Assembly: GCA_021199655.1 (NCBI GenBank)
Contig: JAJQHQ010000094.1
Coordinates: 1 to 51,858 of the forward strand
Origin: Lachnospiraceae bacterium
Lineage (GTDB): Bacteria; Bacillota; Clostridia; Lachnospirales; Lachnospiraceae
DNA length: 51,858 nucleotides
Direction: 5' to 3'
The translations under genes and the position numbers were made by a program. This document shows, in pieces, positions 1 through 51,858 of the stretch. The notes under the pieces were generated by a model. The model was not told the DNA's origin. It was given only the letters and a program-made list of their open reading frames with translations, and searched no databases. Position 1 is the stretch's first letter, and the number at the start of each line of letters is the position of its first letter.

Positions 1-1429
1 CAATCTGATAGTCGCGGTAGGTATCCGGCGACACGCCCGTGATCTTGATGATCTCACGGTAAATGCTGTTCAGCTGTGTCACGCAGTCCTGCACCTCGCT
101 GATGATATCGGAAAAATCACCCAGTACCACCTCCATGCGGATGGTGTGATGCCCTTCTTCCAGATAGAAGGAATAAGCGTTCCCATCCTCGTCCGAAAGT
201 ACATCCTCTCTCCAGCTGGAGCTGTAAGTGAAGCCGTAGGCTTCCAGTTCCTCAAACGGCACCTCGCCGTCGATCGTGATCCGGCGGGACACATAGATAC
301 CGCGCACCGTGTTCTGCGCATCATAAAGAGAAATATTGTAATAGCCGCTTTCCGGCACATCAAAATCCCATTCGATCCACTGTCCGACCAGACGCCAGGA
401 ATTGCCGCCGATCGTATTATTCAGCAGTTCTTTCGCACTTGACGGAGATACCGACGGGGAAGACTGATCCTGAACCGGGTAAAGCATCTGCGAAGAACTC
501 TTCGTCGCGTTCTCGCCCTCGATCGTAATGGAAATGCCAGTCGTATCTTCAGCTCCGGCGGCATCCTGCTCCGCTTTTACTTCTTCATAGGAAGAGGTCT
601 CCTCTGCCTTGCAGAAGGTAATCGCACTGATCACCATCGGCTCACGCTCGGAAAGCAGAGAGATGGTGTGTTCCCCTTCGGTCAGGTAAACCTTCAGCGG
701 GGAAGTGATGTAGCCGTCGCTGTCATAGACGTAGCTGCTGATCCATTCCGGCGCCTCGGTCATGCTCGGCTTATTGTCGTTGCCTTGATTGTCCTTGCCC
801 CAGTCATAGGTAGCAGAGCCGCTCTCATCCGTATCGCCCGCTTCCACATCGTACACCCACACGCGGTTGAACGAGATCAGCGCCAGCTCCTCATACGGCA
901 GTTCCCCGTCAATAAAGAATGCGCGCTCAATCGAAGAACCCTTGCCTTCTACCGGGAAATAATCCAGCACGATATTGTAAAAGCCCTCTTCTTCCACGGT
1001 AAACGAGAACTCCGCCAGAGAATCCTCGCTGGTATATACGCTGTCCCCCTCAAGACCCTCATGATCCGTATAGATCACCGGGTCCACCGTCTCATCGGAC
1101 TCGTCGTAACGTTCCAGATCCTCCGCAGTCACAACAATCTCCGTATCCGGATAGACTTCATCGTACCCGGCCAGATATTCCTTGTAATCCGGAATGGAAT
1201 CGTCCACAGTGTAGGTACTCACGATCTCATCGAACTCATCCATCGTCATATTCGTCGCGGCGGTATTGATCGCCATGATCGACGTAAACACAAGCACTCC
1301 GACCAGCATATGAAGCAACGAGGATAATCTGCGGTTCTTTACCACTGCTGCAGGCCATATGCGCTTTCCGGGAATCGCCGCGGATGCACCGCGTCTGCTT
1401 TTTTCAGGAACTGCCATTGTAGATGCCAT
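1..1429 (-). CDS. Extracellular solute-binding protein of a sugar ABC transporter, N-terminal part (truncated by window edge)
   Basis: An open frame of 476 codons runs off the left edge. The start at 1429 follows a GGAGAAAGGA ribosome site. Residues about 38-56 are a hydrophobic export or anchor segment. Two similar beta-rich modules follow, at about residues 136-272 and 346-440. Each has a GFYNI/GYYNI strand, an IDGE-P-(Y/F)EEL motif and an EGEHTI/EGHHTI turn, which resembles carbohydrate-binding (galactose-binding-like) folds. Large solute-binding proteins with such N-terminal modules are common in Lachnospiraceae; the binding-protein domain itself would lie beyond the window. It is the third gene after the GH26 mannanase and the YesL-like gene on the same strand, 29 bp after the latter, so uptake of mannan-derived sugars is the likely role. 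The transporter assignment is inference from context and architecture. Confidence 0.6.
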   Translation of the reverse strand, partial: MASTMAVPEKSRRGASAAIPGKRIWPAAVVKNRRLSSLLHMLVGVLVFTSIMAINTAATNMTMDEFDEIVSTYTVDDSIPDYKEYLAGYDEVYPDTEIVVTAEDLERYDESDETVDPVIYTDHEGLEGDSVYTSEDSLAEFSFTVEEEGFYNIVLDYFPVEGKGSSIERAFFIDGELPYEELALISFNRVWVYDVEAGDTDESGSATYDWGKDNQGNDNKPSMTEAPEWISSYVYDSDGYITSPLKVYLTEGEHTISLLSEREPMVISAITFCKAEETSSYEEVKAEQDAAGAEDTTGISITIEGENATKSSSQMLYPVQDQSSPSVSPSSAKELLNNTIGGNSWRLVGQWIEWDFDVPESGYYNISLYDAQNTVRGIYVSRRITIDGEVPFEELEAYGFTYSSSWREDVLSDEDGNAYSFYLEEGHHTIRMEVVLGDFSDIISEVQDCVTQLNSIYREIIKITGVSPDTYRDYQI

Positions 1430-1458
1430 CTCTCACATTTCCTTTCTCCAAAATATTC

Positions 1459-2250
1459 TCAAGCCCCATGCTTCCTGTTTTTCTCTGGTCCATCCCTCTG
1501 TCCGGACTGCCCTCCGGCAGAATACAATCCTTTTTTCATACGCGAACCTTTTTCCCTTTTCTTCGTATTATCTGTCTTCGCATCGTCTTTTTCTGATTTC
1601 CCGGTGTCGTAGTACCAGGCATCCTCCTGCCCTTCTTCCGGCTTCGGCATATAGGTGAGCAGTGCCTGTTCCATCAGAAAGGTGATTCCCAGACACCAGA
1701 GCCCCGGTACGAACAGAATGCACGGCATGGGCAGGACATAAAACTGCAGCCAGGCAATTCCCGCCGTCCCCGCCATGATCACGATCGTATACGGGAAAAA
1801 GCGGATGCACATCAGGAACGCCAGCTTCCAGCAGTTTGTAAGCTTCATCTCGAACCGGGACAGCACCGGAAATACATACACTGCCACTGCGGCGCTTAAA
1901 AGCATCAGCACATTGTAAATGATCACCATATGTGACCGCTCATTCACCTGCGAATATCTTCTTCCTATATAGAGAAGACCATACCACACCGCCAGTTCCA
2001 ACACCAGCAGGATTCCTTTTTTCATCGTCCGCTTCATGGAGCCGAAATATTCCTTCAGCGGTGCGCCCCGCTCCCTGCGGATGCTCTTGATCGTCGCGTA
2101 ATAAAACGACGTGAGCGCGGAGCCGATGGTAATGACAGGAATACAGGTGATCAGAAAAACTATATTGAGAAGAATCAGTTCTCCCGTCCGGTAAAGGAAG
2201 TTCATCACCTTGCCGTCCTGGGAAAACAGTTCATTCCACCATTTTCGCAT
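1459..2250 (-). CDS. YesL-family (DUF624) integral membrane protein
   Basis: This 263-aa protein has several hydrophobic helices (about residues 20-45, 80-97, 105-127, 145-170 and 175-200) and a charged C-terminal tail. The N-terminus (KVMNFLYRTGELILLNIVFL, then a GSALTSFYYATIKSIR segment) is the hallmark of the YesL/DUF624 family. These proteins are usually encoded with sugar ABC transporters and glycoside hydrolases; their molecular role is not established. The gene starts one base after the GH26 stop codon and is followed closely by the solute-binding protein gene, so the three are probably one operon. The last 60 or so residues are Lys/Glu/Gly rich and probably cytoplasmic. Confidence 0.75.
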   Translation of the reverse strand: MRKWWNELFSQDGKVMNFLYRTGELILLNIVFLITCIPVITIGSALTSFYYATIKSIRRERGAPLKEYFGSMKRTMKKGILLVLELAVWYGLLYIGRRYSQVNERSHMVIIYNVLMLLSAAVAVYVFPVLSRFEMKLTNCWKLAFLMCIRFFPYTIVIMAGTAGIAWLQFYVLPMPCILFVPGLWCLGITFLMEQALLTYMPKPEEGQEDAWYYDTGKSEKDDAKTDNTKKREKGSRMKKGLYSAGGQSGQRDGPEKNRKHGA

Positions 2251-2251
2251 G

Positions 2252-3835
2252 TTATTCCTCCCTGATAGGGTAACTCGTCAGATCCGGCAGCTCATCCAGC
2301 GTGATCACCACATCGCTCTCATACGCTTTCACCAGCATCTCGCTCTCTGTATACGTGTCATTGTATGCGTAAATAGCCATGCTCTTCGCGACAAATTCTC
2401 CGCCCCAGGTACACCAGAACCCCCACATAGCGCCGTCACGCACAGCCAGATCCGGATCAAAGACACAGCCGTTCTCAGAGAGGACCACAATCTTCGCAGG
2501 ACTTGTATAATTCACAGCCTGCAGATACGTATCGACCTGCGAGGTGTATACATGCTCGCCCGGATAAATGTCCTCGCCGATGATATCCACATACTCATCT
2601 CCCGGATACCAGTCGGCGTCCTGTCCGTTCCACAGCCAGATCAGGTTGTTCAGTCCGTAAACATTCGTCAACTGATCATAGAGAAGGATGTAAAGCTGCT
2701 TATAAGCTTCCGCGCCCGAAGCGCCCCACCAGAACCAGCCTCCGCTCGCCTCATGCAGCGGTCTCCACAGCACCGGTACGCCCGCATCCTGCAGAATCTG
2801 AAGCTGTTCGGCAATCGCCGCGATATCCTCCAGCAACAGCTGATACCCTTCTTCATCCTCGCCGTTCATGATCGCCGCGAGATCAATGTTCGTGCCTTCC
2901 ACGTAAAAGCCGTTGTACCACTCACCGGTCAGATACTTCGACGGTGCGTTCCAGTGCCAGCAGAAGGTAACGATACCGCCGTTCTCCCAAAACTGAATCG
3001 CGTAATCAGTCGCGTTGGAAGTGCTTCCGTTCTCCGCCCGCGAGGGGGGATATTCAATGAAATCAAGACCCAGAATGGCCGGGTATTTCCCGGTCTCCCG
3101 ATAGACTACCGTGAACTCCTTTCCGTACTGCCCGTCCTCCGAGTACTGTCCGGAAAGAATGGAACTGCCGTAATTGTCCGCCAGATAACTCATGAGACGC
3201 TTTGCATTATCTGTCGCGTTCTCATTCACAAGTGTCGCGGACACATCATATATAGAAGTGTCAAGGGCTGCTGATGCGCTGACCTCCAGCCGGTCCAGAT
3301 ACACCCAGCCCCAGTATTCCGAATAGGTAATTTCATGCGTTCCCGCCGTGAGGTACGCCCGCTGCAGGATGGAATCCGAGAAAGATTCCTCCTCAATGGT
3401 GACTGTGCCGAGAGTCTCCCCGTCCACGATCACATAATTCTCCTTATAGCCTCCCATGCTCGCACTGACAAAGTTCAGGTCATAGAAGCCGTCTTCCTCT
3501 ATCGTGACTGTAAACGTACAGGAGTCCCCTTCTTCCGAAAAACCGGTCACACAGCTTCCGGAATGTTCCGATCCGTCTCCGACAGAATCGGAATCCTCCA
3601 CGTAAGGATTGCCTGAAAGTGCGGCGTCCTCCGCCTCATAAATCTGAGCTGCGGCCGCAGCCCAGTCTGCATCCATATCTACAGACTCTGACTTCACATC
3701 CGCATCAGACTCCGAAGAAAAATCACTTTCAACATTTTCTGTCTCCGGATTTTCCGTCCCTGCCGCCAGCACAGGCACGGACAACATAAGTGTCGCAAGA
3801 ACACCCGCGATCCCAAATATAAGCATTCTCTTCAT
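2252..3835 (-). CDS. Secreted GH26 endo-1,4-beta-mannanase with N-terminal CBM35-like module
   Basis: The 527-aa product has a signal peptide (residues 1-25, ending VLAAG) and an acidic linker. A CBM35-like domain (about 65-187) starts with the typical YEAEDAALSG motif. A GH26 catalytic domain (about 195-527) follows. GH26 landmarks are visible: ILSGQ (226-230), WRPLHEASGGWFWW with E362 as predicted acid/base, and VLSENG with E454 as predicted nucleophile. It should cleave internal beta-1,4-mannosidic bonds of mannan or glucomannan outside the cell. The start at 3835 is chosen because the signal peptide begins there after CGGGAGAA; the frame is open 18 codons further upstream without a ribosome site. 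It is the first gene of the GH26-yesL-SBP unit. No LPXTG or SLH anchor is seen, so the enzyme is probably released or only loosely attached. Confidence 0.88.
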   Translation of the reverse strand: MKRMLIFGIAGVLATLMLSVPVLAAGTENPETENVESDFSSESDADVKSESVDMDADWAAAAAQIYEAEDAALSGNPYVEDSDSVGDGSEHSGSCVTGFSEEGDSCTFTVTIEEDGFYDLNFVSASMGGYKENYVIVDGETLGTVTIEEESFSDSILQRAYLTAGTHEITYSEYWGWVYLDRLEVSASAALDTSIYDVSATLVNENATDNAKRLMSYLADNYGSSILSGQYSEDGQYGKEFTVVYRETGKYPAILGLDFIEYPPSRAENGSTSNATDYAIQFWENGGIVTFCWHWNAPSKYLTGEWYNGFYVEGTNIDLAAIMNGEDEEGYQLLLEDIAAIAEQLQILQDAGVPVLWRPLHEASGGWFWWGASGAEAYKQLYILLYDQLTNVYGLNNLIWLWNGQDADWYPGDEYVDIIGEDIYPGEHVYTSQVDTYLQAVNYTSPAKIVVLSENGCVFDPDLAVRDGAMWGFWCTWGGEFVAKSMAIYAYNDTYTESEMLVKAYESDVVITLDELPDLTSYPIREE

Positions 3836-4165
3836 AGTTCTCCCGAATGTGCTGATAGCAGCACTGCGACTCCGATACCGCCGCAGCACTGCCCTCTTTC
3901 CCTTTCATACCCGCCGTTAAGTAACTTTATTAGCTAACAGTATAGTAGAAATTTAACTTTCTGTCGTTATTCATTTGTGCGTTTTATTATTTATTTGTGC
4001 TTGCTTTTGGTGATTTCAGCCAAATAGACAAATTTCAATTTGTTTTTTTTGTGCAATTTTACTATTCAGAATTTTAAAAAATTTCGTAAGGCAGTCAACT
4101 TTTTTTCGTCGTTTTAGGTAACGTCAAAACCCGATTTTTTAAGCTGAAAATTTTTATTTTTGAGG
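3836..4165. other. AT-rich divergent intergenic region between the mannan operon and the glycine riboswitch
   Basis: This non-coding stretch is much richer in A/T than its surroundings and has many T runs (about 3940-4160). It carries the mannanase promoter candidate and leads into the gcv promoter. A weak CodY-like palindrome (AATTTT-AAA-AAATTT) lies near 4071-4085. No open frame with a ribosome site was seen. Confidence 0.6.
3939..3967 (-). promoter_or_regulatory. Candidate sigma-A promoter of the mannanase operon
   Basis: Read on the minus strand: ACGACA, 17-bp spacer, TATACT. The -10 box is about 105 bp upstream of the GH26 start. The -35 box matches TTGACA at only four positions. Confidence 0.45.
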
Positions 4166-4194
4166 TTGACTTTTTCAATTTTCTGTGATAGGGT
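4166..4194 (+). promoter_or_regulatory. gcvT: Candidate sigma-A promoter for the gcv riboswitch transcript
   Basis: TTGACT (4166-4171), a 17-bp spacer and TAGGGT (4189-4194) lie just upstream of aptamer 1. The -10 box is weak, but the placement fits a start near 4201. Confidence 0.45.
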
Positions 4195-4213
4195 GATCGC
4201 AAATCTCATAGAT

Positions 4214-4380
4214 CGGATGACGAAGCTGGGAGAGATACAGAGAAGTACGCCGAAGGGGCTGAAGAACTCTCAGGCAAAAGGACCAGTTTCTGACGATACT
4301 CTGGAAAGCGGCATGGATTGCCGCGCCGAAGAAGCAACCGGGAGGATGGTCCCGGGAATCTTTCAGGTCACATGACAGAG
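4214..4380 (+). promoter_or_regulatory. Tandem (two-aptamer) glycine riboswitch
   Basis: Aptamer 1 shows the conserved blocks GGGAGAG (4228-4234), CGCCGAAGGGGC (about 4249-4260), ACTCTCAGGCAAAAGGAC and ACTCTGGA. Aptamer 2 follows at once: a GCGGCA/TGCCGC stem, GCCGAAGAAGCAA (from about 4325), a GGG/CCC stem, then AATCTTTCAGGTCA and GACAGAG. The order and core motifs match the glycine riboswitch family, and the downstream genes encode the glycine cleavage system. The closing stem of aptamer 2 can be formed by CTCTG (4299-4303) with CAGAG (4376-4380). That CAGAG overlaps the 5' arm of the terminator, so glycine binding should block termination. This predicts a glycine-activated ON switch. Confidence 0.93.
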
Positions 4381-4413
4381 CGCGAAACAGTTTATTTGTT
4401 TCGCGCTCTTTTT
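4377..4413 (+). terminator. Intrinsic terminator of the glycine riboswitch expression platform
   Basis: A perfect 12-bp stem AGAGCGCGAAAC/GTTTCGCGCTCT (4377-4388 with 4398-4409) has a 9-nt loop and a T run. Its 5' arm overlaps the last bases of aptamer 2. Confidence 0.92.
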
Positions 4414-4503
4414 GTTCTGTGATAATACCAAAAGGTCAGGAATGGAACGCCCGCGATCCGATTTCCGGCCCTGGAATCCGCAAAAAAAACGAGGAGGGAC
4501 TAT

Positions 4504-5604
4504 ATGGAAAAAACAACACCGCTTTACGAAACCCACAGACAATCCGGCGGCAGGATGGTGCCGTTTGCCGGATACCTGATGCCGGTGCAGTATGAAGCCG
4601 GCGTGATCGCCGAACACATGGCTGTGCGAAAGGCCTGCGGTCTGTTCGACGTTTCCCACATGGGGGAGATCACATGCACCGGTCCGGACGCGCTGTCACT
4701 TCTGAACCGCCTGCTGACCAACGATTTCACTAATATGACTGACGGACAGGCACGCTACAGCGTGATGTGTCAGGAGGACGGCGGCTGCGTCGACGACCTG
4801 ATCGTTTATAAGGTGAAAGAAGATCACTATTTCATCGTGGTCAACGCCGCCAACAAAGAGAAGGATTTTGCCTGGATGAAAGGACATGAAGAGGGAAACG
4901 CTGAGTTTACCGACATTTCCGACTCTGTCGCGCAGATTGCCGTACAGGGACCGAAAGCGAAAGAAATCCTCGGGCGGCTGCTGCCGCAGGAAGCCTTTCC
5001 GGTCAGATATTACAGTGCGAATTTCGATACCTCTTTCCATGGGATGCACTGCGTCATCTCCAAAAGCGGCTACACCGGCTCGGACGGATACGAGCTCTAT
5101 CTGGCGGCAGAGGACGCCCCGGCGATGTGGCAGCTGCTGCTTGAGACCGGCAAAGAGGACGGTCTGCTCCCCTGCGGACTTGGTGCGAGAGACACGCTGC
5201 GCCTCGAAGCGGGAATGCCGCTTTATGGACACGAGATGAACGAGAGCATCTCGCCTCTCGAAGCAGGACTGAACTTCGCCGTCAAGCTGCTGAAAGATGA
5301 TTTTATCGGAAAGGACGCGTTGACCGCAAAGCCGCTCACCCGCATCCGGGTCGGCCTTAAAGTCACAGGTCGCGGCATCGTACGGGAGCATATGACTGTT
5401 TATCAGGGGGATACTCCTATAGGTGAAACCACCTCCGGCACACATGCGCCTTATCTCGGATACCCCATCGCCATGGCTCTCGTAGCGCCGGATGTCTCCG
5501 CAGTGGGTACAAAGCTGACGGCTGATGTCCGCGGACGAAGGGTAGAGATGGAAGTCGTGCCGCTTCCCTTTTATTCCGAGACACGGAAGAAATCCCGGAA
5601 ATGA
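4504..5604 (+). CDS. gcvT: Aminomethyltransferase (glycine cleavage system T protein)
   Basis: The 366-aa product is the usual GcvT length. It transfers the aminomethyl carbon from lipoyl-GcvH to tetrahydrofolate, giving methylene-THF and ammonia. Family signatures seen are the N-terminal PLYETHRQSGGRMVPFAGY, GLFDVSHMGEI, the GCVDDLIVYK segment and SKSGYTGSDGYELY. The start at 4504 follows a GAGGAGGG ribosome site. It is the first gene of gcvT-gcvH-gcvPA-gcvPB-lplA, downstream of the riboswitch terminator, so glycine should raise its transcription. The gene order matches the Firmicutes type with a split P protein. Confidence 0.97.
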   Translation: MEKTTPLYETHRQSGGRMVPFAGYLMPVQYEAGVIAEHMAVRKACGLFDVSHMGEITCTGPDALSLLNRLLTNDFTNMTDGQARYSVMCQEDGGCVDDLIVYKVKEDHYFIVVNAANKEKDFAWMKGHEEGNAEFTDISDSVAQIAVQGPKAKEILGRLLPQEAFPVRYYSANFDTSFHGMHCVISKSGYTGSDGYELYLAAEDAPAMWQLLLETGKEDGLLPCGLGARDTLRLEAGMPLYGHEMNESISPLEAGLNFAVKLLKDDFIGKDALTAKPLTRIRVGLKVTGRGIVREHMTVYQGDTPIGETTSGTHAPYLGYPIAMALVAPDVSAVGTKLTADVRGRRVEMEVVPLPFYSETRKKSRK

Positions 5605-5609
5605 AAAAG

Positions 5610-5627
5610 AATGCGCCTTTGCGCATT
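5610..5627 (+). other. Small hairpin between gcvT and gcvH
   Basis: AATGCGC (5610-5616) pairs with GCGCATT (5621-5627) across a 4-nt loop and is followed by only a few T residues. It sits six bases after the gcvT stop, in the 102-bp gap before gcvH. It may be a weak attenuator or an mRNA stability element; that is inference. Confidence 0.4.
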
Positions 5628-5706
5628 TTGCGCCGTTTCCTGAAGCCAGGACCGATACAGACGGTAAGCACTTAAAAATCTATGTATTATAAGGAGGACA
5701 TCTGTT

Positions 5707-6090
5707 ATGAATTTCCCAAAAGAACTTCGCTATTCCAAATCTCACGAGTGGGTCCGCATCGAGGACGGCATTGCCACCATCGGGCTGACCGATTACGCAC
5801 AGCATGAGCTGGGCGACCTGGTTTTCGTCAATCTGCCGGAGGAAGGCGATGAGCTGACTGCCGGAGAGGCGCTCGGCGACGTCGAGTCCGTAAAGGCAGT
5901 CTCAGACGTCTACTCTCCCGTCTCCGGAACCGTGCTTCAGATCAATGAAGAGCTGCTCGATCATCCGGAACTGATCAACGAAGCCCCCTACGACGCCTGG
6001 TTCGTGAAGGTGGGCAGTCTCACAGAAAAAGAAGAACTGCTGGACGCCGCGGACTATGAAGCTTTCTGTGAAGAAGAAGGAAAGAACTGA
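5707..6090 (+). CDS. gcvH: Glycine cleavage system H protein (lipoyl carrier)
   Basis: This 127-aa protein is a typical GcvH. It shuttles the aminomethyl group on a lipoyl arm between the P, T and L proteins. The lipoylation motif [15 protein letters not shown] contains the acceptor lysine K63. The start at 5707 follows AAGGAGG. It lies 102 bp after gcvT and 14 bp before gcvPA. The downstream lplA in the same cluster probably supplies its lipoyl group. Confidence 0.97.
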
Positions 6091-6104
6091 AAGGAAGTGA
6101 TCCC

Positions 6105-7511
6105 ATGGGAAGCTACATTCCCAACACCGCATCCGAAAGGCAGCAAATGCTGGAAGCGATCGGAATGACCTCTTTTGACGATCTCTATGCGGATATCCCG
6201 GAGGAGCTGCGCTGCAGGAAGCCGCTTTCTCTTCCGTCCGGGCTTTCCGAACTGGAGGTTCTGCAAAAGGCAACGGAGATTTCCGAAAAAAACACCCGTT
6301 TTGCCCATATTTTCCGGGGTGCCGGTTCTTATCACCATTATATTCCCTCTATTGTGAAGCAGGTGACCTCCAAAGAGGAATTCGTCACCGCTTACACGCC
6401 CTATCAGGCCGAGATCAGCCAGGGTATCCTGCAGTCCATCTTTGAATACCAGACGATGATCTGTGAGCTGACCGGGATGGACGTATCAAACGCCTCTGTC
6501 TATGACGGAGCCACCGCCGCCGCGGAAGCGCTCGCCATGTGCCGGGACCGCAGGCGAAAAACAGTGGTGGTCAGCGGCACTGTCGACCCAAAAATTCAAT
6601 CCGTGATAAAGACCTATTGTTTCGGAAGCGGCGCTGATCTGAAAATTCTGCCCGAGAAAGACGGGCAGACGGATCTGGCCGCCTGGGAGGCGATGAACGG
6701 TCCGGAGACTGCCTGCCTTTTGATCCAGTCTCCCAATTATTACGGGATCATGGAGGACTGCAGAAAAATAGCGGAGTCGGTTCACGCCGCGGGCGCAAAG
6801 CTGGTCGCATACTGCAATCCCATCTCCCTGGCGCTTCTGGAAACGCCAGGCGAATTCGGCGCAGATATCGCGGTCGGTGAAGGGCAGCCGCTCGGTCTTC
6901 CCATGGCTTTTGGAGGGCCTTATCTCGGTTTCATGGCATCGACAAAAGACCTAATGCGCAAGCTTCCCGGGCGGATCGTCGGTCAGACGGCCGACGCGGA
7001 AGGCAGCCGTGCTTTTGTGCTGACGCTTCAGGCTCGTGAACAGCATATCCGCCGCGAAAAAGCCGGCTCCAACATCTGTTCCAACGAAGCGCTCTGCGCG
7101 ATGACGGCCGCCGTCTATCTCTCCGCTATGGGAAGCCGCGGGCTTAAAAATGTCGCTGATACCTGCGTGACAAACGCGCATTTTCTTCTCTCAGAGTTGG
7201 AAAAAATCGGTTTTCAGCGAAGATATAACCATGAGTTTTTCCATGAATTCGTTACGAGCTGCCCCTGCGATGCCGAACTGCTCTCCCGCTCTCTTGCAAA
7301 GCACGGTTATCTTTCCGGGCTGCCAATCGGAAAGTGGGAAATGCTCTGGTGCGCGACGGAAATGAACACGGAAGAGGAAATCCGCAGCTTAAGCCGCATG
7401 ATCCTCTCCATATTGTCTGAAGTCAAAGAGCAGACGGAGGTCGCGCCGGAAATGGAACATGATCCGGATCCGGCATCCATGAGCCGGGAAGATGAGGAGG
7501 TGCAGGTATGA
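6105..7511 (+). CDS. gcvPA: Glycine dehydrogenase (decarboxylating) subunit 1
   Basis: The 468-aa product is the N-terminal half of the split P protein (GcvPA). Markers include FRGAGSYHHYIPSIV, the FEYQTMICELTGMDVSNASVYDG block and LTLQAREQHIRREKAGSNICSNEAL. With GcvPB it decarboxylates glycine and loads the aminomethyl group on GcvH. The start follows AAGGAAG. The stop overlaps the gcvPB start by four bases (ATGA), which suggests translational coupling of the two subunits. Confidence 0.96.
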   Translation: MGSYIPNTASERQQMLEAIGMTSFDDLYADIPEELRCRKPLSLPSGLSELEVLQKATEISEKNTRFAHIFRGAGSYHHYIPSIVKQVTSKEEFVTAYTPYQAEISQGILQSIFEYQTMICELTGMDVSNASVYDGATAAAEALAMCRDRRRKTVVVSGTVDPKIQSVIKTYCFGSGADLKILPEKDGQTDLAAWEAMNGPETACLLIQSPNYYGIMEDCRKIAESVHAAGAKLVAYCNPISLALLETPGEFGADIAVGEGQPLGLPMAFGGPYLGFMASTKDLMRKLPGRIVGQTADAEGSRAFVLTLQAREQHIRREKAGSNICSNEALCAMTAAVYLSAMGSRGLKNVADTCVTNAHFLLSELEKIGFQRRYNHEFFHEFVTSCPCDAELLSRSLAKHGYLSGLPIGKWEMLWCATEMNTEEEIRSLSRMILSILSEVKEQTEVAPEMEHDPDPASMSREDEEVQV

Positions 7512-8989
7512 AGCTGATCTTTGAAATGGGTGCTCCCGGACGCGGCAGTGAACTTATTCCCGAATGCCGGTCCTCTTATACCCTGAAAACTGCGGCGCTT
7601 CGTGAAAAACCGCTCCATCTGCCCGAAGTCTCTGAGACTGAAATCAGCCGTCATTATACAGAGCTGGCAAAGCAGGCGCACGGCGTCAACGACGGCTTCT
7701 ATCCGCTCGGCTCCTGCACCATGAAATACAATCCCAAGGTCAACGAAGAGGCTGCCGCTCTGCCCGGCTTTACCGGCATCCATCCACTGCAGGATGTCGA
7801 TGATGCACAGGGTTCTCTGGAAGTCCTTTCAAAGATGGAGGACATGCTCTGTGAGATTACCGGCATGGATGCGTGCACCCTGCAGCCCGCCGCGGGCGCG
7901 CATGGGGAATTCACTGGTCTCCTTCTGATCAAAGCGTACCATACGAACCGTGGCGACCGAAACCGCACAAAGATCATCGTCCCCGATTCCGCTCACGGCA
8001 CCAATCCGGCCAGTGCGGCGATGGCCGGGTTTGATGTTGTAAACATCGCTTCGGATGATCACGGATACGTCGATCTGGACGCGCTGAAAAAGGCGGTCGG
8101 CGATGATACAGCCGGTCTGATGCTCACGAACCCGAATACGGTCGGCCTGTTTGATCCCAACATTGCCGAGATCACGCGCATTGTCCACGAAGCAGGCGGT
8201 CTGTGCTATTACGACGGTGCAAACCTCAACGCAATCATGGGAATCGCCCGCCCCGGCGACATGGGCTTTGATGTGATGCATCTGAACCTTCACAAGACCT
8301 TTGCCGCACCGCACGGCGGAGGCGGACCGGGAAGCGGACCGGTTGCGTGTAAGGATTTTCTCGCGGAATATCTGCCCGGCATACGGATCCTGACCGCAAA
8401 CACACTTCCGGATGCTGTCTGTGCTTCTGATTTCGGCATCACAGATCAGGAAAACCATTATATTGTGAGCCGCGCCGACCGATCCATCGGTGATGTGCGC
8501 AGCTTCTGCGGGAATTTTCTCGTCATCGTCCGCTCGTTCTGCTACATCCTGACGCTCGGGCGGGAAGGCATCCCCGAGGCGGCCACAGGAGCCGTGCTGA
8601 ACGCCAATTATATGATGCACGGCCTGAAAGGCCACTACCGCATGGCCTACGACCGGGTCTGCATGCATGAATTTGTCGTCACACTGGAGCAGGAAAAACA
8701 GGAACGCGGCGTATCCGCGCTGGACATCGCCAAAGCGCTTCTGGATCACGGCATCCATCCGCCTACCATGTATTTCCCTCTGATCGTCCATGAAGCTCTG
8801 ATGATCGAGCCGACCGAGACGGAAAGCCGGGAGACGCTCGATGAGGCTATCGGGATTTTCCTTGACGTATTAAAACAGTCAGAGGAAACACCGGATGAGA
8901 TGAGTCAGTATCCGCTGGCGTCTCCAATCCGGCGTCCGGACGAGGTCGCCGCCGCCAGGAAGCCGATCGTGCGGTATTTCCGGGAGTAA
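7508..8989 (+). CDS. gcvPB: Glycine dehydrogenase (decarboxylating) subunit 2
   Basis: The 493-aa product is the C-terminal, PLP-binding half of the P protein. Markers are FYPLGSCTMKYNPK, the glycine-rich QPAAGAHGE segment, DSAHGTNPASA, and HLNLHKTFAAPHGGGGPGSGP, in which K263 is the predicted PLP lysine. An AGGAGG site lies inside the end of gcvPA, seven bases before the start. lplA follows after 6 bp. Confidence 0.96.
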   Translation: MKLIFEMGAPGRGSELIPECRSSYTLKTAALREKPLHLPEVSETEISRHYTELAKQAHGVNDGFYPLGSCTMKYNPKVNEEAAALPGFTGIHPLQDVDDAQGSLEVLSKMEDMLCEITGMDACTLQPAAGAHGEFTGLLLIKAYHTNRGDRNRTKIIVPDSAHGTNPASAAMAGFDVVNIASDDHGYVDLDALKKAVGDDTAGLMLTNPNTVGLFDPNIAEITRIVHEAGGLCYYDGANLNAIMGIARPGDMGFDVMHLNLHKTFAAPHGGGGPGSGPVACKDFLAEYLPGIRILTANTLPDAVCASDFGITDQENHYIVSRADRSIGDVRSFCGNFLVIVRSFCYILTLGREGIPEAATGAVLNANYMMHGLKGHYRMAYDRVCMHEFVVTLEQEKQERGVSALDIAKALLDHGIHPPTMYFPLIVHEALMIEPTETESRETLDEAIGIFLDVLKQSEETPDEMSQYPLASPIRRPDEVAAARKPIVRYFRE

Positions 8990-8995
8990 ATTTAT

Positions 8996-9991
8996 ATGAT
9001 CAGAAAACTTTCCATCTGGGTCAGCCGGACGACTGACCCGTACGCAAACCTGGCGGCAGAAGAATTTCTTACGTTCCATGTGCAGCCGGACGAATGTATC
9101 CTGTTCCTCTGGCAAAACGCTCACTCCGTCGTGATCGGACGGAACCAGAACTGCTGGAAGGAATGCCGTGTAACCGAGCTGGAACGGGACGGCGGGCATC
9201 TGGTCCGCCGCCTCTCCGGGGGCGGCGCCGTCTACCATGACCTGGGCAATCTCAATTTTACATTCTGTATGAAGAAAGAAGATTCCAATGTCATTCGCCA
9301 GATGCTGGTCATCCTGCGCGCGGCAGCCTCCTTCGGCCTCAACGCGCAGATGACCGGGCGCAACGACGCAGCTGTTGGCGGGCTGAAATTTTCCGGCAAC
9401 GCATTCTACGATTCGCATGGCTGTTATTATCATCACGGAACGCTTCTGATCAATGTGGACGTCACGTCCATGTCCCGCTATCTGAACCCGTCCCGTGAAA
9501 AGCTCGCGTCACGCGGCGTCGACTCCGTCCGCTCCCGCGTCGTAAATCTGTCTGCGCTCTGCCCGGAGATCACCGTGGAGACCATGAAAGAAGCGATGAT
9601 CTGCTCTGCCTCCGAAGTCTACGGCATACCCGCCGGACCTTTTGATGAAAAACGCTTTGACTTAGAAGAACTGGAACACATGCGCGAACGGTTTGATTCC
9701 TTTTCCTGGAAATACGGGCAGAAAATTCCCTTTACCAACCGTATCGGCGCACGCTTCGACTGGGGGGAAGCGGAGCTGCAATTGAAAGTAAACCGCGGCA
9801 TCGTCGAGGAAGCGCTGCTCTCCTCGGACTCGATGGAAGCAGCCTGTTTTCAGGACATCGGCCCGCAGTTTACCGGCTGCAGGTATGAAGCAGAGGCTCT
9901 CGCGCATACGCTTGACGACATTCTAAACAAACGAAACGCGCCGGAAACGATCCGGCACGATCTTCGATGCATGATTTTCGAGCATCTGTAA
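8996..9991 (+). CDS. lplA: Lipoate-protein ligase A
   Basis: The 331-aa product has the LplA fold. Visible landmarks are NLAAEEFL, LWQNAHSVVIGRNQN, the RRLSGGGAVYHDLGNLNFTF signature, and GGLKFSGNAFY with the catalytic-type lysine followed by HHGTLL. It activates scavenged lipoate with ATP and transfers it to acceptor lysines such as GcvH K63. A C-terminal accessory domain (about 250-331) is present, as in bacterial LplA. The gene lies 6 bp after gcvPB and is probably in the same operon. No lipoate synthesis gene (lipA or lipB) is seen in the window. Confidence 0.95.
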   Translation: MIRKLSIWVSRTTDPYANLAAEEFLTFHVQPDECILFLWQNAHSVVIGRNQNCWKECRVTELERDGGHLVRRLSGGGAVYHDLGNLNFTFCMKKEDSNVIRQMLVILRAAASFGLNAQMTGRNDAAVGGLKFSGNAFYDSHGCYYHHGTLLINVDVTSMSRYLNPSREKLASRGVDSVRSRVVNLSALCPEITVETMKEAMICSASEVYGIPAGPFDEKRFDLEELEHMRERFDSFSWKYGQKIPFTNRIGARFDWGEAELQLKVNRGIVEEALLSSDSMEAACFQDIGPQFTGCRYEAEALAHTLDDILNKRNAPETIRHDLRCMIFEHL

Positions 9992-10008
9992 AAATGATAA
10001 AAATACGG

Positions 10009-10085
10009 GCAACTATTCAATATCTTCACAGTCACGTTTTCATACGTACCTCGCAGCAAATGCCAGTACTGTCCTGAATCGTTGC
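10009..10085. repeat. Dispersed 77-bp palindromic repeat, family 1, copy between lplA and lpdA
   Basis: It aligns end to end with the reverse complement of the copy at 19518-19594. Shared blocks are an AACT-TTCA left end, TTTCATACGTACCTCGCAG in the centre, and CCTGAA-GTT at the right end. The terminal arms have diverged (GCAAC/GTTGC kept). It fills most of the 151-bp lplA-lpdA gap. Confidence 0.75.
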
Positions 10086-10142
10086 AAAATACTGACTATA
10101 CACATACTCAGATTATAGCTGCAGAAACGGAGGTATCTCTCT

Positions 10143-11564
10143 ATGAACAATCCATACGATCTCATTATCATTGGCGCGGGACCGGGCGGCTATGAGGCAG
10201 CTTTCGAGGCTGCCCGGCTTGGCCTTCACACGGCTTTGATTGAAAAAGACTCTCTTGGCGGAACCTGCCTGAACCGCGGATGCATTCCGACCAAAACACT
10301 GATCCACACTGCCGGCCTGCATGACGAAATACGGCAGGCATCGAGGTTCGGCATCTCATCCGGCACTCCGGTCCTGGATATGCAGGCGGTGCAGCGCCAC
10401 AAGGCAGACACCATCGCCTCCCTGCAAAAGGGCATCGCGGCGCGGCTGAAAGCGGCAAAAATCGATGTCTTTTACGGCGCCGGCACCCTGACTGGCATCG
10501 AAACTCTGCCCGGCCCCGGCAATGAGGCAGACCTGGAGCAGCAGTCGCTTCACTGTGTCCGCATCACCGCAGCTGACAATTCCATCACGATACTGAAGGC
10601 CAGACATATCCTTCTGGCAACGGGCAGTATGCCTTCCGTTCCTCCCATACCGGGGCATGATCTGCCCGGCGTCATGACCAGCGATGAGCTCCTTTCCTAT
10701 GACGGAGAGCCTTTCGAATCCCTGCTGATCATCGGCGGAGGGGTGATCGGCGTGGAATTTGCCGGTATCTGGCAGGCCTTCGGCACAAAGGTTACCATAC
10801 TGGAAGCACTTCCGTCCCTCCTTGCCAATCTGGACCGGGAGCTCGGACAGAGCCTGAAGCTTTCCATGAAGAAAAAAGGCACCGATATCCATACCGGAGC
10901 AACCGTACAGTCTTTAATCAGAACAGAAGACGGCATCTGCTGCGCGTATCTGGAAAAAGAGCAAACGCAGACTGTCACCGCACAGGCGGTGCTGATCGCC
11001 ACCGGACGAAGGCCGTACACGGAAGGGCTTTTTGCCGAAGGCTGTGCTCCGGCCACAGAACGCGGCCGCATTCTCACAGATGAATATTATGAGACAACGA
11101 TTCCGGGCATTTATGCGATAGGAGACGTGGTCGGACAGGTACAGCTTGCCCATGCAGCAGCTGCGCAGGGGCTTCAGGCCGTACGTCATATTGCCGGTAT
11201 ACCTGACAGCACCGCGCCTCTTCTGATTCCCTCCTGTGTCTACACCACGCCGGAAATTGCTTCCGTCGGTATGACCCTTGATGAAGCAAAAGCAAAGGGC
11301 ATCGCGGCAGCCAGCCATAAGGTATTAAGCTCGGCGAATGGAAAGTCTGTCCTGACCCTTCAGGAGCGCGGTTTCGTCAAAGTTATTTACGTGGAAGATA
11401 CACATACCATCCTCGGCGCCCAGCTGCTCTGCGCCCGCGCGACTGACATGATCAGTGAATTCACCGAGGCAATACAACACCATCTCACTCTGGAAGATCT
11501 TGCTGAAGTGATCCATCCGCATCCCTCTTTCAGTGAAATGATCGCGGAGGCCGTGCGCATATAG
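10143..11564 (+). CDS. lpdA: Dihydrolipoyl dehydrogenase (L protein)
   Basis: The 473-aa flavoprotein reoxidises dihydrolipoyl-GcvH and reduces NAD+. The N-terminal FAD site GAGPGGYEAAFEAARLG, the redox disulfide GGTCLNRGCIPTK (C42/C47), the NAD site IIGGGVIGVEFAG, the second FAD motif YAIGDVVG, and the C-terminal HPHPSFSEMIAEA catalytic histidine motif are all visible. The start follows an ACGGAGG site. It is separated from lplA by a repeat copy, so it may be co-transcribed with the gcv operon or have its own promoter. In this context it most likely serves the glycine cleavage system. Confidence 0.95.
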   Translation: MNNPYDLIIIGAGPGGYEAAFEAARLGLHTALIEKDSLGGTCLNRGCIPTKTLIHTAGLHDEIRQASRFGISSGTPVLDMQAVQRHKADTIASLQKGIAARLKAAKIDVFYGAGTLTGIETLPGPGNEADLEQQSLHCVRITAADNSITILKARHILLATGSMPSVPPIPGHDLPGVMTSDELLSYDGEPFESLLIIGGGVIGVEFAGIWQAFGTKVTILEALPSLLANLDRELGQSLKLSMKKKGTDIHTGATVQSLIRTEDGICCAYLEKEQTQTVTAQAVLIATGRRPYTEGLFAEGCAPATERGRILTDEYYETTIPGIYAIGDVVGQVQLAHAAAAQGLQAVRHIAGIPDSTAPLLIPSCVYTTPEIASVGMTLDEAKAKGIAAASHKVLSSANGKSVLTLQERGFVKVIYVEDTHTILGAQLLCARATDMISEFTEAIQHHLTLEDLAEVIHPHPSFSEMIAEAVRI

Positions 11565-11628
11565 AAATTGGAGAATTGCTGTCCAAATTTCGAATTATAT
11601 GTAATTTTACGAAAATTCGAAAATTTTA

Positions 11629-11657
11629 TTGACACACACCCGATTCTGTGGTATAAA
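11629..11657 (+). promoter_or_regulatory. Sigma-A promoter of tRNA-Trp
   Basis: TTGACA (11629-11634), a 17-bp spacer and TATAAA (11652-11657) lie 23 bp upstream of the tRNA, which places the transcription start a few bases before it. Confidence 0.85.
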
Positions 11658-11680
11658 AGTTTGGTGAGTTCATCACAGAT

Positions 11681-11751
11681 AGGGGTTTGGTCAAGTGGTA
11701 TGACAGGAGTCTCCAAAACTCTTAGTGGGAGTTCGATTCTCTCAACCCCTG
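11681..11751 (+). tRNA. tRNA-Trp (anticodon CCA)
   Basis: The cloverleaf has acceptor arms AGGGGTT/AACCCCT, an anticodon loop CTCCAAA with CCA at 11713-11715, a T arm GGGAG-TTCGATT-CTCTC and a G discriminator. The CCA tail is not encoded. It is a single-gene transcript with its own promoter and terminator. Confidence 0.95.
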
Positions 11752-11761
11752 CTTTTAAAGA

Positions 11762-11788
11762 GAAGTTGCTGATAAGCAGCTTCTTTTT
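11762..11788 (+). terminator. Terminator of tRNA-Trp
   Basis: The stem GAAGTTGCT/AGCAGCTTC (one G-U pair) has a GATA loop and is followed by five T residues, 11 bp after the tRNA. Confidence 0.88.
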
Positions 11789-11790
11789 AT

Positions 11791-11850
11791 ATGCGCAGAA
11801 CCGGACAAAGTGTTTTGCGGCTAAAAACACCCTCGCCCGACCCTGCGCAC
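11791..11850. repeat. Palindromic repeat, family 2, copy between the two tRNA genes
   Basis: Outer arms TGCGCAG and CTGCGCA enclose an inner hairpin GTGTTTT-GCGGCTA-AAAACAC. A related sequence occurs at 50199-50251 in the leader of the large surface-protein gene; the two share ATGCGCAGA and TTGCGGCTAAA blocks. Confidence 0.55.
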
Positions 11851-11882
11851 AAAAAAAACGAACCAGAAAAATCTGATCCGTT
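11851..11882 (-). terminator. Terminator of tRNA-Gly
   Basis: On the minus strand AACGGATCAG pairs with CTGGTTCGTT (two G-U pairs) and is followed by a run of eight T residues (11851-11858), just after the tRNA-Gly 3' end. Confidence 0.8.
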
Positions 11883-11890
11883 CTCTTAAG

Positions 11891-11962
11891 AGCGCGAGAC
11901 GGGATTCGAACCCGCGACCCCTGCCTTGGCAAGGCAGTGCTCCACCACTGAGCCACTCGCGC
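11891..11962 (-). tRNA. tRNA-Gly (anticodon GCC)
   Basis: On the minus strand the acceptor arms are GCGCGAG/CTCGCGC. The anticodon stem CTGCC/GGCAG encloses the loop TTGCCAA with anticodon GCC. The T arm CGCGG-GTTCGAATC-CCG and a U discriminator fit tRNA-Gly. CCA is not encoded. Confidence 0.96.
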
Positions 11963-12024
11963 ATATGAAGTTGTAGAAGATATTTTCTTCATCGCTGTCC
12001 TGTCCCGCATCAGCGACAATCAGT

Positions 12025-12053
12025 ACTATACTACAACTTCGCGTTTCTGTCAA
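12025..12053 (-). promoter_or_regulatory. Sigma-A promoter of tRNA-Gly
   Basis: On the minus strand: TTGACA (12048-12053), a 17-bp spacer and TATAGT (12025-12030), 62 bp upstream of the mature tRNA. Confidence 0.85.
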
Positions 12054-12123
12054 TTACTTTTTTCAAATTTTTTTAATTTTTTGAATTTCATGAAATCTTA
12101 CAAATACAAGAGCTTAAAACAGA

Positions 12124-13708
12124 CTATGGACGTTTCCACGCAACCACAAATACCGTCGTCTGGTTCTTTTCGTTCAGAAGAAAATTCTTTTCTATACGGA
12201 ACCCGGCCGTTTTCCGAACAGACTCCACCACATAATTTGGGGCCGATGTGTAAAGGATCAGCACCGCCTCTTCCTTCAGCAGCCCACCAACGTAAGCGAA
12301 AAAGTCGTGATAGAGCTGACGCAGTGCCTGTTTTGAGCCGTCCCCGGCCGACACAGGCATATTGGTGATGACTTCGTCAAACAGATATTCATGACGGAAG
12401 GTAAAGAAATCCCTGTTAATATAGTTCACGATACAGTCCGCGCGGCGGGTATTTCTGCGTGCCTTTTCAATCGCTTCACCAAAAATATCGAGTCCGTACA
12501 TCGTTCCCGCTTTGACCGTGCGGTCGCGCTCGATCAGCATCGTGCCAACGCCGCAAAACGGATCGAGCACCTGTGCACCCTCTTTCAGCCACGGAAGCGC
12601 CAGACGCGCTGTCAGCGCCGCATTCACCGGAGCGATGGAGGAAGCAACGACTTCTTTCCTATATAGAAAGCGATCGTCAAACAATGCGGATGGCTTCAGC
12701 ATCGCGGTAAAGGTACCGTCTTTTTTCAGGACAAGGCGCAGTTCTATTTCATAGTCCGTCACAGAGTTGACAAGCCTTGCGCCGGAAGCGCGTTCCAGCG
12801 CTGTGGAAAGCTTTCGAATGTACGAGCCTTTCTTTTCCCTGTATTCGCCGGCACAGAACCAGTCCGCATTCGCGCCATCTAAAGCACCGCTACCTGCAGA
12901 TGATGAATTGTCATGAGCTGCGGTCCGGGCTGCCGCTCCTCCCCGTATATCGATTCGATAAAGAAACGCTCCCGCTCCATTATAGAGACGGTCAGCAAGT
13001 GCCAACACCGGCCCGGCAAGCGTTTCTCCGCACAGAACCGGCTGATCCGCCGGAAGCTCTACGCTCGTCTTCAGCGGAAACAACAGCTCGCTGTAAGTAC
13101 GGATGGGGCGAACCTCTTTTAAAGAAGCGCCATCCACGCGGAGGCCGCCAGCCAGCATTGTAATTCTCCCTTTTTGAACCTGTTCCGCGGTCGCCGCTCT
13201 CTGACAACGGTTCGTGAGGAGGATCACATCCTCTTTTTCCTTTCCTCCGGCAAAACGATGATGGCGTATGCCACGGCATCTCAGCACCATGGTCTGCAGG
13301 ATCCGGATCTCCTCCGAGACATGCTTCCATTCCTCCGGAGTCCATTCACTGTTTTCCCGCAAAACGGACAGCTGCTCCTCCAGTGACTCGCTTAAGGGCC
13401 GATAATCAAGCTCTGAGAGCGCTTTCAGGTAATCCGCGCGGATAAAAAGCGTCTTCTCCTTTTTATAAGCGTCAAAAAGAACCGGAAGGAGATCCTCCGA
13501 TTCCAGTTTTCCGAGAATCAGCGCCGCGTTTTTTGCGCACCTTGGGATCCTCGTCTTTTAACAGTGCAGTGAGATTGGAAAAATCACCGCCGAGAAGATA
13601 AGCAAATTCCCGCCGGCTCTCCTCGTTTTTTAATTCATCGCGCAGGCGGATGAGGTTCGCTCTCACTTCATCGCCCGCACAGATCTGTTCATACAATTCT
13701 TTTATCAT
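12124..13708 (-). CDS. HEAT-repeat/SAM-dependent methyltransferase (Trm11-like), frameshifted
   Basis: Two frames join into one protein of about 528 codons. The first frame starts at 13708 (MIKELYEQ, after GGAAGAG) and reads helical HEAT-like sequence to KDEDPKVRK. A run of six A (about 13530-13535) then shifts the frame. One A fewer gives VRKNAALILGKLE and continues in the long downstream frame without a stop. The C-terminal part has a class I methyltransferase core: VLDPFCGVGTMLIER (SAM loop) and ITNMPVS at the position of the usual NPPY-type motif. This layout resembles Trm11/RlmL-type RNA methyltransferases, so an RNA target is likely but unproven. The total length is 3n+1, as expected for one inserted base. 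The cause may be sequencing error, a real mutation, or transcriptional slippage on A6. Confidence 0.7.
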
Positions 13709-13740
13709 ACTCTTCCGTCCGCACAGCTTCAAGCTGTGTT

Positions 13741-13785
13741 ATGGGGAATATCCCATATCCGGTTCTGAAATGGAATATTCCCCAT
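13741..13785. repeat. Perfect 11-bp inverted repeat upstream of the methyltransferase gene
   Basis: ATGGGGAATAT (13741-13751) is matched by ATATTCCCCAT (13775-13785) across 23 bp. It lies between the amidase stop and the methyltransferase start, both on the minus strand. There is no T run, so it is not a clear terminator; an operator or mRNA element is possible. Confidence 0.5.
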
Positions 13786-13794
13786 AGCAATTAT

Positions 13795-13847
13795 ATGCTT
13801 TCATACATACCACGCAGCGCATGCGAGGTATTGATCTAAATAGTTAC
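13795..13847. repeat. Palindromic repeat, family 1, partial copy downstream of the amidase gene
   Basis: It matches the right two-thirds of the family: CTTTCATAC-TACC, CGCAGCG-ATGCGAGG and a right end (A)TAGTTAC. The left arm is lost or unrecognisable. Confidence 0.6.
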
Positions 13848-13855
13848 CTGATATG

Positions 13856-14635
13856 TCATTCGGCCGCCGCACGGCACTCCTCTATGTATGCCATCACATC
13901 GTCCTTGAATGCTTCCCACTTGTCCTCATTCTCAACATAATAGAGCGGACACATCTTTCCGGTCACGTCGTAGTGACGGATAATGCTGTCACGGTCCAGA
14001 TCATACATATCAACAAGATAGGCGGTCAGCTTTACCAGAGACTCATAGGTCTCCTCCGTAAACTGTCCGGTCGTATCCACATGGCAGTTCTCAATGGAAA
14101 CAGAATAATGATTCGCGCTGTTGGACGCGTAAGCGACTTCTCCGGGCGGTACACACTCAATAATCTCGCCCTCGATCCCGATCACAAAATTCGCGCTCAT
14201 GTAGACCGCCTCATCCTCAGTGATCTGGCCGCTCGCGATCAGCTCATCGTTGTCCTTCAGGCTCTCAAAATAATCATGATTCTGCTGTGCGGTCGTCCCC
14301 GGGTTCGCAAGATAATGAATTACCACATTGGTGATCGTATCACACGCTTCTCCCGGACGCGACCAGTCATTGATCGTCAACAGTTGTTCGTCAATCCCCG
14401 GATCCGGCACTACCATCACATGTTCCGTCTCTTCTGTTTCCTCCGCTTCCGTCTGCGGCGGCTCCGTCTCAATCGTAAACGTCTCATTCAGAAGTGCGTC
14501 AATATCCATGTCATCTTTCGGAAGCATATAAAGGAGAAGCGCAACCGCTGCGGCCGTCAGAATAACAGTCACAGTCCAGACCAGCACATGCCTGTGCTTA
14601 GGCTTTCTCTTTTCTTTTTCCGTATTTCTGCTCAT
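13856..14635 (-). CDS. Membrane-anchored N-acetylmuramoyl-L-alanine amidase (amidase_2/PGRP fold)
   Basis: The 259-aa product has a basic N-terminus, one transmembrane helix (about residues 16-38) and an acidic Glu/Thr-rich linker (about 45-72). An amidase_2 domain (about 85-255) follows. Predicted zinc-site histidines lie in NVVIHYLANPG and SIIRHYDVTGKMCP, the latter being the typical C-terminal motif. It should cleave the MurNAc-L-Ala bond in peptidoglycan on the outer face of the membrane. It stands alone between guaB and the methyltransferase gene, with repeat copies on both sides. Confidence 0.85.
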   Translation of the reverse strand: MSRNTEKEKRKPKHRHVLVWTVTVILTAAAVALLLYMLPKDDMDIDALLNETFTIETEPPQTEAEETEETEHVMVVPDPGIDEQLLTINDWSRPGEACDTITNVVIHYLANPGTTAQQNHDYFESLKDNDELIASGQITEDEAVYMSANFVIGIEGEIIECVPPGEVAYASNSANHYSVSIENCHVDTTGQFTEETYESLVKLTAYLVDMYDLDRDSIIRHYDVTGKMCPLYYVENEDKWEAFKDDVMAYIEECRAAAE

Positions 14636-14743
14636 AATGGCCTGCTCCGTTCCGGTGCACGTCCAATCTTCCGGACGTCCTTTTCTCTTCTGGCACCTGT
14701 CATACTATCCATCTTTGCAGCTATCCTGCCCGATGCAAAATTA

Positions 14744-14771
14744 GTAACTGTTCAGTACCTTCACAGTTACG
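14744..14771. repeat. Palindromic repeat, family 1, short form after guaB
   Basis: The inverted arms GTAACTGT/ACAGTTAC enclose TCAGTACCTTC. This matches the left end of the 77-bp form, then jumps to a closing arm, as in an internal deletion. It ends five bases before the guaB stop and could serve as its 3' hairpin. Confidence 0.65.
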
Positions 14772-14775
14772 AAAA

Positions 14776-16293
<1,518 letters not shown>

Positions 16294-16342
16294 TTATAGC
16301 TTATTACTCTAACAAATCCCCGTTGGTCTGTCAACCTCTTTC

Positions 16343-16843
16343 TTAATATAAATTCACTTTTCGCGGCGCGATCCTGCGAATATCGGCAATGATCACATCG
16401 TCCAGCTCCACAGCTATGATCTTCTGTCCTTTTTCCTCATTAAAAACCAGAATATAACTCTTTTCCGGGGCATGCTTCGATGTGTAATCCTCGTATTTTG
16501 CCCCCTGCTTATTCAGATACGAGTCCAACGCATGGGACTTCGCCGGTGCCAGCACTTCAAGATGTTCCATATCATGGCTGCAGACTCTTTTGCGTTTCTG
16601 TTTTGAATAAATCGCGTCAATGTCCAGCTCGCCGTTCACATACAGATACTCATACTCCACATCCATCTTCGGGCCGACAAAGACTGAAAGAAGCAGAAAT
16701 GCCAGTGCTCCGATCAGGAATGGCCAGAGTATCACGCCGATTACCACGCAGATACCTGTCATCACCGGAAAAAAGGTCTTAAGGAAACGCTTTCCCAGCG
16801 GCGTATCCGGCTTCACCATAATCTCCCTGTACATGTCTCCCAT
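16343..16843 (-). CDS. Uncharacterised membrane protein (DUF6106-like)
   Basis: The 166-aa protein has two adjacent hydrophobic helices (about residues 24-58) followed by a soluble C-terminal domain with EYEYLYVNGELDIDAIYSKQKRKRV. That layout, two helices followed by a PH-like beta-rich domain, resembles a family conserved in Clostridia; my memory of the DUF number is not certain. The start follows AAGGAGG with a 9-nt spacer. No catalytic motif is visible and no function can be assigned. It follows the 229-aa membrane protein gene after 122 bp and ends at a terminator. Confidence 0.7.
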   Translation of the reverse strand: MGDMYREIMVKPDTPLGKRFLKTFFPVMTGICVVIGVILWPFLIGALAFLLLSVFVGPKMDVEYEYLYVNGELDIDAIYSKQKRKRVCSHDMEHLEVLAPAKSHALDSYLNKQGAKYEDYTSKHAPEKSYILVFNEEKGQKIIAVELDDVIIADIRRIAPRKVNLY

Positions 16844-16965
16844 TTTTCATATCCTCCTTAATTGTCATTCAGTTTATCATTTTTATGATTCATTTACAAT
16901 ATAAATCCGGTTCTGTATCATCCGCGTGTTTTTCAAAGGAAAGTCCGGCGAAAAAAACTATCCGC

Positions 16966-17655
16966 TCAATCTTCAAACATCCAGTCCAAAAAGGTAGGCG
17001 CCATGTCTATGTTCTCTCCATTAATGACCACTCCGCCGTACACAGTGCCTTCATACAGATCGTATTCCTCTACGACCGCTGTGCCGGTCAGATCAATGGC
17101 ATAGGGAGCATTCACGCCTTCCTCCGTATTATCCATGTAGACCAGCAGATCGGACCATTCTTCCAGCTGCTCGTCCGTAAGAACCTCCCGGAGATCAACA
17201 AAATAACCGTAACCCGCATATTCCTCAAATGTATCCGTATCCGCGAGGATCACATCAACCATCTGGGCAGTGAGTACGGCAGTAAACTTCATCTGATAAG
17301 CATAACCGTAATTACTGTCCTCTTCATCCAGAATGATACTGGTGTCAAAGGTCATCTCTTCCTTCTCGCCGATACCGCCAATGTAATCTGTATAATCCGC
17401 AAGCAGTGTTTCCGAATCTACATAGTAAGAATTGCAGTTCACCATATAGACAGAAAACACATTGTCAATCTGCAGATTGTGATAGATCGTGATCCCGAGA
17501 TAGATCACAAAAATCACCGCGATGATCGCCGCCATCTGCGGCTTATAATAATCCCACACATAGATCAGCCTGTCCTTCCAGGACAAAAGCTTCAGCTTTC
17601 CCGTCTCCTCCCGGATCTTATCTTTGATCCTTTCCTTTCGATTCCGGTCACTCAT
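16966..17655 (-). CDS. Hypothetical single-pass membrane protein
   Basis: The 229-aa protein has a very basic N-terminus (DRNRKERIKDKIREETGKLK), one transmembrane helix (about residues 40-60) and an extracytoplasmic domain rich in Asp, Glu and Tyr. That domain contains VILADTDTFEEYAGYGYFVDLREVL, which recalls the ligand-binding lobe of solute-binding proteins; this is only a resemblance. The start follows AAGGAG. The function is unknown. It lies between the groEL terminator and the 166-aa membrane protein gene. Confidence 0.7.
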   Translation of the reverse strand: MSDRNRKERIKDKIREETGKLKLLSWKDRLIYVWDYYKPQMAAIIAVIFVIYLGITIYHNLQIDNVFSVYMVNCNSYYVDSETLLADYTDYIGGIGEKEEMTFDTSIILDEEDSNYGYAYQMKFTAVLTAQMVDVILADTDTFEEYAGYGYFVDLREVLTDEQLEEWSDLLVYMDNTEEGVNAPYAIDLTGTAVVEEYDLYEGTVYGGVVINGENIDMAPTFLDWMFED

Positions 17656-17735
17656 TGCCCTGCTCCTTTGTATTGCTGTCCGGTCTGTTTTATTGAATCA
17701 CACCAGCAAACAGCATTATTGAATTATTCTAACAC

Positions 17736-17774
17736 AAAAGGGGGTAAACTTCTACAGGTTTACCCCCTTTTTTT
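17736..17774. terminator. Strong bidirectional-type terminator after groEL
   Basis: GGGGGTAAAC and GTTTACCCCC form a perfect 10-bp stem with A and T runs on both sides, 84 bp after the groEL stop. Confidence 0.9.
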
Positions 17775-17857
17775 ACAAACTTTTCACATGTTCATTTTCA
17801 GCTGCCGCTTTTCCAGACCGCGGCAGGATATAATTATTATAAAAGGCAGGGCAGGGA

Positions 17858-19498
<1,641 letters not shown>

Positions 19499-19517
19499 CT
19501 ATATAATAAGATTTATT

Positions 19518-19594
19518 GTAACTGTTCAGGTCAGTGCCTCGCACCCGCTGCGAGGTACGTATGAAACGTAAATGTGAAAGTACTGAACAGTTAC
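19518..19594. repeat. Dispersed 77-bp palindromic repeat, family 1, best-preserved copy, between groES and groEL
   Basis: Perfect 12-bp terminal inverted repeats GTAACTGTTCAG (19518-19529) and CTGAACAGTTAC (19583-19594) flank an internal hairpin CCTCGCA-CCCGC-TGCGAGG. It lies inside the groESL transcript. Related copies are at 10009-10085, 13795-13847, 14744-14771 and 29612-29638. Confidence 0.85.
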
Positions 19595-19602
19595 GATTTA
19601 TT

Positions 19603-19890
19603 TTACTCAGTCACTACCGCAAGAATGTCGCTCTGCTTTACAATAATATACTCTTCCTCGCCAAGCTTCACTTCATTGCCCGCGTACTTGGAATAAATCA
19701 CCTTGTCGCCGGTCTTAACTGTCATCTGTACTTCCTTGCCGTCAACCAGTCCGCCCGGGCCTACTGCTATGACTTCGCCTTCCTGCGGCTTCTCCTGTGT
19801 CTTGCTGGTCAGAATAATACCAGACTTTGTCTTCTCTTCCGCTTCCTGCTGTTTCAGCACAACCCGGTCTCCTAACGGTACTAACTTCAT
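19603..19890 (-). CDS. groES: Co-chaperonin GroES (Hsp10)
   Basis: The 95-aa product has MKLVPLGDRVVLKQQEAEEKTKSGIIL, the mobile-loop region and VIAVGPGG, all typical of GroES. It caps the GroEL ring. The start at 19890 follows AAGGAGG; the longer frame adds nine residues with no ribosome site. It is the first gene of the CIRCE-controlled groESL operon. Confidence 0.97.
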   Translation of the reverse strand: MKLVPLGDRVVLKQQEAEEKTKSGIILTSKTQEKPQEGEVIAVGPGGLVDGKEVQMTVKTGDKVIYSKYAGNEVKLGEEEYIIVKQSDILAVVTE

Positions 19891-19937
19891 ATCTGATTCC
19901 TCCTTAAAACACTTCATGTAATCTGCTTTTTACTTTA

Positions 19938-19964
19938 CTAGCACTCATCAGGTTCGAGTGCTAA
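19938..19964. promoter_or_regulatory. CIRCE operator (HrcA binding site) of groESL
   Basis: TAGCACTC, a 9-bp spacer and GAGTGCTA form the classic CIRCE inverted repeat (one outer base differs from TTAGCACTC). It overlaps the expected transcription start. It predicts heat-inducible control by HrcA, whose gene is not in the window. Confidence 0.95.
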
Positions 19965-19976
19965 CGAACAATGCCT

Positions 19977-20005
19977 ATATTAGTGAAATCAGGTCAATAA
20001 TGCAA
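19977..20005 (-). promoter_or_regulatory. Sigma-A promoter of groESL
   Basis: On the minus strand: TTGCAT (20000-20005), a 17-bp spacer and TAATAT (19977-19982), immediately upstream of CIRCE. Confidence 0.75.
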
Positions 20006-20107
20006 CTTCCATCAAAGGCATAAATTTGATGTAATTTAAGTGAATACTCCGAAATACTCTTATTTTCTCGTTTTTTCATAACAATTCCATTTTTTTTGAA
20101 AAAACAG

Positions 20108-20152
20108 AAAAAAAACAGAAACAGGAACGCAGGCGTTCCGTTTCTGCTTTTT
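20108..20152 (-). terminator. Terminator of codY
   Basis: On the minus strand CAGAAACGGAACGC pairs with GCGTTCC-TGTTTCTG (one bulge) and is followed by a long T run, about 15 bp after the codY stop. Confidence 0.88.
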
Positions 20153-20163
20153 TCTTCCTTGTA

Positions 20164-20949
20164 TTATGACAGGTTTTTGCTTTTCTTGATCTCTTCGAGT
20201 TCATCGAACACGACGTCATTCAGTACTTTGATGTAGGTTCCCTTCATGCCGGAGGATCTGGATTCGATCACGCCGGCACTCTCAAACTTCCTGAGCGCGT
20301 TCACGATCACGGACCGCGTGATCCCGACACGGTCGGCAATCTTGCTCGCTACGAGTATCCCTTCTGTGCCGTCCAGCTCGTCAAAGATATGGATAAGCGC
20401 TTCCAGTTCGGAGAAGGAAAGAGTGCTGATCGCGGACTTCACAATCTGAACCTTACGATTCTCCTCCGCGTTCTCTTCGTTAACAGAACGCATCATCTCC
20501 AGCCCCACCACCGTCGTACCGTACTCACTGAGGATAATATCGTCAATGTCATACTGGCTGCCGGATTTGTACATGAACACCGTACCGAGACGCTCTCCCG
20601 CAATGTCGATCGGGTTGATGATCGCCTGATATTTTCTGACATTCTCGCCGACAAAACCAAGCGTTTCAAGGTTTACATTCTCTTTCGTAGAAAGCACGCC
20701 CAGAAGGCGCTCGTTCAAAAGCGGATCAATGAAACCTCCGACCCGGTCGACAATCAGTTCGTCAATCTCCTCTACCTGATCGCACAGCCCGACGCCTAAT
20801 ACCTTGCCTTTCCGGCTGATCACCAGAATATTGGAATCCAGTATCCCGGTCAGCACATCACAGATGTCATTAAAAACAACCTTGCTGGTATTGTTATTAT
20901 GCAGCAACTGGTTGATCTTTCTGGTTTTATCCAGTAACTGTACACTCAT
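20164..20949 (-). CDS. codY: GTP- and branched-chain-amino-acid-sensing global repressor CodY
   Basis: The 261-aa product has the CodY N-terminal GAF domain (MSVQLLDKTRKINQLLHNN onward, about 1-155). Its C-terminal winged helix-turn-helix includes ASKIADRVGITRSVIVNALRKFESAGVIESRSSGMKGTYIKVLN. CodY represses nutrient-scavenging genes when GTP and branched-chain amino acids are plentiful. The start at 20949 follows AGGAGG. A near-perfect CodY box lies 75 bp upstream, suggesting autoregulation. It is adjacent to topA, as often seen in Clostridia. Confidence 0.97.
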   Translation of the reverse strand: MSVQLLDKTRKINQLLHNNNTSKVVFNDICDVLTGILDSNILVISRKGKVLGVGLCDQVEEIDELIVDRVGGFIDPLLNERLLGVLSTKENVNLETLGFVGENVRKYQAIINPIDIAGERLGTVFMYKSGSQYDIDDIILSEYGTTVVGLEMMRSVNEENAEENRKVQIVKSAISTLSFSELEALIHIFDELDGTEGILVASKIADRVGITRSVIVNALRKFESAGVIESRSSGMKGTYIKVLNDVVFDELEEIKKSKNLS

Positions 20950-21023
20950 CACATACCTCCTCCATGCAAAAAAACATTCTGAAATAATCACGAATCTTTA
21001 TATTTTGATTGATTCTAACATGA

Positions 21024-21038
21024 AATTTTCAGAAAATC
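21024..21038. promoter_or_regulatory. CodY box upstream of codY
   Basis: AATTTTCAGAAAATC matches the published CodY consensus AATTTTCWGAAAATT at 14 of 15 positions. It lies 75 bp before the codY start, in the topA-codY gap. Confidence 0.75.
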
Positions 21039-21082
21039 AACATGCAAGGCGAGAATTTCGTGTATATTTTGAAAATATTTTA

Positions 21083-23143
21083 TTACTTTTTCTCGGTATA
21101 ACCGCAGGCCTTGTTCTCACAGACCACACGGGCGCCTCTCTCCACCATATAGCCGCCGCACTGCGGACAGCGTTCCGCCACCGGTCTTGCCCAGGACATA
21201 AACTCGCACTGTGGATTGTCCTCACAGCCGAAATACCGGCGTCCTTTCTTTGTCTTGCGGATCACGATATCTTTGCCGCAGACCGGACAGGGTACGCCGA
21301 TTTTCTCCAGATAAGGCTTTGTATTGCGGCAGTCAGGAAATCCGGGACAGGTGAGAAATTTTCCATGAGGGCCGTATTTGACGACCATGTTGCGGCCGCA
21401 CTCTTCACAGACCACGTCCGTGACCTCATCCTCAATCGTCACCTTCTCAAGGTTCTCCTCCGCCGCCTTCACTGCTTCATCCAGATCCGGATAGAAATTC
21501 TCCACTACGGTCTTCCAGTTCGTCTTTCCTTCCTCGATCGAATCAAGCAGAGATTCCATATTCGCCGTAAAGTTGACGTCCACGATCACCGGAAAGGCTT
21601 CTTTCATAATATTGTTGACGACCTCTCCGAGTTCAGTCATATAGAGATTCTTATTTTCCTTTGCGACATAGCGGCGCGCGATGATCGTCGTAATCGTCGG
21701 CGCGTAGGTACTCGGACGCCCGATGCCCTTCTCCTCGAGTGCACGCACCAGACTTGCTTCCGTATAATGTGCCGGAGGCTGTGTAAAATGCTGCTTTGGC
21801 TCCAGAGAATCCGCCTTCAGACGCATCCCGGGCTTCAGATCAACACGGATGACATTATTCTCTTCCGCCGTCTCATCGCTCGCCGTATAGACACTTCGGA
21901 AGCCGTCAAAAAGCAGTCTTGACGCGGATACCGTAAAGCGGTAGCCCGCCGCGCCGATCCGCACCGCGGTCGTCTCATATCTGGCCGGAGCCATGCGGCT
22001 GGCAACAAACCGTCTCCAGATCAGCTGATACAGGCGGAACTGATCGCGGCTTAAGGACTCCTTTATCATCACAGGCGTCCGCGAGATATCCGTCGGGCGG
22101 ATGGCCTCATGCGCATCCTGGATCTTTCTGCCGCTGTCCGCACGGATGGCCTTCTCCTCATTGTATTCGGCACCATAATTCGCACGGATATAGTCCGCGG
22201 CCGCTGCCACCGCCTCATCCGCCACACGGGTGGAATCCGTACGCAGGTATGTGATCAGACCGACCGTGCCGCTTCCCTTAATGTCCACACCTTCATAGAG
22301 CTGCTGCGCCAGACGCATCGTCTTCTGTGTGGAAAAATTCAGAGCATTCGCCGCCTCCTGCTGCAGCGTGCTGGTCGTAAAGGGCAGCGGCGCTTTCCGG
22401 GTGCGCTCCCCCTTCTTTACATCCTCCACAATATATTCCGCGCCTTCCAGCGCCTTCAGGATCTGATCCATCTCCTCTTTGGAAGAAATGGTCAGCTTCT
22501 TATCTGTCCCGAAAAATCTGGCGGTAAGCGGCTTCTTCTCTCCATCCGCCAGCAGTCCGGCATCCAGTGTCCAGTATTCCTCCGGAATAAACGCCGCGAT
22601 CTCCTCCTCGCGGTCGCCGATGATGCGCAATGCCACAGACTGAACACGTCCGGCACTTAAGCCCCGCTTTACCTTTTTCCAGAGCAGGGGACTGATCTCA
22701 TAGCCCACCATACGGTCCAGGATCCTGCGGGTCTGCTGTGCATCCACCAGATCCATATCAATCTCGCGCGGATGTTTGATCGACTCTTTCACCGCGCTTT
22801 TCGTGATCTCATTGAATGTAATGCGTCTCTGCTTTTTCGGATCAAGCTTCAGCGCCTCCGACAGGTGCCAGGAAATCGCCTCTCCCTCACGGTCAGGGTC
22901 CGTCGCGAGATAGACATGGTCAGCCTTTTTCTCTGCCTTGCGAAGCTGCGCGAGCACTTCCCCCTTTCCGCGGATCGTGATGTACTTTGGTTCAAATCCG
23001 TGTTCCACATCCACGCCCATCTGGCTCTTCGGCAGATCTCTCACATGTCCGCCGGAAGCCATCACCTCATAATTGGAACCCAGAAACTTCTTAATCGTCT
23101 TTACCTTCGCGGGTGACTCTACGATCACCAGATTCTTGGCCAT
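21083..23143 (-). CDS. topA: DNA topoisomerase I (type IA)
   Basis: The 686-aa product relaxes negative supercoils through a 5'-phosphotyrosine. The N-terminal Toprim part shows LVIVESPAKVKTI and the acidic TDPDREGEAI. The catalytic Tyr is Y299 in GLITYLRTDSTR. The C-terminus carries three zinc-ribbon units (CEECGRN, CPVCGKD and CPQCGGY with their partner cysteines). The start follows GTGAGG, 7 bp after dprA. The order comM-dprA-topA-codY is a conserved Firmicutes block. Confidence 0.97.
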   Translation of the reverse strand: MAKNLVIVESPAKVKTIKKFLGSNYEVMASGGHVRDLPKSQMGVDVEHGFEPKYITIRGKGEVLAQLRKAEKKADHVYLATDPDREGEAISWHLSEALKLDPKKQRRITFNEITKSAVKESIKHPREIDMDLVDAQQTRRILDRMVGYEISPLLWKKVKRGLSAGRVQSVALRIIGDREEEIAAFIPEEYWTLDAGLLADGEKKPLTARFFGTDKKLTISSKEEMDQILKALEGAEYIVEDVKKGERTRKAPLPFTTSTLQQEAANALNFSTQKTMRLAQQLYEGVDIKGSGTVGLITYLRTDSTRVADEAVAAAADYIRANYGAEYNEEKAIRADSGRKIQDAHEAIRPTDISRTPVMIKESLSRDQFRLYQLIWRRFVASRMAPARYETTAVRIGAAGYRFTVSASRLLFDGFRSVYTASDETAEENNVIRVDLKPGMRLKADSLEPKQHFTQPPAHYTEASLVRALEEKGIGRPSTYAPTITTIIARRYVAKENKNLYMTELGEVVNNIMKEAFPVIVDVNFTANMESLLDSIEEGKTNWKTVVENFYPDLDEAVKAAEENLEKVTIEDEVTDVVCEECGRNMVVKYGPHGKFLTCPGFPDCRNTKPYLEKIGVPCPVCGKDIVIRKTKKGRRYFGCEDNPQCEFMSWARPVAERCPQCGGYMVERGARVVCENKACGYTEKK

Positions 23144-23150
23144 AAAAACC

Positions 23151-24230
23151 TCACTTCACTTTTACATAAAAATTCTGCTCCGTCTCCTTTGCCAGTCCCT
23201 TCAGTTCCAGGGAAAGCAGGCTGTCGCTTAAGTCCGACAGGGACAAAGCTGTGTTTTCTTCCAGCTCCCACAGGCTCTTGCCGTGAAAACCGAGACTACT
23301 ATACACTAATTTTTCTGTAGGTGCAAGTGTAATGTTTGCTGATGATTTTTTCGCCCGTTTTTTATAATCCGGAAATACTGCTTCGGCAAAGCTCTCCGCG
23401 GAGAGGATCAGCCCTGCTCCCTGTGAGATCAGCTCGTTGCAGCCATAGCTTAAGGAATCATCTGGACGCCCCGGCACCGCATAGACCATTCGTCCCTGGT
23501 CCAGCGCAAACTCCGCCGTGATCAGAGATCCGCTCTTTTTTCTCGCTTCCACCACCGCCACCGCGTCGGAGAGTCCGCTGATGATCCGGTTGCGCATCGG
23601 AAAATGCGTCGGCAATGCTTTCGTGCCGGGCGGAAATTCCGAGATCAGACCTCCGTCTTCGATCAGTCTGTCAAACAGCTGCCTGTGTGAAGACGGATAA
23701 CAAATGTCCGGTCCGCATCCCAATACTCCGTAGCTTTTCCCGCCCGCCTCAATCGCCGCCCACTGGGCAGCTCCGTCAATCCCATACGCTGCCCCGCTCA
23801 CTACCACTCCGCCCGCACGTACAACCTCCCCGGCAACCGCTTCCGCCATTGCCCGGCCTCCCGGCGTACAGACGCGCGCTCCCACGACCGCCACTGTTTT
23901 TACATCTTCCGGCGGCAGCTCTCCTTTATAAAACAGCCCGTAAGGTCTGTCGCGCAGCGGCAGCAGACGTTTCGGATACTGTTCCTGCTCCACGCTGACA
24001 AATGCAATTCCCTGCGCCCTGTGCTCATCTGCCGCATTCTCCGGAGAACATTTTTTCCTGTAATCCATTACCTTTGTGATCCAGCCGCACCCCCGGTCAC
24101 GCAGATACAGCAGTTCCTCCTCAGACGCCTCCCACAGCTTAAGCGGCGTGTGAAAGCAGTGCAGCAGGATTTCCCGCTGTGTCCGGTAAATGCCAGGTAT
24201 GCTGCAGAACCATTCCCAGTATGTTTCCAT
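23151..24230 (-). CDS. dprA: DNA-processing protein DprA
   Basis: The 359-aa product loads RecA on incoming single-stranded DNA in transformation. The Rossmann-like core is visible: VAVVGARVCTPGGRAMAEA, VVSGAAYGIDGAAQWAAI, GGLISEFPPGTKALPTHFPMRNRIISGLSDAVAVVEAR and GSLITAEFALDQGRMVYAVPG. A helical region precedes it and a small C-terminal winged-helix domain follows. The start has a textbook AAGGAGGAG site. It lies 9 bp after comM and 7 bp before topA. Together with comM it suggests latent natural competence. Confidence 0.96.
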   Translation of the reverse strand: METYWEWFCSIPGIYRTQREILLHCFHTPLKLWEASEEELLYLRDRGCGWITKVMDYRKKCSPENAADEHRAQGIAFVSVEQEQYPKRLLPLRDRPYGLFYKGELPPEDVKTVAVVGARVCTPGGRAMAEAVAGEVVRAGGVVVSGAAYGIDGAAQWAAIEAGGKSYGVLGCGPDICYPSSHRQLFDRLIEDGGLISEFPPGTKALPTHFPMRNRIISGLSDAVAVVEARKKSGSLITAEFALDQGRMVYAVPGRPDDSLSYGCNELISQGAGLILSAESFAEAVFPDYKKRAKKSSANITLAPTEKLVYSSLGFHGKSLWELEENTALSLSDLSDSLLSLELKGLAKETEQNFYVKVK

Positions 24231-24239
24231 TTCTCCTCC

Positions 24240-25763
24240 TTACTCCAGAAACTTAGACGGCCGGTACCGCACCGCTTCGCTCAGATGCCGGATGCTGATC
24301 CTCCCGCTCCCTTCCAGATCCGCAATCGTGCGGGCGACACGCAGCATCCGGTGACAGGCACGCGCGGTCAGCTTCTTCGTCTCATAAATCTGCTGCATAA
24401 AATGATCCTCTTCTGTTCCCAGCGGACAATATTGTTCGAGCTGTGAGGCCGGCAGGCCGGAATTGAAGCGAATCCCGGTGCCCTGATACCGGTCGTTCTG
24501 AATTTCCTGCGCCCTCAGCACACGCGCACGGATCTCACTGCTCGATTCCTCTTTTTTGCTGCCGGACAACTCCTCATAAGACAATGGACGCACTTCCGCG
24601 TGCAGGTCGATCCGATCCAGCAGCGGACGGCTGATGCGATGAAGATAGCTTCGGATCTCACCCTCGCTGCACGTACACCTGGTGCGGTCCGGATAGTATC
24701 CGCAGTGACAGGGATTGCGCGAAGCTACCAGCATAAAGTCCGCCGGAAACACATACTGGCCGCTGCTTCTGGAAATGCGTACTTCTCCTTCCTCCATCGG
24801 CTGACGGAGGATTTCCAGCGCTTCTCTGGAAAATTCCGGCAGCTCATCCAGATATAAAACACCTCTGTGTGCCAGACTGATCTCTCCTGGCTGCGGAATA
24901 TTACCCCCGCCGGCAAGCGCCGCGGCGGTGACCGTGTGATGCGGCATGCGAAACGGGCGGCGCATCAGAATTCCCTCCTTCGGAAGCGTCCCCGCCACAC
25001 TGTGGATCTGAGATACCTCCAATGCCTCATCCGGATGCAGCAGAGGCAAAATTCCCGGAATGCGCCTCGCGATCATTGTCTTACCGACACCGGGCTGCCC
25101 GGTCAGAAGAAGATTATGCATCCCTGCCGCCGCGATCTCTGCGGCGCGTTTTGCCATCTCCTGCCCACGGATGTCCGCGAAATCCTCTTCCATGCCGCCC
25201 GTCTGATTCCGCAGACTTTCTTCTATATTAATAGTCACCTGCGGCAGCTTTCTGACTGACAGCAGATGCTCCACGACCTCGCGCAGAGTCGACGCCCCAT
25301 ATACGGTGATGCCGCCGATCACACCTCCTTCCGCCGAATTATCCTGCGGTATGACACAGGAAGTAAACCCGGCGCGTTTTGCTTCCAAAACCATCCCCAG
25401 CACACCGGGAATCCGGCAGAGACCGCCGTCCAGACCGAGTTCTCCCGCAAAAAACACCTTCTCCAGCCCTTCTGACGGAAGATAATGATTCGCTGCCAGC
25501 AGTGCGACCGCAATCGGCAGATCATAGCCGGAGCCGGATTTGCGGATATCTGCCGGAGCCAGATTCACCATAATCTTTTTCGGCTGCATCAGAAATCCGG
25601 AATTCCGCAGAGCTGTCCTCACACGTTCCTGCGCCTCTTTCACTTCGGAAGCGAGATATCCCACCATGGAAAACATCGGCAGTCCTTCGCTCACGTCCGT
25701 CTCCACCGCAATAATCCTGCACTGTACGCCGTTTAAAGCAGCTGTATACACTTTACTGTACAA
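24240..25763 (-). CDS. comM: ComM/YifB-family Mg-chelatase-like AAA ATPase
   Basis: The 507-aa product has an N-terminal Lon-like fold region (VDVSEGLPMFSMVGYLASEVKEAQERVRTALRNSG), a central AAA core with Walker A TGQPGVGKTMIARRIPGILP and LYLDELPEFSREALEILRQP, and a C-terminal helical domain (TARACHRMLRVARTIADLEG). ComM acts as a hexameric helicase that promotes branch migration in transformation. A CxxCG...CxC cysteine cluster (CHCGYYPDRTRCTC) is also typical. The start is TTG at 25763, six bases after GAGGG. First gene of comM-dprA-topA. Confidence 0.95.
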   Translation of the reverse strand: MYSKVYTAALNGVQCRIIAVETDVSEGLPMFSMVGYLASEVKEAQERVRTALRNSGFLMQPKKIMVNLAPADIRKSGSGYDLPIAVALLAANHYLPSEGLEKVFFAGELGLDGGLCRIPGVLGMVLEAKRAGFTSCVIPQDNSAEGGVIGGITVYGASTLREVVEHLLSVRKLPQVTINIEESLRNQTGGMEEDFADIRGQEMAKRAAEIAAAGMHNLLLTGQPGVGKTMIARRIPGILPLLHPDEALEVSQIHSVAGTLPKEGILMRRPFRMPHHTVTAAALAGGGNIPQPGEISLAHRGVLYLDELPEFSREALEILRQPMEEGEVRISRSSGQYVFPADFMLVASRNPCHCGYYPDRTRCTCSEGEIRSYLHRISRPLLDRIDLHAEVRPLSYEELSGSKKEESSSEIRARVLRAQEIQNDRYQGTGIRFNSGLPASQLEQYCPLGTEEDHFMQQIYETKKLTARACHRMLRVARTIADLEGSGRISIRHLSEAVRYRPSKFLE

Positions 25764-26064
25764 ATCCGTCCCTCATACTTTCTTTTAAATTTTTCATCCA
25801 TTGATTGTTATTATATGTCTGTATTATTATCTTATGTAATGTTAATATACCATATGTTATCTTAATTACAGCAAAAAGTCAATATGAAAATACTCATTTT
25901 ATTAATTATGTTCTATTAATTATTTATTAGCAATCTCATTTCGCATTATTTCATTGTGTTCTTTCAGGATTATTCGCTGCCACTCCATACATGAAATCCA
26001 TGTATTTCGGGCATACTGTTTCTGGCTTTAAACAGAAACAAACACGTGAAAGGAGCTTCTTTAT
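25764..26064. other. AT-rich divergent intergenic region between comM and the secreted-protein cluster
   Basis: The left half (about 25780-25960) is very AT rich and probably holds the comM promoter on the minus strand. Near the right end is a perfect 8-bp hairpin TGTTTCTG/CAGAAACA (26018-26041), just upstream of the ribosome site of the 69-aa gene. No riboswitch class was recognised. Confidence 0.5.
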
Positions 26065-26274
26065 ATGAAAAACCCAGACAAAAACCGTACGGCTGCATCC
26101 GGCTCAACCATATCTGAACCGGAAGATCCTTATCTTTCCGGCAGTGTCAGCTCCGATACTGAATGCACCGGGCTGATGCCGGCGCCGCCCGTTTCCGATG
26201 CTGAGCTGGAAGCCTATGAAGCACTGTATCCCTTTTCCCCTGCACAGGCAGTCTCCAAAAATAAGAAGATGTAA
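26065..26274 (+). CDS. Small acidic hypothetical protein
   Basis: The 69-aa frame starts after AAAGGAG (11-nt spacing). The product is rich in Ser, Pro, Glu and Asp, has no hydrophobic segment and ends in NKKM. I do not recognise it. The good ribosome site and the position ahead of the secreted-protein pair support translation, but the composition is low complexity. Confidence 0.45.
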   Translation: MKNPDKNRTAASGSTISEPEDPYLSGSVSSDTECTGLMPAPPVSDAELEAYEALYPFSPAQAVSKNKKM

Positions 26275-26352
26275 CGTAACTATTCAGGACATCTGCCGTT
26301 CGGAACCGGTGTAAAATTTAAGAAAGACTTAAAAAAAGCGCGGAACGAATTC

Positions 26353-26381
26353 TTGACAACCGTCACCGTATGAAATAATAT
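26353..26381 (+). promoter_or_regulatory. Sigma-A promoter of the transglutaminase/SGNH operon
   Basis: TTGACA (26353-26358), a 17-bp spacer and TAATAT (26376-26381), 48 bp upstream of the start codon. Confidence 0.85.
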
Positions 26382-26428
26382 TAGTTTATCCAATTATTTC
26401 ATTTTTGCTTGAAGAGGGAGGAAAGAGC

Positions 26429-27760
26429 ATGAAATCATCAGGCAACGTACGTTCCATATCTTTTGCAAGGTTTTTGTTAGCATTTCTATTGATATGTCTG
26501 CTTACCGTATCAATCAGACCGGTATTATCGCTGGCGGCTGATGCCAGCGGCACTGCTGCACAGACGGATTTAAGTCTCACGACGGTCAGCGACATCCCGG
26601 ATCAGACCTGGACCGGCTCCGCCATTTCGCCGGCTGTCACCATTACATATGAAAATGGAACCATAACTTTGATCCAGGGCACGGATTACGTAGTCACATA
26701 CAGTAAAAATACGGATGTCGGTACCGCATCTGTGACTATCACAGGCACAGGCAGCTACAGCGGAACCATCGAAAAGACGTTCCGCATCAATCCGCAGCCG
26801 ACCACACTTACCGCGCTGACCGCATACTGCAACGGTTTCAAGGCCACCTGGACAAAGGTTTCGGCACAGACCACCGGTTATCAGGTACAGTATTCATCAA
26901 GCAGCACATTTGCTGAGGACAGTACCGGCACGCTTTCGATCAGCGATCCATCCACCGTCTCCAAATCGATCACGGTCGCAAATGCCAATACAACCTACTA
27001 TGTGCGCGTACGGACCTACAAGACCGTGAACGGTCAGGAATACTGCTCAGCATGGAGTAATACCAAAAGTCTCAAGACCGGCGGAATCGTTACAAAGAGC
27101 AACGGGAAAAAGTATTATAAATACGACAGCGGCTCCTACGCAAAAAGCAAATTTGTCACCATCAGCGGCAAGACCTATTATTTTGACAGCAAGGGGGTTA
27201 TGACCACCGGCTGGGCAAAGATCAGCGGGAGCTACTACTTCTTTAACCGCAGCACGGGCGTACAGCAAAAGAGTACCACCGTGGACGGAATCAAGCTGAA
27301 ATCAAACGGCAAGGCCACGGTGAACAGTTCAAAAAAGACCTTTATCAACACCATGATCACCGCCAGAAAATACATGCTGGCCAACACAAAGCCCACCGAC
27401 TCCAAAGCGACAAAGCTGAAAAAATGCTTTAAGTGGGTCCTGAAGCATCCGTATAAGCGCTACCGGAGACTGGCTGAGGTCAGAAGCACCAAGAACTGGA
27501 TCTGTACCTACGCCAATGACGTATTCCAAAAAGGAAACGGCTGCTGCGTCTCCGAAGCCTGTGCTTTCGCATTTATGGCTCATGAATGCGGATACACGGC
27601 CTATGTCTGCGACGATACCGGACACGCATGGACTGAGATTAATGGTAAGGTCTATGACACACTGTTTGCGGAGGCAAAGAGTTTCAGTAAATACTACGGC
27701 TCTACTTATAAGACTGCCGGCCTCCACCGTTCAAATAAGACGAGGCTGCGCGCATCATGA
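26429..27760 (+). CDS. Secreted multidomain protein with C-terminal transglutaminase-like domain
   Basis: The 443-aa product starts with a signal peptide (about 1-36, ending LSLAA). An Ig-like module (about 45-125) is followed by a fibronectin type III-like domain (about 130-215). Next come choline-binding-like wall repeats rich in Gly, Tyr and Lys (YYKYDSGSYAK, TYYFDSKGVMTTGWAKISG, YYFFNRSTG; about 222-290). The last part is a transglutaminase-like core with predicted triad C373 (GNGCCVSEACAF), H399 (GHAWTEI) and D410 (YDTLF). It probably acts as a cysteine protease or cross-linking enzyme at the cell surface; the substrate is unknown. The start at 26429 follows GGGAGG. The stop overlaps the next gene by four bases, so the two are probably made together. 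Confidence 0.8.
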   Translation: MKSSGNVRSISFARFLLAFLLICLLTVSIRPVLSLAADASGTAAQTDLSLTTVSDIPDQTWTGSAISPAVTITYENGTITLIQGTDYVVTYSKNTDVGTASVTITGTGSYSGTIEKTFRINPQPTTLTALTAYCNGFKATWTKVSAQTTGYQVQYSSSSTFAEDSTGTLSISDPSTVSKSITVANANTTYYVRVRTYKTVNGQEYCSAWSNTKSLKTGGIVTKSNGKKYYKYDSGSYAKSKFVTISGKTYYFDSKGVMTTGWAKISGSYYFFNRSTGVQQKSTTVDGIKLKSNGKATVNSSKKTFINTMITARKYMLANTKPTDSKATKLKKCFKWVLKHPYKRYRRLAEVRSTKNWICTYANDVFQKGNGCCVSEACAFAFMAHECGYTAYVCDDTGHAWTEINGKVYDTLFAEAKSFSKYYGSTYKTAGLHRSNKTRLRAS

Positions 27761-29355
27761 AAAATTATAAAAAAGTGTTTTTTCTGACGCTGTTGTGCGT
27801 CCTGTTCACGTTTTCTCCGATATCGGGCTGCTTAAATGCAGCCCGGTCTTCTGCAGGCCTGTTTCTGTCCGTGTCCGCAGCGGAAGCCGCAGATGCTTCA
27901 GGCACTTCTGCGAATGTTTCCGATACTTCCGCGGGCACAGCGGCGGATCTTCCAAATAGCACAGCTGTCATCACAGCACTTGAGAACACCACGGCCGGTA
28001 TGCGGATCACATACGCCGAGGTATCCGGTGCCGACAGCTATGTGATCTATCGCAGCACCAGCAAAAACGGAAAATATACAAAAGTGGGAACAGTGACATC
28101 CGGCTCTGCAGACACCTTCACAGACAAGAGTTCTTCTTTTAAAAACGGCCGGACCTATTATTATAAAGTCACAGCCTGTTCCGGCAGCACCTCCATCTCC
28201 TCTTCCGCTGCTGTATCCCTTAAGTACTTAAGTCCGCAGACAGTGTCTTCCGTCAAAAGTACTTCGGCCGGATACGCAAAGGTATCCTGGAAGAAAAACA
28301 GCAAAGCCTCCGGCTATTACATTTACCGAAAGACTGAGGACGGCAGCTTTCAGCTGGTGGGAACGGTGAAAAAGGCTTCCACCCTCTCATGGACAGATAA
28401 AACTGTTTCCTGTGACGTGACCTACACCTATTATGTGCAGGCGTATTCCGGAAGTTCGGTCAGTGCGGCAAAAAATACAGCCTCGATCCTGATTCCGCAA
28501 AAGACCTCTCTTACCTCTCTGACACCAGTCTCCGGCGGCATCAGAATAAAATGGAGTCAGGTCAGCAATGCCGCCGGCTACCAGATTCAGCTTGCCCAGA
28601 ACAAAGCCTTTACGTCCGGAAAAAAGACAGTAAATGTCAAAGGAGCCTCAACCGTCTCCACCACAGTAAACGGGCTGGGTTCCTCCAAAAAATACTTTGT
28701 AAGGATCCGAAGCTATAAGACCATAGGTGGAAAAACCTTCTATTCCACCTGGAGCTCTGTAAAAACGACAACGACTAAAAGGAAAGTAACCGTCTTTGCG
28801 GGAGATTCCATCATGACAGGGCTGTATGCCAGCTCTTACAATGGTATCTCCAAAATGGGGATCAGCGGGTCACTGCAGGTAGTCGCCTACACCGGCATCA
28901 ACACGCAGACTTTCTCTACAAAAGCCGCTTTTGGCTCACAGTCCTGCCTGTCAAAGATCATCAGCTATAATCCTACGAGAGTATACATCATGCTGGGAAT
29001 GAATGAGGTGGAGTATGTCACTCCTGCTACTTTAGTGGCCAATTACAAAAAGATCATTCAGAAGATACAGAAGTCGTGCCCCAATGCGGATATTGTGGTA
29101 CTCTCCGTCTCACCGGTCTCCCAGTCCGTAGCGGCGAGACGCAAGGGCTTTCAGCAGATTGATTCCGTCAATTCGAAACTGAAGACCATGGCGGGCCAAT
29201 TAGGCTGCCGGTATTATAACTTTGCCGCACAATTTAAAAATTCCAGCGGCTATCTCAAATCAGAATACAGCGGCGGGGACGGCATCCACTGGAATGCAAA
29301 GGGATACCAGAAGTTCGCCGAACTGATCACGGCATATGATGCCAAACTGGATTGA
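27757..29355 (+). CDS. Secreted SGNH/GDSL-family hydrolase with fibronectin type III-like repeats
   Basis: The 532-aa product has a signal peptide (about 1-45) and a Ser/Ala-rich linker. Three fibronectin type III-like modules follow (about 65-150, 155-245, 248-340), with repeating YYIYRKT-, YTYYVQAY- and YFVRIRSYK-type strands. A C-terminal SGNH hydrolase domain occupies about 343-532. Block I is VFAGDSIMTG with S351, the Asn block is MLGMNEVEY, and block V is GGDGIHWN with D508 and H511. Such enzymes remove acyl or acetyl groups, often from glycans. The start overlaps the stop of the transglutaminase gene (ATGA). Peptidoglycan or surface-glycan deacetylation is inference. Confidence 0.85.
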   Translation: MKNYKKVFFLTLLCVLFTFSPISGCLNAARSSAGLFLSVSAAEAADASGTSANVSDTSAGTAADLPNSTAVITALENTTAGMRITYAEVSGADSYVIYRSTSKNGKYTKVGTVTSGSADTFTDKSSSFKNGRTYYYKVTACSGSTSISSSAAVSLKYLSPQTVSSVKSTSAGYAKVSWKKNSKASGYYIYRKTEDGSFQLVGTVKKASTLSWTDKTVSCDVTYTYYVQAYSGSSVSAAKNTASILIPQKTSLTSLTPVSGGIRIKWSQVSNAAGYQIQLAQNKAFTSGKKTVNVKGASTVSTTVNGLGSSKKYFVRIRSYKTIGGKTFYSTWSSVKTTTTKRKVTVFAGDSIMTGLYASSYNGISKMGISGSLQVVAYTGINTQTFSTKAAFGSQSCLSKIISYNPTRVYIMLGMNEVEYVTPATLVANYKKIIQKIQKSCPNADIVVLSVSPVSQSVAARRKGFQQIDSVNSKLKTMAGQLGCRYYNFAAQFKNSSGYLKSEYSGGDGIHWNAKGYQKFAELITAYDAKLD

Positions 29356-29363
29356 TCGAATGG

Positions 29364-29395
29364 AAAAGCCCACGCAGTCTGCGCGGGCTTTTCTT
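29364..29395 (+). terminator. Terminator of the secreted-protein operon
   Basis: AAAAGCCCACGCA pairs with TGCGCGGGCTTTT (one non-standard pair) with a 3-nt loop and a following TCTT, nine bases after the stop. Confidence 0.85.
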
Positions 29396-29663
29396 CCGGG
29401 CATAAATTTTTTCTCAACCGATTTCTTTCCTGTATTACACTATATCGTATTTTGTCGAATGTGACAATCAGAAAAAATTGTTACAGATATGGCGGCAAAA
29501 AATCTTTTTGGAATTATCGCTTTTCTGTGGAAATCACCGGAAACAAATGATATACTGTGACAGGCAAACGGATTTTATGTCCGACAGCCCATTCTGTATG
29601 ATAAAGAAAATGGAACTGTGAAGGTACGGAACAGTTACTGAAAAACAAAATAAGGAGAACACC
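29396..29663 (+). other. Promoter region of the malic enzyme gene
   Basis: This 268-bp non-coding stretch has an extended -10-like TGATATACT near 29549-29557 and a family-1 repeat copy just before the ribosome site. A small TTGTC/GACAA inverted repeat lies near 29452-29467. No other gene was seen. Confidence 0.5.
29612..29638. repeat. Palindromic repeat, family 1, short form upstream of malic enzyme
   Basis: GGAACTGTGAAGGTAC followed by GGAACAGTTAC is nearly the reverse complement of the short copy at 14744-14771. It would be in the 5' leader, 25 bp before the start codon. Confidence 0.65.
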
Positions 29664-30836
29664 ATGGACTACGCAAAAGAATCCCTGAAAATGCATTATG
29701 ATCTGAAAGGAAAAATTGAAGTGACGGCCCGCGCGGCTGTCGATTCCAAGGATGCGCTGAGCCTCGCTTATACCCCCGGCGTGGCTCAGCCCTGTCTGGA
29801 GATTCAGAAAGATATCAGCAAAAGCTACGAACTGACCCGGCGTTGGAATACTGTTGCGGTCGTGACGGACGGCACAGCTGTCTTAGGCCTGGGCGATATC
29901 GGCCCGGAGGCCGGTATGCCGGTCATGGAAGGCAAATGTGTACTGTTTAAAGTCTTCGGCGATGTGGATGCGATCCCGCTTTGTGTACGGAGCAAGGATG
30001 TGGATGAGATCGTCAATACCGTCGCACTGCTCGCGGGCAGCTTCGGCGGCGTCAATCTGGAGGATATCTCCGCGCCGCGCTGCTTTGAGATAGAGAAAAA
30101 GCTGAAGGAGCGCTGCGACATCCCGATCTTCCACGACGATCAGCACGGCACTGCCGTGATCACCCTCGCCGGGCTGATCAATGCACTGAAGCTGGTCGGC
30201 AAACGGATCGAGGATGTGAAGATCGTCACCTCCGGTGCCGGTGCAGCCGGTATCGCCATCATTCGTCTGCTTCTCTCCATGGGACTCAAAAACGTTGTCA
30301 TGACTGACCGAAAGGGCGCGATTTACGAGGGACGCGACGGTCTGAATCCGATCAAGGAGGAAATGGCAAAAATTACCAATTTTGATCACGAAAAAGGAAC
30401 GCTTGCCGATGTCATCCGCGGCGCAGACGTTTTTATCGGTGTCTCTGCCCCCGGCACTCTGACCGGTGATATGGTACGTTCCATGGCAAAGGATCCGATC
30501 ATCTTTGCCTGTGCAAACCCGACGCCGGAGATTTTTCCGGATGAGGCAAAGGCCGCAGGTGCGGCAGTCGTCTCCACAGGCCGGTCGGACTTCCCGAACC
30601 AGGTCAACAACGTGCTCTGCTTCCCCGGCATGTTCCGCGGTGCGCTGGATGTACGCGCCTCCGATATCAATGATGAAATGAAGGTTGCGGCAGCCTACGC
30701 GCTGGCTTCTCTTGTGAGCGATGAAGAGCTGAACGCGGACTACATCCTTCCTGCGGCTTTCGATCCGCGCGTCAAGGACGCTGTGGCAAAAGCAGCGGCT
30801 GACGCGGCAAGGAAGAGCGGCGTGGCACGCATCTGA
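29664..30836 (+). CDS. NAD(P)-dependent malic enzyme (malate dehydrogenase, oxaloacetate-decarboxylating)
   Basis: The 390-aa product is a short bacterial malic enzyme, converting malate to pyruvate and CO2 with reduction of NAD(P)+. Seen are [15 protein letters not shown] with the catalytic-type Tyr, [26 protein letters not shown] with the catalytic-type Lys, [15 protein letters not shown] with the metal-binding acids, and the dinucleotide fold [12 protein letters not shown]. The start follows AAGGAGA. It is transcribed alone between two terminators. Confidence 0.94.
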
Positions 30837-30850
30837 TGATATCAGGGGAC

Positions 30851-30898
30851 AAAAGGTCAGGAATGGAACGTTTACGTTCCTGTTCCTGATCTTTTTTG
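30851..30898 (+). terminator. Terminator between malic enzyme and spoIIIAH (convergent genes)
   Basis: A long stem GGTCAGGAATGGAACG/CGTTCCTGTTCCTGATC has a short loop and a six-T tail. Its 5' half is repeated exactly at 4429-4449 in the gcvT leader. Confidence 0.88.
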
Positions 30899-30918
30899 TC
30901 CGACGTTTTCCTTTTCCA

Positions 30919-31734
30919 TCATCCGGCTGTAGAACTGTCGGTGTACGCAGCAGCTTCTGTACCTATCGAAGTTTCAGTTCCCGTCTCAATATCTGCATCT
31001 GCTGCTGTATCTGCCGCAGCGTCTGAGGCCGTCGCCGTCACGGCCGCTGCCGGTGTGATCACGATATTCTCTCCTGCTATATCCGTCTTGCGTTTGACGA
31101 TATCCTCAATCTGAGCTCTCTGCGCCTCGGTCAGCTCAGATGCATTCACCACGACGTCAGCCGTGTCATCCGTAATACTCACCACACAGTCCGTGAATCC
31201 GCTCGCTTCCAGCAAAAGCTCGGCCGCCGATTCCTTTTCCGCATTGAGTGTCAGAGTGGTCATTGCCGTGACAGCTTCCTGTTTCTGATCGTCAGAAATA
31301 TCCGTACTGTCAATCAGCTCCTGCAGTTCCTCCTTACTTTTTGCCCGCACCTGCTCCCGGTTCAGCTTTGCGGCTGCCAGGATCTCGCCCGCGGCACTGA
31401 CCGATGTGCTGGCCAGCACCGCTTCGCCGATCGAAGCTTCCGTCGTGTCCGTGCCATCAGATACTTCTGATGCATCCGCAGTGTCTGCCACAGCGCTTTC
31501 GAGCGCGGATGCCTCCTCCGTTCCGTCGCCATCCAGGCTCACGATATCCGTATACGTATCCACGTATGTATTTTCTTCTATCTCATCTGTCAGAAGCACC
31601 GTATTGTCGTCTGAACTTACAGCATCCGCGCTTTCCTCAAGCACACGTCCGGAGTAATTCAGATAGCCCGCAATCGCGATCATGATTGCCAGCGTTGTGA
31701 TGATAATCTGGTTTTTCTTAAAAAGTTTTTTCAC
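30919..31734 (-). CDS. spoIIIAH: Stage III sporulation protein AH
   Basis: The 271-aa product has a short basic N-terminus and one membrane helix (about 10-27), then an acidic linker (about 40-120) and the conserved SpoIIIAH/YscJ-like domain at the C-terminus (REQVRAKSKEELQELIDSTDISDDQKQEAVTAMTTLTLNAEKE, then LLEASGFTDCVVSITDDTADVVV). It forms a ring in the mother-cell membrane that docks with forespore SpoIIQ. The start is GTG at 31734 after GAGGAGG. The C-terminal tail (DTAADADIETGTETSIG) is an unusual low-complexity extension. It is the last gene of the eight-gene spoIIIA operon. Confidence 0.92.
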   Translation of the reverse strand: MKKLFKKNQIIITTLAIMIAIAGYLNYSGRVLEESADAVSSDDNTVLLTDEIEENTYVDTYTDIVSLDGDGTEEASALESAVADTADASEVSDGTDTTEASIGEAVLASTSVSAAGEILAAAKLNREQVRAKSKEELQELIDSTDISDDQKQEAVTAMTTLTLNAEKESAAELLLEASGFTDCVVSITDDTADVVVNASELTEAQRAQIEDIVKRKTDIAGENIVITPAAAVTATASDAAADTAADADIETGTETSIGTEAAAYTDSSTAG

Positions 31735-31744
31735 CTGATCCTCC

Positions 31745-32404
31745 TCATTCCATCTTCATTACTTTGATTTTATGCGCTTCAATTCCGAATAATGCCATCA
31801 CTGCCTCAGTAATCTCCGTCACCACTAATGAGCTGTCCGCGCCCTGCGCGATCACAAGAACGCCGAGAATTTCCGGCGAAAGTTCCTCTGTCACAAAGGG
31901 AATCTCATCCCCGTCCGCGCTTCTCTCATAGATGGTCGTCTCACTGCCGGATACCTGTTCTGAAGCGGAGGATTCGCTCTCCCCTCCGCTTTCCTCTTTC
32001 GACTCGGTCTGCTGCGTATCCTTCTCTACCACCTTCTTTCCATCCGATTTCAGAGTGATCATAACCTGCGTCTCGCCAATCCCTTCCACCCGGCTTAAGA
32101 TCGACTCCAGACGTTCCTCAAGCGCGCTCTCTGTACTCGTGCTTCCCGTGCCGTTTAAATTGTCGGCAGCACTTCCCTGTGAGACTGCTTCTGCAGCAGT
32201 CTGCTCCGATTGCTGTCCGCCCAAAGAAGCTTCTTCCGTCTGCGTCCCGGTAAGCCCGGACATTTCTGCAGCTTCATTGGATGAAGAATCAGAGGCGGCA
32301 TTGCCCGACGGCCAGGCGATCACCACCAGCAGCACACCCAGAAGCAAAAGGATCAGGATCTGGTCTTTTTTCCAATTCTTCAGATTTTCCAGCCACTGCT
32401 TCAT
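31745..32404 (-). CDS. spoIIIAG: Stage III sporulation protein AG
   Basis: The 219-aa product has one membrane helix (about 17-36), a Ser/Glu/Gln-rich linker and a ring-forming domain with LEERLESILSRVEGIGETQVMITLKSDGKKVVEKD and the C-terminal SPEILGVLVIAQGADSSLVVTEITEAVMALFGIEAHKIKV, both typical of SpoIIIAG. It forms the large ring of the mother cell-forespore channel. The start at 32404 follows GAGGAGGGAG. spoIIIAH follows after 10 bp. Confidence 0.94.
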   Translation of the reverse strand: MKQWLENLKNWKKDQILILLLLGVLLVVIAWPSGNAASDSSSNEAAEMSGLTGTQTEEASLGGQQSEQTAAEAVSQGSAADNLNGTGSTSTESALEERLESILSRVEGIGETQVMITLKSDGKKVVEKDTQQTESKEESGGESESSASEQVSGSETTIYERSADGDEIPFVTEELSPEILGVLVIAQGADSSLVVTEITEAVMALFGIEAHKIKVMKME

Positions 32405-32470
32405 GGACTCCCTCCTCTGAATCATCACAACATAAGTTTCTTATCATACACTTCGAACGCTTCCCGGTTT

Positions 32471-33022
32471 TCATCCTCCTTCGATCTCTATACTGCTTTC
32501 CGGTATCAGATACAGTTCGGCCAGCTCGCTCACCGCCGCTGAAACCGCGCTGTCGCTGAATTCTCCGGTCACAATGTCTCCATTTTCCGACGTTGCCTGG
32601 AAATCACCGCCAAAGTCAGCAGATTTCACTGTCACAGTCAGGCCTTCAACAGAATATCCATCCTCCCCGAATTCAATTGCTGTCGATACAGCCTCCAGCC
32701 CGTACGCGGAGACGATTCCTGCGGTCTGTCTTATAAGTTCGTCCTGATATGCCGCCTGGATCTGCTCATTTTTCAGGTCGTCCAACCCCTCTGCCGCGCT
32801 CTCCAGATCATAATATTCTTCTTTTAAAAACTCCAGCTGCAAATAGCGCTCCAGTTCGTCCGCGCTTCCCAAAAGTTCCAGAACCGGCTGCATCGCCAGA
32901 AGGAAAAACAGCAGTCCCGCATAAAACCGGACATATTTCAAGAACCGGTTCTCCGGTACCAGATGCAGCAGGATGGTCAGCAGGCAGACAGATGCGGCAA
33001 GCGATTTGATCCACTCAGTCAT
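32471..33022 (-). CDS. spoIIIAF: Stage III sporulation protein AF
   Basis: The 183-aa product has two N-terminal membrane helices (about 5-22 and 31-50) and a soluble domain ending in ESSIEIEGG. Its N-terminus TEWIKSLAASVCLLTILLHLVPENRFLKYVRFYAGLLFFLLAMQPVLEL is typical of the family. It is part of the SpoIIIA-SpoIIQ channel. The start follows GGAGAGAAGGAG. Confidence 0.93.
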   Translation of the reverse strand: MTEWIKSLAASVCLLTILLHLVPENRFLKYVRFYAGLLFFLLAMQPVLELLGSADELERYLQLEFLKEEYYDLESAAEGLDDLKNEQIQAAYQDELIRQTAGIVSAYGLEAVSTAIEFGEDGYSVEGLTVTVKSADFGGDFQATSENGDIVTGEFSDSAVSAAVSELAELYLIPESSIEIEGG

Positions 33023-33050
33023 AAGCTCTCCTTCTCTCCGGGATTTTCAA

Positions 33051-34268
33051 TCATCCGCTTCTGATCGAGGCCATGATCATAGCCAGAGAAATCACAAAAA
33101 CCGCCAGCGAGGCGCCCATCACGCGAAGCAGAAGCACCGACCCTTTGGAGATCGTCTCTATCCCATCGACCATCCTTTTTTCACATATCGGAGCGATGAT
33201 GGCGCAGAGGAAACGAAACAGCAGAATACAGACCAGCAGCTTTATCAAAGGCGTCAGGCAGATCATACCCAGCGCGAGAATACCCGCCGCTCCTACCGCG
33301 TTTTTTAAGACCACCGCCGAACCGAGCACAGTTTCCGCCGCCGCGTTCAGCACAGAACCTACCCCCGGTATCACAGACGCGACCCGGCTTATAGAGGAAT
33401 TTTTAAGAGCATCATAAGCGGGAGCTGTCAGGCACTGCACCGCCTGCAGACCGACCACAATACCGACAAGCGAGCGGACCCCCCAGGAAATCAGTGTTTC
33501 CAGCAGCGCGGCTGATCTTGAAAAGACATCTCCGTCAGAAAGCTGTGAAAGCAGCAGCACCAGCATATAGATGTGAACAGCCGGCAAAACCACTTTCAGG
33601 ATCACACTCTGCAGCAAACCGACCGCCAGAAGCGTGATCTCATAAAATCCCAGTGCAGTAACAGTGCCCGCGCTCGCTACGATCGTGATCACATAAGAAG
33701 GCAGCAGGATTTTCATAAACGTATTTAATGACGAACAGGTGTCTGAGACCATCTCCGTCAGCGCGGAAAATGAATTCATCAGCAGAGCAGAGAGCATCAG
33801 ATACATCATAAAAAAACTGATATCGGAAATCTGGTGGCTTTCAAACACCCGCACAAAATTCGAAAAGACCGCGGAAAGGAAAGCAACCAGCAGAATCTGC
33901 ACGGCCAGCTGCTTCTGCTCTTTAAGCTCGCCCAGAAACAGTTCCGCCGCAGTCTCCGTAAGTGTTTCCGCAGAAAAGGGAAGCTCTCCTGTCAGGAATG
34001 CTTTTACAGTCCCCCAAAAAGAAAACTCCTTTGTCGCGGTCATCTCAGAAAGGCTCTCTTCGATTTCCGCGATGTCCATGTATTCTGCCACACTGTCTGC
34101 AAAGAGGAGAGCGTCTCCCTCCGATTCTTCCCAAGCAGCATCGTCCTGTGCTCCTGCTGATGCAGCAGCTGCGCAGCAGGAGGATACCGTAAAAAGCAAT
34201 ACCATGAAAAGCAATGCCATAAACATAAATGCCAGATCAGACACTGCTGCGCCCAAATATTTCTTCAT
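33051..34268 (-). CDS. spoIIIAE: Stage III sporulation protein AE
   Basis: The 405-aa product is a polytopic membrane protein with a signal-like N-terminal helix (about 10-33), an extracytoplasmic acidic stretch and about seven further helices. Family markers include LLPSYVITIVASAGTVTALGFYEITLLAVGLLQSVILKVVLPAVHIYMLVLLLSQLS and VQCLTAPAYDALKNSSISRVASVIPGVGSVLNAAAETVLGSAVVLKNAVG. It is an inner component of the SpoIIIA complex. A 76-bp gap separates it from spoIIIAD. Confidence 0.95.
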   Translation of the reverse strand: MKKYLGAAVSDLAFMFMALLFMVLLFTVSSCCAAAASAGAQDDAAWEESEGDALLFADSVAEYMDIAEIEESLSEMTATKEFSFWGTVKAFLTGELPFSAETLTETAAELFLGELKEQKQLAVQILLVAFLSAVFSNFVRVFESHQISDISFFMMYLMLSALLMNSFSALTEMVSDTCSSLNTFMKILLPSYVITIVASAGTVTALGFYEITLLAVGLLQSVILKVVLPAVHIYMLVLLLSQLSDGDVFSRSAALLETLISWGVRSLVGIVVGLQAVQCLTAPAYDALKNSSISRVASVIPGVGSVLNAAAETVLGSAVVLKNAVGAAGILALGMICLTPLIKLLVCILLFRFLCAIIAPICEKRMVDGIETISKGSVLLLRVMGASLAVFVISLAMIMASIRSG

Positions 34269-34344
34269 TCCTTCCCCCGCGGCTTCAAAAGCCCTGATTC
34301 AAACTGACCTCCATTTTTTACAGGAAATGGCAGCCCTTCCTGAC

Positions 34345-34728
34345 CTATAGAAAGGTATATACCGTCTCCATTAACGCCAGAATGATCGGTGAACTCACCG
34401 CGAGGATGGAAATTTTTCCGAAAATCTCAATCTGGCCGGCAATCGCACTGTAGCCTGCGTCCCGGCAGAGATTCGCGGAAAAATCGGCGATGTAGGTAAT
34501 GCCGATGATCTTCAGCAGAATCTTATAATAGCTCTTCTGTGCGGACACATACCCGCTTAAGGTATCCAGCAGCTCAAATATGGAAGACAGTCTGGAGACA
34601 CTGTAAAAAACGATCAGCAGACACGCTGCCAGACTGACCAGTGCGGAAAAAGGCGCGTGCGCTTCTTTCAGGAAAAGAGCCAGCAGGACAGCAGACAGGC
34701 CGAGAGCGGCAATTTTGATCATATTCAT
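34345..34728 (-). CDS. spoIIIAD: Stage III sporulation protein AD
   Basis: The 127-aa membrane protein has three to four helices and the conserved YKILLKIIGITYIADFSANLCRDAGYSAIAGQIEIFGKISILAVSSPIILALMETV segment. It is a subunit of the SpoIIIA transport apparatus. The start follows GAGGTG, 9 bp after spoIIIAC. Confidence 0.95.
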   Translation of the reverse strand: MNMIKIAALGLSAVLLALFLKEAHAPFSALVSLAACLLIVFYSVSRLSSIFELLDTLSGYVSAQKSYYKILLKIIGITYIADFSANLCRDAGYSAIAGQIEIFGKISILAVSSPIILALMETVYTFL

Positions 34729-34737
34729 GGCGGCACC

Positions 34738-34932
34738 TCACAGCGCAAACAGGGATTTGATGGTTTCAAAAAGCTGACTGATATAGGGCACCAGCCAGAA
34801 CAGCACCAGGATCAGCCCGGCCAGACTGGTCAGAAATGCGTGCTCTTCCCTGCCGCTCTGTTTGAGCACCTGGCTTAACACCGAGACCAGAATCCCGACC
34901 GCGGCAATTTTAAAAATCAGGTTGATACTCAT
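34738..34932 (-). CDS. spoIIIAC: Stage III sporulation protein AC
   Basis: The 64-aa protein has two membrane helices: NLIFKIAAVGILVSVLSQVLKQSGREEHAFLTSLAGLILVLFWLVPYISQLFETIKSLF. Length and sequence fit SpoIIIAC, a small subunit of the mother cell-forespore channel. The start at 34932 has GGAGGAG 11 bases upstream. Confidence 0.95.
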   Translation of the reverse strand: MSINLIFKIAAVGILVSVLSQVLKQSGREEHAFLTSLAGLILVLFWLVPYISQLFETIKSLFAL

Positions 34933-34978
34933 GCACCGCCCCCTGCTCCTCCTGAAAACTCATTCATCCCCGACTGCG

Positions 34979-35018
34979 GGAACCTGGCTGTTCCGCAATT
35001 CCACAATTCCAAGGTTCC
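34979..35018. repeat. Inverted repeat in the spoIIIAB-spoIIIAC gap
   Basis: GGAACCT (34979-34985) and AGGTTCC (35012-35018) flank short GGAATT/AATTCC-type repeats in a 101-bp gap within the operon. A role in mRNA folding or processing is possible. Confidence 0.35.
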
Positions 35019-35033
35019 ACATACTTTTTGTCT

Positions 35034-35561
35034 TCATAACAATAAAATCACCGCTGCTGCCCCCGCGGCGGCAGACAGCCGCCGGTAAAGCATTCCCTTT
35101 TCGCGCCATTCCTCCTGTGCTGCCGCACACAGATTTTCAAAGTGTTGCTCCTGCTTTTTCAGATGCGTTTTCTGCAGTTCCGTGTCTGTGTTGCAGAGAG
35201 CTTTTCCCGTATCCAGCACCGACTGCATCTGTACTTCACTAAGCAGCCCTGCCGGTATTTCCCCCCTGGCGCATTCCCGCCAGATTTCCCCGAAGGATCG
35301 TCCGCTCCTCGCCTCGATCTGGCCTGCACAACATAAGAGCATGGGCCCGAGAGGCGTTTTGCAGACCTGCGCCGCGCTAAAAAGCGCTTCCGGAAGCGGA
35401 GTCCTATGCCAGGTCATATCCTTTTCCAGAAGATGCAGCGTCTCCTTCATCTCCCACAAAAACATCCATCGCTGTTTCAGACGGTGCTCCATTTCCAGTC
35501 CGGACAAAACGCAGGAGACAAAAATGCATACCAGACCACACAACTTCATCCACATGTGCAT
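35034..35561 (-). CDS. spoIIIAB: Stage III sporulation protein AB
   Basis: The product has an N-terminal membrane helix (MKLCGLVCIFVSCVLSGL) and a cytoplasmic helical domain related to type II secretion GspF: LKQRWMFLWEMKETLHLLEKDMTW, TPLPEALFSAAQV, then a C-terminal second hydrophobic helix. Three closely spaced ATG codons (35564, 35561, 35555) lie after AAAGGAG; the middle one has an acceptable spacing and was chosen, but the exact start is uncertain. About 66 bp separate it from spoIIIAA. Confidence 0.9.
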   Translation of the reverse strand: MHMWMKLCGLVCIFVSCVLSGLEMEHRLKQRWMFLWEMKETLHLLEKDMTWHRTPLPEALFSAAQVCKTPLGPMLLCCAGQIEARSGRSFGEIWRECARGEIPAGLLSEVQMQSVLDTGKALCNTDTELQKTHLKKQEQHFENLCAAAQEEWREKGMLYRRLSAAAGAAAVILLL

Positions 35562-35627
35562 CATGCTCCTTTCGTTTCTTAGCTGCTTTGCAAATCCCTG
35601 CATCCGGTTATGCCGAAGCCGGAACAC

Positions 35628-36652
35628 TCATAGCAGATGTGCTGCCTGACAGGAGCAGCGGTACAAAAGTCTCCCTTCCCCATCCTGGATTTCCCGTACC
35701 CGGCCCGGATCTTCTCTGCCTGAAAGCACCACAAAACGCTCAAACATATGGTTTCGCTTCATCCTGCAAAGCAGCGGTTTTCGATCCAGTTCCTCAGGCG
35801 ACGAGCCGTGCACTGTAGCAATCAGCTTACAGCCGCAGGTAAAAACATGCTCCACCGCCAGAGCGTCCTCCTGATTTCCAAGCTCGTCCGCAGCAAGCAC
35901 CTGCGGCGACATGGACCGGAGAAGGAGCAGCATCCCCTCTGATTTTCCGCATCCGTCAAGCACGTCCGTACGCAGGCCGAGATCATTCTGCGGCACGCCA
36001 AGATAAGATCCGGCCAGTTCGGACCGTTCATCCACCACACCGACCGTACGCCCCGCACCATAACGGTTCCCGTCCGAAATCTGCCGGATCACATCCCGCA
36101 GCAGCGTCGTCTTCCCGCCTCCCGGCGGAGAAAGGATCAGCGTATGGCAGACCTCACCGCCTTCATACAGATAAGGCAGAAGTTCGTCCGCACAGCCTTT
36201 CCGCTCATGAGCGAGCCGGATATTCAGAAACGAAATATGCCGGATGCTGCGAATGCTATCTCTGCCGGATACGATCAGATTTTCATCTGCCGCATATTTT
36301 CCTGCAGTATCAATTGGATATCTCTCCGTCACCGCATGCCCGGCCAGGCCGATCCGGTGCCCGCCCGGAACCGTGAGAAAGCCCTGCCGCACTTCCTCAT
36401 CGAACGCATACAACGAGAATCCCGTGGCATACTCCAGCGTTTCTTTAATCTCCTCCGCCGAAATGCAGTAGCCGTCCTGTGCCCGGCCGGAAAGACATCC
36501 ATTTTCACAAAGAGTCATTTCCCGCCCGGAGAGTCGCAGCATCACAGGACGCCCGACACGCAGCCGTATTTCCTGCAGGCATTCAAAATCCAGATGACAT
36601 TTTCCAGCAGGCCGCGCACCGACGGTGCCATCAGACGATACACTGATTCCAT
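35628..36652 (-). CDS. spoIIIAA: Stage III sporulation protein AA (secretion-type ATPase), apparent frameshift near the N-terminus
   Basis: The long frame encodes a clear SpoIIIAA: LQEIRLRVGRPVML, Walker A LILSPPGGGKTTLLRDVIRQIS, VVDERSELAG, and MSPQVLAADELGNQEDALAVEHVFTCGCKLIATVHG. It powers the SpoIIIA complex in the mother cell. The best start is ATG at 36652, right after AAGGAAGGAG, giving MESVYRLMAPSVRGLLE, a typical SpoIIIAA N-terminus, but in another frame. Adding one A to the A4 run at 36600-36603 joins it to KCHLDFECLQEIRL without a stop. The span is 3n-1, as expected for one lost base. The alternative in-frame start at 36698 has no ribosome site and lies in repeat sequence. Confidence 0.88.
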
Positions 36653-36670
36653 GGGGCTCCTTCCTTTCTG

Positions 36671-36940
36671 TGACGACGCTTTTACAGTAATTCATCATTT
36701 TGCACCGCTACGTGTAAAAGCCGATTGCTTCGTGCTTCGCACTCTCACAATCGCCACCAGTATCTCCGCTTCCGCTTCGGTCGGTGCTAAACGCGTGCCA
36801 CTGGCACGCAGCACCGTAATCCGCTCATTTTTCTTCGAAAAATGGCTACTTGCTCATACCGGTTTGGTTGTCTAATGTCCAGTCTCTTAGCCATGCAAGC
36901 ATGGCTCGAGACTTGCCATTGACGACGCTTTTACAGTAAT
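36671..36940. mobile_element. 228-bp hairpin-rich insertion flanked by 21-bp direct repeats in the spoIIIA leader
   Basis: An identical 21-bp sequence (TGACGACGCT...AGTAAT) occurs at 36671-36691 and 36920-36940. The 228 bp between them carry several strong hairpins. One is CGGTGCT-AAAC-GCGTGCCA/TGGCACGC-AGCACCG (about 36780-36812). Another is AGTCTC-TTA-GCCATGC/GCATGGC-TC-GAGACT (about 36879-36911). A third is GCTTTTACA/TGTAAAAGC (36678-36686 with 36712-36720). No open frame with a ribosome site and no terminal inverted repeats were found. Removing the insertion plus one repeat would place the sigma-E promoter directly upstream of the spoIIIAA ribosome site. Whether the repeats are target-site duplications is inference. 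Confidence 0.65.
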
Positions 36941-36966
36941 ATATGGGACAGGTCTCAGGAATATGC
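36938..36966 (-). promoter_or_regulatory. Sigma-E promoter of the spoIIIA operon
   Basis: On the minus strand GCATATT (36960-36966), a 14-bp spacer and CATATATT (36938-36945). This matches the known sigma-E consensus (KMATATT, 14-15 bp, CATACANT) at all -35 positions and at all but one -10 position. It lies about 285 bp upstream of the spoIIIAA start because of the insertion. Confidence 0.8.
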
Positions 36967-36992
36967 ATGAAATTGCGGCTGATATTTTCATC

Positions 36993-37021
36993 TTGCGCAT
37001 AACAAAATTGCCATGTATAAT
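36993..37021 (+). promoter_or_regulatory. Candidate sigma-A promoter of the carbamate kinase gene
   Basis: TTGCGC (36993-36998), a 17-bp spacer and TATAAT (37016-37021), 56 bp upstream of the start codon. Confidence 0.6.
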
Positions 37022-37076
37022 GCTTAGTAATAGATAATGTGATATATGAAATTAAGCATAAAGGAGCGAATACATC

Positions 37077-38003
37077 ATGAAAAAAAGAGTTGTCGTAGCG
37101 CTTGGGCACAAGGCCCTCGGCACTACCTTCCCAGAGCAGCGGGACGCCGTCCTGCACACAGCAAAGATCCTCGCCGACCTTGTGGAGGAGGGTGCACAGC
37201 TGATCATCACACACAGCAACGCGCCGCAGCTGGGCATGATTCATACCGCGATCAACGAATACGCAAAGACCCACGAGACCTACAGCGCTCCAGTCGCGCT
37301 GTGCTCTGCGATGAGTCAGGGCTACATTGGCTATGATATCCAGAATACGCTGCGCTCAGAACTTCTCTCCCGCGGTATTTACCGCACAGTAGCCACGGTG
37401 CTCACTCAGGTGACCGTGGATCCGTACGACGAAGCATTTTATCATCCGATCAAGGTGATCGGGCGTTATCTGAACGCAGAGGAAGCCGCTGAAGAAGAAA
37501 AGAAGGGCAATTATGTGGTAGAAGAGCCGGGCAAAGGCTTCCGCCGGATTGTTGCCGCTCCGAAGCCGCTCGATATCGTGGAGATTGACGCGATCAATAC
37601 ACTGGTAAATGCCGGACACATCGTAGTCGCCGGAGGAGGCGGCGGTATTCCCGTACTGAAGCAGCGGAGTCAGTTAAAGGGTGCGAGCGCCGTCATTGAA
37701 AAAGACGCCGTCAGCGGACGTCTTGCGGATCTGGTCGACGCGGATATGCTTCTGATTCTTACCAATGAGGAATTTGTCTATCTCGGATACGAATCCGATC
37801 ACCCGCAGCCCATCCGCGAGATGAATGTCCGGGAGGCGCTGCAGCACATTCAGAACGATGAATTCGGCAAGGACAAAATGCTCCCGAAGGTCGAAGCCTC
37901 CGTCCACTTTGTCTCTCAGAAGGAAGGACGCACCGCGGTCATCACAGCGCTGGATAAGGCGCTTGACGCATATCTGGGTAAGACCGGGACGGTCATCGCC
38001 TGA
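37077..38003 (+). CDS. arcC: Carbamate kinase
   Basis: The 308-aa product has the amino acid kinase fold and carbamate kinase signatures: THSNAPQLGMIH, AMSQGYIGYDIQNTL, TQVTVDPYDEAFYHPIKVIG, IVAAPKPLDIVEIDAINTLVNAGHIVVAGGGGGIPV, IEKDAVSGRLADLVDADMLLILT and LPKVEASVHFV. It interconverts carbamoyl phosphate plus ADP with carbamate plus ATP. The N-terminal loop reads VALGHKALG instead of the usual GGNALG. No arginine deiminase or ornithine carbamoyltransferase gene is nearby, so the source of carbamoyl phosphate is unclear. The start follows AAAGGAG. Confidence 0.92.
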   Translation: MKKRVVVALGHKALGTTFPEQRDAVLHTAKILADLVEEGAQLIITHSNAPQLGMIHTAINEYAKTHETYSAPVALCSAMSQGYIGYDIQNTLRSELLSRGIYRTVATVLTQVTVDPYDEAFYHPIKVIGRYLNAEEAAEEEKKGNYVVEEPGKGFRRIVAAPKPLDIVEIDAINTLVNAGHIVVAGGGGGIPVLKQRSQLKGASAVIEKDAVSGRLADLVDADMLLILTNEEFVYLGYESDHPQPIREMNVREALQHIQNDEFGKDKMLPKVEASVHFVSQKEGRTAVITALDKALDAYLGKTGTVIA

Positions 38004-38029
38004 ACAACGATCTTCTGTCTTTTCATTAA

Positions 38030-38078
38030 AAAACCATGATTGCCTGCATTCAGATCCCGGCAATCATGGTTTTCTTTA
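38030..38078. terminator. Bidirectional terminator between carbamate kinase and dUTPase genes
   Basis: AAAACCATGATTGCC (38030-38044) and GGCAATCATGGTTTT (38059-38073) form a perfect 15-bp stem with A and T runs on both sides. It serves both convergent genes. Confidence 0.93.
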
Positions 38079-38513
38079 GTTTCTCCCCGTACTTCCGATC
38101 CCGCCGCGGTCAGGCGCGTCCAATGTATCGACCGTTTCAAAAACAAGCTCCGGCTGGTGTTCCATGATGCGGAACTGACAGATGCGGTCGTTGACATGGA
38201 TTTCGGTGTCGCGCACCGCATAGGCCGGCATATACCACCAGTCATTCGGACCGGCGTATGTCTCATCGACGACACCCATGTGATTGGTCTGGATAATACC
38301 GTAGTTCTTAAATGTAGAGCTTCGGGGAACGATATGCGCCTCATAGCCCGCGGGCAGCTGCATTGCCACCCCCAGCGGAATCAGGCGGAACTCGCCCTTT
38401 TTCATCACGATCTCCTCGGCGGCACGCAAGTCAATCCAGTCGGATTTGCCGCCGATGTATTCCAGACGTTTGATCTTGTCATTCAGGTATTGGATGCGGA
38501 TGTTCTTTTTCAT
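38076..38513 (-). CDS. dut: dUTP diphosphatase
   Basis: The 145-aa product hydrolyses dUTP to dUMP and pyrophosphate. All five trimeric dUTPase motifs can be traced: [46 protein letters not shown] and the C-terminal [10 protein letters not shown]. The start at 38513 follows GAGGGAGAAG; the frame is open 15 codons further but lacks a ribosome site there. The stop overlaps the terminator stem edge. Confidence 0.92.
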
Positions 38514-38608
38514 ATGATATGCTTCTCCCTCGTACCAGTTTCTTTCGTTTCTCATCATATTATGATAAGACCACCTATCGCCATTTCATAAAGGATCCGC
38601 CGGCACTA

Positions 38609-40735
38609 TCAATACGGCCGTCCGGCAAACACCGCCACCGAGCGCGGCGCCATGACAAATTTTCCGGTAATGCGTCTTTCTTCATACTCGCTGTAGCAGT
38701 ATCTTCCGCACTCATCTCCTGCGGTATTCACACTTAAGTACCAGGCGCCGCCGTGCGGGATCTGCGGCAGACCGATCTCCATTTCCTCCCAGTAAGAATT
38801 CACAGCGATATAGACCAGGTCGTCGCGGCCCTTTTTGCGGTCATATCCGGCAAAGCTGACGCCGATCATACGGGCATTCGGCGGCAGCTCGGTAATCTCC
38901 GGATTCACATCGTGCGTACGCAGTGCGGGCATCCCGCAGACCGCGTCCGGCAGCCGTTTCTGGATGATCGTGTGGCGTTTCCGATAATGGATCATAAATT
39001 TGAAAAACTCATAGATGTCCTTATTTTTCTCAACAAAGCTCCAATCCAGCCAGGAAATCTCATTGTCCTGGCAGTAACCGTTGTTGTTGCCGAACTGCGT
39101 GTTGCCGAATTCGTCACCAGCATAGAGCATCGGCGTCCCGCGACTTGTCATCAGCACCGTACAGGCGTTGCGGATCATCTTGCGGCGAAGACGGTTCACC
39201 TCCGGGTCGTCCGTCTCTCCCTCCGCGCCGCAGTTCCAGCTGCGGTTGTCATTGGCGCCGTCCGTATTGCCCCAGCCGTTCGCCTCATTATGCTTATCAT
39301 TGTAGGAATAGAGGTCATACAGCGTAAACCCGTCATGGCAGGTCAGGAAATTGATGCAGGAATTGTAGCCCACATAGTTCCCGTCCCCGTCTCCGTCCGC
39401 TCCTCCGTAAAGGTCTCCGGACCCCGCAAGGCTCCAGGCCGCAGTCCCGGACACCCAGTTATCCCCCTTTAAATAAGAGCGCATCACATCACGGTATCGT
39501 CCATTCCATTCCGCCCAGCGGCGGCTCGCCGGAAATTTCCCGACCTGATACATACCGCCCGCATCCCAGGCCTCCGCGATCAGCTTGACATTGCTCAGGA
39601 CCGGATCATAGGCCAGCGAGCGTAAAAGCGGCGGATTGTTCAGCGGCGTGCCGTCCTCATGCCGTCCCAAGATGCTCGCCAGATCAAAGCGGAATCCGTC
39701 CACCCGGTAATAAATCGTCCAGTACCGCAGACAGTCCACGATCATCTGCTGCACGATCGGATGATTGCAGTTCAGTGTATTGCCGCAGCCGCTGAAATTA
39801 TAATAATTGCCATCCGGCGTCAGCATATAATAGACACGGTTGTCAAAACCCTTGAAGCTGAACGTCGGTCCCAGCTCATTGCCTTCCGCCGTGTGATTGA
39901 ACACCACATCAAGAATCACCTCAATATCATTCTTATGCAGTTCACGGATCAGATTCTTCAGCTCGCCGCTGACCCGGTGCGTGGCCGCGTTCGCCGCATA
40001 GCTGGAGTTCGGCGAATAGAAACAGACCGGATTATAGCCCCAGTAATCCAGAAGCGTCCTTCCGTCCACCTCGCGCATATCCCGCGTCTCGTCAAACTCG
40101 AAAATCGGCATCAGCTCCACCGCATTGATCCCCAGCTCTTTTAAGTAGGGAATCTTCTCCCGCAGACCGTCAAAAGTACCCGGATGCTGTACCCCGGACG
40201 ACGGATGCTGCGTAAAACCGCGCACATGCAGCTCATAAATGATCAGATCACTCAGTTCCTTCTTCGACTGCGGCATCGCGCCCCAGTCAAACGAGTCCTT
40301 CATCACACGCGCGTGGTAACTGTCCATCTTCTTCATGCCCCAGTGCCGCTGCCCTGCCACATCCCGCGCATACGGATCCAGAAGCACCGCGCTGCGGTCA
40401 AAGATCAGACCTTTCTCCGGATCGTATGGGCCATCTACACGGTATGCATATTCAAATTTATCAATATCCAGTCCAAATACGATCATCGCGTAGACGTCGC
40501 CGATCTTGTATTCCTGCGGAAACGGAATCACCGCGTACGGCTCCTCCTCGCCATTGTGATAAAGCAAAAGCTCACAGGAAGTGCCTTCTTTCGTGTGTAC
40601 TGTAAAATTCACACCGGAATCGAGCGCCATCGCGCCGTTCATATTAAAATATCCGGGCCGCACCTGAAAACCGTTGATCTCGCGCATCGGGCGGATGGAT
40701 AAAGGGTAATCGATTATAAAATTCGTCTGGTTCAT
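38609..40735 (-). CDS. glgX: Glycogen debranching enzyme / isoamylase-type GH13
   Basis: The 708-aa product has an N-terminal carbohydrate-binding beta domain (about 15-115), a GH13 barrel (about 160-560) and a C-terminal beta domain. The four conserved regions are ILDVVFNHT, GFRFDLAS with nucleophile D351, LIAEAWDAGG with acid/base E388, and LTCHDGF. Isoamylase-type YELHVRGFTQHPSSGV is present. It should hydrolyse alpha-1,6 branches of glycogen or phosphorylase limit dextrins. The start at 40735 follows TGGAGAG and overlaps the stop of the upstream AAA/nuclease gene by four bases (ATGA). Pullulanase activity cannot be excluded. Confidence 0.92.
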   Translation of the reverse strand: MNQTNFIIDYPLSIRPMREINGFQVRPGYFNMNGAMALDSGVNFTVHTKEGTSCELLLYHNGEEEPYAVIPFPQEYKIGDVYAMIVFGLDIDKFEYAYRVDGPYDPEKGLIFDRSAVLLDPYARDVAGQRHWGMKKMDSYHARVMKDSFDWGAMPQSKKELSDLIIYELHVRGFTQHPSSGVQHPGTFDGLREKIPYLKELGINAVELMPIFEFDETRDMREVDGRTLLDYWGYNPVCFYSPNSSYAANAATHRVSGELKNLIRELHKNDIEVILDVVFNHTAEGNELGPTFSFKGFDNRVYYMLTPDGNYYNFSGCGNTLNCNHPIVQQMIVDCLRYWTIYYRVDGFRFDLASILGRHEDGTPLNNPPLLRSLAYDPVLSNVKLIAEAWDAGGMYQVGKFPASRRWAEWNGRYRDVMRSYLKGDNWVSGTAAWSLAGSGDLYGGADGDGDGNYVGYNSCINFLTCHDGFTLYDLYSYNDKHNEANGWGNTDGANDNRSWNCGAEGETDDPEVNRLRRKMIRNACTVLMTSRGTPMLYAGDEFGNTQFGNNNGYCQDNEISWLDWSFVEKNKDIYEFFKFMIHYRKRHTIIQKRLPDAVCGMPALRTHDVNPEITELPPNARMIGVSFAGYDRKKGRDDLVYIAVNSYWEEMEIGLPQIPHGGAWYLSVNTAGDECGRYCYSEYEERRITGKFVMAPRSVAVFAGRPY

Positions 40736-42315
40736 GTCTGTCTCTCCATTTCGATCAGGCAAGTGTGCTTTCTGGTATTCTTATCATAATTAATGCCAAC
40801 CATGATAAGATTACCGAAATACTCCCTGAGCTTACCATCATATCGTTTTTCTTTAATCTGTCTTATTGCCGTATCGGCATCTTTGTCGTATTTCAGTTCT
40901 ACGATCATAGCAGGGGAATCCGTGTTTCTCCTCGGCAGGAAAACCAAATCAGCGAATCCTTTTCCGGCTGGCATCTCATGGACAATTTCATAATAACGCC
41001 GTGCCGTATAATAAGCAAGAATGACAGCTGCACTCAATGATGTCTCATTGTTGTACTGCAGAACAGAGGCAACACTTTCATGTGTTTTTTCCAATGCTTC
41101 CGCAACCTTTTCACAGTCCCCCTTCAGTGTAGCCTCGAGCAGATCATCCGAGTCCTGAATAGCAGTCGCTACATAAGCCCATCCTTCCCCACTTACGGCG
41201 TCACCGAACGCATCTGCAACTTCAAGATTCGGAATAACCGCTTTGCGAGTGTTCGAATCGTATGCCAGATACCCAAGATGAATCAGCAGGGTCAAGACAT
41301 CGTCCTTGCTGTGAAAGGATGTCATATCATTCTGGAACGTACTGATTTTTACCCTGACCGCTTCGCCCCCAAGCATACTCACGATAGCACCCTTCAGGCC
41401 GTCAAAATCCATTTCAATGTATTTTTTTAACGATTCATACGTTTCCGAGGCGGTCCAGTAATTTTGAAACTCTTCATTCCGTATCGACAGCATAACCGAA
41501 TTGGGATTATAAATATGCTGAATTCTATCAAAAGAGTAGCCGTCATACCAGGTCTGCATACTTTCAAAATCCATATGGTATTTCTCACAAAGTTCCTTTA
41601 CTTCCGCCTCAGTAAAGCCAACATATCCGGCCAGCTTCGCAGGTCTTGTCATGGTGAATTCCTGAAAATCCGTAAGAGCAGATTCCGTTCCGTATTTCTT
41701 GATTGGCAGGATACCGGTCATATATGCAGCCGCGATGGTTTCATCTGTAGATGGTCCGCCCTTGAACAACCCTCGCAGCAGCTGAACATATTCTTTTTGA
41801 AGCTTCTCATCGTCCTTTGCTTCGCGAAACAGAGCATCCCACTCATCGATGATAAGAATAAATTTATTGCCCGTGTTATGGCTGACAGCAAACAGTGCGT
41901 CCGCAAACACTTCTTCCTTTTCCCTAATACATGAAGGGTAAGCTTCTCTGAGTTCCTCAATTACACTCACCTGTACCCTTTTCACAATCTCACTTAAAGA
42001 AGTCGTGGTGGAAATAAACCTTGTGATATCCAGATATATTACATCGAACTTATTCAGGTACTCTTCATAAGAGTCCATCCCGGAAATTTTCAATCCCTGA
42101 AAAAGCTCTCTGGAATCACAACTTTTGTCATAATATGCAGACAACATTTTTGCCGCAAAAGACTTTCCAAATCTTCTTGGACGACTAAAACAGGTTAATT
42201 TGGCTGGAGTTTCAATCGTGCTATTAATAAAATCAATCAATTCAGACTTATCTACATAGACGCTTCTCCGAATCTGGCGGAAAGCTTCATTGCCCGGATT
42301 TAAATAGAGTCCCAT
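40732..42315 (-). CDS. AAA-ATPase-like protein with C-terminal PD-(D/E)XK nuclease domain (DUF1703 type), paralogue 1
   Basis: The 527-aa product has an N-terminal AAA-ATPase-like domain with Walker A RPRRFGKS (45-52) and Walker B KFILIIDEWDALF (about 151-163). The C-terminal nuclease fold shows FADLVFLPRR with D456 and IVELKYD with E473-x-K475, then a DGKLREYFGNLIMVGI tail. This combination matches the AAA-ATPase_like/PD-(D/E)XK_9 family, which occurs in many copies in gut Clostridia and Bacteroidetes; its function is not established. The start at 42315 is chosen over the ATG two codons upstream for ribosome-site spacing (GAGGTG). The stop overlaps the glgX start, which suggests translational coupling to an unrelated gene. 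A fragment of a close relative lies at 50760-50837. Confidence 0.88.
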   Translation of the reverse strand: MGLYLNPGNEAFRQIRRSVYVDKSELIDFINSTIETPAKLTCFSRPRRFGKSFAAKMLSAYYDKSCDSRELFQGLKISGMDSYEEYLNKFDVIYLDITRFISTTTSLSEIVKRVQVSVIEELREAYPSCIREKEEVFADALFAVSHNTGNKFILIIDEWDALFREAKDDEKLQKEYVQLLRGLFKGGPSTDETIAAAYMTGILPIKKYGTESALTDFQEFTMTRPAKLAGYVGFTEAEVKELCEKYHMDFESMQTWYDGYSFDRIQHIYNPNSVMLSIRNEEFQNYWTASETYESLKKYIEMDFDGLKGAIVSMLGGEAVRVKISTFQNDMTSFHSKDDVLTLLIHLGYLAYDSNTRKAVIPNLEVADAFGDAVSGEGWAYVATAIQDSDDLLEATLKGDCEKVAEALEKTHESVASVLQYNNETSLSAAVILAYYTARRYYEIVHEMPAGKGFADLVFLPRRNTDSPAMIVELKYDKDADTAIRQIKEKRYDGKLREYFGNLIMVGINYDKNTRKHTCLIEMERQT

Positions 42316-42437
42316 TTCCATTCACCTCGCGATCGGATACAAATCAGATACAATCAGTCTTTCTATGATTATCTATTAACTTACCACAATGCCGCCTTTA
42401 AATCAACTCACGAATTTAAGTGAACGAATTTTGGCAG

Positions 42438-42492
42438 AAAAAAAGCCAGGCATCTGGTGCAATATCCTGCGCCATGACACCCGGCTCTTTTT
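42438..42492 (-). terminator. Terminator after the 92-aa surface stub gene
   Basis: On the minus strand GAGCCGGGTG and GCCTGGCTTTTTTTC form an imperfect long stem followed by seven T residues, about 40 bp after the stop. Confidence 0.75.
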
Positions 42493-42531
42493 AATCAGAT
42501 TTTATTTTTATATTGATTCTGTTCCGCTTTA

Positions 42532-42810
42532 TTATCTCCCGGCAAACATCTTCCGGTAAGCCGCTCCCGCGAGCAGGATTGCCGCCGCAAGAAGCATCAT
42601 CGCGAAAGTCAGCACGATCGGTGTCTGGTCACCCGTAGAGACAGAATCGCCATCTGATGTCTCAGATTCGCTCGAAGAGGACGAAGTCGTCGTGCTCTCC
42701 GTTGACAGCTTTGTCTCTTCCGCTGTCACAGAGCTTCCGATAGACGGCACCTGTGAGCAGACCAGCACAGCCGCCAGCAGAAGCGCCATAAACCTCTTCC
42801 CGTTCTTCAT
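42532..42810 (-). CDS. 92-aa surface stub: signal peptide fused directly to Ser/Thr linker and C-terminal membrane anchor
   Basis: Residues 1-30 (MKNGKRFMALLLAAVLVCSQ...) and the last 45 or so (SSSSSESETSDGDSVSTGDQTPIVLTF then a hydrophobic helix and RKMFAGR) are nearly identical to the two ends of the 1723-aa protein at 45004-50175. Everything between is missing and the reading frame is kept. It follows AGGAGG and its own promoter, so it may be expressed as an exported, anchored peptide of about 30 exposed residues. The C-terminal VSTGDQTP plus helix plus basic tail is like a sortase-type signal without a classic LPXTG. It could be a collapsed paralogue or an intentional small protein. Confidence 0.7.
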   Translation of the reverse strand: MKNGKRFMALLLAAVLVCSQVPSIGSSVTAEETKLSTESTTTSSSSSESETSDGDSVSTGDQTPIVLTFAMMLLAAAILLAGAAYRKMFAGR

Positions 42811-42872
42811 TAATTAATCCTCCTTACACTGCGTCTTTGAGTGAACTGCAAGTACGTAGTTTTATTTCATCC

Positions 42873-42901
42873 AATGTACTCTCGAAAATATAACAAGTCA
42901 A
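42873..42901 (-). promoter_or_regulatory. Promoter of the surface stub gene (shared block)
   Basis: On the minus strand TTGACT (42896-42901), a 17-bp spacer and TACATT (42873-42878). The surrounding 40 bp match the promoter region of the large surface-protein gene (50669-50720), where the -10 box is a perfect TATAAT. Confidence 0.65.
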
Positions 42902-42948
42902 TTAGAAAATGCTACATTTTTAATATCACGGCGATTGTTAAGCAAGGA

Positions 42949-44613
42949 TTATTCAGCATTCACTACCTGACATCTTTTTTGGTAAAAAGCAATCCCGTAG
43001 TGATAGATTGTCTGGATATCGGAATCACTGAAATATTCATCATAATGTGTGTTTTCAATCTGACGCAGTCCTGCTTTGGCCCGACTTTTTAGTGTTCCGG
43101 CACTTTTGGAATATTTTATTTCTATAATATGCCCACATTGTCTGACTCGGTCGATGAGTATAATGTCTGCTCTGCCATTCCCTGCTTCTCTGTTTGATTT
43201 TACACGCCAGCCGCGTCTGGCACGGCATATACCAAGAATCATAGCATGGTAAAAGGACTCTTTTTCCTCATCGGTGTTGCCGCCATCCATAAAACTGATT
43301 GAATCTATCAAACAGGAATTGATGCTTTTTTCAATTGCTTCGATGTTGTGAGCATCAAAGGCCTGATACATATCCTGCATCCCGCCTTCTATGTGCGTAT
43401 AGAACCAGCTTTTGATCTGTCTGCCAAAAAGATCGTGGATTTCACGATTTGGGATACGCAATTGCCAGGAACCGTCTTCATTTTGTCCACAATAAGTCAG
43501 ATAACCTGTCATGAACAGGACACTCCATAGGTTGTCGATGTTCTGATCAATATCAGCGTAGGTCAATTCCATCTGAATGCTTTTATCGATACTCTTTCCT
43601 GCAGAAAGCTCCTCTAATTCTGCTCGTGTAGTATCATCGGCTTTCTCCACAAACCTGAGCACCATATCATTACTGCTTGAATTTGCCCAGAAGTTCTGAG
43701 GTGTATGATTCTGGCTGCGACGCAGCTGCTCACACCAGTTAATAACGTCCCATGGACAATATACATTTACCGCTCCAAAGCGGTAGCCATCGTACCATTC
43801 TTTCGTGATGCCATAGTATTCGCTTAATCCATAGTAGTCCAGCATTTCCTGTACTTCCGAATCAGTGAACCCAAACCATTCATCGTATTGATCATCTACG
43901 ATTGTGTGTACCTTCGGGTTGTTAAAGCCTGTGAAAATACTTTCCTTTGCTATCCGAAGACAACCGGTTACCACAGAAAAGAACATATAGTCATTCGACT
44001 TCATGCCGTATCCGAACATCTGACTGATCAGGTTGGTCATTTCCTTATAGTAGTCATTTGACTCTGCATTCTGCAAAGGTACATCATACTCGTCGATCAG
44101 GATAATAACCTTTTTCCCGTAATGCTTGCTAAGAAGACGGGACAATTGCAGCAGGGAACTTTCAAGATTTTCCTTGCCCAATCGCAGGTCACGCAAAGTT
44201 TTTTTGTCCGTACTATCCAGCTTATTGCTGGACATGAGGAATTCCAGCCTTTCCGTTTCTAATCGGATCACTGTCCACATCTGTTCCTTCGCCGATTTGA
44301 AATCAGAGCCTTTCACCTGCTTGAGTGTAATGGAAATAACAGGATACTGCCCCATATATTCCTTGCAAAGGGAAGTCTCTTTTGAGATGGCCAGACCATC
44401 AAAGGCACTTTTATCTGTCCCGATTTCGAAGAATGCTTTGAGCATACTCATGTTCAGGCTCTTGCCGAATCGACGCGGGCGGGTAAAAAGGTTCACTTTT
44501 CCCCAGTTTTCAAGCAGTTCCCGGATCAGGCCGGTTTTATCCACGTAGTAGAATCCCTGTGACAACAATTCCGAAAAATTGTCAATGCCAACCGGCGGTC
44601 TTTTTTCCTTCAT
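42949..44613 (-). CDS. AAA-ATPase-like protein with C-terminal PD-(D/E)XK nuclease domain (DUF1703 type), paralogue 2
   Basis: The 554-aa product has Walker A RPRRFGKS (45-52, same position as in paralogue 1), Walker B KKVIILIDEYDVPL (about 166-179), and a C-terminal nuclease core GRADIILIDR (D483) with HIIEIKYSK (E498-x-K500). A typical family segment EWFGFTDSEVQEMLDYYGL, then WYDGYRFGAVNVYCPWDVINW, is present. The start follows GGAGATG. The stop lies about 50 bp upstream of the promoter of the surface stub gene. A 96%-identical 3' fragment of a relative occurs at 50899-50997 in front of the large surface gene. The biological role is unknown. Confidence 0.9.
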   Translation of the reverse strand: MKEKRPPVGIDNFSELLSQGFYYVDKTGLIRELLENWGKVNLFTRPRRFGKSLNMSMLKAFFEIGTDKSAFDGLAISKETSLCKEYMGQYPVISITLKQVKGSDFKSAKEQMWTVIRLETERLEFLMSSNKLDSTDKKTLRDLRLGKENLESSLLQLSRLLSKHYGKKVIILIDEYDVPLQNAESNDYYKEMTNLISQMFGYGMKSNDYMFFSVVTGCLRIAKESIFTGFNNPKVHTIVDDQYDEWFGFTDSEVQEMLDYYGLSEYYGITKEWYDGYRFGAVNVYCPWDVINWCEQLRRSQNHTPQNFWANSSSNDMVLRFVEKADDTTRAELEELSAGKSIDKSIQMELTYADIDQNIDNLWSVLFMTGYLTYCGQNEDGSWQLRIPNREIHDLFGRQIKSWFYTHIEGGMQDMYQAFDAHNIEAIEKSINSCLIDSISFMDGGNTDEEKESFYHAMILGICRARRGWRVKSNREAGNGRADIILIDRVRQCGHIIEIKYSKSAGTLKSRAKAGLRQIENTHYDEYFSDSDIQTIYHYGIAFYQKRCQVVNAE

Positions 44614-45003
44614 ACGATCATCTCCGTTTATGCTTATAAACCGAATGAGCGGTTACATCTATTTCGAAAGAAATTCTTTGATGATAGATTACCATAGAGC
44701 AGAGATGGAATCAAGCGAAAAACCAGAGCAGACAGCTAAAAATTCCTTCTCTGATATGGTTAAGAACTACCCGTTGCCCGGCTTTTCCGTTCCTGTTTCA
44801 GAATGCCATGATCAGGTTACGCAACGAACACAACAATAAAAGCCGGATACCACGACACAACAGCTGTGTACCGTGATATCCGGCTCTGAGACTTATCATT
44901 GTTTCTGTTCATCCGATTCTCGCAGCAATCGCGAAAAGCGGAAAGCAATACTTACATTATTTCATTACCGGCAGTGCAGCATTATCCGACAGCACAGGTC
45001 TCT
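44614..45003. other. Gap between the large surface-protein gene and paralogue 2
   Basis: It contains the terminator of the surface-protein gene (44836-44886) and the upstream region of paralogue 2. The middle (about 44690-44830) has no feature I recognise; a short plus-strand frame there lacks a good ribosome site. Confidence 0.5.
44836..44886 (-). terminator. Terminator of the large surface-protein gene
   Basis: AGCCGGATACCACG pairs with CGTGATATCCGGCT (one mismatch) around a 15-nt loop; on the minus strand it is followed by TTTTATT. It lies about 120 bp after the stop. Confidence 0.8.
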
Positions 45004-48000
45004 TTATTTTCTCCCGGCAAGCATCCTCCGGTAAGCCGCTCCAGCGAGCAGGACAGCTGCCGCAAGAAGCATAATCGCGAAAGTCAGCACGATCGGTGTC
45101 TGGTCACCCGTAGATACGGAATCATTATCTGATGTCTCAGATTCGCTCGAAGAAGCCGAAGACGTTGTGCTCTCGGTTGACTCCTCGGTGTCGGTTTCCT
45201 CCTCGGTCTCGGTTACCTCCTCAGTGTCAGTCTCCGACTCCGTTACTGTCGTCTCGGATTCCGTCGCTGTTGTCTCGGACTCCGTTGCCGTAGTCTCAGA
45301 CTCTGTCGCTGTCGTCTCGGACTCTGTCGACGGGGTTTCTATCTCCGTAGACGGTGTCTCGGTTGACGGGGTCTCCGTTACCGTGGACGGCGTATCAGTT
45401 GACGGGGTCTCCGTCTCCGTGGACGGCGTATCGGTTGACGGAGTCTCCGAATCCACTATCGTGAAATCATACGTCACAGATACTGCATTGTAGCAATCTG
45501 TCTCCGCGAATACCGCCATCAGTGTATAATTGCCGGCCGCTGTCGGAACTGTCGTTGTATAAGTGCTGTCGTCAGCGCCCTGCAGCTTATAATAGTACGT
45601 CACATTGCCTGTTCCGTTCGTGGAAGACAAGGCAGTCAGCACATCGGCTGCCGACATACCACTCACCCAGCTTCCGATCGTTACAGAACCAGTACCTTCG
45701 GCCTTATTTACGGTTACTGTGATGGTCACCGGCTCCGCCGCCGTATACAGGTCAGTCTCTTTCGTGCTCACTGTGATCACCGCTGTGCCCGCTTTCAGGG
45801 TCGTAGCTGTCGTGCCATTGATAGACAGCACATCTGTGCCGGACGTCACTGTAAAGATCAGCTCGCCGTCGCCCGTCACGGTAAGGCCGAGGTTCTCGGC
45901 CGTAAGAATGATCGACTGGCCATAGGTCACTGTCTGTGCCGAAGTCTCCGGCGCAATCGTAGCCGCTGTTTTTGTGGCCTCTGTTTCCTCAGTTTCTGCC
46001 TCCTTGACGGTCACGGTAATTGTCTTTGTTGCAGCTTTATAAAGATCCGTCTCCGTTGCTGAAATGGTAATCGTCGCCACACCGGCTTTCTTTACCGTCA
46101 CAATGCCGTCGCCATCTACAGAGACAACGTCCGTACCGCTCGTTACTTCATAGGTCAGCTCTCCATCGCTGTTGGCCGCTGCTTCCAGAGCAAGCGTTGT
46201 TGTCTTTCCATAGGTAACCGTCTGATCCGATGCGGTAATCGTTGTTTCTGCCTTATCGACATCAATGGTCACGTTTACCTTTGCGTAGGTATAGGTATTG
46301 GTCTCATCAACGTATACTTTGATGATCGCTGTGCCCACACCGATGATGGTGATGTTGCCGTCCTCATCGATCTCTACCACGTCGCTCCCCTGAATAATGG
46401 TATATTGAAGAGCCGCATCTGAGTTCGTTGAAATACCCATCTCATCAGCGAGGTTGAAATCTTCATCAGTGTAATCCTTTGTGATCTCGCAGTCTTCATC
46501 TTCAACGGTGATCTCGCCGCTTAACTGTCCGGTTACCCGGATATACACCCAGATACCTTCAAACCCGTTTCCTTCACCATCTTCAGCATAGATATCCAGC
46601 CCGGTCTCACCATTAGCCAGCGCATATACCGTGATAGTCCCTGTCTCACTGTCATAGACCGGATAAATGATCGAATCATCATAACCATCAAAGGTAATCG
46701 TAAATCCATCCATCTCAAGCGGATCAACAACTGCTACCGAAGAAGTCCACTCCTCGCTTTCATCGTCGTATTCTGACGAGGCTTTATTTACTGTATATTC
46801 GATCTCTGCGGAATCTTCTGCGTTTTCTTCCTCATCGGAAATAACGAGATCATACTCCGTCTTCTCAGTATCCAGATACCAGTGGCTGTCCCAGACATCC
46901 ACACGGATCGATTCATCTTCTCCTGTTACTGCTTCTTCCCCGGTAATCGGAGCAATGTAAGTGATTTTGAGTGTCACAACCCCGCTCTCTGTCCCGGATG
47001 TGAGCACCCAGTTGCCTTCATTATCCGTTCCTGCTGTGGCAACGGTAAACTCAGCAGTTACCTCATTGCCATCCTCATCCCAGGTATAATTTCCAATGAT
47101 TTCTACATCTGTGATCGTAAGATTGCCGCTTTCTCCGGCTGAATTATTCTCATTTTCCAGATAATACGTTGCGGTCACAACAGCCGTATCATTATAAAGC
47201 ATCACCCTCGGATCCACACTGGTCTCCACCTCGAATCTCTCGTCACGCGTATCGATCCATTCAGCTGCCCAGATGATCGGGTTGCCTTCATAATTCACGA
47301 TCATGGTCACATACGCCGCGCCATACTCAGCAGAATTTAAGGTAACGGTAATCGTACCATCCTCATTATCTGTCCAGGAAAGCACTGCATCGTCTTCCGG
47401 TATATCATACCAATCACCGGCTTCGTCATCCCAGCCCTGAACTGTCCACGTATACTCCGCACCTTCCGGAATCGTGACTGAGTCATCTTCCAGAACATAC
47501 GATATAGTCATCTCATTGTCTGTGTAAAGGATCCAGGAATCCGGGTCAACATCATTGGTCAGAGAACCGTTATAGTTGATCTCATCAAACCATACGCCGC
47601 AGCTGGCGACTTCCTCGTATTCCCCGGAGTTCTCATTGTAAAGCATCACATGCACGTCAACCGAAGTCCCCCAGTTGCCTTTTCTGGTCAGCTCTGTTGT
47701 ATCCTCTTCCAGATCCCAGCATACACTATCATAACCTTCAAATTCAATATAAGCATCTACATCGCTGAGGTCAATTTCTTCAGATACAATATTGCCTTCC
47801 TCATCCGTATAGTAATGAGTCAGTTTATAAGTGACGTATTCGTTGGTTTCCGAATCAAGGTCTCCCACATCCACTGTATCTCCCAGTGCAACATTTGTAT
47901 TCTCATAAGTCAATACGTAATAATCCTGCGTCACCTCGATCCACAGCCAGGCATCCGCGACCGTATTTCCCTCTTCGTCGGTCACATAGACATAGAGATC

Positions 48001-50175
48001 AGTGCCTCCTTCTGTGAGACCAGTGACAGACAGCATGCGATCCGGGCCGTCTTCTCCATCGTTTGTAATTTCTACACTTATGATGCTGTCATCATATTCA
48101 CCATAATTCAGAGAGAAGCCCTCGCTCAAATAGTCCTCAATGGTAAATTCATCCGCATAGCCTTCCTCTGTGGTATAGGTATACTGAAGAGACGTGTCGA
48201 TGGTGATCGTACCGTCAGCCTGTACTCTTCCGTCTGTTTCTTCCAAATAAGCGTAGTTAAGAGAATAAGACTCACCGCTTACGTAAATGACAAACTCGAA
48301 CGACTGCTCATTCCCGTCAGCATCCAAATACGTGGCAAGCATATTTGCGTAGCCGCATTTGTTTGTATTTACATTCCATCCGGAACCGACTTCACCGTCT
48401 AAGGAGATGACGTCGTCCGTCAGCTGATCTCCGTCATCCGTATACTCATACTGTGATACGATCTCAAGGCTGGTCAGTTCTGCATTTCCATCAAATCCAT
48501 AAGGATTTTCATAGCCTCGGTCATAATAATAAATGGTCGGACCAATCCACCAGCCGTTGCCGAGCACGACAGTGAAATCTTCAATTTCATCGTATTCCGT
48601 ATAAGGGATCACGATCTCAAACCAGAGCTCATCTGATGTCGCCAGTTTCAGATCACCTTCGCCATCCCCATCCGTATCATACCATGCAGTCGCGGTAACA
48701 CTCACCTCACTGCCATCCCAGTCCCGATCCTCATCCGTTACGCTGATCGTCCAGCTTCCATTATCATTTTCAAAAATGCTGATAGGAGCAGACTCGTCAT
48801 TGATGTCCCAGGTAACCGTATAGCCTTCCGGCAGATACCTGCTGGCCCAGTCCGGTTTACTCAGCTCTATGGTCTGATCAGATCCATAAACGACGTAAGA
48901 GCCATACTCATTCAGATGCTCATCCGTCAGATTCAGTTCGATATAGTAGTTCAGGATACTAAAACCAGTAATATAATTCATGCCTCCGGCCAAGATAGAA
49001 TTGTCATCTGTACTCTTTGCATAGATCATCACAGCACACATACTATCTTCTACATCAAGCTGATTGCGTTTTTTAAGTACATCATCGCTATAATCATTTT
49101 TCCCTTGGGATTCAAAGAGTTCAAAGCCACCCCAATCTTCCAGGCAAATCCAATAGCTATTTCTGTCTACTTCTTCCTTTACTGTATTCTGTCCATCATA
49201 AGACACCTTGTATAATTGAAAATTGTAATCAGCCGGATCAAAATCTTCTCCTAATTCAATGTCCACCCAGGATCCTAAATCCGATTCCAACTCATAATAG
49301 CTTTCCCTAACACTATACCATACTGTTGCTGTATAAAATACTTCTTCATCCTTTAATACGTTAACAAAGATTTCCGCTGTTCCGACCAATAATCCTGTGG
49401 AAGTCAGAGTTATGCCGCCGTCATCATTAATGGCTGCGTTCACCTCAACTATATCACTATAATCATTATAATCAACATCAAGGGTGTAGCTTTCATCCAG
49501 AGCCACATCTTTCCAGTCGTCAATAGTCCACCCGTTATTGCCCTCGTCATCCACTGTCAGTTTATACAGGTATGAATAAAATGTAATAGTTTCCGTTGCT
49601 GTGGCACCTACAAGAATTCGTTCAAAACCTTCGGATTCATTTTCATAACTGTGATAATTCCCTACAAACTGTAGCCAGACTCCGTCATCGTCCCCGGTGT
49701 CGCCAGCGTCCCCGGTGTCGCTGCCATCCCCGGTATCTTCATCTTCCCCGGCGTCGCTGTTATCGGCATCATCTTTGCCCGTACCGCTGTCTTCTACAGA
49801 TCCGGTATCTTCGCCGCTGTCATCGCCGCCTTCTCCAGATCCGGTATCCTCGCCGCTGTCATCGCTGCCTTCTCCAGATCCGATATCTTCGCCGTCATCA
49901 TCCGTGCCAGCATCAGTGCCGGTACCATCCGCTCCTTCGTCGCTCGCAGCGACAGCCGCACCGTCCGAACCCAGTCCGACAAGTTCGCCCGTCTGCGTGT
50001 CTTCCGCGGAATCCGCATCCGTATTGTCCGTATCATCAGACGTCTGAGCAGCCTCTGTGACCTCCGTCGACACCTCGGTCTCTTCCGCTGTCACAGAGCT
50101 TCCGATGGACGGCACCTGTGAGCAGACCAGTACGGTCGCAAGCAGGAGCGCCATAAATCTCTTCCTGTTTCTCAT
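45004..50175 (-). CDS. Large secreted, membrane- or wall-anchored surface protein with Ig-like repeats
   Basis: The 1723-aa product has a signal peptide (1-29) and an Asp/Gly/Glu-rich spacer (about 35-150) with 13-residue repeats. Over 1000 residues of Ig-like or bacterial-adhesin-like modules follow, many with (D/E)-rich strands and Y-E-L / W-x-V motifs. About 1280-1530 hold three related modules around ETTITASDQTVTYGKTTTL-type strands (MBG/Big_2-like). A Thr/Ser/Glu/Pro stalk (about 1570-1680, ETPSTDTPST and ESETTAT repeats) leads to VSTGDQTP, one hydrophobic helix and RRMLAGRK. No enzyme domain is visible, so adhesion or surface coating is likely. The start at 50175 follows AAAGGAGG. The strongly acidic composition is unusual next to neighbouring genes. 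Its two ends are shared with the 92-aa stub. Confidence 0.82.
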   Translation of the reverse strand: MRNRKRFMALLLATVLVCSQVPSIGSSVTAEETEVSTEVTEAAQTSDDTDNTDADSAEDTQTGELVGLGSDGAAVAASDEGADGTGTDAGTDDDGEDIGSGEGSDDSGEDTGSGEGGDDSGEDTGSVEDSGTGKDDADNSDAGEDEDTGDGSDTGDAGDTGDDDGVWLQFVGNYHSYENESEGFERILVGATATETITFYSYLYKLTVDDEGNNGWTIDDWKDVALDESYTLDVDYNDYSDIVEVNAAINDDGGITLTSTGLLVGTAEIFVNVLKDEEVFYTATVWYSVRESYYELESDLGSWVDIELGEDFDPADYNFQLYKVSYDGQNTVKEEVDRNSYWICLEDWGGFELFESQGKNDYSDDVLKKRNQLDVEDSMCAVMIYAKSTDDNSILAGGMNYITGFSILNYYIELNLTDEHLNEYGSYVVYGSDQTIELSKPDWASRYLPEGYTVTWDINDESAPISIFENDNGSWTISVTDEDRDWDGSEVSVTATAWYDTDGDGEGDLKLATSDELWFEIVIPYTEYDEIEDFTVVLGNGWWIGPTIYYYDRGYENPYGFDGNAELTSLEIVSQYEYTDDGDQLTDDVISLDGEVGSGWNVNTNKCGYANMLATYLDADGNEQSFEFVIYVSGESYSLNYAYLEETDGRVQADGTITIDTSLQYTYTTEEGYADEFTIEDYLSEGFSLNYGEYDDSIISVEITNDGEDGPDRMLSVTGLTEGGTDLYVYVTDEEGNTVADAWLWIEVTQDYYVLTYENTNVALGDTVDVGDLDSETNEYVTYKLTHYYTDEEGNIVSEEIDLSDVDAYIEFEGYDSVCWDLEEDTTELTRKGNWGTSVDVHVMLYNENSGEYEEVASCGVWFDEINYNGSLTNDVDPDSWILYTDNEMTISYVLEDDSVTIPEGAEYTWTVQGWDDEAGDWYDIPEDDAVLSWTDNEDGTITVTLNSAEYGAAYVTMIVNYEGNPIIWAAEWIDTRDERFEVETSVDPRVMLYNDTAVVTATYYLENENNSAGESGNLTITDVEIIGNYTWDEDGNEVTAEFTVATAGTDNEGNWVLTSGTESGVVTLKITYIAPITGEEAVTGEDESIRVDVWDSHWYLDTEKTEYDLVISDEEENAEDSAEIEYTVNKASSEYDDESEEWTSSVAVVDPLEMDGFTITFDGYDDSIIYPVYDSETGTITVYALANGETGLDIYAEDGEGNGFEGIWVYIRVTGQLSGEITVEDEDCEITKDYTDEDFNLADEMGISTNSDAALQYTIIQGSDVVEIDEDGNITIIGVGTAIIKVYVDETNTYTYAKVNVTIDVDKAETTITASDQTVTYGKTTTLALEAAANSDGELTYEVTSGTDVVSVDGDGIVTVKKAGVATITISATETDLYKAATKTITVTVKEAETEETEATKTAATIAPETSAQTVTYGQSIILTAENLGLTVTGDGELIFTVTSGTDVLSINGTTATTLKAGTAVITVSTKETDLYTAAEPVTITVTVNKAEGTGSVTIGSWVSGMSAADVLTALSSTNGTGNVTYYYKLQGADDSTYTTTVPTAAGNYTLMAVFAETDCYNAVSVTYDFTIVDSETPSTDTPSTETETPSTDTPSTVTETPSTETPSTEIETPSTESETTATESETTATESETTATESETTVTESETDTEEVTETEEETDTEESTESTTSSASSSESETSDNDSVSTGDQTPIVLTFAIMLLAAAVLLAGAAYRRMLAGRK
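45230..45334. repeat. Tandem repeat in the stalk of the surface protein (five units of 21 bp)
   Basis: Five consecutive 21-bp units, each beginning GTCTC(A/C/G)GA(C/T)TC on the plus strand, encode repeats of Glu-Ser-Glu-Thr-Thr-(Ala/Val)-Thr. Copy-number change in frame would alter stalk length. Confidence 0.85.
49808..49885. repeat. Tandem repeat in the acidic spacer of the surface protein (two units of 39 bp)
   Basis: Two nearly identical 39-bp units encode a 13-residue GSGEG(S/G)DDSGEDT repeat, followed by a degenerate third. Confidence 0.8.
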
Positions 50176-50198
50176 GAAAAAAGCCTCCTTTTTTTGTG

Positions 50199-50251
50199 AT
50201 GCGCAGAGCCAGGTAAGGTGTATTGCGGCTAAAGCCGCACCCGGCTCGCGC
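50199..50251. repeat. Palindromic repeat, family 2, copy in the surface-gene leader
   Basis: It shares ATGCGCAGA, GTGT and TTGCGGCTAAA with the copy at 11791-11850 and can form GCGGCTAAAGCCGC and GAGCC/GGCTC pairings. It lies 23 bp upstream of the surface-protein start codon. Confidence 0.5.
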
Positions 50252-50255
50252 TGGT

Positions 50256-50285
50256 GAGCAGGATTCGACAAGCCGCCTCCTGCTC
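50256..50285. other. Perfect 8-bp hairpin in the surface-gene leader
   Basis: GAGCAGGA (50256-50263) pairs with TCCTGCTC (50278-50285) across a 14-nt loop. There is no T run, so it is not a terminator in either direction. Confidence 0.5.
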
Positions 50286-50668
50286 AATTCATCTGTCATC
50301 GCATCCGCATTATGTCCCGCGCCTTAAGCCGTCCGCAGGGATGAAAGACGCCGGTTGTATCAGCACCGCACATATCATCCGCCGGATTGCATTCTCTGCA
50401 TTTCAGATTACAAATCAGGGAAATCAGCGTAAAGTTCTGACATTTACCGTGATTTTATCACTTTTGGCATTTCTGTTGGTGTCCTGGGAAAAGACTTCGT
50501 ATCCTTTTCTGATTCAGACAACGAAATATTGCTGCAGCGATGCCTTGTCTTTTTCAAAGAGTCGAACAATCGTCTGCGAAAATACCGAACCGTTACGTTT
50601 TTTTGTGTCCTGAAAAGAGACTTTTTTAAGAGAAATTTCAAAACGATTATCAGATTTTATCGAACTGG

Positions 50669-50697
50669 ATTATATTCTCAAAAATATTACAAGTCAA
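50669..50697 (-). promoter_or_regulatory. Sigma-A promoter of the large surface-protein gene
   Basis: On the minus strand TTGACT (50692-50697), a 17-bp spacer and TATAAT (50669-50674). It implies a leader of nearly 490 nt before the start codon at 50175. Confidence 0.75.
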
Positions 50698-50759
50698 TTA
50701 GAAAATGCCACATTTTTATGTCACTTATTTGCACCAGAGTATTTTTCCATAACCTGTTC

Positions 50760-50837
50760 TGTGCTTTCTGGTATTCCTGTCGTAATGAATGCCGACCATG
50801 ATAAGATTGCCGAAATACTCCCTGAGCCTGCCATCAT
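50760..50837 (-). pseudogene. 3' fragment of an AAA-ATPase/PD-(D/E)XK gene, paralogue-1 type
   Basis: These 78 bp match 40764-40841 with eight differences (about 90%). The encoded segment reads DGRLREYFGNLIMVGIHYDR versus DGKLREYFGNLIMVGINYDK in paralogue 1, mostly silent or conservative changes. The rest of the gene is absent. Confidence 0.8.
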
Positions 50838-50898
50838 TACAAAAGTGTTATGCGTCACTGCCTGATCCTGTAAATACAAGTGTCACGCTGAATGTACT

Positions 50899-50997
50899 GC
50901 GATTGTTAAGCGAGGATTATTCAGCATCCACTACCTGACATCTTTTTTGGTAAAAAGCAATCCCGTAATGGTAGATTGTCTGGATATCGGAATCACT
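50899..50997 (-). pseudogene. 3' end of an AAA-ATPase/PD-(D/E)XK gene, paralogue-2 type
   Basis: These 99 bp match 42931-43029 with four differences (about 96%), including the stop codon; the last residues read QVVDAE instead of QVVNAE. Upstream sequence stops matching at 50998, so only about 25 codons remain. Confidence 0.85.
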
Positions 50998-51039
50998 TTA
51001 GTTATAATTTACCCCCCCCAGGAATTCAGAGTAACTTTC

Positions 51040-51669
51040 TTATTGCAACAACTCGCCACTTATCTTTGATTTTATCTCTTCCGGCAGACTTTCAATGTCT
51101 GAAGAATCATCTATAAAAAGAACTTCTGTGTACTCCTTCCCATCATTTTGTCTCGAAAATATATGGGTCACCACATAAGCTTCATCACTCTTTGAAAAGC
51201 AATCCTCATCCCGCAACGACTGCACAACATAACAGTCGCCTTTCTCATTGCCATTTTGATCCATTTCTTTATTTAAACAAAGCGAAAATTTGAGATCAGT
51301 TGTCCCAAATTTGTAACTCATTGTATCTGTCTTAATTTCTTCAAGCATAAAGCACTCTGAGCCTGCCATGGTTGCCACATCCCCAATATGCTGTACTTTA
51401 CGTGTGCAAAGGGAAAATGGATGCTGTGGGCTAAACCAAATCTGCGATGCCGCCAATTGTCCTTTTACTGCGTATTTATAAAAACGCTTAGCCGAGAGAT
51501 TTGTATCAACGCCTGTTAAATGCCTGAAATTTTCAGCCTTATAAATGACCTCAATATATCTTCCCTCAAAAACATACATAAATCTCTTACCAACGAGATT
51601 CTGTTTATACAGTATAGCAGCGGTTTTTATTTTCTCCGCTATATCTATCCGATCTTGCTTTTTGCTCAT
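51040..51669 (-). CDS. Probable PBECR4-type nuclease-domain protein
   Basis: The 209-aa frame contains KRFMYVFEGRYIEVIYKAENFRHLTGVDTNLSAKRFY, then QLAASQIWF, ATMAGSECFMLEEI and YKFGTTDLKFSLCLNKE, ending with YVVQSLRDEDCFSKSDEAYVVTHIFSR. From memory this matches the PBECR4 family (phage Barnase-EndoU-colicin-RelE-like nuclease 4), usually found with phage or mobile elements. The FRHLTGV and ATMAGSE motifs are the most characteristic; an RNase or toxin activity is a family-level prediction only. No partner antitoxin gene is obvious next to it. The start at 51669 follows AAGGA; an upstream ATG at 51702 is also in frame. A terminator for the preceding gene lies just upstream. Confidence 0.65.
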   Translation of the reverse strand: MSKKQDRIDIAEKIKTAAILYKQNLVGKRFMYVFEGRYIEVIYKAENFRHLTGVDTNLSAKRFYKYAVKGQLAASQIWFSPQHPFSLCTRKVQHIGDVATMAGSECFMLEEIKTDTMSYKFGTTDLKFSLCLNKEMDQNGNEKGDCYVVQSLRDEDCFSKSDEAYVVTHIFSRQNDGKEYTEVLFIDDSSDIESLPEEIKSKISGELLQ

Positions 51670-51699
51670 TGTAACAGCATCCTTGTATGTATTTCTGTG

Positions 51700-51740
51700 C
51701 AAAAAATAAAGCGCCGGACAACGTTCAGGTCATCCAGCGC
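51700..51740 (-). terminator. Terminator upstream of the PBECR4-like gene
   Basis: On the minus strand GCGCTGGA pairs with TCCGGCGC (one mismatch) and is followed by a T-rich run (51700-51710). It would end transcription of a gene lying beyond the right edge. Confidence 0.65.
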
Positions 51741-51746
51741 CTATTG

Positions 51747-51858
51747 TCAAAGTAGCGGTTTTCTGCTGGCTGTCAGCCGTGGCAACCTTCCGGATGCACA
51801 TTCAGTCGCCGGAAATTTAAGTCCCCGGCGCGGACTCACCGTATCTCCCTGGTGTGGG
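51747..51858 (-). CDS. Possible 3' end of a gene running in from the right edge
   Basis: One minus-strand frame is open from the window edge to a TGA at 51747-51749, followed within 10 bp by a terminator. Only about 36 codons (ending RLPRLTASRKPLL) are visible, rich in Arg, Pro and Leu, and I do not recognise them. The support is positional only. Confidence 0.25.
   Translation of the reverse strand, partial: PHQGDTVSPRRGLKFPATECASGRLPRLTASRKPLL

What the first reader, a model, noticed from the sequence alone, without database searches (positions are those of the whole stretch)
36671..36966. Hairpin-rich 228-bp insertion between a sigma-E promoter and spoIIIAA
A near-consensus sigma-E promoter (GCATATT, 14 bp, CATATATT) faces spoIIIAA but is about 285 bp away. 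The gap is a 228-bp block with three or more strong hairpins, bounded by exact 21-bp direct repeats. Deleting the block and one repeat leaves the promoter, about 37 bases, then the AAGGAAGGAG ribosome site, a normal layout. So a structured element seems to have entered the leader of an essential sporulation operon. Two of its hairpins share an architecture (outer 6-7 bp stem, 3-4 nt bulge on one side, inner 7-8 bp stem, tiny loop) with different sequences. A 21-bp target duplication is unusually long.
Basis: partly seen in the sequence, partly recalled or inferred. Interest (0 to 1): 0.75.

Follow-up and report, generated by a model that had tools for sequence, protein, structure and literature searches.

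The report
Mobile hairpin repeat before spoIIIA
The hairpin-rich block in front of a spore-forming operon is one copy of a small repeat that is spread through many related bacterial genomes; it was catalogued as a probable RNA but looks like a jumping DNA element moved by another element's enzyme.

Summary
In detail: exact 21-bp repeats (36671-36691, 36920-36940) flank a strongly folding 228-bp block between a conserved sigma-E-type promoter and spoIIIAA. The block is a copy of Rfam RF01699, "Clostridiales-1 RNA" (78.6 bits, cut-off 48). This genome holds 23 matches over the cut-off; one other genome gave 111 at E<=0.001. "An element entered the leader" is supported: a sister species (SpoIIIAA 97% identical) keeps promoter and both repeats but lacks the interior, a second relative has a reduced form, a third none. 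"A 21-bp target duplication" is not supported: 16 of the 21 bases are the element's own 5' end, left by a truncated tandem copy; at most ATTAC (5 nt) is duplicated target. Across genera the family behaves as a non-autonomous transposon: terminal inverted repeats, short duplications, deletion derivatives, variable copy number. The ends of one subtype match those of an IS1182-like insertion sequence in the same genome. No insertion sequence with the window subtype's ends was found. The fold is kept by compensatory changes, so structure itself appears selected, as DNA or as RNA. No regulatory role for spoIIIA is shown; the copies examined show no orientation bias to genes.

The parts
36960..36966 (-). 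sigma-E-type -35 (GCATATT)
   Evidence: kept in L031-L033; sigma-E consensus recalled
36938..36945 (-). sigma-E-type -10 (CATATATT); its last 3 nt lie in the upstream 21-bp repeat
36936..36940 (-). ATTAC flanking the element on the upstream side: candidate short target duplication
   Evidence: same 5 nt follow the element's 3' side at 36687-36691; relative L033, where no element is seen, reads CATATATTAC here. Against: TTAC before the element recurs in many copies of this subtype, so part of it may belong to the element
36713..36935 (-). Clostridiales-1 (RF01699) element, full-length match 1-166/166
   Evidence: cmscan 78.6 bits, gathering 48
36920..36935 (-). element 5' end (TGTAAAAGCGTCGTCA), carries the P1 5' arm; upstream copy of the 21-bp repeat is ATTAC plus this
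   Evidence: same end in L009 and L023, one base different in L010
36764..36815 (-). M1 module, bulged hairpin inside the element; its core GTGCCAGTGGCAC occurs 23 times in the genome
   Evidence: absent from copies L009 and L010
36722..36753 (-). P4 bulged hairpin
36713..36721 (-). P1 3' arm (GCTTTTACA), pairs with the 5' end
36692..36712 (-). remnant of a 3' extension that carries a further hairpin in other copies
   Evidence: comparison by eye with copies of the same subtype
36671..36691 (-). second ATTAC plus the first 16 nt of a truncated tandem copy (downstream copy of the 21-bp repeat)
36657..36666 (-). ribosome-binding site AAGGAAGGAG of spoIIIAA
35628..36652 (-). spoIIIAA (ATG after the ribosome site at 36652; the ORF list starts the body's frame at 36698)

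Best explanation
The block is a copy of a small non-autonomous transposable element (MITE-like) whose interior folds into a closed multi-hairpin structure, catalogued in Rfam as Clostridiales-1 RNA. Shown: it is dispersed in many copies; subtype A copies have terminal inverted repeats and short flank duplications; a related leader without it exists; and subtype A ends match those of an IS1182-like insertion sequence in the same genome. Inferred: such a transposase moves it in trans; the window copy (subtype B, other ends) moves by the same or a sister enzyme; it landed just downstream of the -10 box of a spoIIIA promoter with a shorter leader; a tandem second copy was truncated, leaving the 21-bp repeat; the interior was lost in the sister species. 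It adds about 250 nt of structured leader to spoIIIA mRNA if the promoter is used; I infer the effect to be tolerated rather than regulatory.
For: Rfam match. Own genome: 34 matches at E<=10, 23 over cut-off. At E<=0.001, 33 of 35 other genomes of the genus match, and 2 of 24 others of the order; in an order sample 101 of 392 at E<=1e-5. Matches per genome at E<=0.001: G003 36, G031 61, G007 60; G373 7, G416 111, G403 16, G385 93. Leader states in L031, L032, L033; at gathering scores none of 20 spoIIIAA loci L031-L050 matches RF01699, and L032 has a weak match (26.1 bits, E 0.094, below cut-off) over its leader. A left-flank suffix of >=5 nt recurs within 60 nt 3' of the model end in 34 of 77 copies; shuffled flanks: mean 6.6, maximum 14 in 200 shuffles; the commonest form, by eye, is ATNNNAT. 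IS1182-like IS in G007 (L206:474-2340) with ends TGATGCTGGGGTCAAAAC / TGATGTCGGGGTCAAAAC; the first differs at 1 of 18 nt from repeat ends in the same genome; end pattern 126 sites in G007 and 55 in G003, reversed controls 1 and 0. A decayed second IS copy in G007 is alignable from the first to the last base. A 66%-identical homologue in G373 has TGATGTTGGGGTCAAAA at both ends. Internal deletion derivatives occur elsewhere (L209; L338, L340, L351 by eye). The first 14 nt recur within 110 nt 3' of the element in 8 of 133 copies, reversed control 0. Downstream gene co-oriented in 12 of 21 own copies with a called gene (22 copies; L012, a tandem partner, and L024-L030 left out).
Against: The IS link is for subtype A; no IS with subtype B (window) ends was recognised at 30 inspected loci of 42 sites in G007; the frames there were not run against a family library. 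No PF05598 transposase matched in this genome. The transposase is below NCBIfam's IS1182 cut-off (124.9 vs 270). 12 other PF05598 transposases in 29 genomes show no convincing pair of such ends, only scattered weak matches; five of them have clear other inverted repeats, some are cut by contig ends. Of the 10 order genomes with an IS relative only one (G373) shows both ends exactly; others show one end, divergent ends or none. Four of those 10 (G273, G083, G206, G225) gave no RF01699 match (7 candidates scored per genome). The G373 copies I read (4 of 7) are subtype B although its IS has A-type ends. 43 of 77 copies lack a duplication of >=5 nt by the test used. Flanks of the intact G007 IS do not match each other. 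Strong covariation of the interior is not expected of an ordinary MITE.
Confidence: 0.8

Rival explanations
1. It is a genuine small RNA or RNA element (as Rfam files it) that is duplicated around genomes, and mobility is incidental; in the spoIIIA leader it acts as a cis-regulator.
For: 22 of 24 predicted pairs show compensatory double changes in 32 diverse copies, with few broken cells; conserved unpaired stretches; element on the spoIIIA sense strand.
Against: No orientation rule relative to downstream genes in 21 own copies; none of 20 related spoIIIAA loci matches RF01699 at the gathering score, with a weak match in L032 and a palindrome remnant in L031; Weinberg et al. marked cis-regulation 'n'; no transcript data.
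Confidence: 0.2
2. The 21-bp repeats are a true long target duplication of a recombinase-type integration (attL/attR-like).
For: Exact repeats; copies of this subtype often follow TTTACT or similar.
Against: 16 of 21 bases are the element's own end at other sites; no recombinase is encoded in the element.
Confidence: 0.03
3. Window, L031 and L032 received independent insertions at one hot spot rather than one insertion followed by deletions.
For: Tandem copies or tandem ends are seen in the family (L151, L106, L287, L314-L316).
Against: L031 shares the second truncated end and ATTAC exactly with the window, which favours common descent.
Confidence: 0.2

Closest known systems
Clostridiales-1 RNA, Rfam RF01699 (Weinberg et al. 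2010, PMC2864571; passages seen)
   Same: Window copy scores 78.6 bits over the full model; same folded architecture.
   Different: Filed as a probable RNA, not cis-regulatory; the passages read say nothing of mobility. Here the family has transposon-like ends, flank duplications and up to 111 matches in a genome.
IS1182 family, in particular IS1272 (PMC5678879; abstract, passages, sections 21 and 22 read)
   Same: About 16-bp terminal inverted repeats; IS1272L carries a tandem duplication of its 25-bp left end, like the truncated second 5' ends here; IS1272 recognises stem-loops.
   Different: IS1272 replaces target stem-loops and its new insertions had no target duplications; the repeats here show short AT-rich duplications and encode no transposase; the transposase found is only IS1182-like.
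Bacterial MITEs / palindromic repeats such as BOX, REP, ERIC (recalled)
   Same: Small, non-coding, dispersed, modular, hairpin-rich.
   Different: Interior with a conserved multi-branch fold maintained by compensatory change across genera; ends of one subtype shared with an IS1182-like element.

Membership tests
RF01699 Clostridiales-1 | score above curated gathering threshold, full model | tested here: met
   78.6 vs 48, positions 1-166
RF01699 Clostridiales-1 | is transcribed and acts as an RNA | not testable with these tools
   no transcript data held
MITE-like non-autonomous element | many dispersed copies, number variable between relatives | tested here: met
MITE-like non-autonomous element | terminal inverted repeats | tested here: inconclusive
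   clear in subtype A; in the window's subtype B the outer arms pair (P1) but the true 3' terminus is not settled
MITE-like non-autonomous element | short target duplication at this copy | tested here: inconclusive
   ATTAC both sides; 5 nt, one copy, next to a tandem remnant, and TTAC recurs before other copies
MITE-like non-autonomous element | autonomous partner with the same ends | tested here: inconclusive
   found for subtype A in G007; not found for subtype B; no PF05598 match in own genome
IS1182 family (partner transposase) | NCBIfam equivalog cut-off | tested here: not met
   NF033551 124.9 bits vs 270; hence 'IS1182-like' only
cis-regulatory leader of spoIIIA | conserved association with spoIIIA across relatives | tested here: not met
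   0 of 20 related loci at the gathering score; weak match in L032 only, among 6 loci searched laxly
long (21-bp) target duplication | repeat lies outside the element | tested here: not met
   16 of 21 nt are the element's end

The most novel reading that the evidence does not exclude
Clostridiales-1 is not primarily an RNA but a superfamily of MITEs whose conserved branched fold is the DNA substrate (extruded hairpin or single strand) for structure-dependent transposition by IS1182-like transposases. That would explain at once the covarying closing stem, hairpin-within-hairpin modules, tandem truncated ends and the deletion derivatives.
Probability: 0.4. Interest if true: 0.7.

Novelty: new variant of a known kind. 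Interest (0 to 1): 0.5.

Why it matters
It would reclassify a curated 'RNA' family as a mobile DNA family with selected structure, warn that covariation alone does not prove an RNA, and give a natural system for testing structure-dependent transposition. It also shows such an element in the leader of a sporulation operon in one genome, with a reduced form in its sister species.

Tried and rejected
IS200/IS605 TnpA as mobiliser: two PF01797 matches in the genome. The one near a truncated copy (L126; copy L030) is followed by a tnpB-like frame, named by eye, and shares no repeat ends that I could see; the other (L125) likewise. End pair in L183, 1.33 kb apart: I recognised no transposase in the enclosed frames, by eye only. 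Other PF05598 transposases: no convincing matching ends. Search for an IS with the window subtype's ends: none seen. Terminator in the leader: none found by the scan. Literature: 'Clostridiales-1 RNA' gave 2 papers and RF01699 gave 4; of these I opened PMC2864571 (passages) and PMC4081043, a false hit (orf01699); the others were seen only as listings. IS1182 with the MITE phrase gave 5 papers, IS1182 with palindrome and transposase 37, MITE with Lachnospiraceae and MITE with Rfam terms 212 and 9; apart from PMC5678879 these were seen as listings only, at most 20 each, and no title or abstract start shown there concerns this family. The library lacks most subscription journals, so I claim nothing about print beyond these searches.

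Full report
Observation. The leader strand folds far better than shuffles (z -5.8). The gene is spoIIIAA by Pfam and NCBIfam. A relaxed promoter pattern, written after seeing the relatives, is present in 37 of 60 loci with 420 nt upstream, against 0.25 in base-shuffled sequences.

Identity. cmscan of the whole window gives RF01699, Clostridiales-1 RNA, 36713-36935 minus strand, 78.6 bits against a gathering score of 48, over the whole model. In the passages I read, Weinberg et al. 2010 list it as a probable RNA, not cis-regulatory, not a switch, in Clostridiales and human gut.

Spread. The own genome has 34 matches at E<=10, 23 over the cut-off. Of 60 genomes (own included) 36 match at E<=0.001, 33 over the cut-off: the 36 are own, 33 of 35 others in the genus, and 2 of 24 others in the order. 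In an even sample of 392 genomes of the order, 101 match at E<=1e-5 and 93 are over the cut-off; only about 7 candidates per genome were scored there. Deeper searches gave 36, 61 and 60 matches in G003, G031, G007 and 7, 111, 16, 93 in G373, G416, G403, G385; for G007, G416 and G385 150 candidates were scored, so these are lower bounds.

Ends. Many copies outside this genome show an element longer than the Rfam model on its 3' side, for example 5' TGATGCCAGGGTCAAAAG and 3' TTTGACCCCAACATCA, with left-flank bases repeated after the 3' end. 34 of 77 copies repeat at least 5 flank bases, against a mean of 6.6 and a maximum of 14 with shuffled flanks (the 77 are L001-L023 and 54 copies of relatives, tandem partners included). 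Where both ends are complete the duplication mostly reads ATNNNAT (by eye). I call these copies subtype A. The window copy belongs to subtype B: TTTACTGT or similar, then a stem such as GAAAGTCC or AAAAGC, and a 3' extension with a further hairpin; its duplications are not clear.

Partner. A pattern for subtype A ends (up to 2 mismatches) hits 126 places in G007 and 55 in G003, reversed controls 1 and 0. One inward-facing pair in G007 encloses a 536-aa DDE transposase (L206, 1867 bp). Its best NCBIfam model is IS1182, below the curated cut-off. A decayed second copy aligns from its first to its last base, in pieces, which fixes the boundaries, and has a 7-nt flank repeat; the intact copy's flanks do not match. 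In 38 genomes searched for the protein, only three besides G007 matched, with fragments or weakly (G004, G009, G010). In the order sample 10 of 392 genomes hold a relative at E<=1e-60; 6 of these 10 hold RF01699 against 95 of 382 others (Fisher p 0.02; capped scoring, related genomes, one test). The 66%-identical homologue L237 has TGATGTTGGGGTCAAAA at both ends, and its first 21 nt equal the 3' end of a repeat copy in another genome (L274). The other nine show one similar end, divergent ends or none; several are partial. PF05598 gave 13 matches in 29 genomes; the 12 besides the G007 one show no convincing pair of such ends.

The 21-bp repeat. TGTAAAAGCGTCGTCA begins the element at other sites (L009, L023; L010 with one base different). 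So the downstream 21-mer is ATTAC plus the start of a second, truncated tandem copy. A strict test finds the first 14 nt repeated within 110 nt 3' of the element in 8 of 133 copies (4 of 92 A, 4 of 41 B by simple sorting; whole tandem copies included; L012 and L013 left out), reversed control 0. More divergent cases (L248, L253, L254, L258) were seen by eye. IS1272, of the IS1182 family, likewise has a form with its 25-bp left end in tandem (PMC5678879, section 21). Against a clean 5-nt duplication: TTAC precedes many subtype B copies; for it: L033, where I see no element, reads CATATATTAC at this point.

Sister sites. L031 (Lachnospiraceae U.9_8, SpoIIIAA 97% identical) has the same promoter, ATTACTGTAAAAGC on both sides and the same truncated second end, but the interior is reduced to the joined arms TGTAAAAGC/TTTTACA. 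L032 (76%) has a short form at the same point. L033 (74%) reads CATATATTAC directly into a short leader. cmscan finds no RF01699 at the gathering score in 20 related loci; in six searched laxly only L032 gives a weak match, 26.1 bits, over its leader. The simplest history is insertion before the window and L031 lineages split, then loss of the interior in L031; independent insertions are not excluded.

Structure. Over 135 copies there are 50 distinct pairs of closing-stem arms, 31 fully paired over 7 positions; 94% of positions pair, against 56% (maximum 66%) when arms are shuffled among distinct pairs (the ends were placed by a model that scores this stem, which biases the figure upward). RNAalifold on 32 copies, picked for diversity and for lacking long insertions, predicts 24 pairs, 22 with changes on both sides; it did not predict the closing stem, which the alignment does not hold in register. 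So the fold appears selected, which an ordinary MITE would not need. Either it works as RNA or it is the DNA substrate of transposition; IS1272's stem-loop-replacing model (PMC5678879, passages and section 22) makes the second plausible. This step is inference.

Function at spoIIIA. In 22 own copies the downstream gene is co-oriented in 12 of 21 with a called gene, by a simple ORF caller; no terminator-like site was found in the leader; the element is not a constant part of spoIIIA leaders. I infer tolerated insertion rather than regulation.

Noticed in passing
window 36590-36652 (minus): The reading frame that starts at the ATG behind the ribosome site differs from the frame of the conserved SpoIIIAA body near 36600; the sister L031 reads through in one frame. 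Real change or assembly error cannot be told.
   Followed up: partly
own genome, 23 sites (L127-L149); window 36764-36815: A second dispersed palindromic module (core GTGCCAGTGGCAC, 23 exact sites, reversed control 0) sits inside 4 of the RF01699 matches and at 19 other places, by eye often within unrelated outer stems.
   Followed up: partly
116 copies across genomes: Of 57 copies with a co-directional ORF of >=150 aa ending within 200 nt upstream, 25 have its stop codon within 3 nt of the element's 5' end (10 just before it, 7 using the element's first codon); at the model's 3' end the same holds for 3 of 43. Some copies are homologous sites in two species, and ORFs cut short by an insertion were not excluded.
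   Followed up: partly
L314 (G416:C4), L315, L316 (G385): Tandem arrays of the element, some joined through the short flank repeat, some by a shortened junction.
   Followed up: partly
L231, positions 176 and 1932 (the G007 IS): The G007 IS carries a subterminal inverted repeat TTTACAGTAAT, the reverse complement of the window element's outer end ATTACTGTAAA; may be chance.
   Followed up: no
window 4291-4388: Glycine riboswitch aptamer (Rfam RF00504).
   Followed up: no
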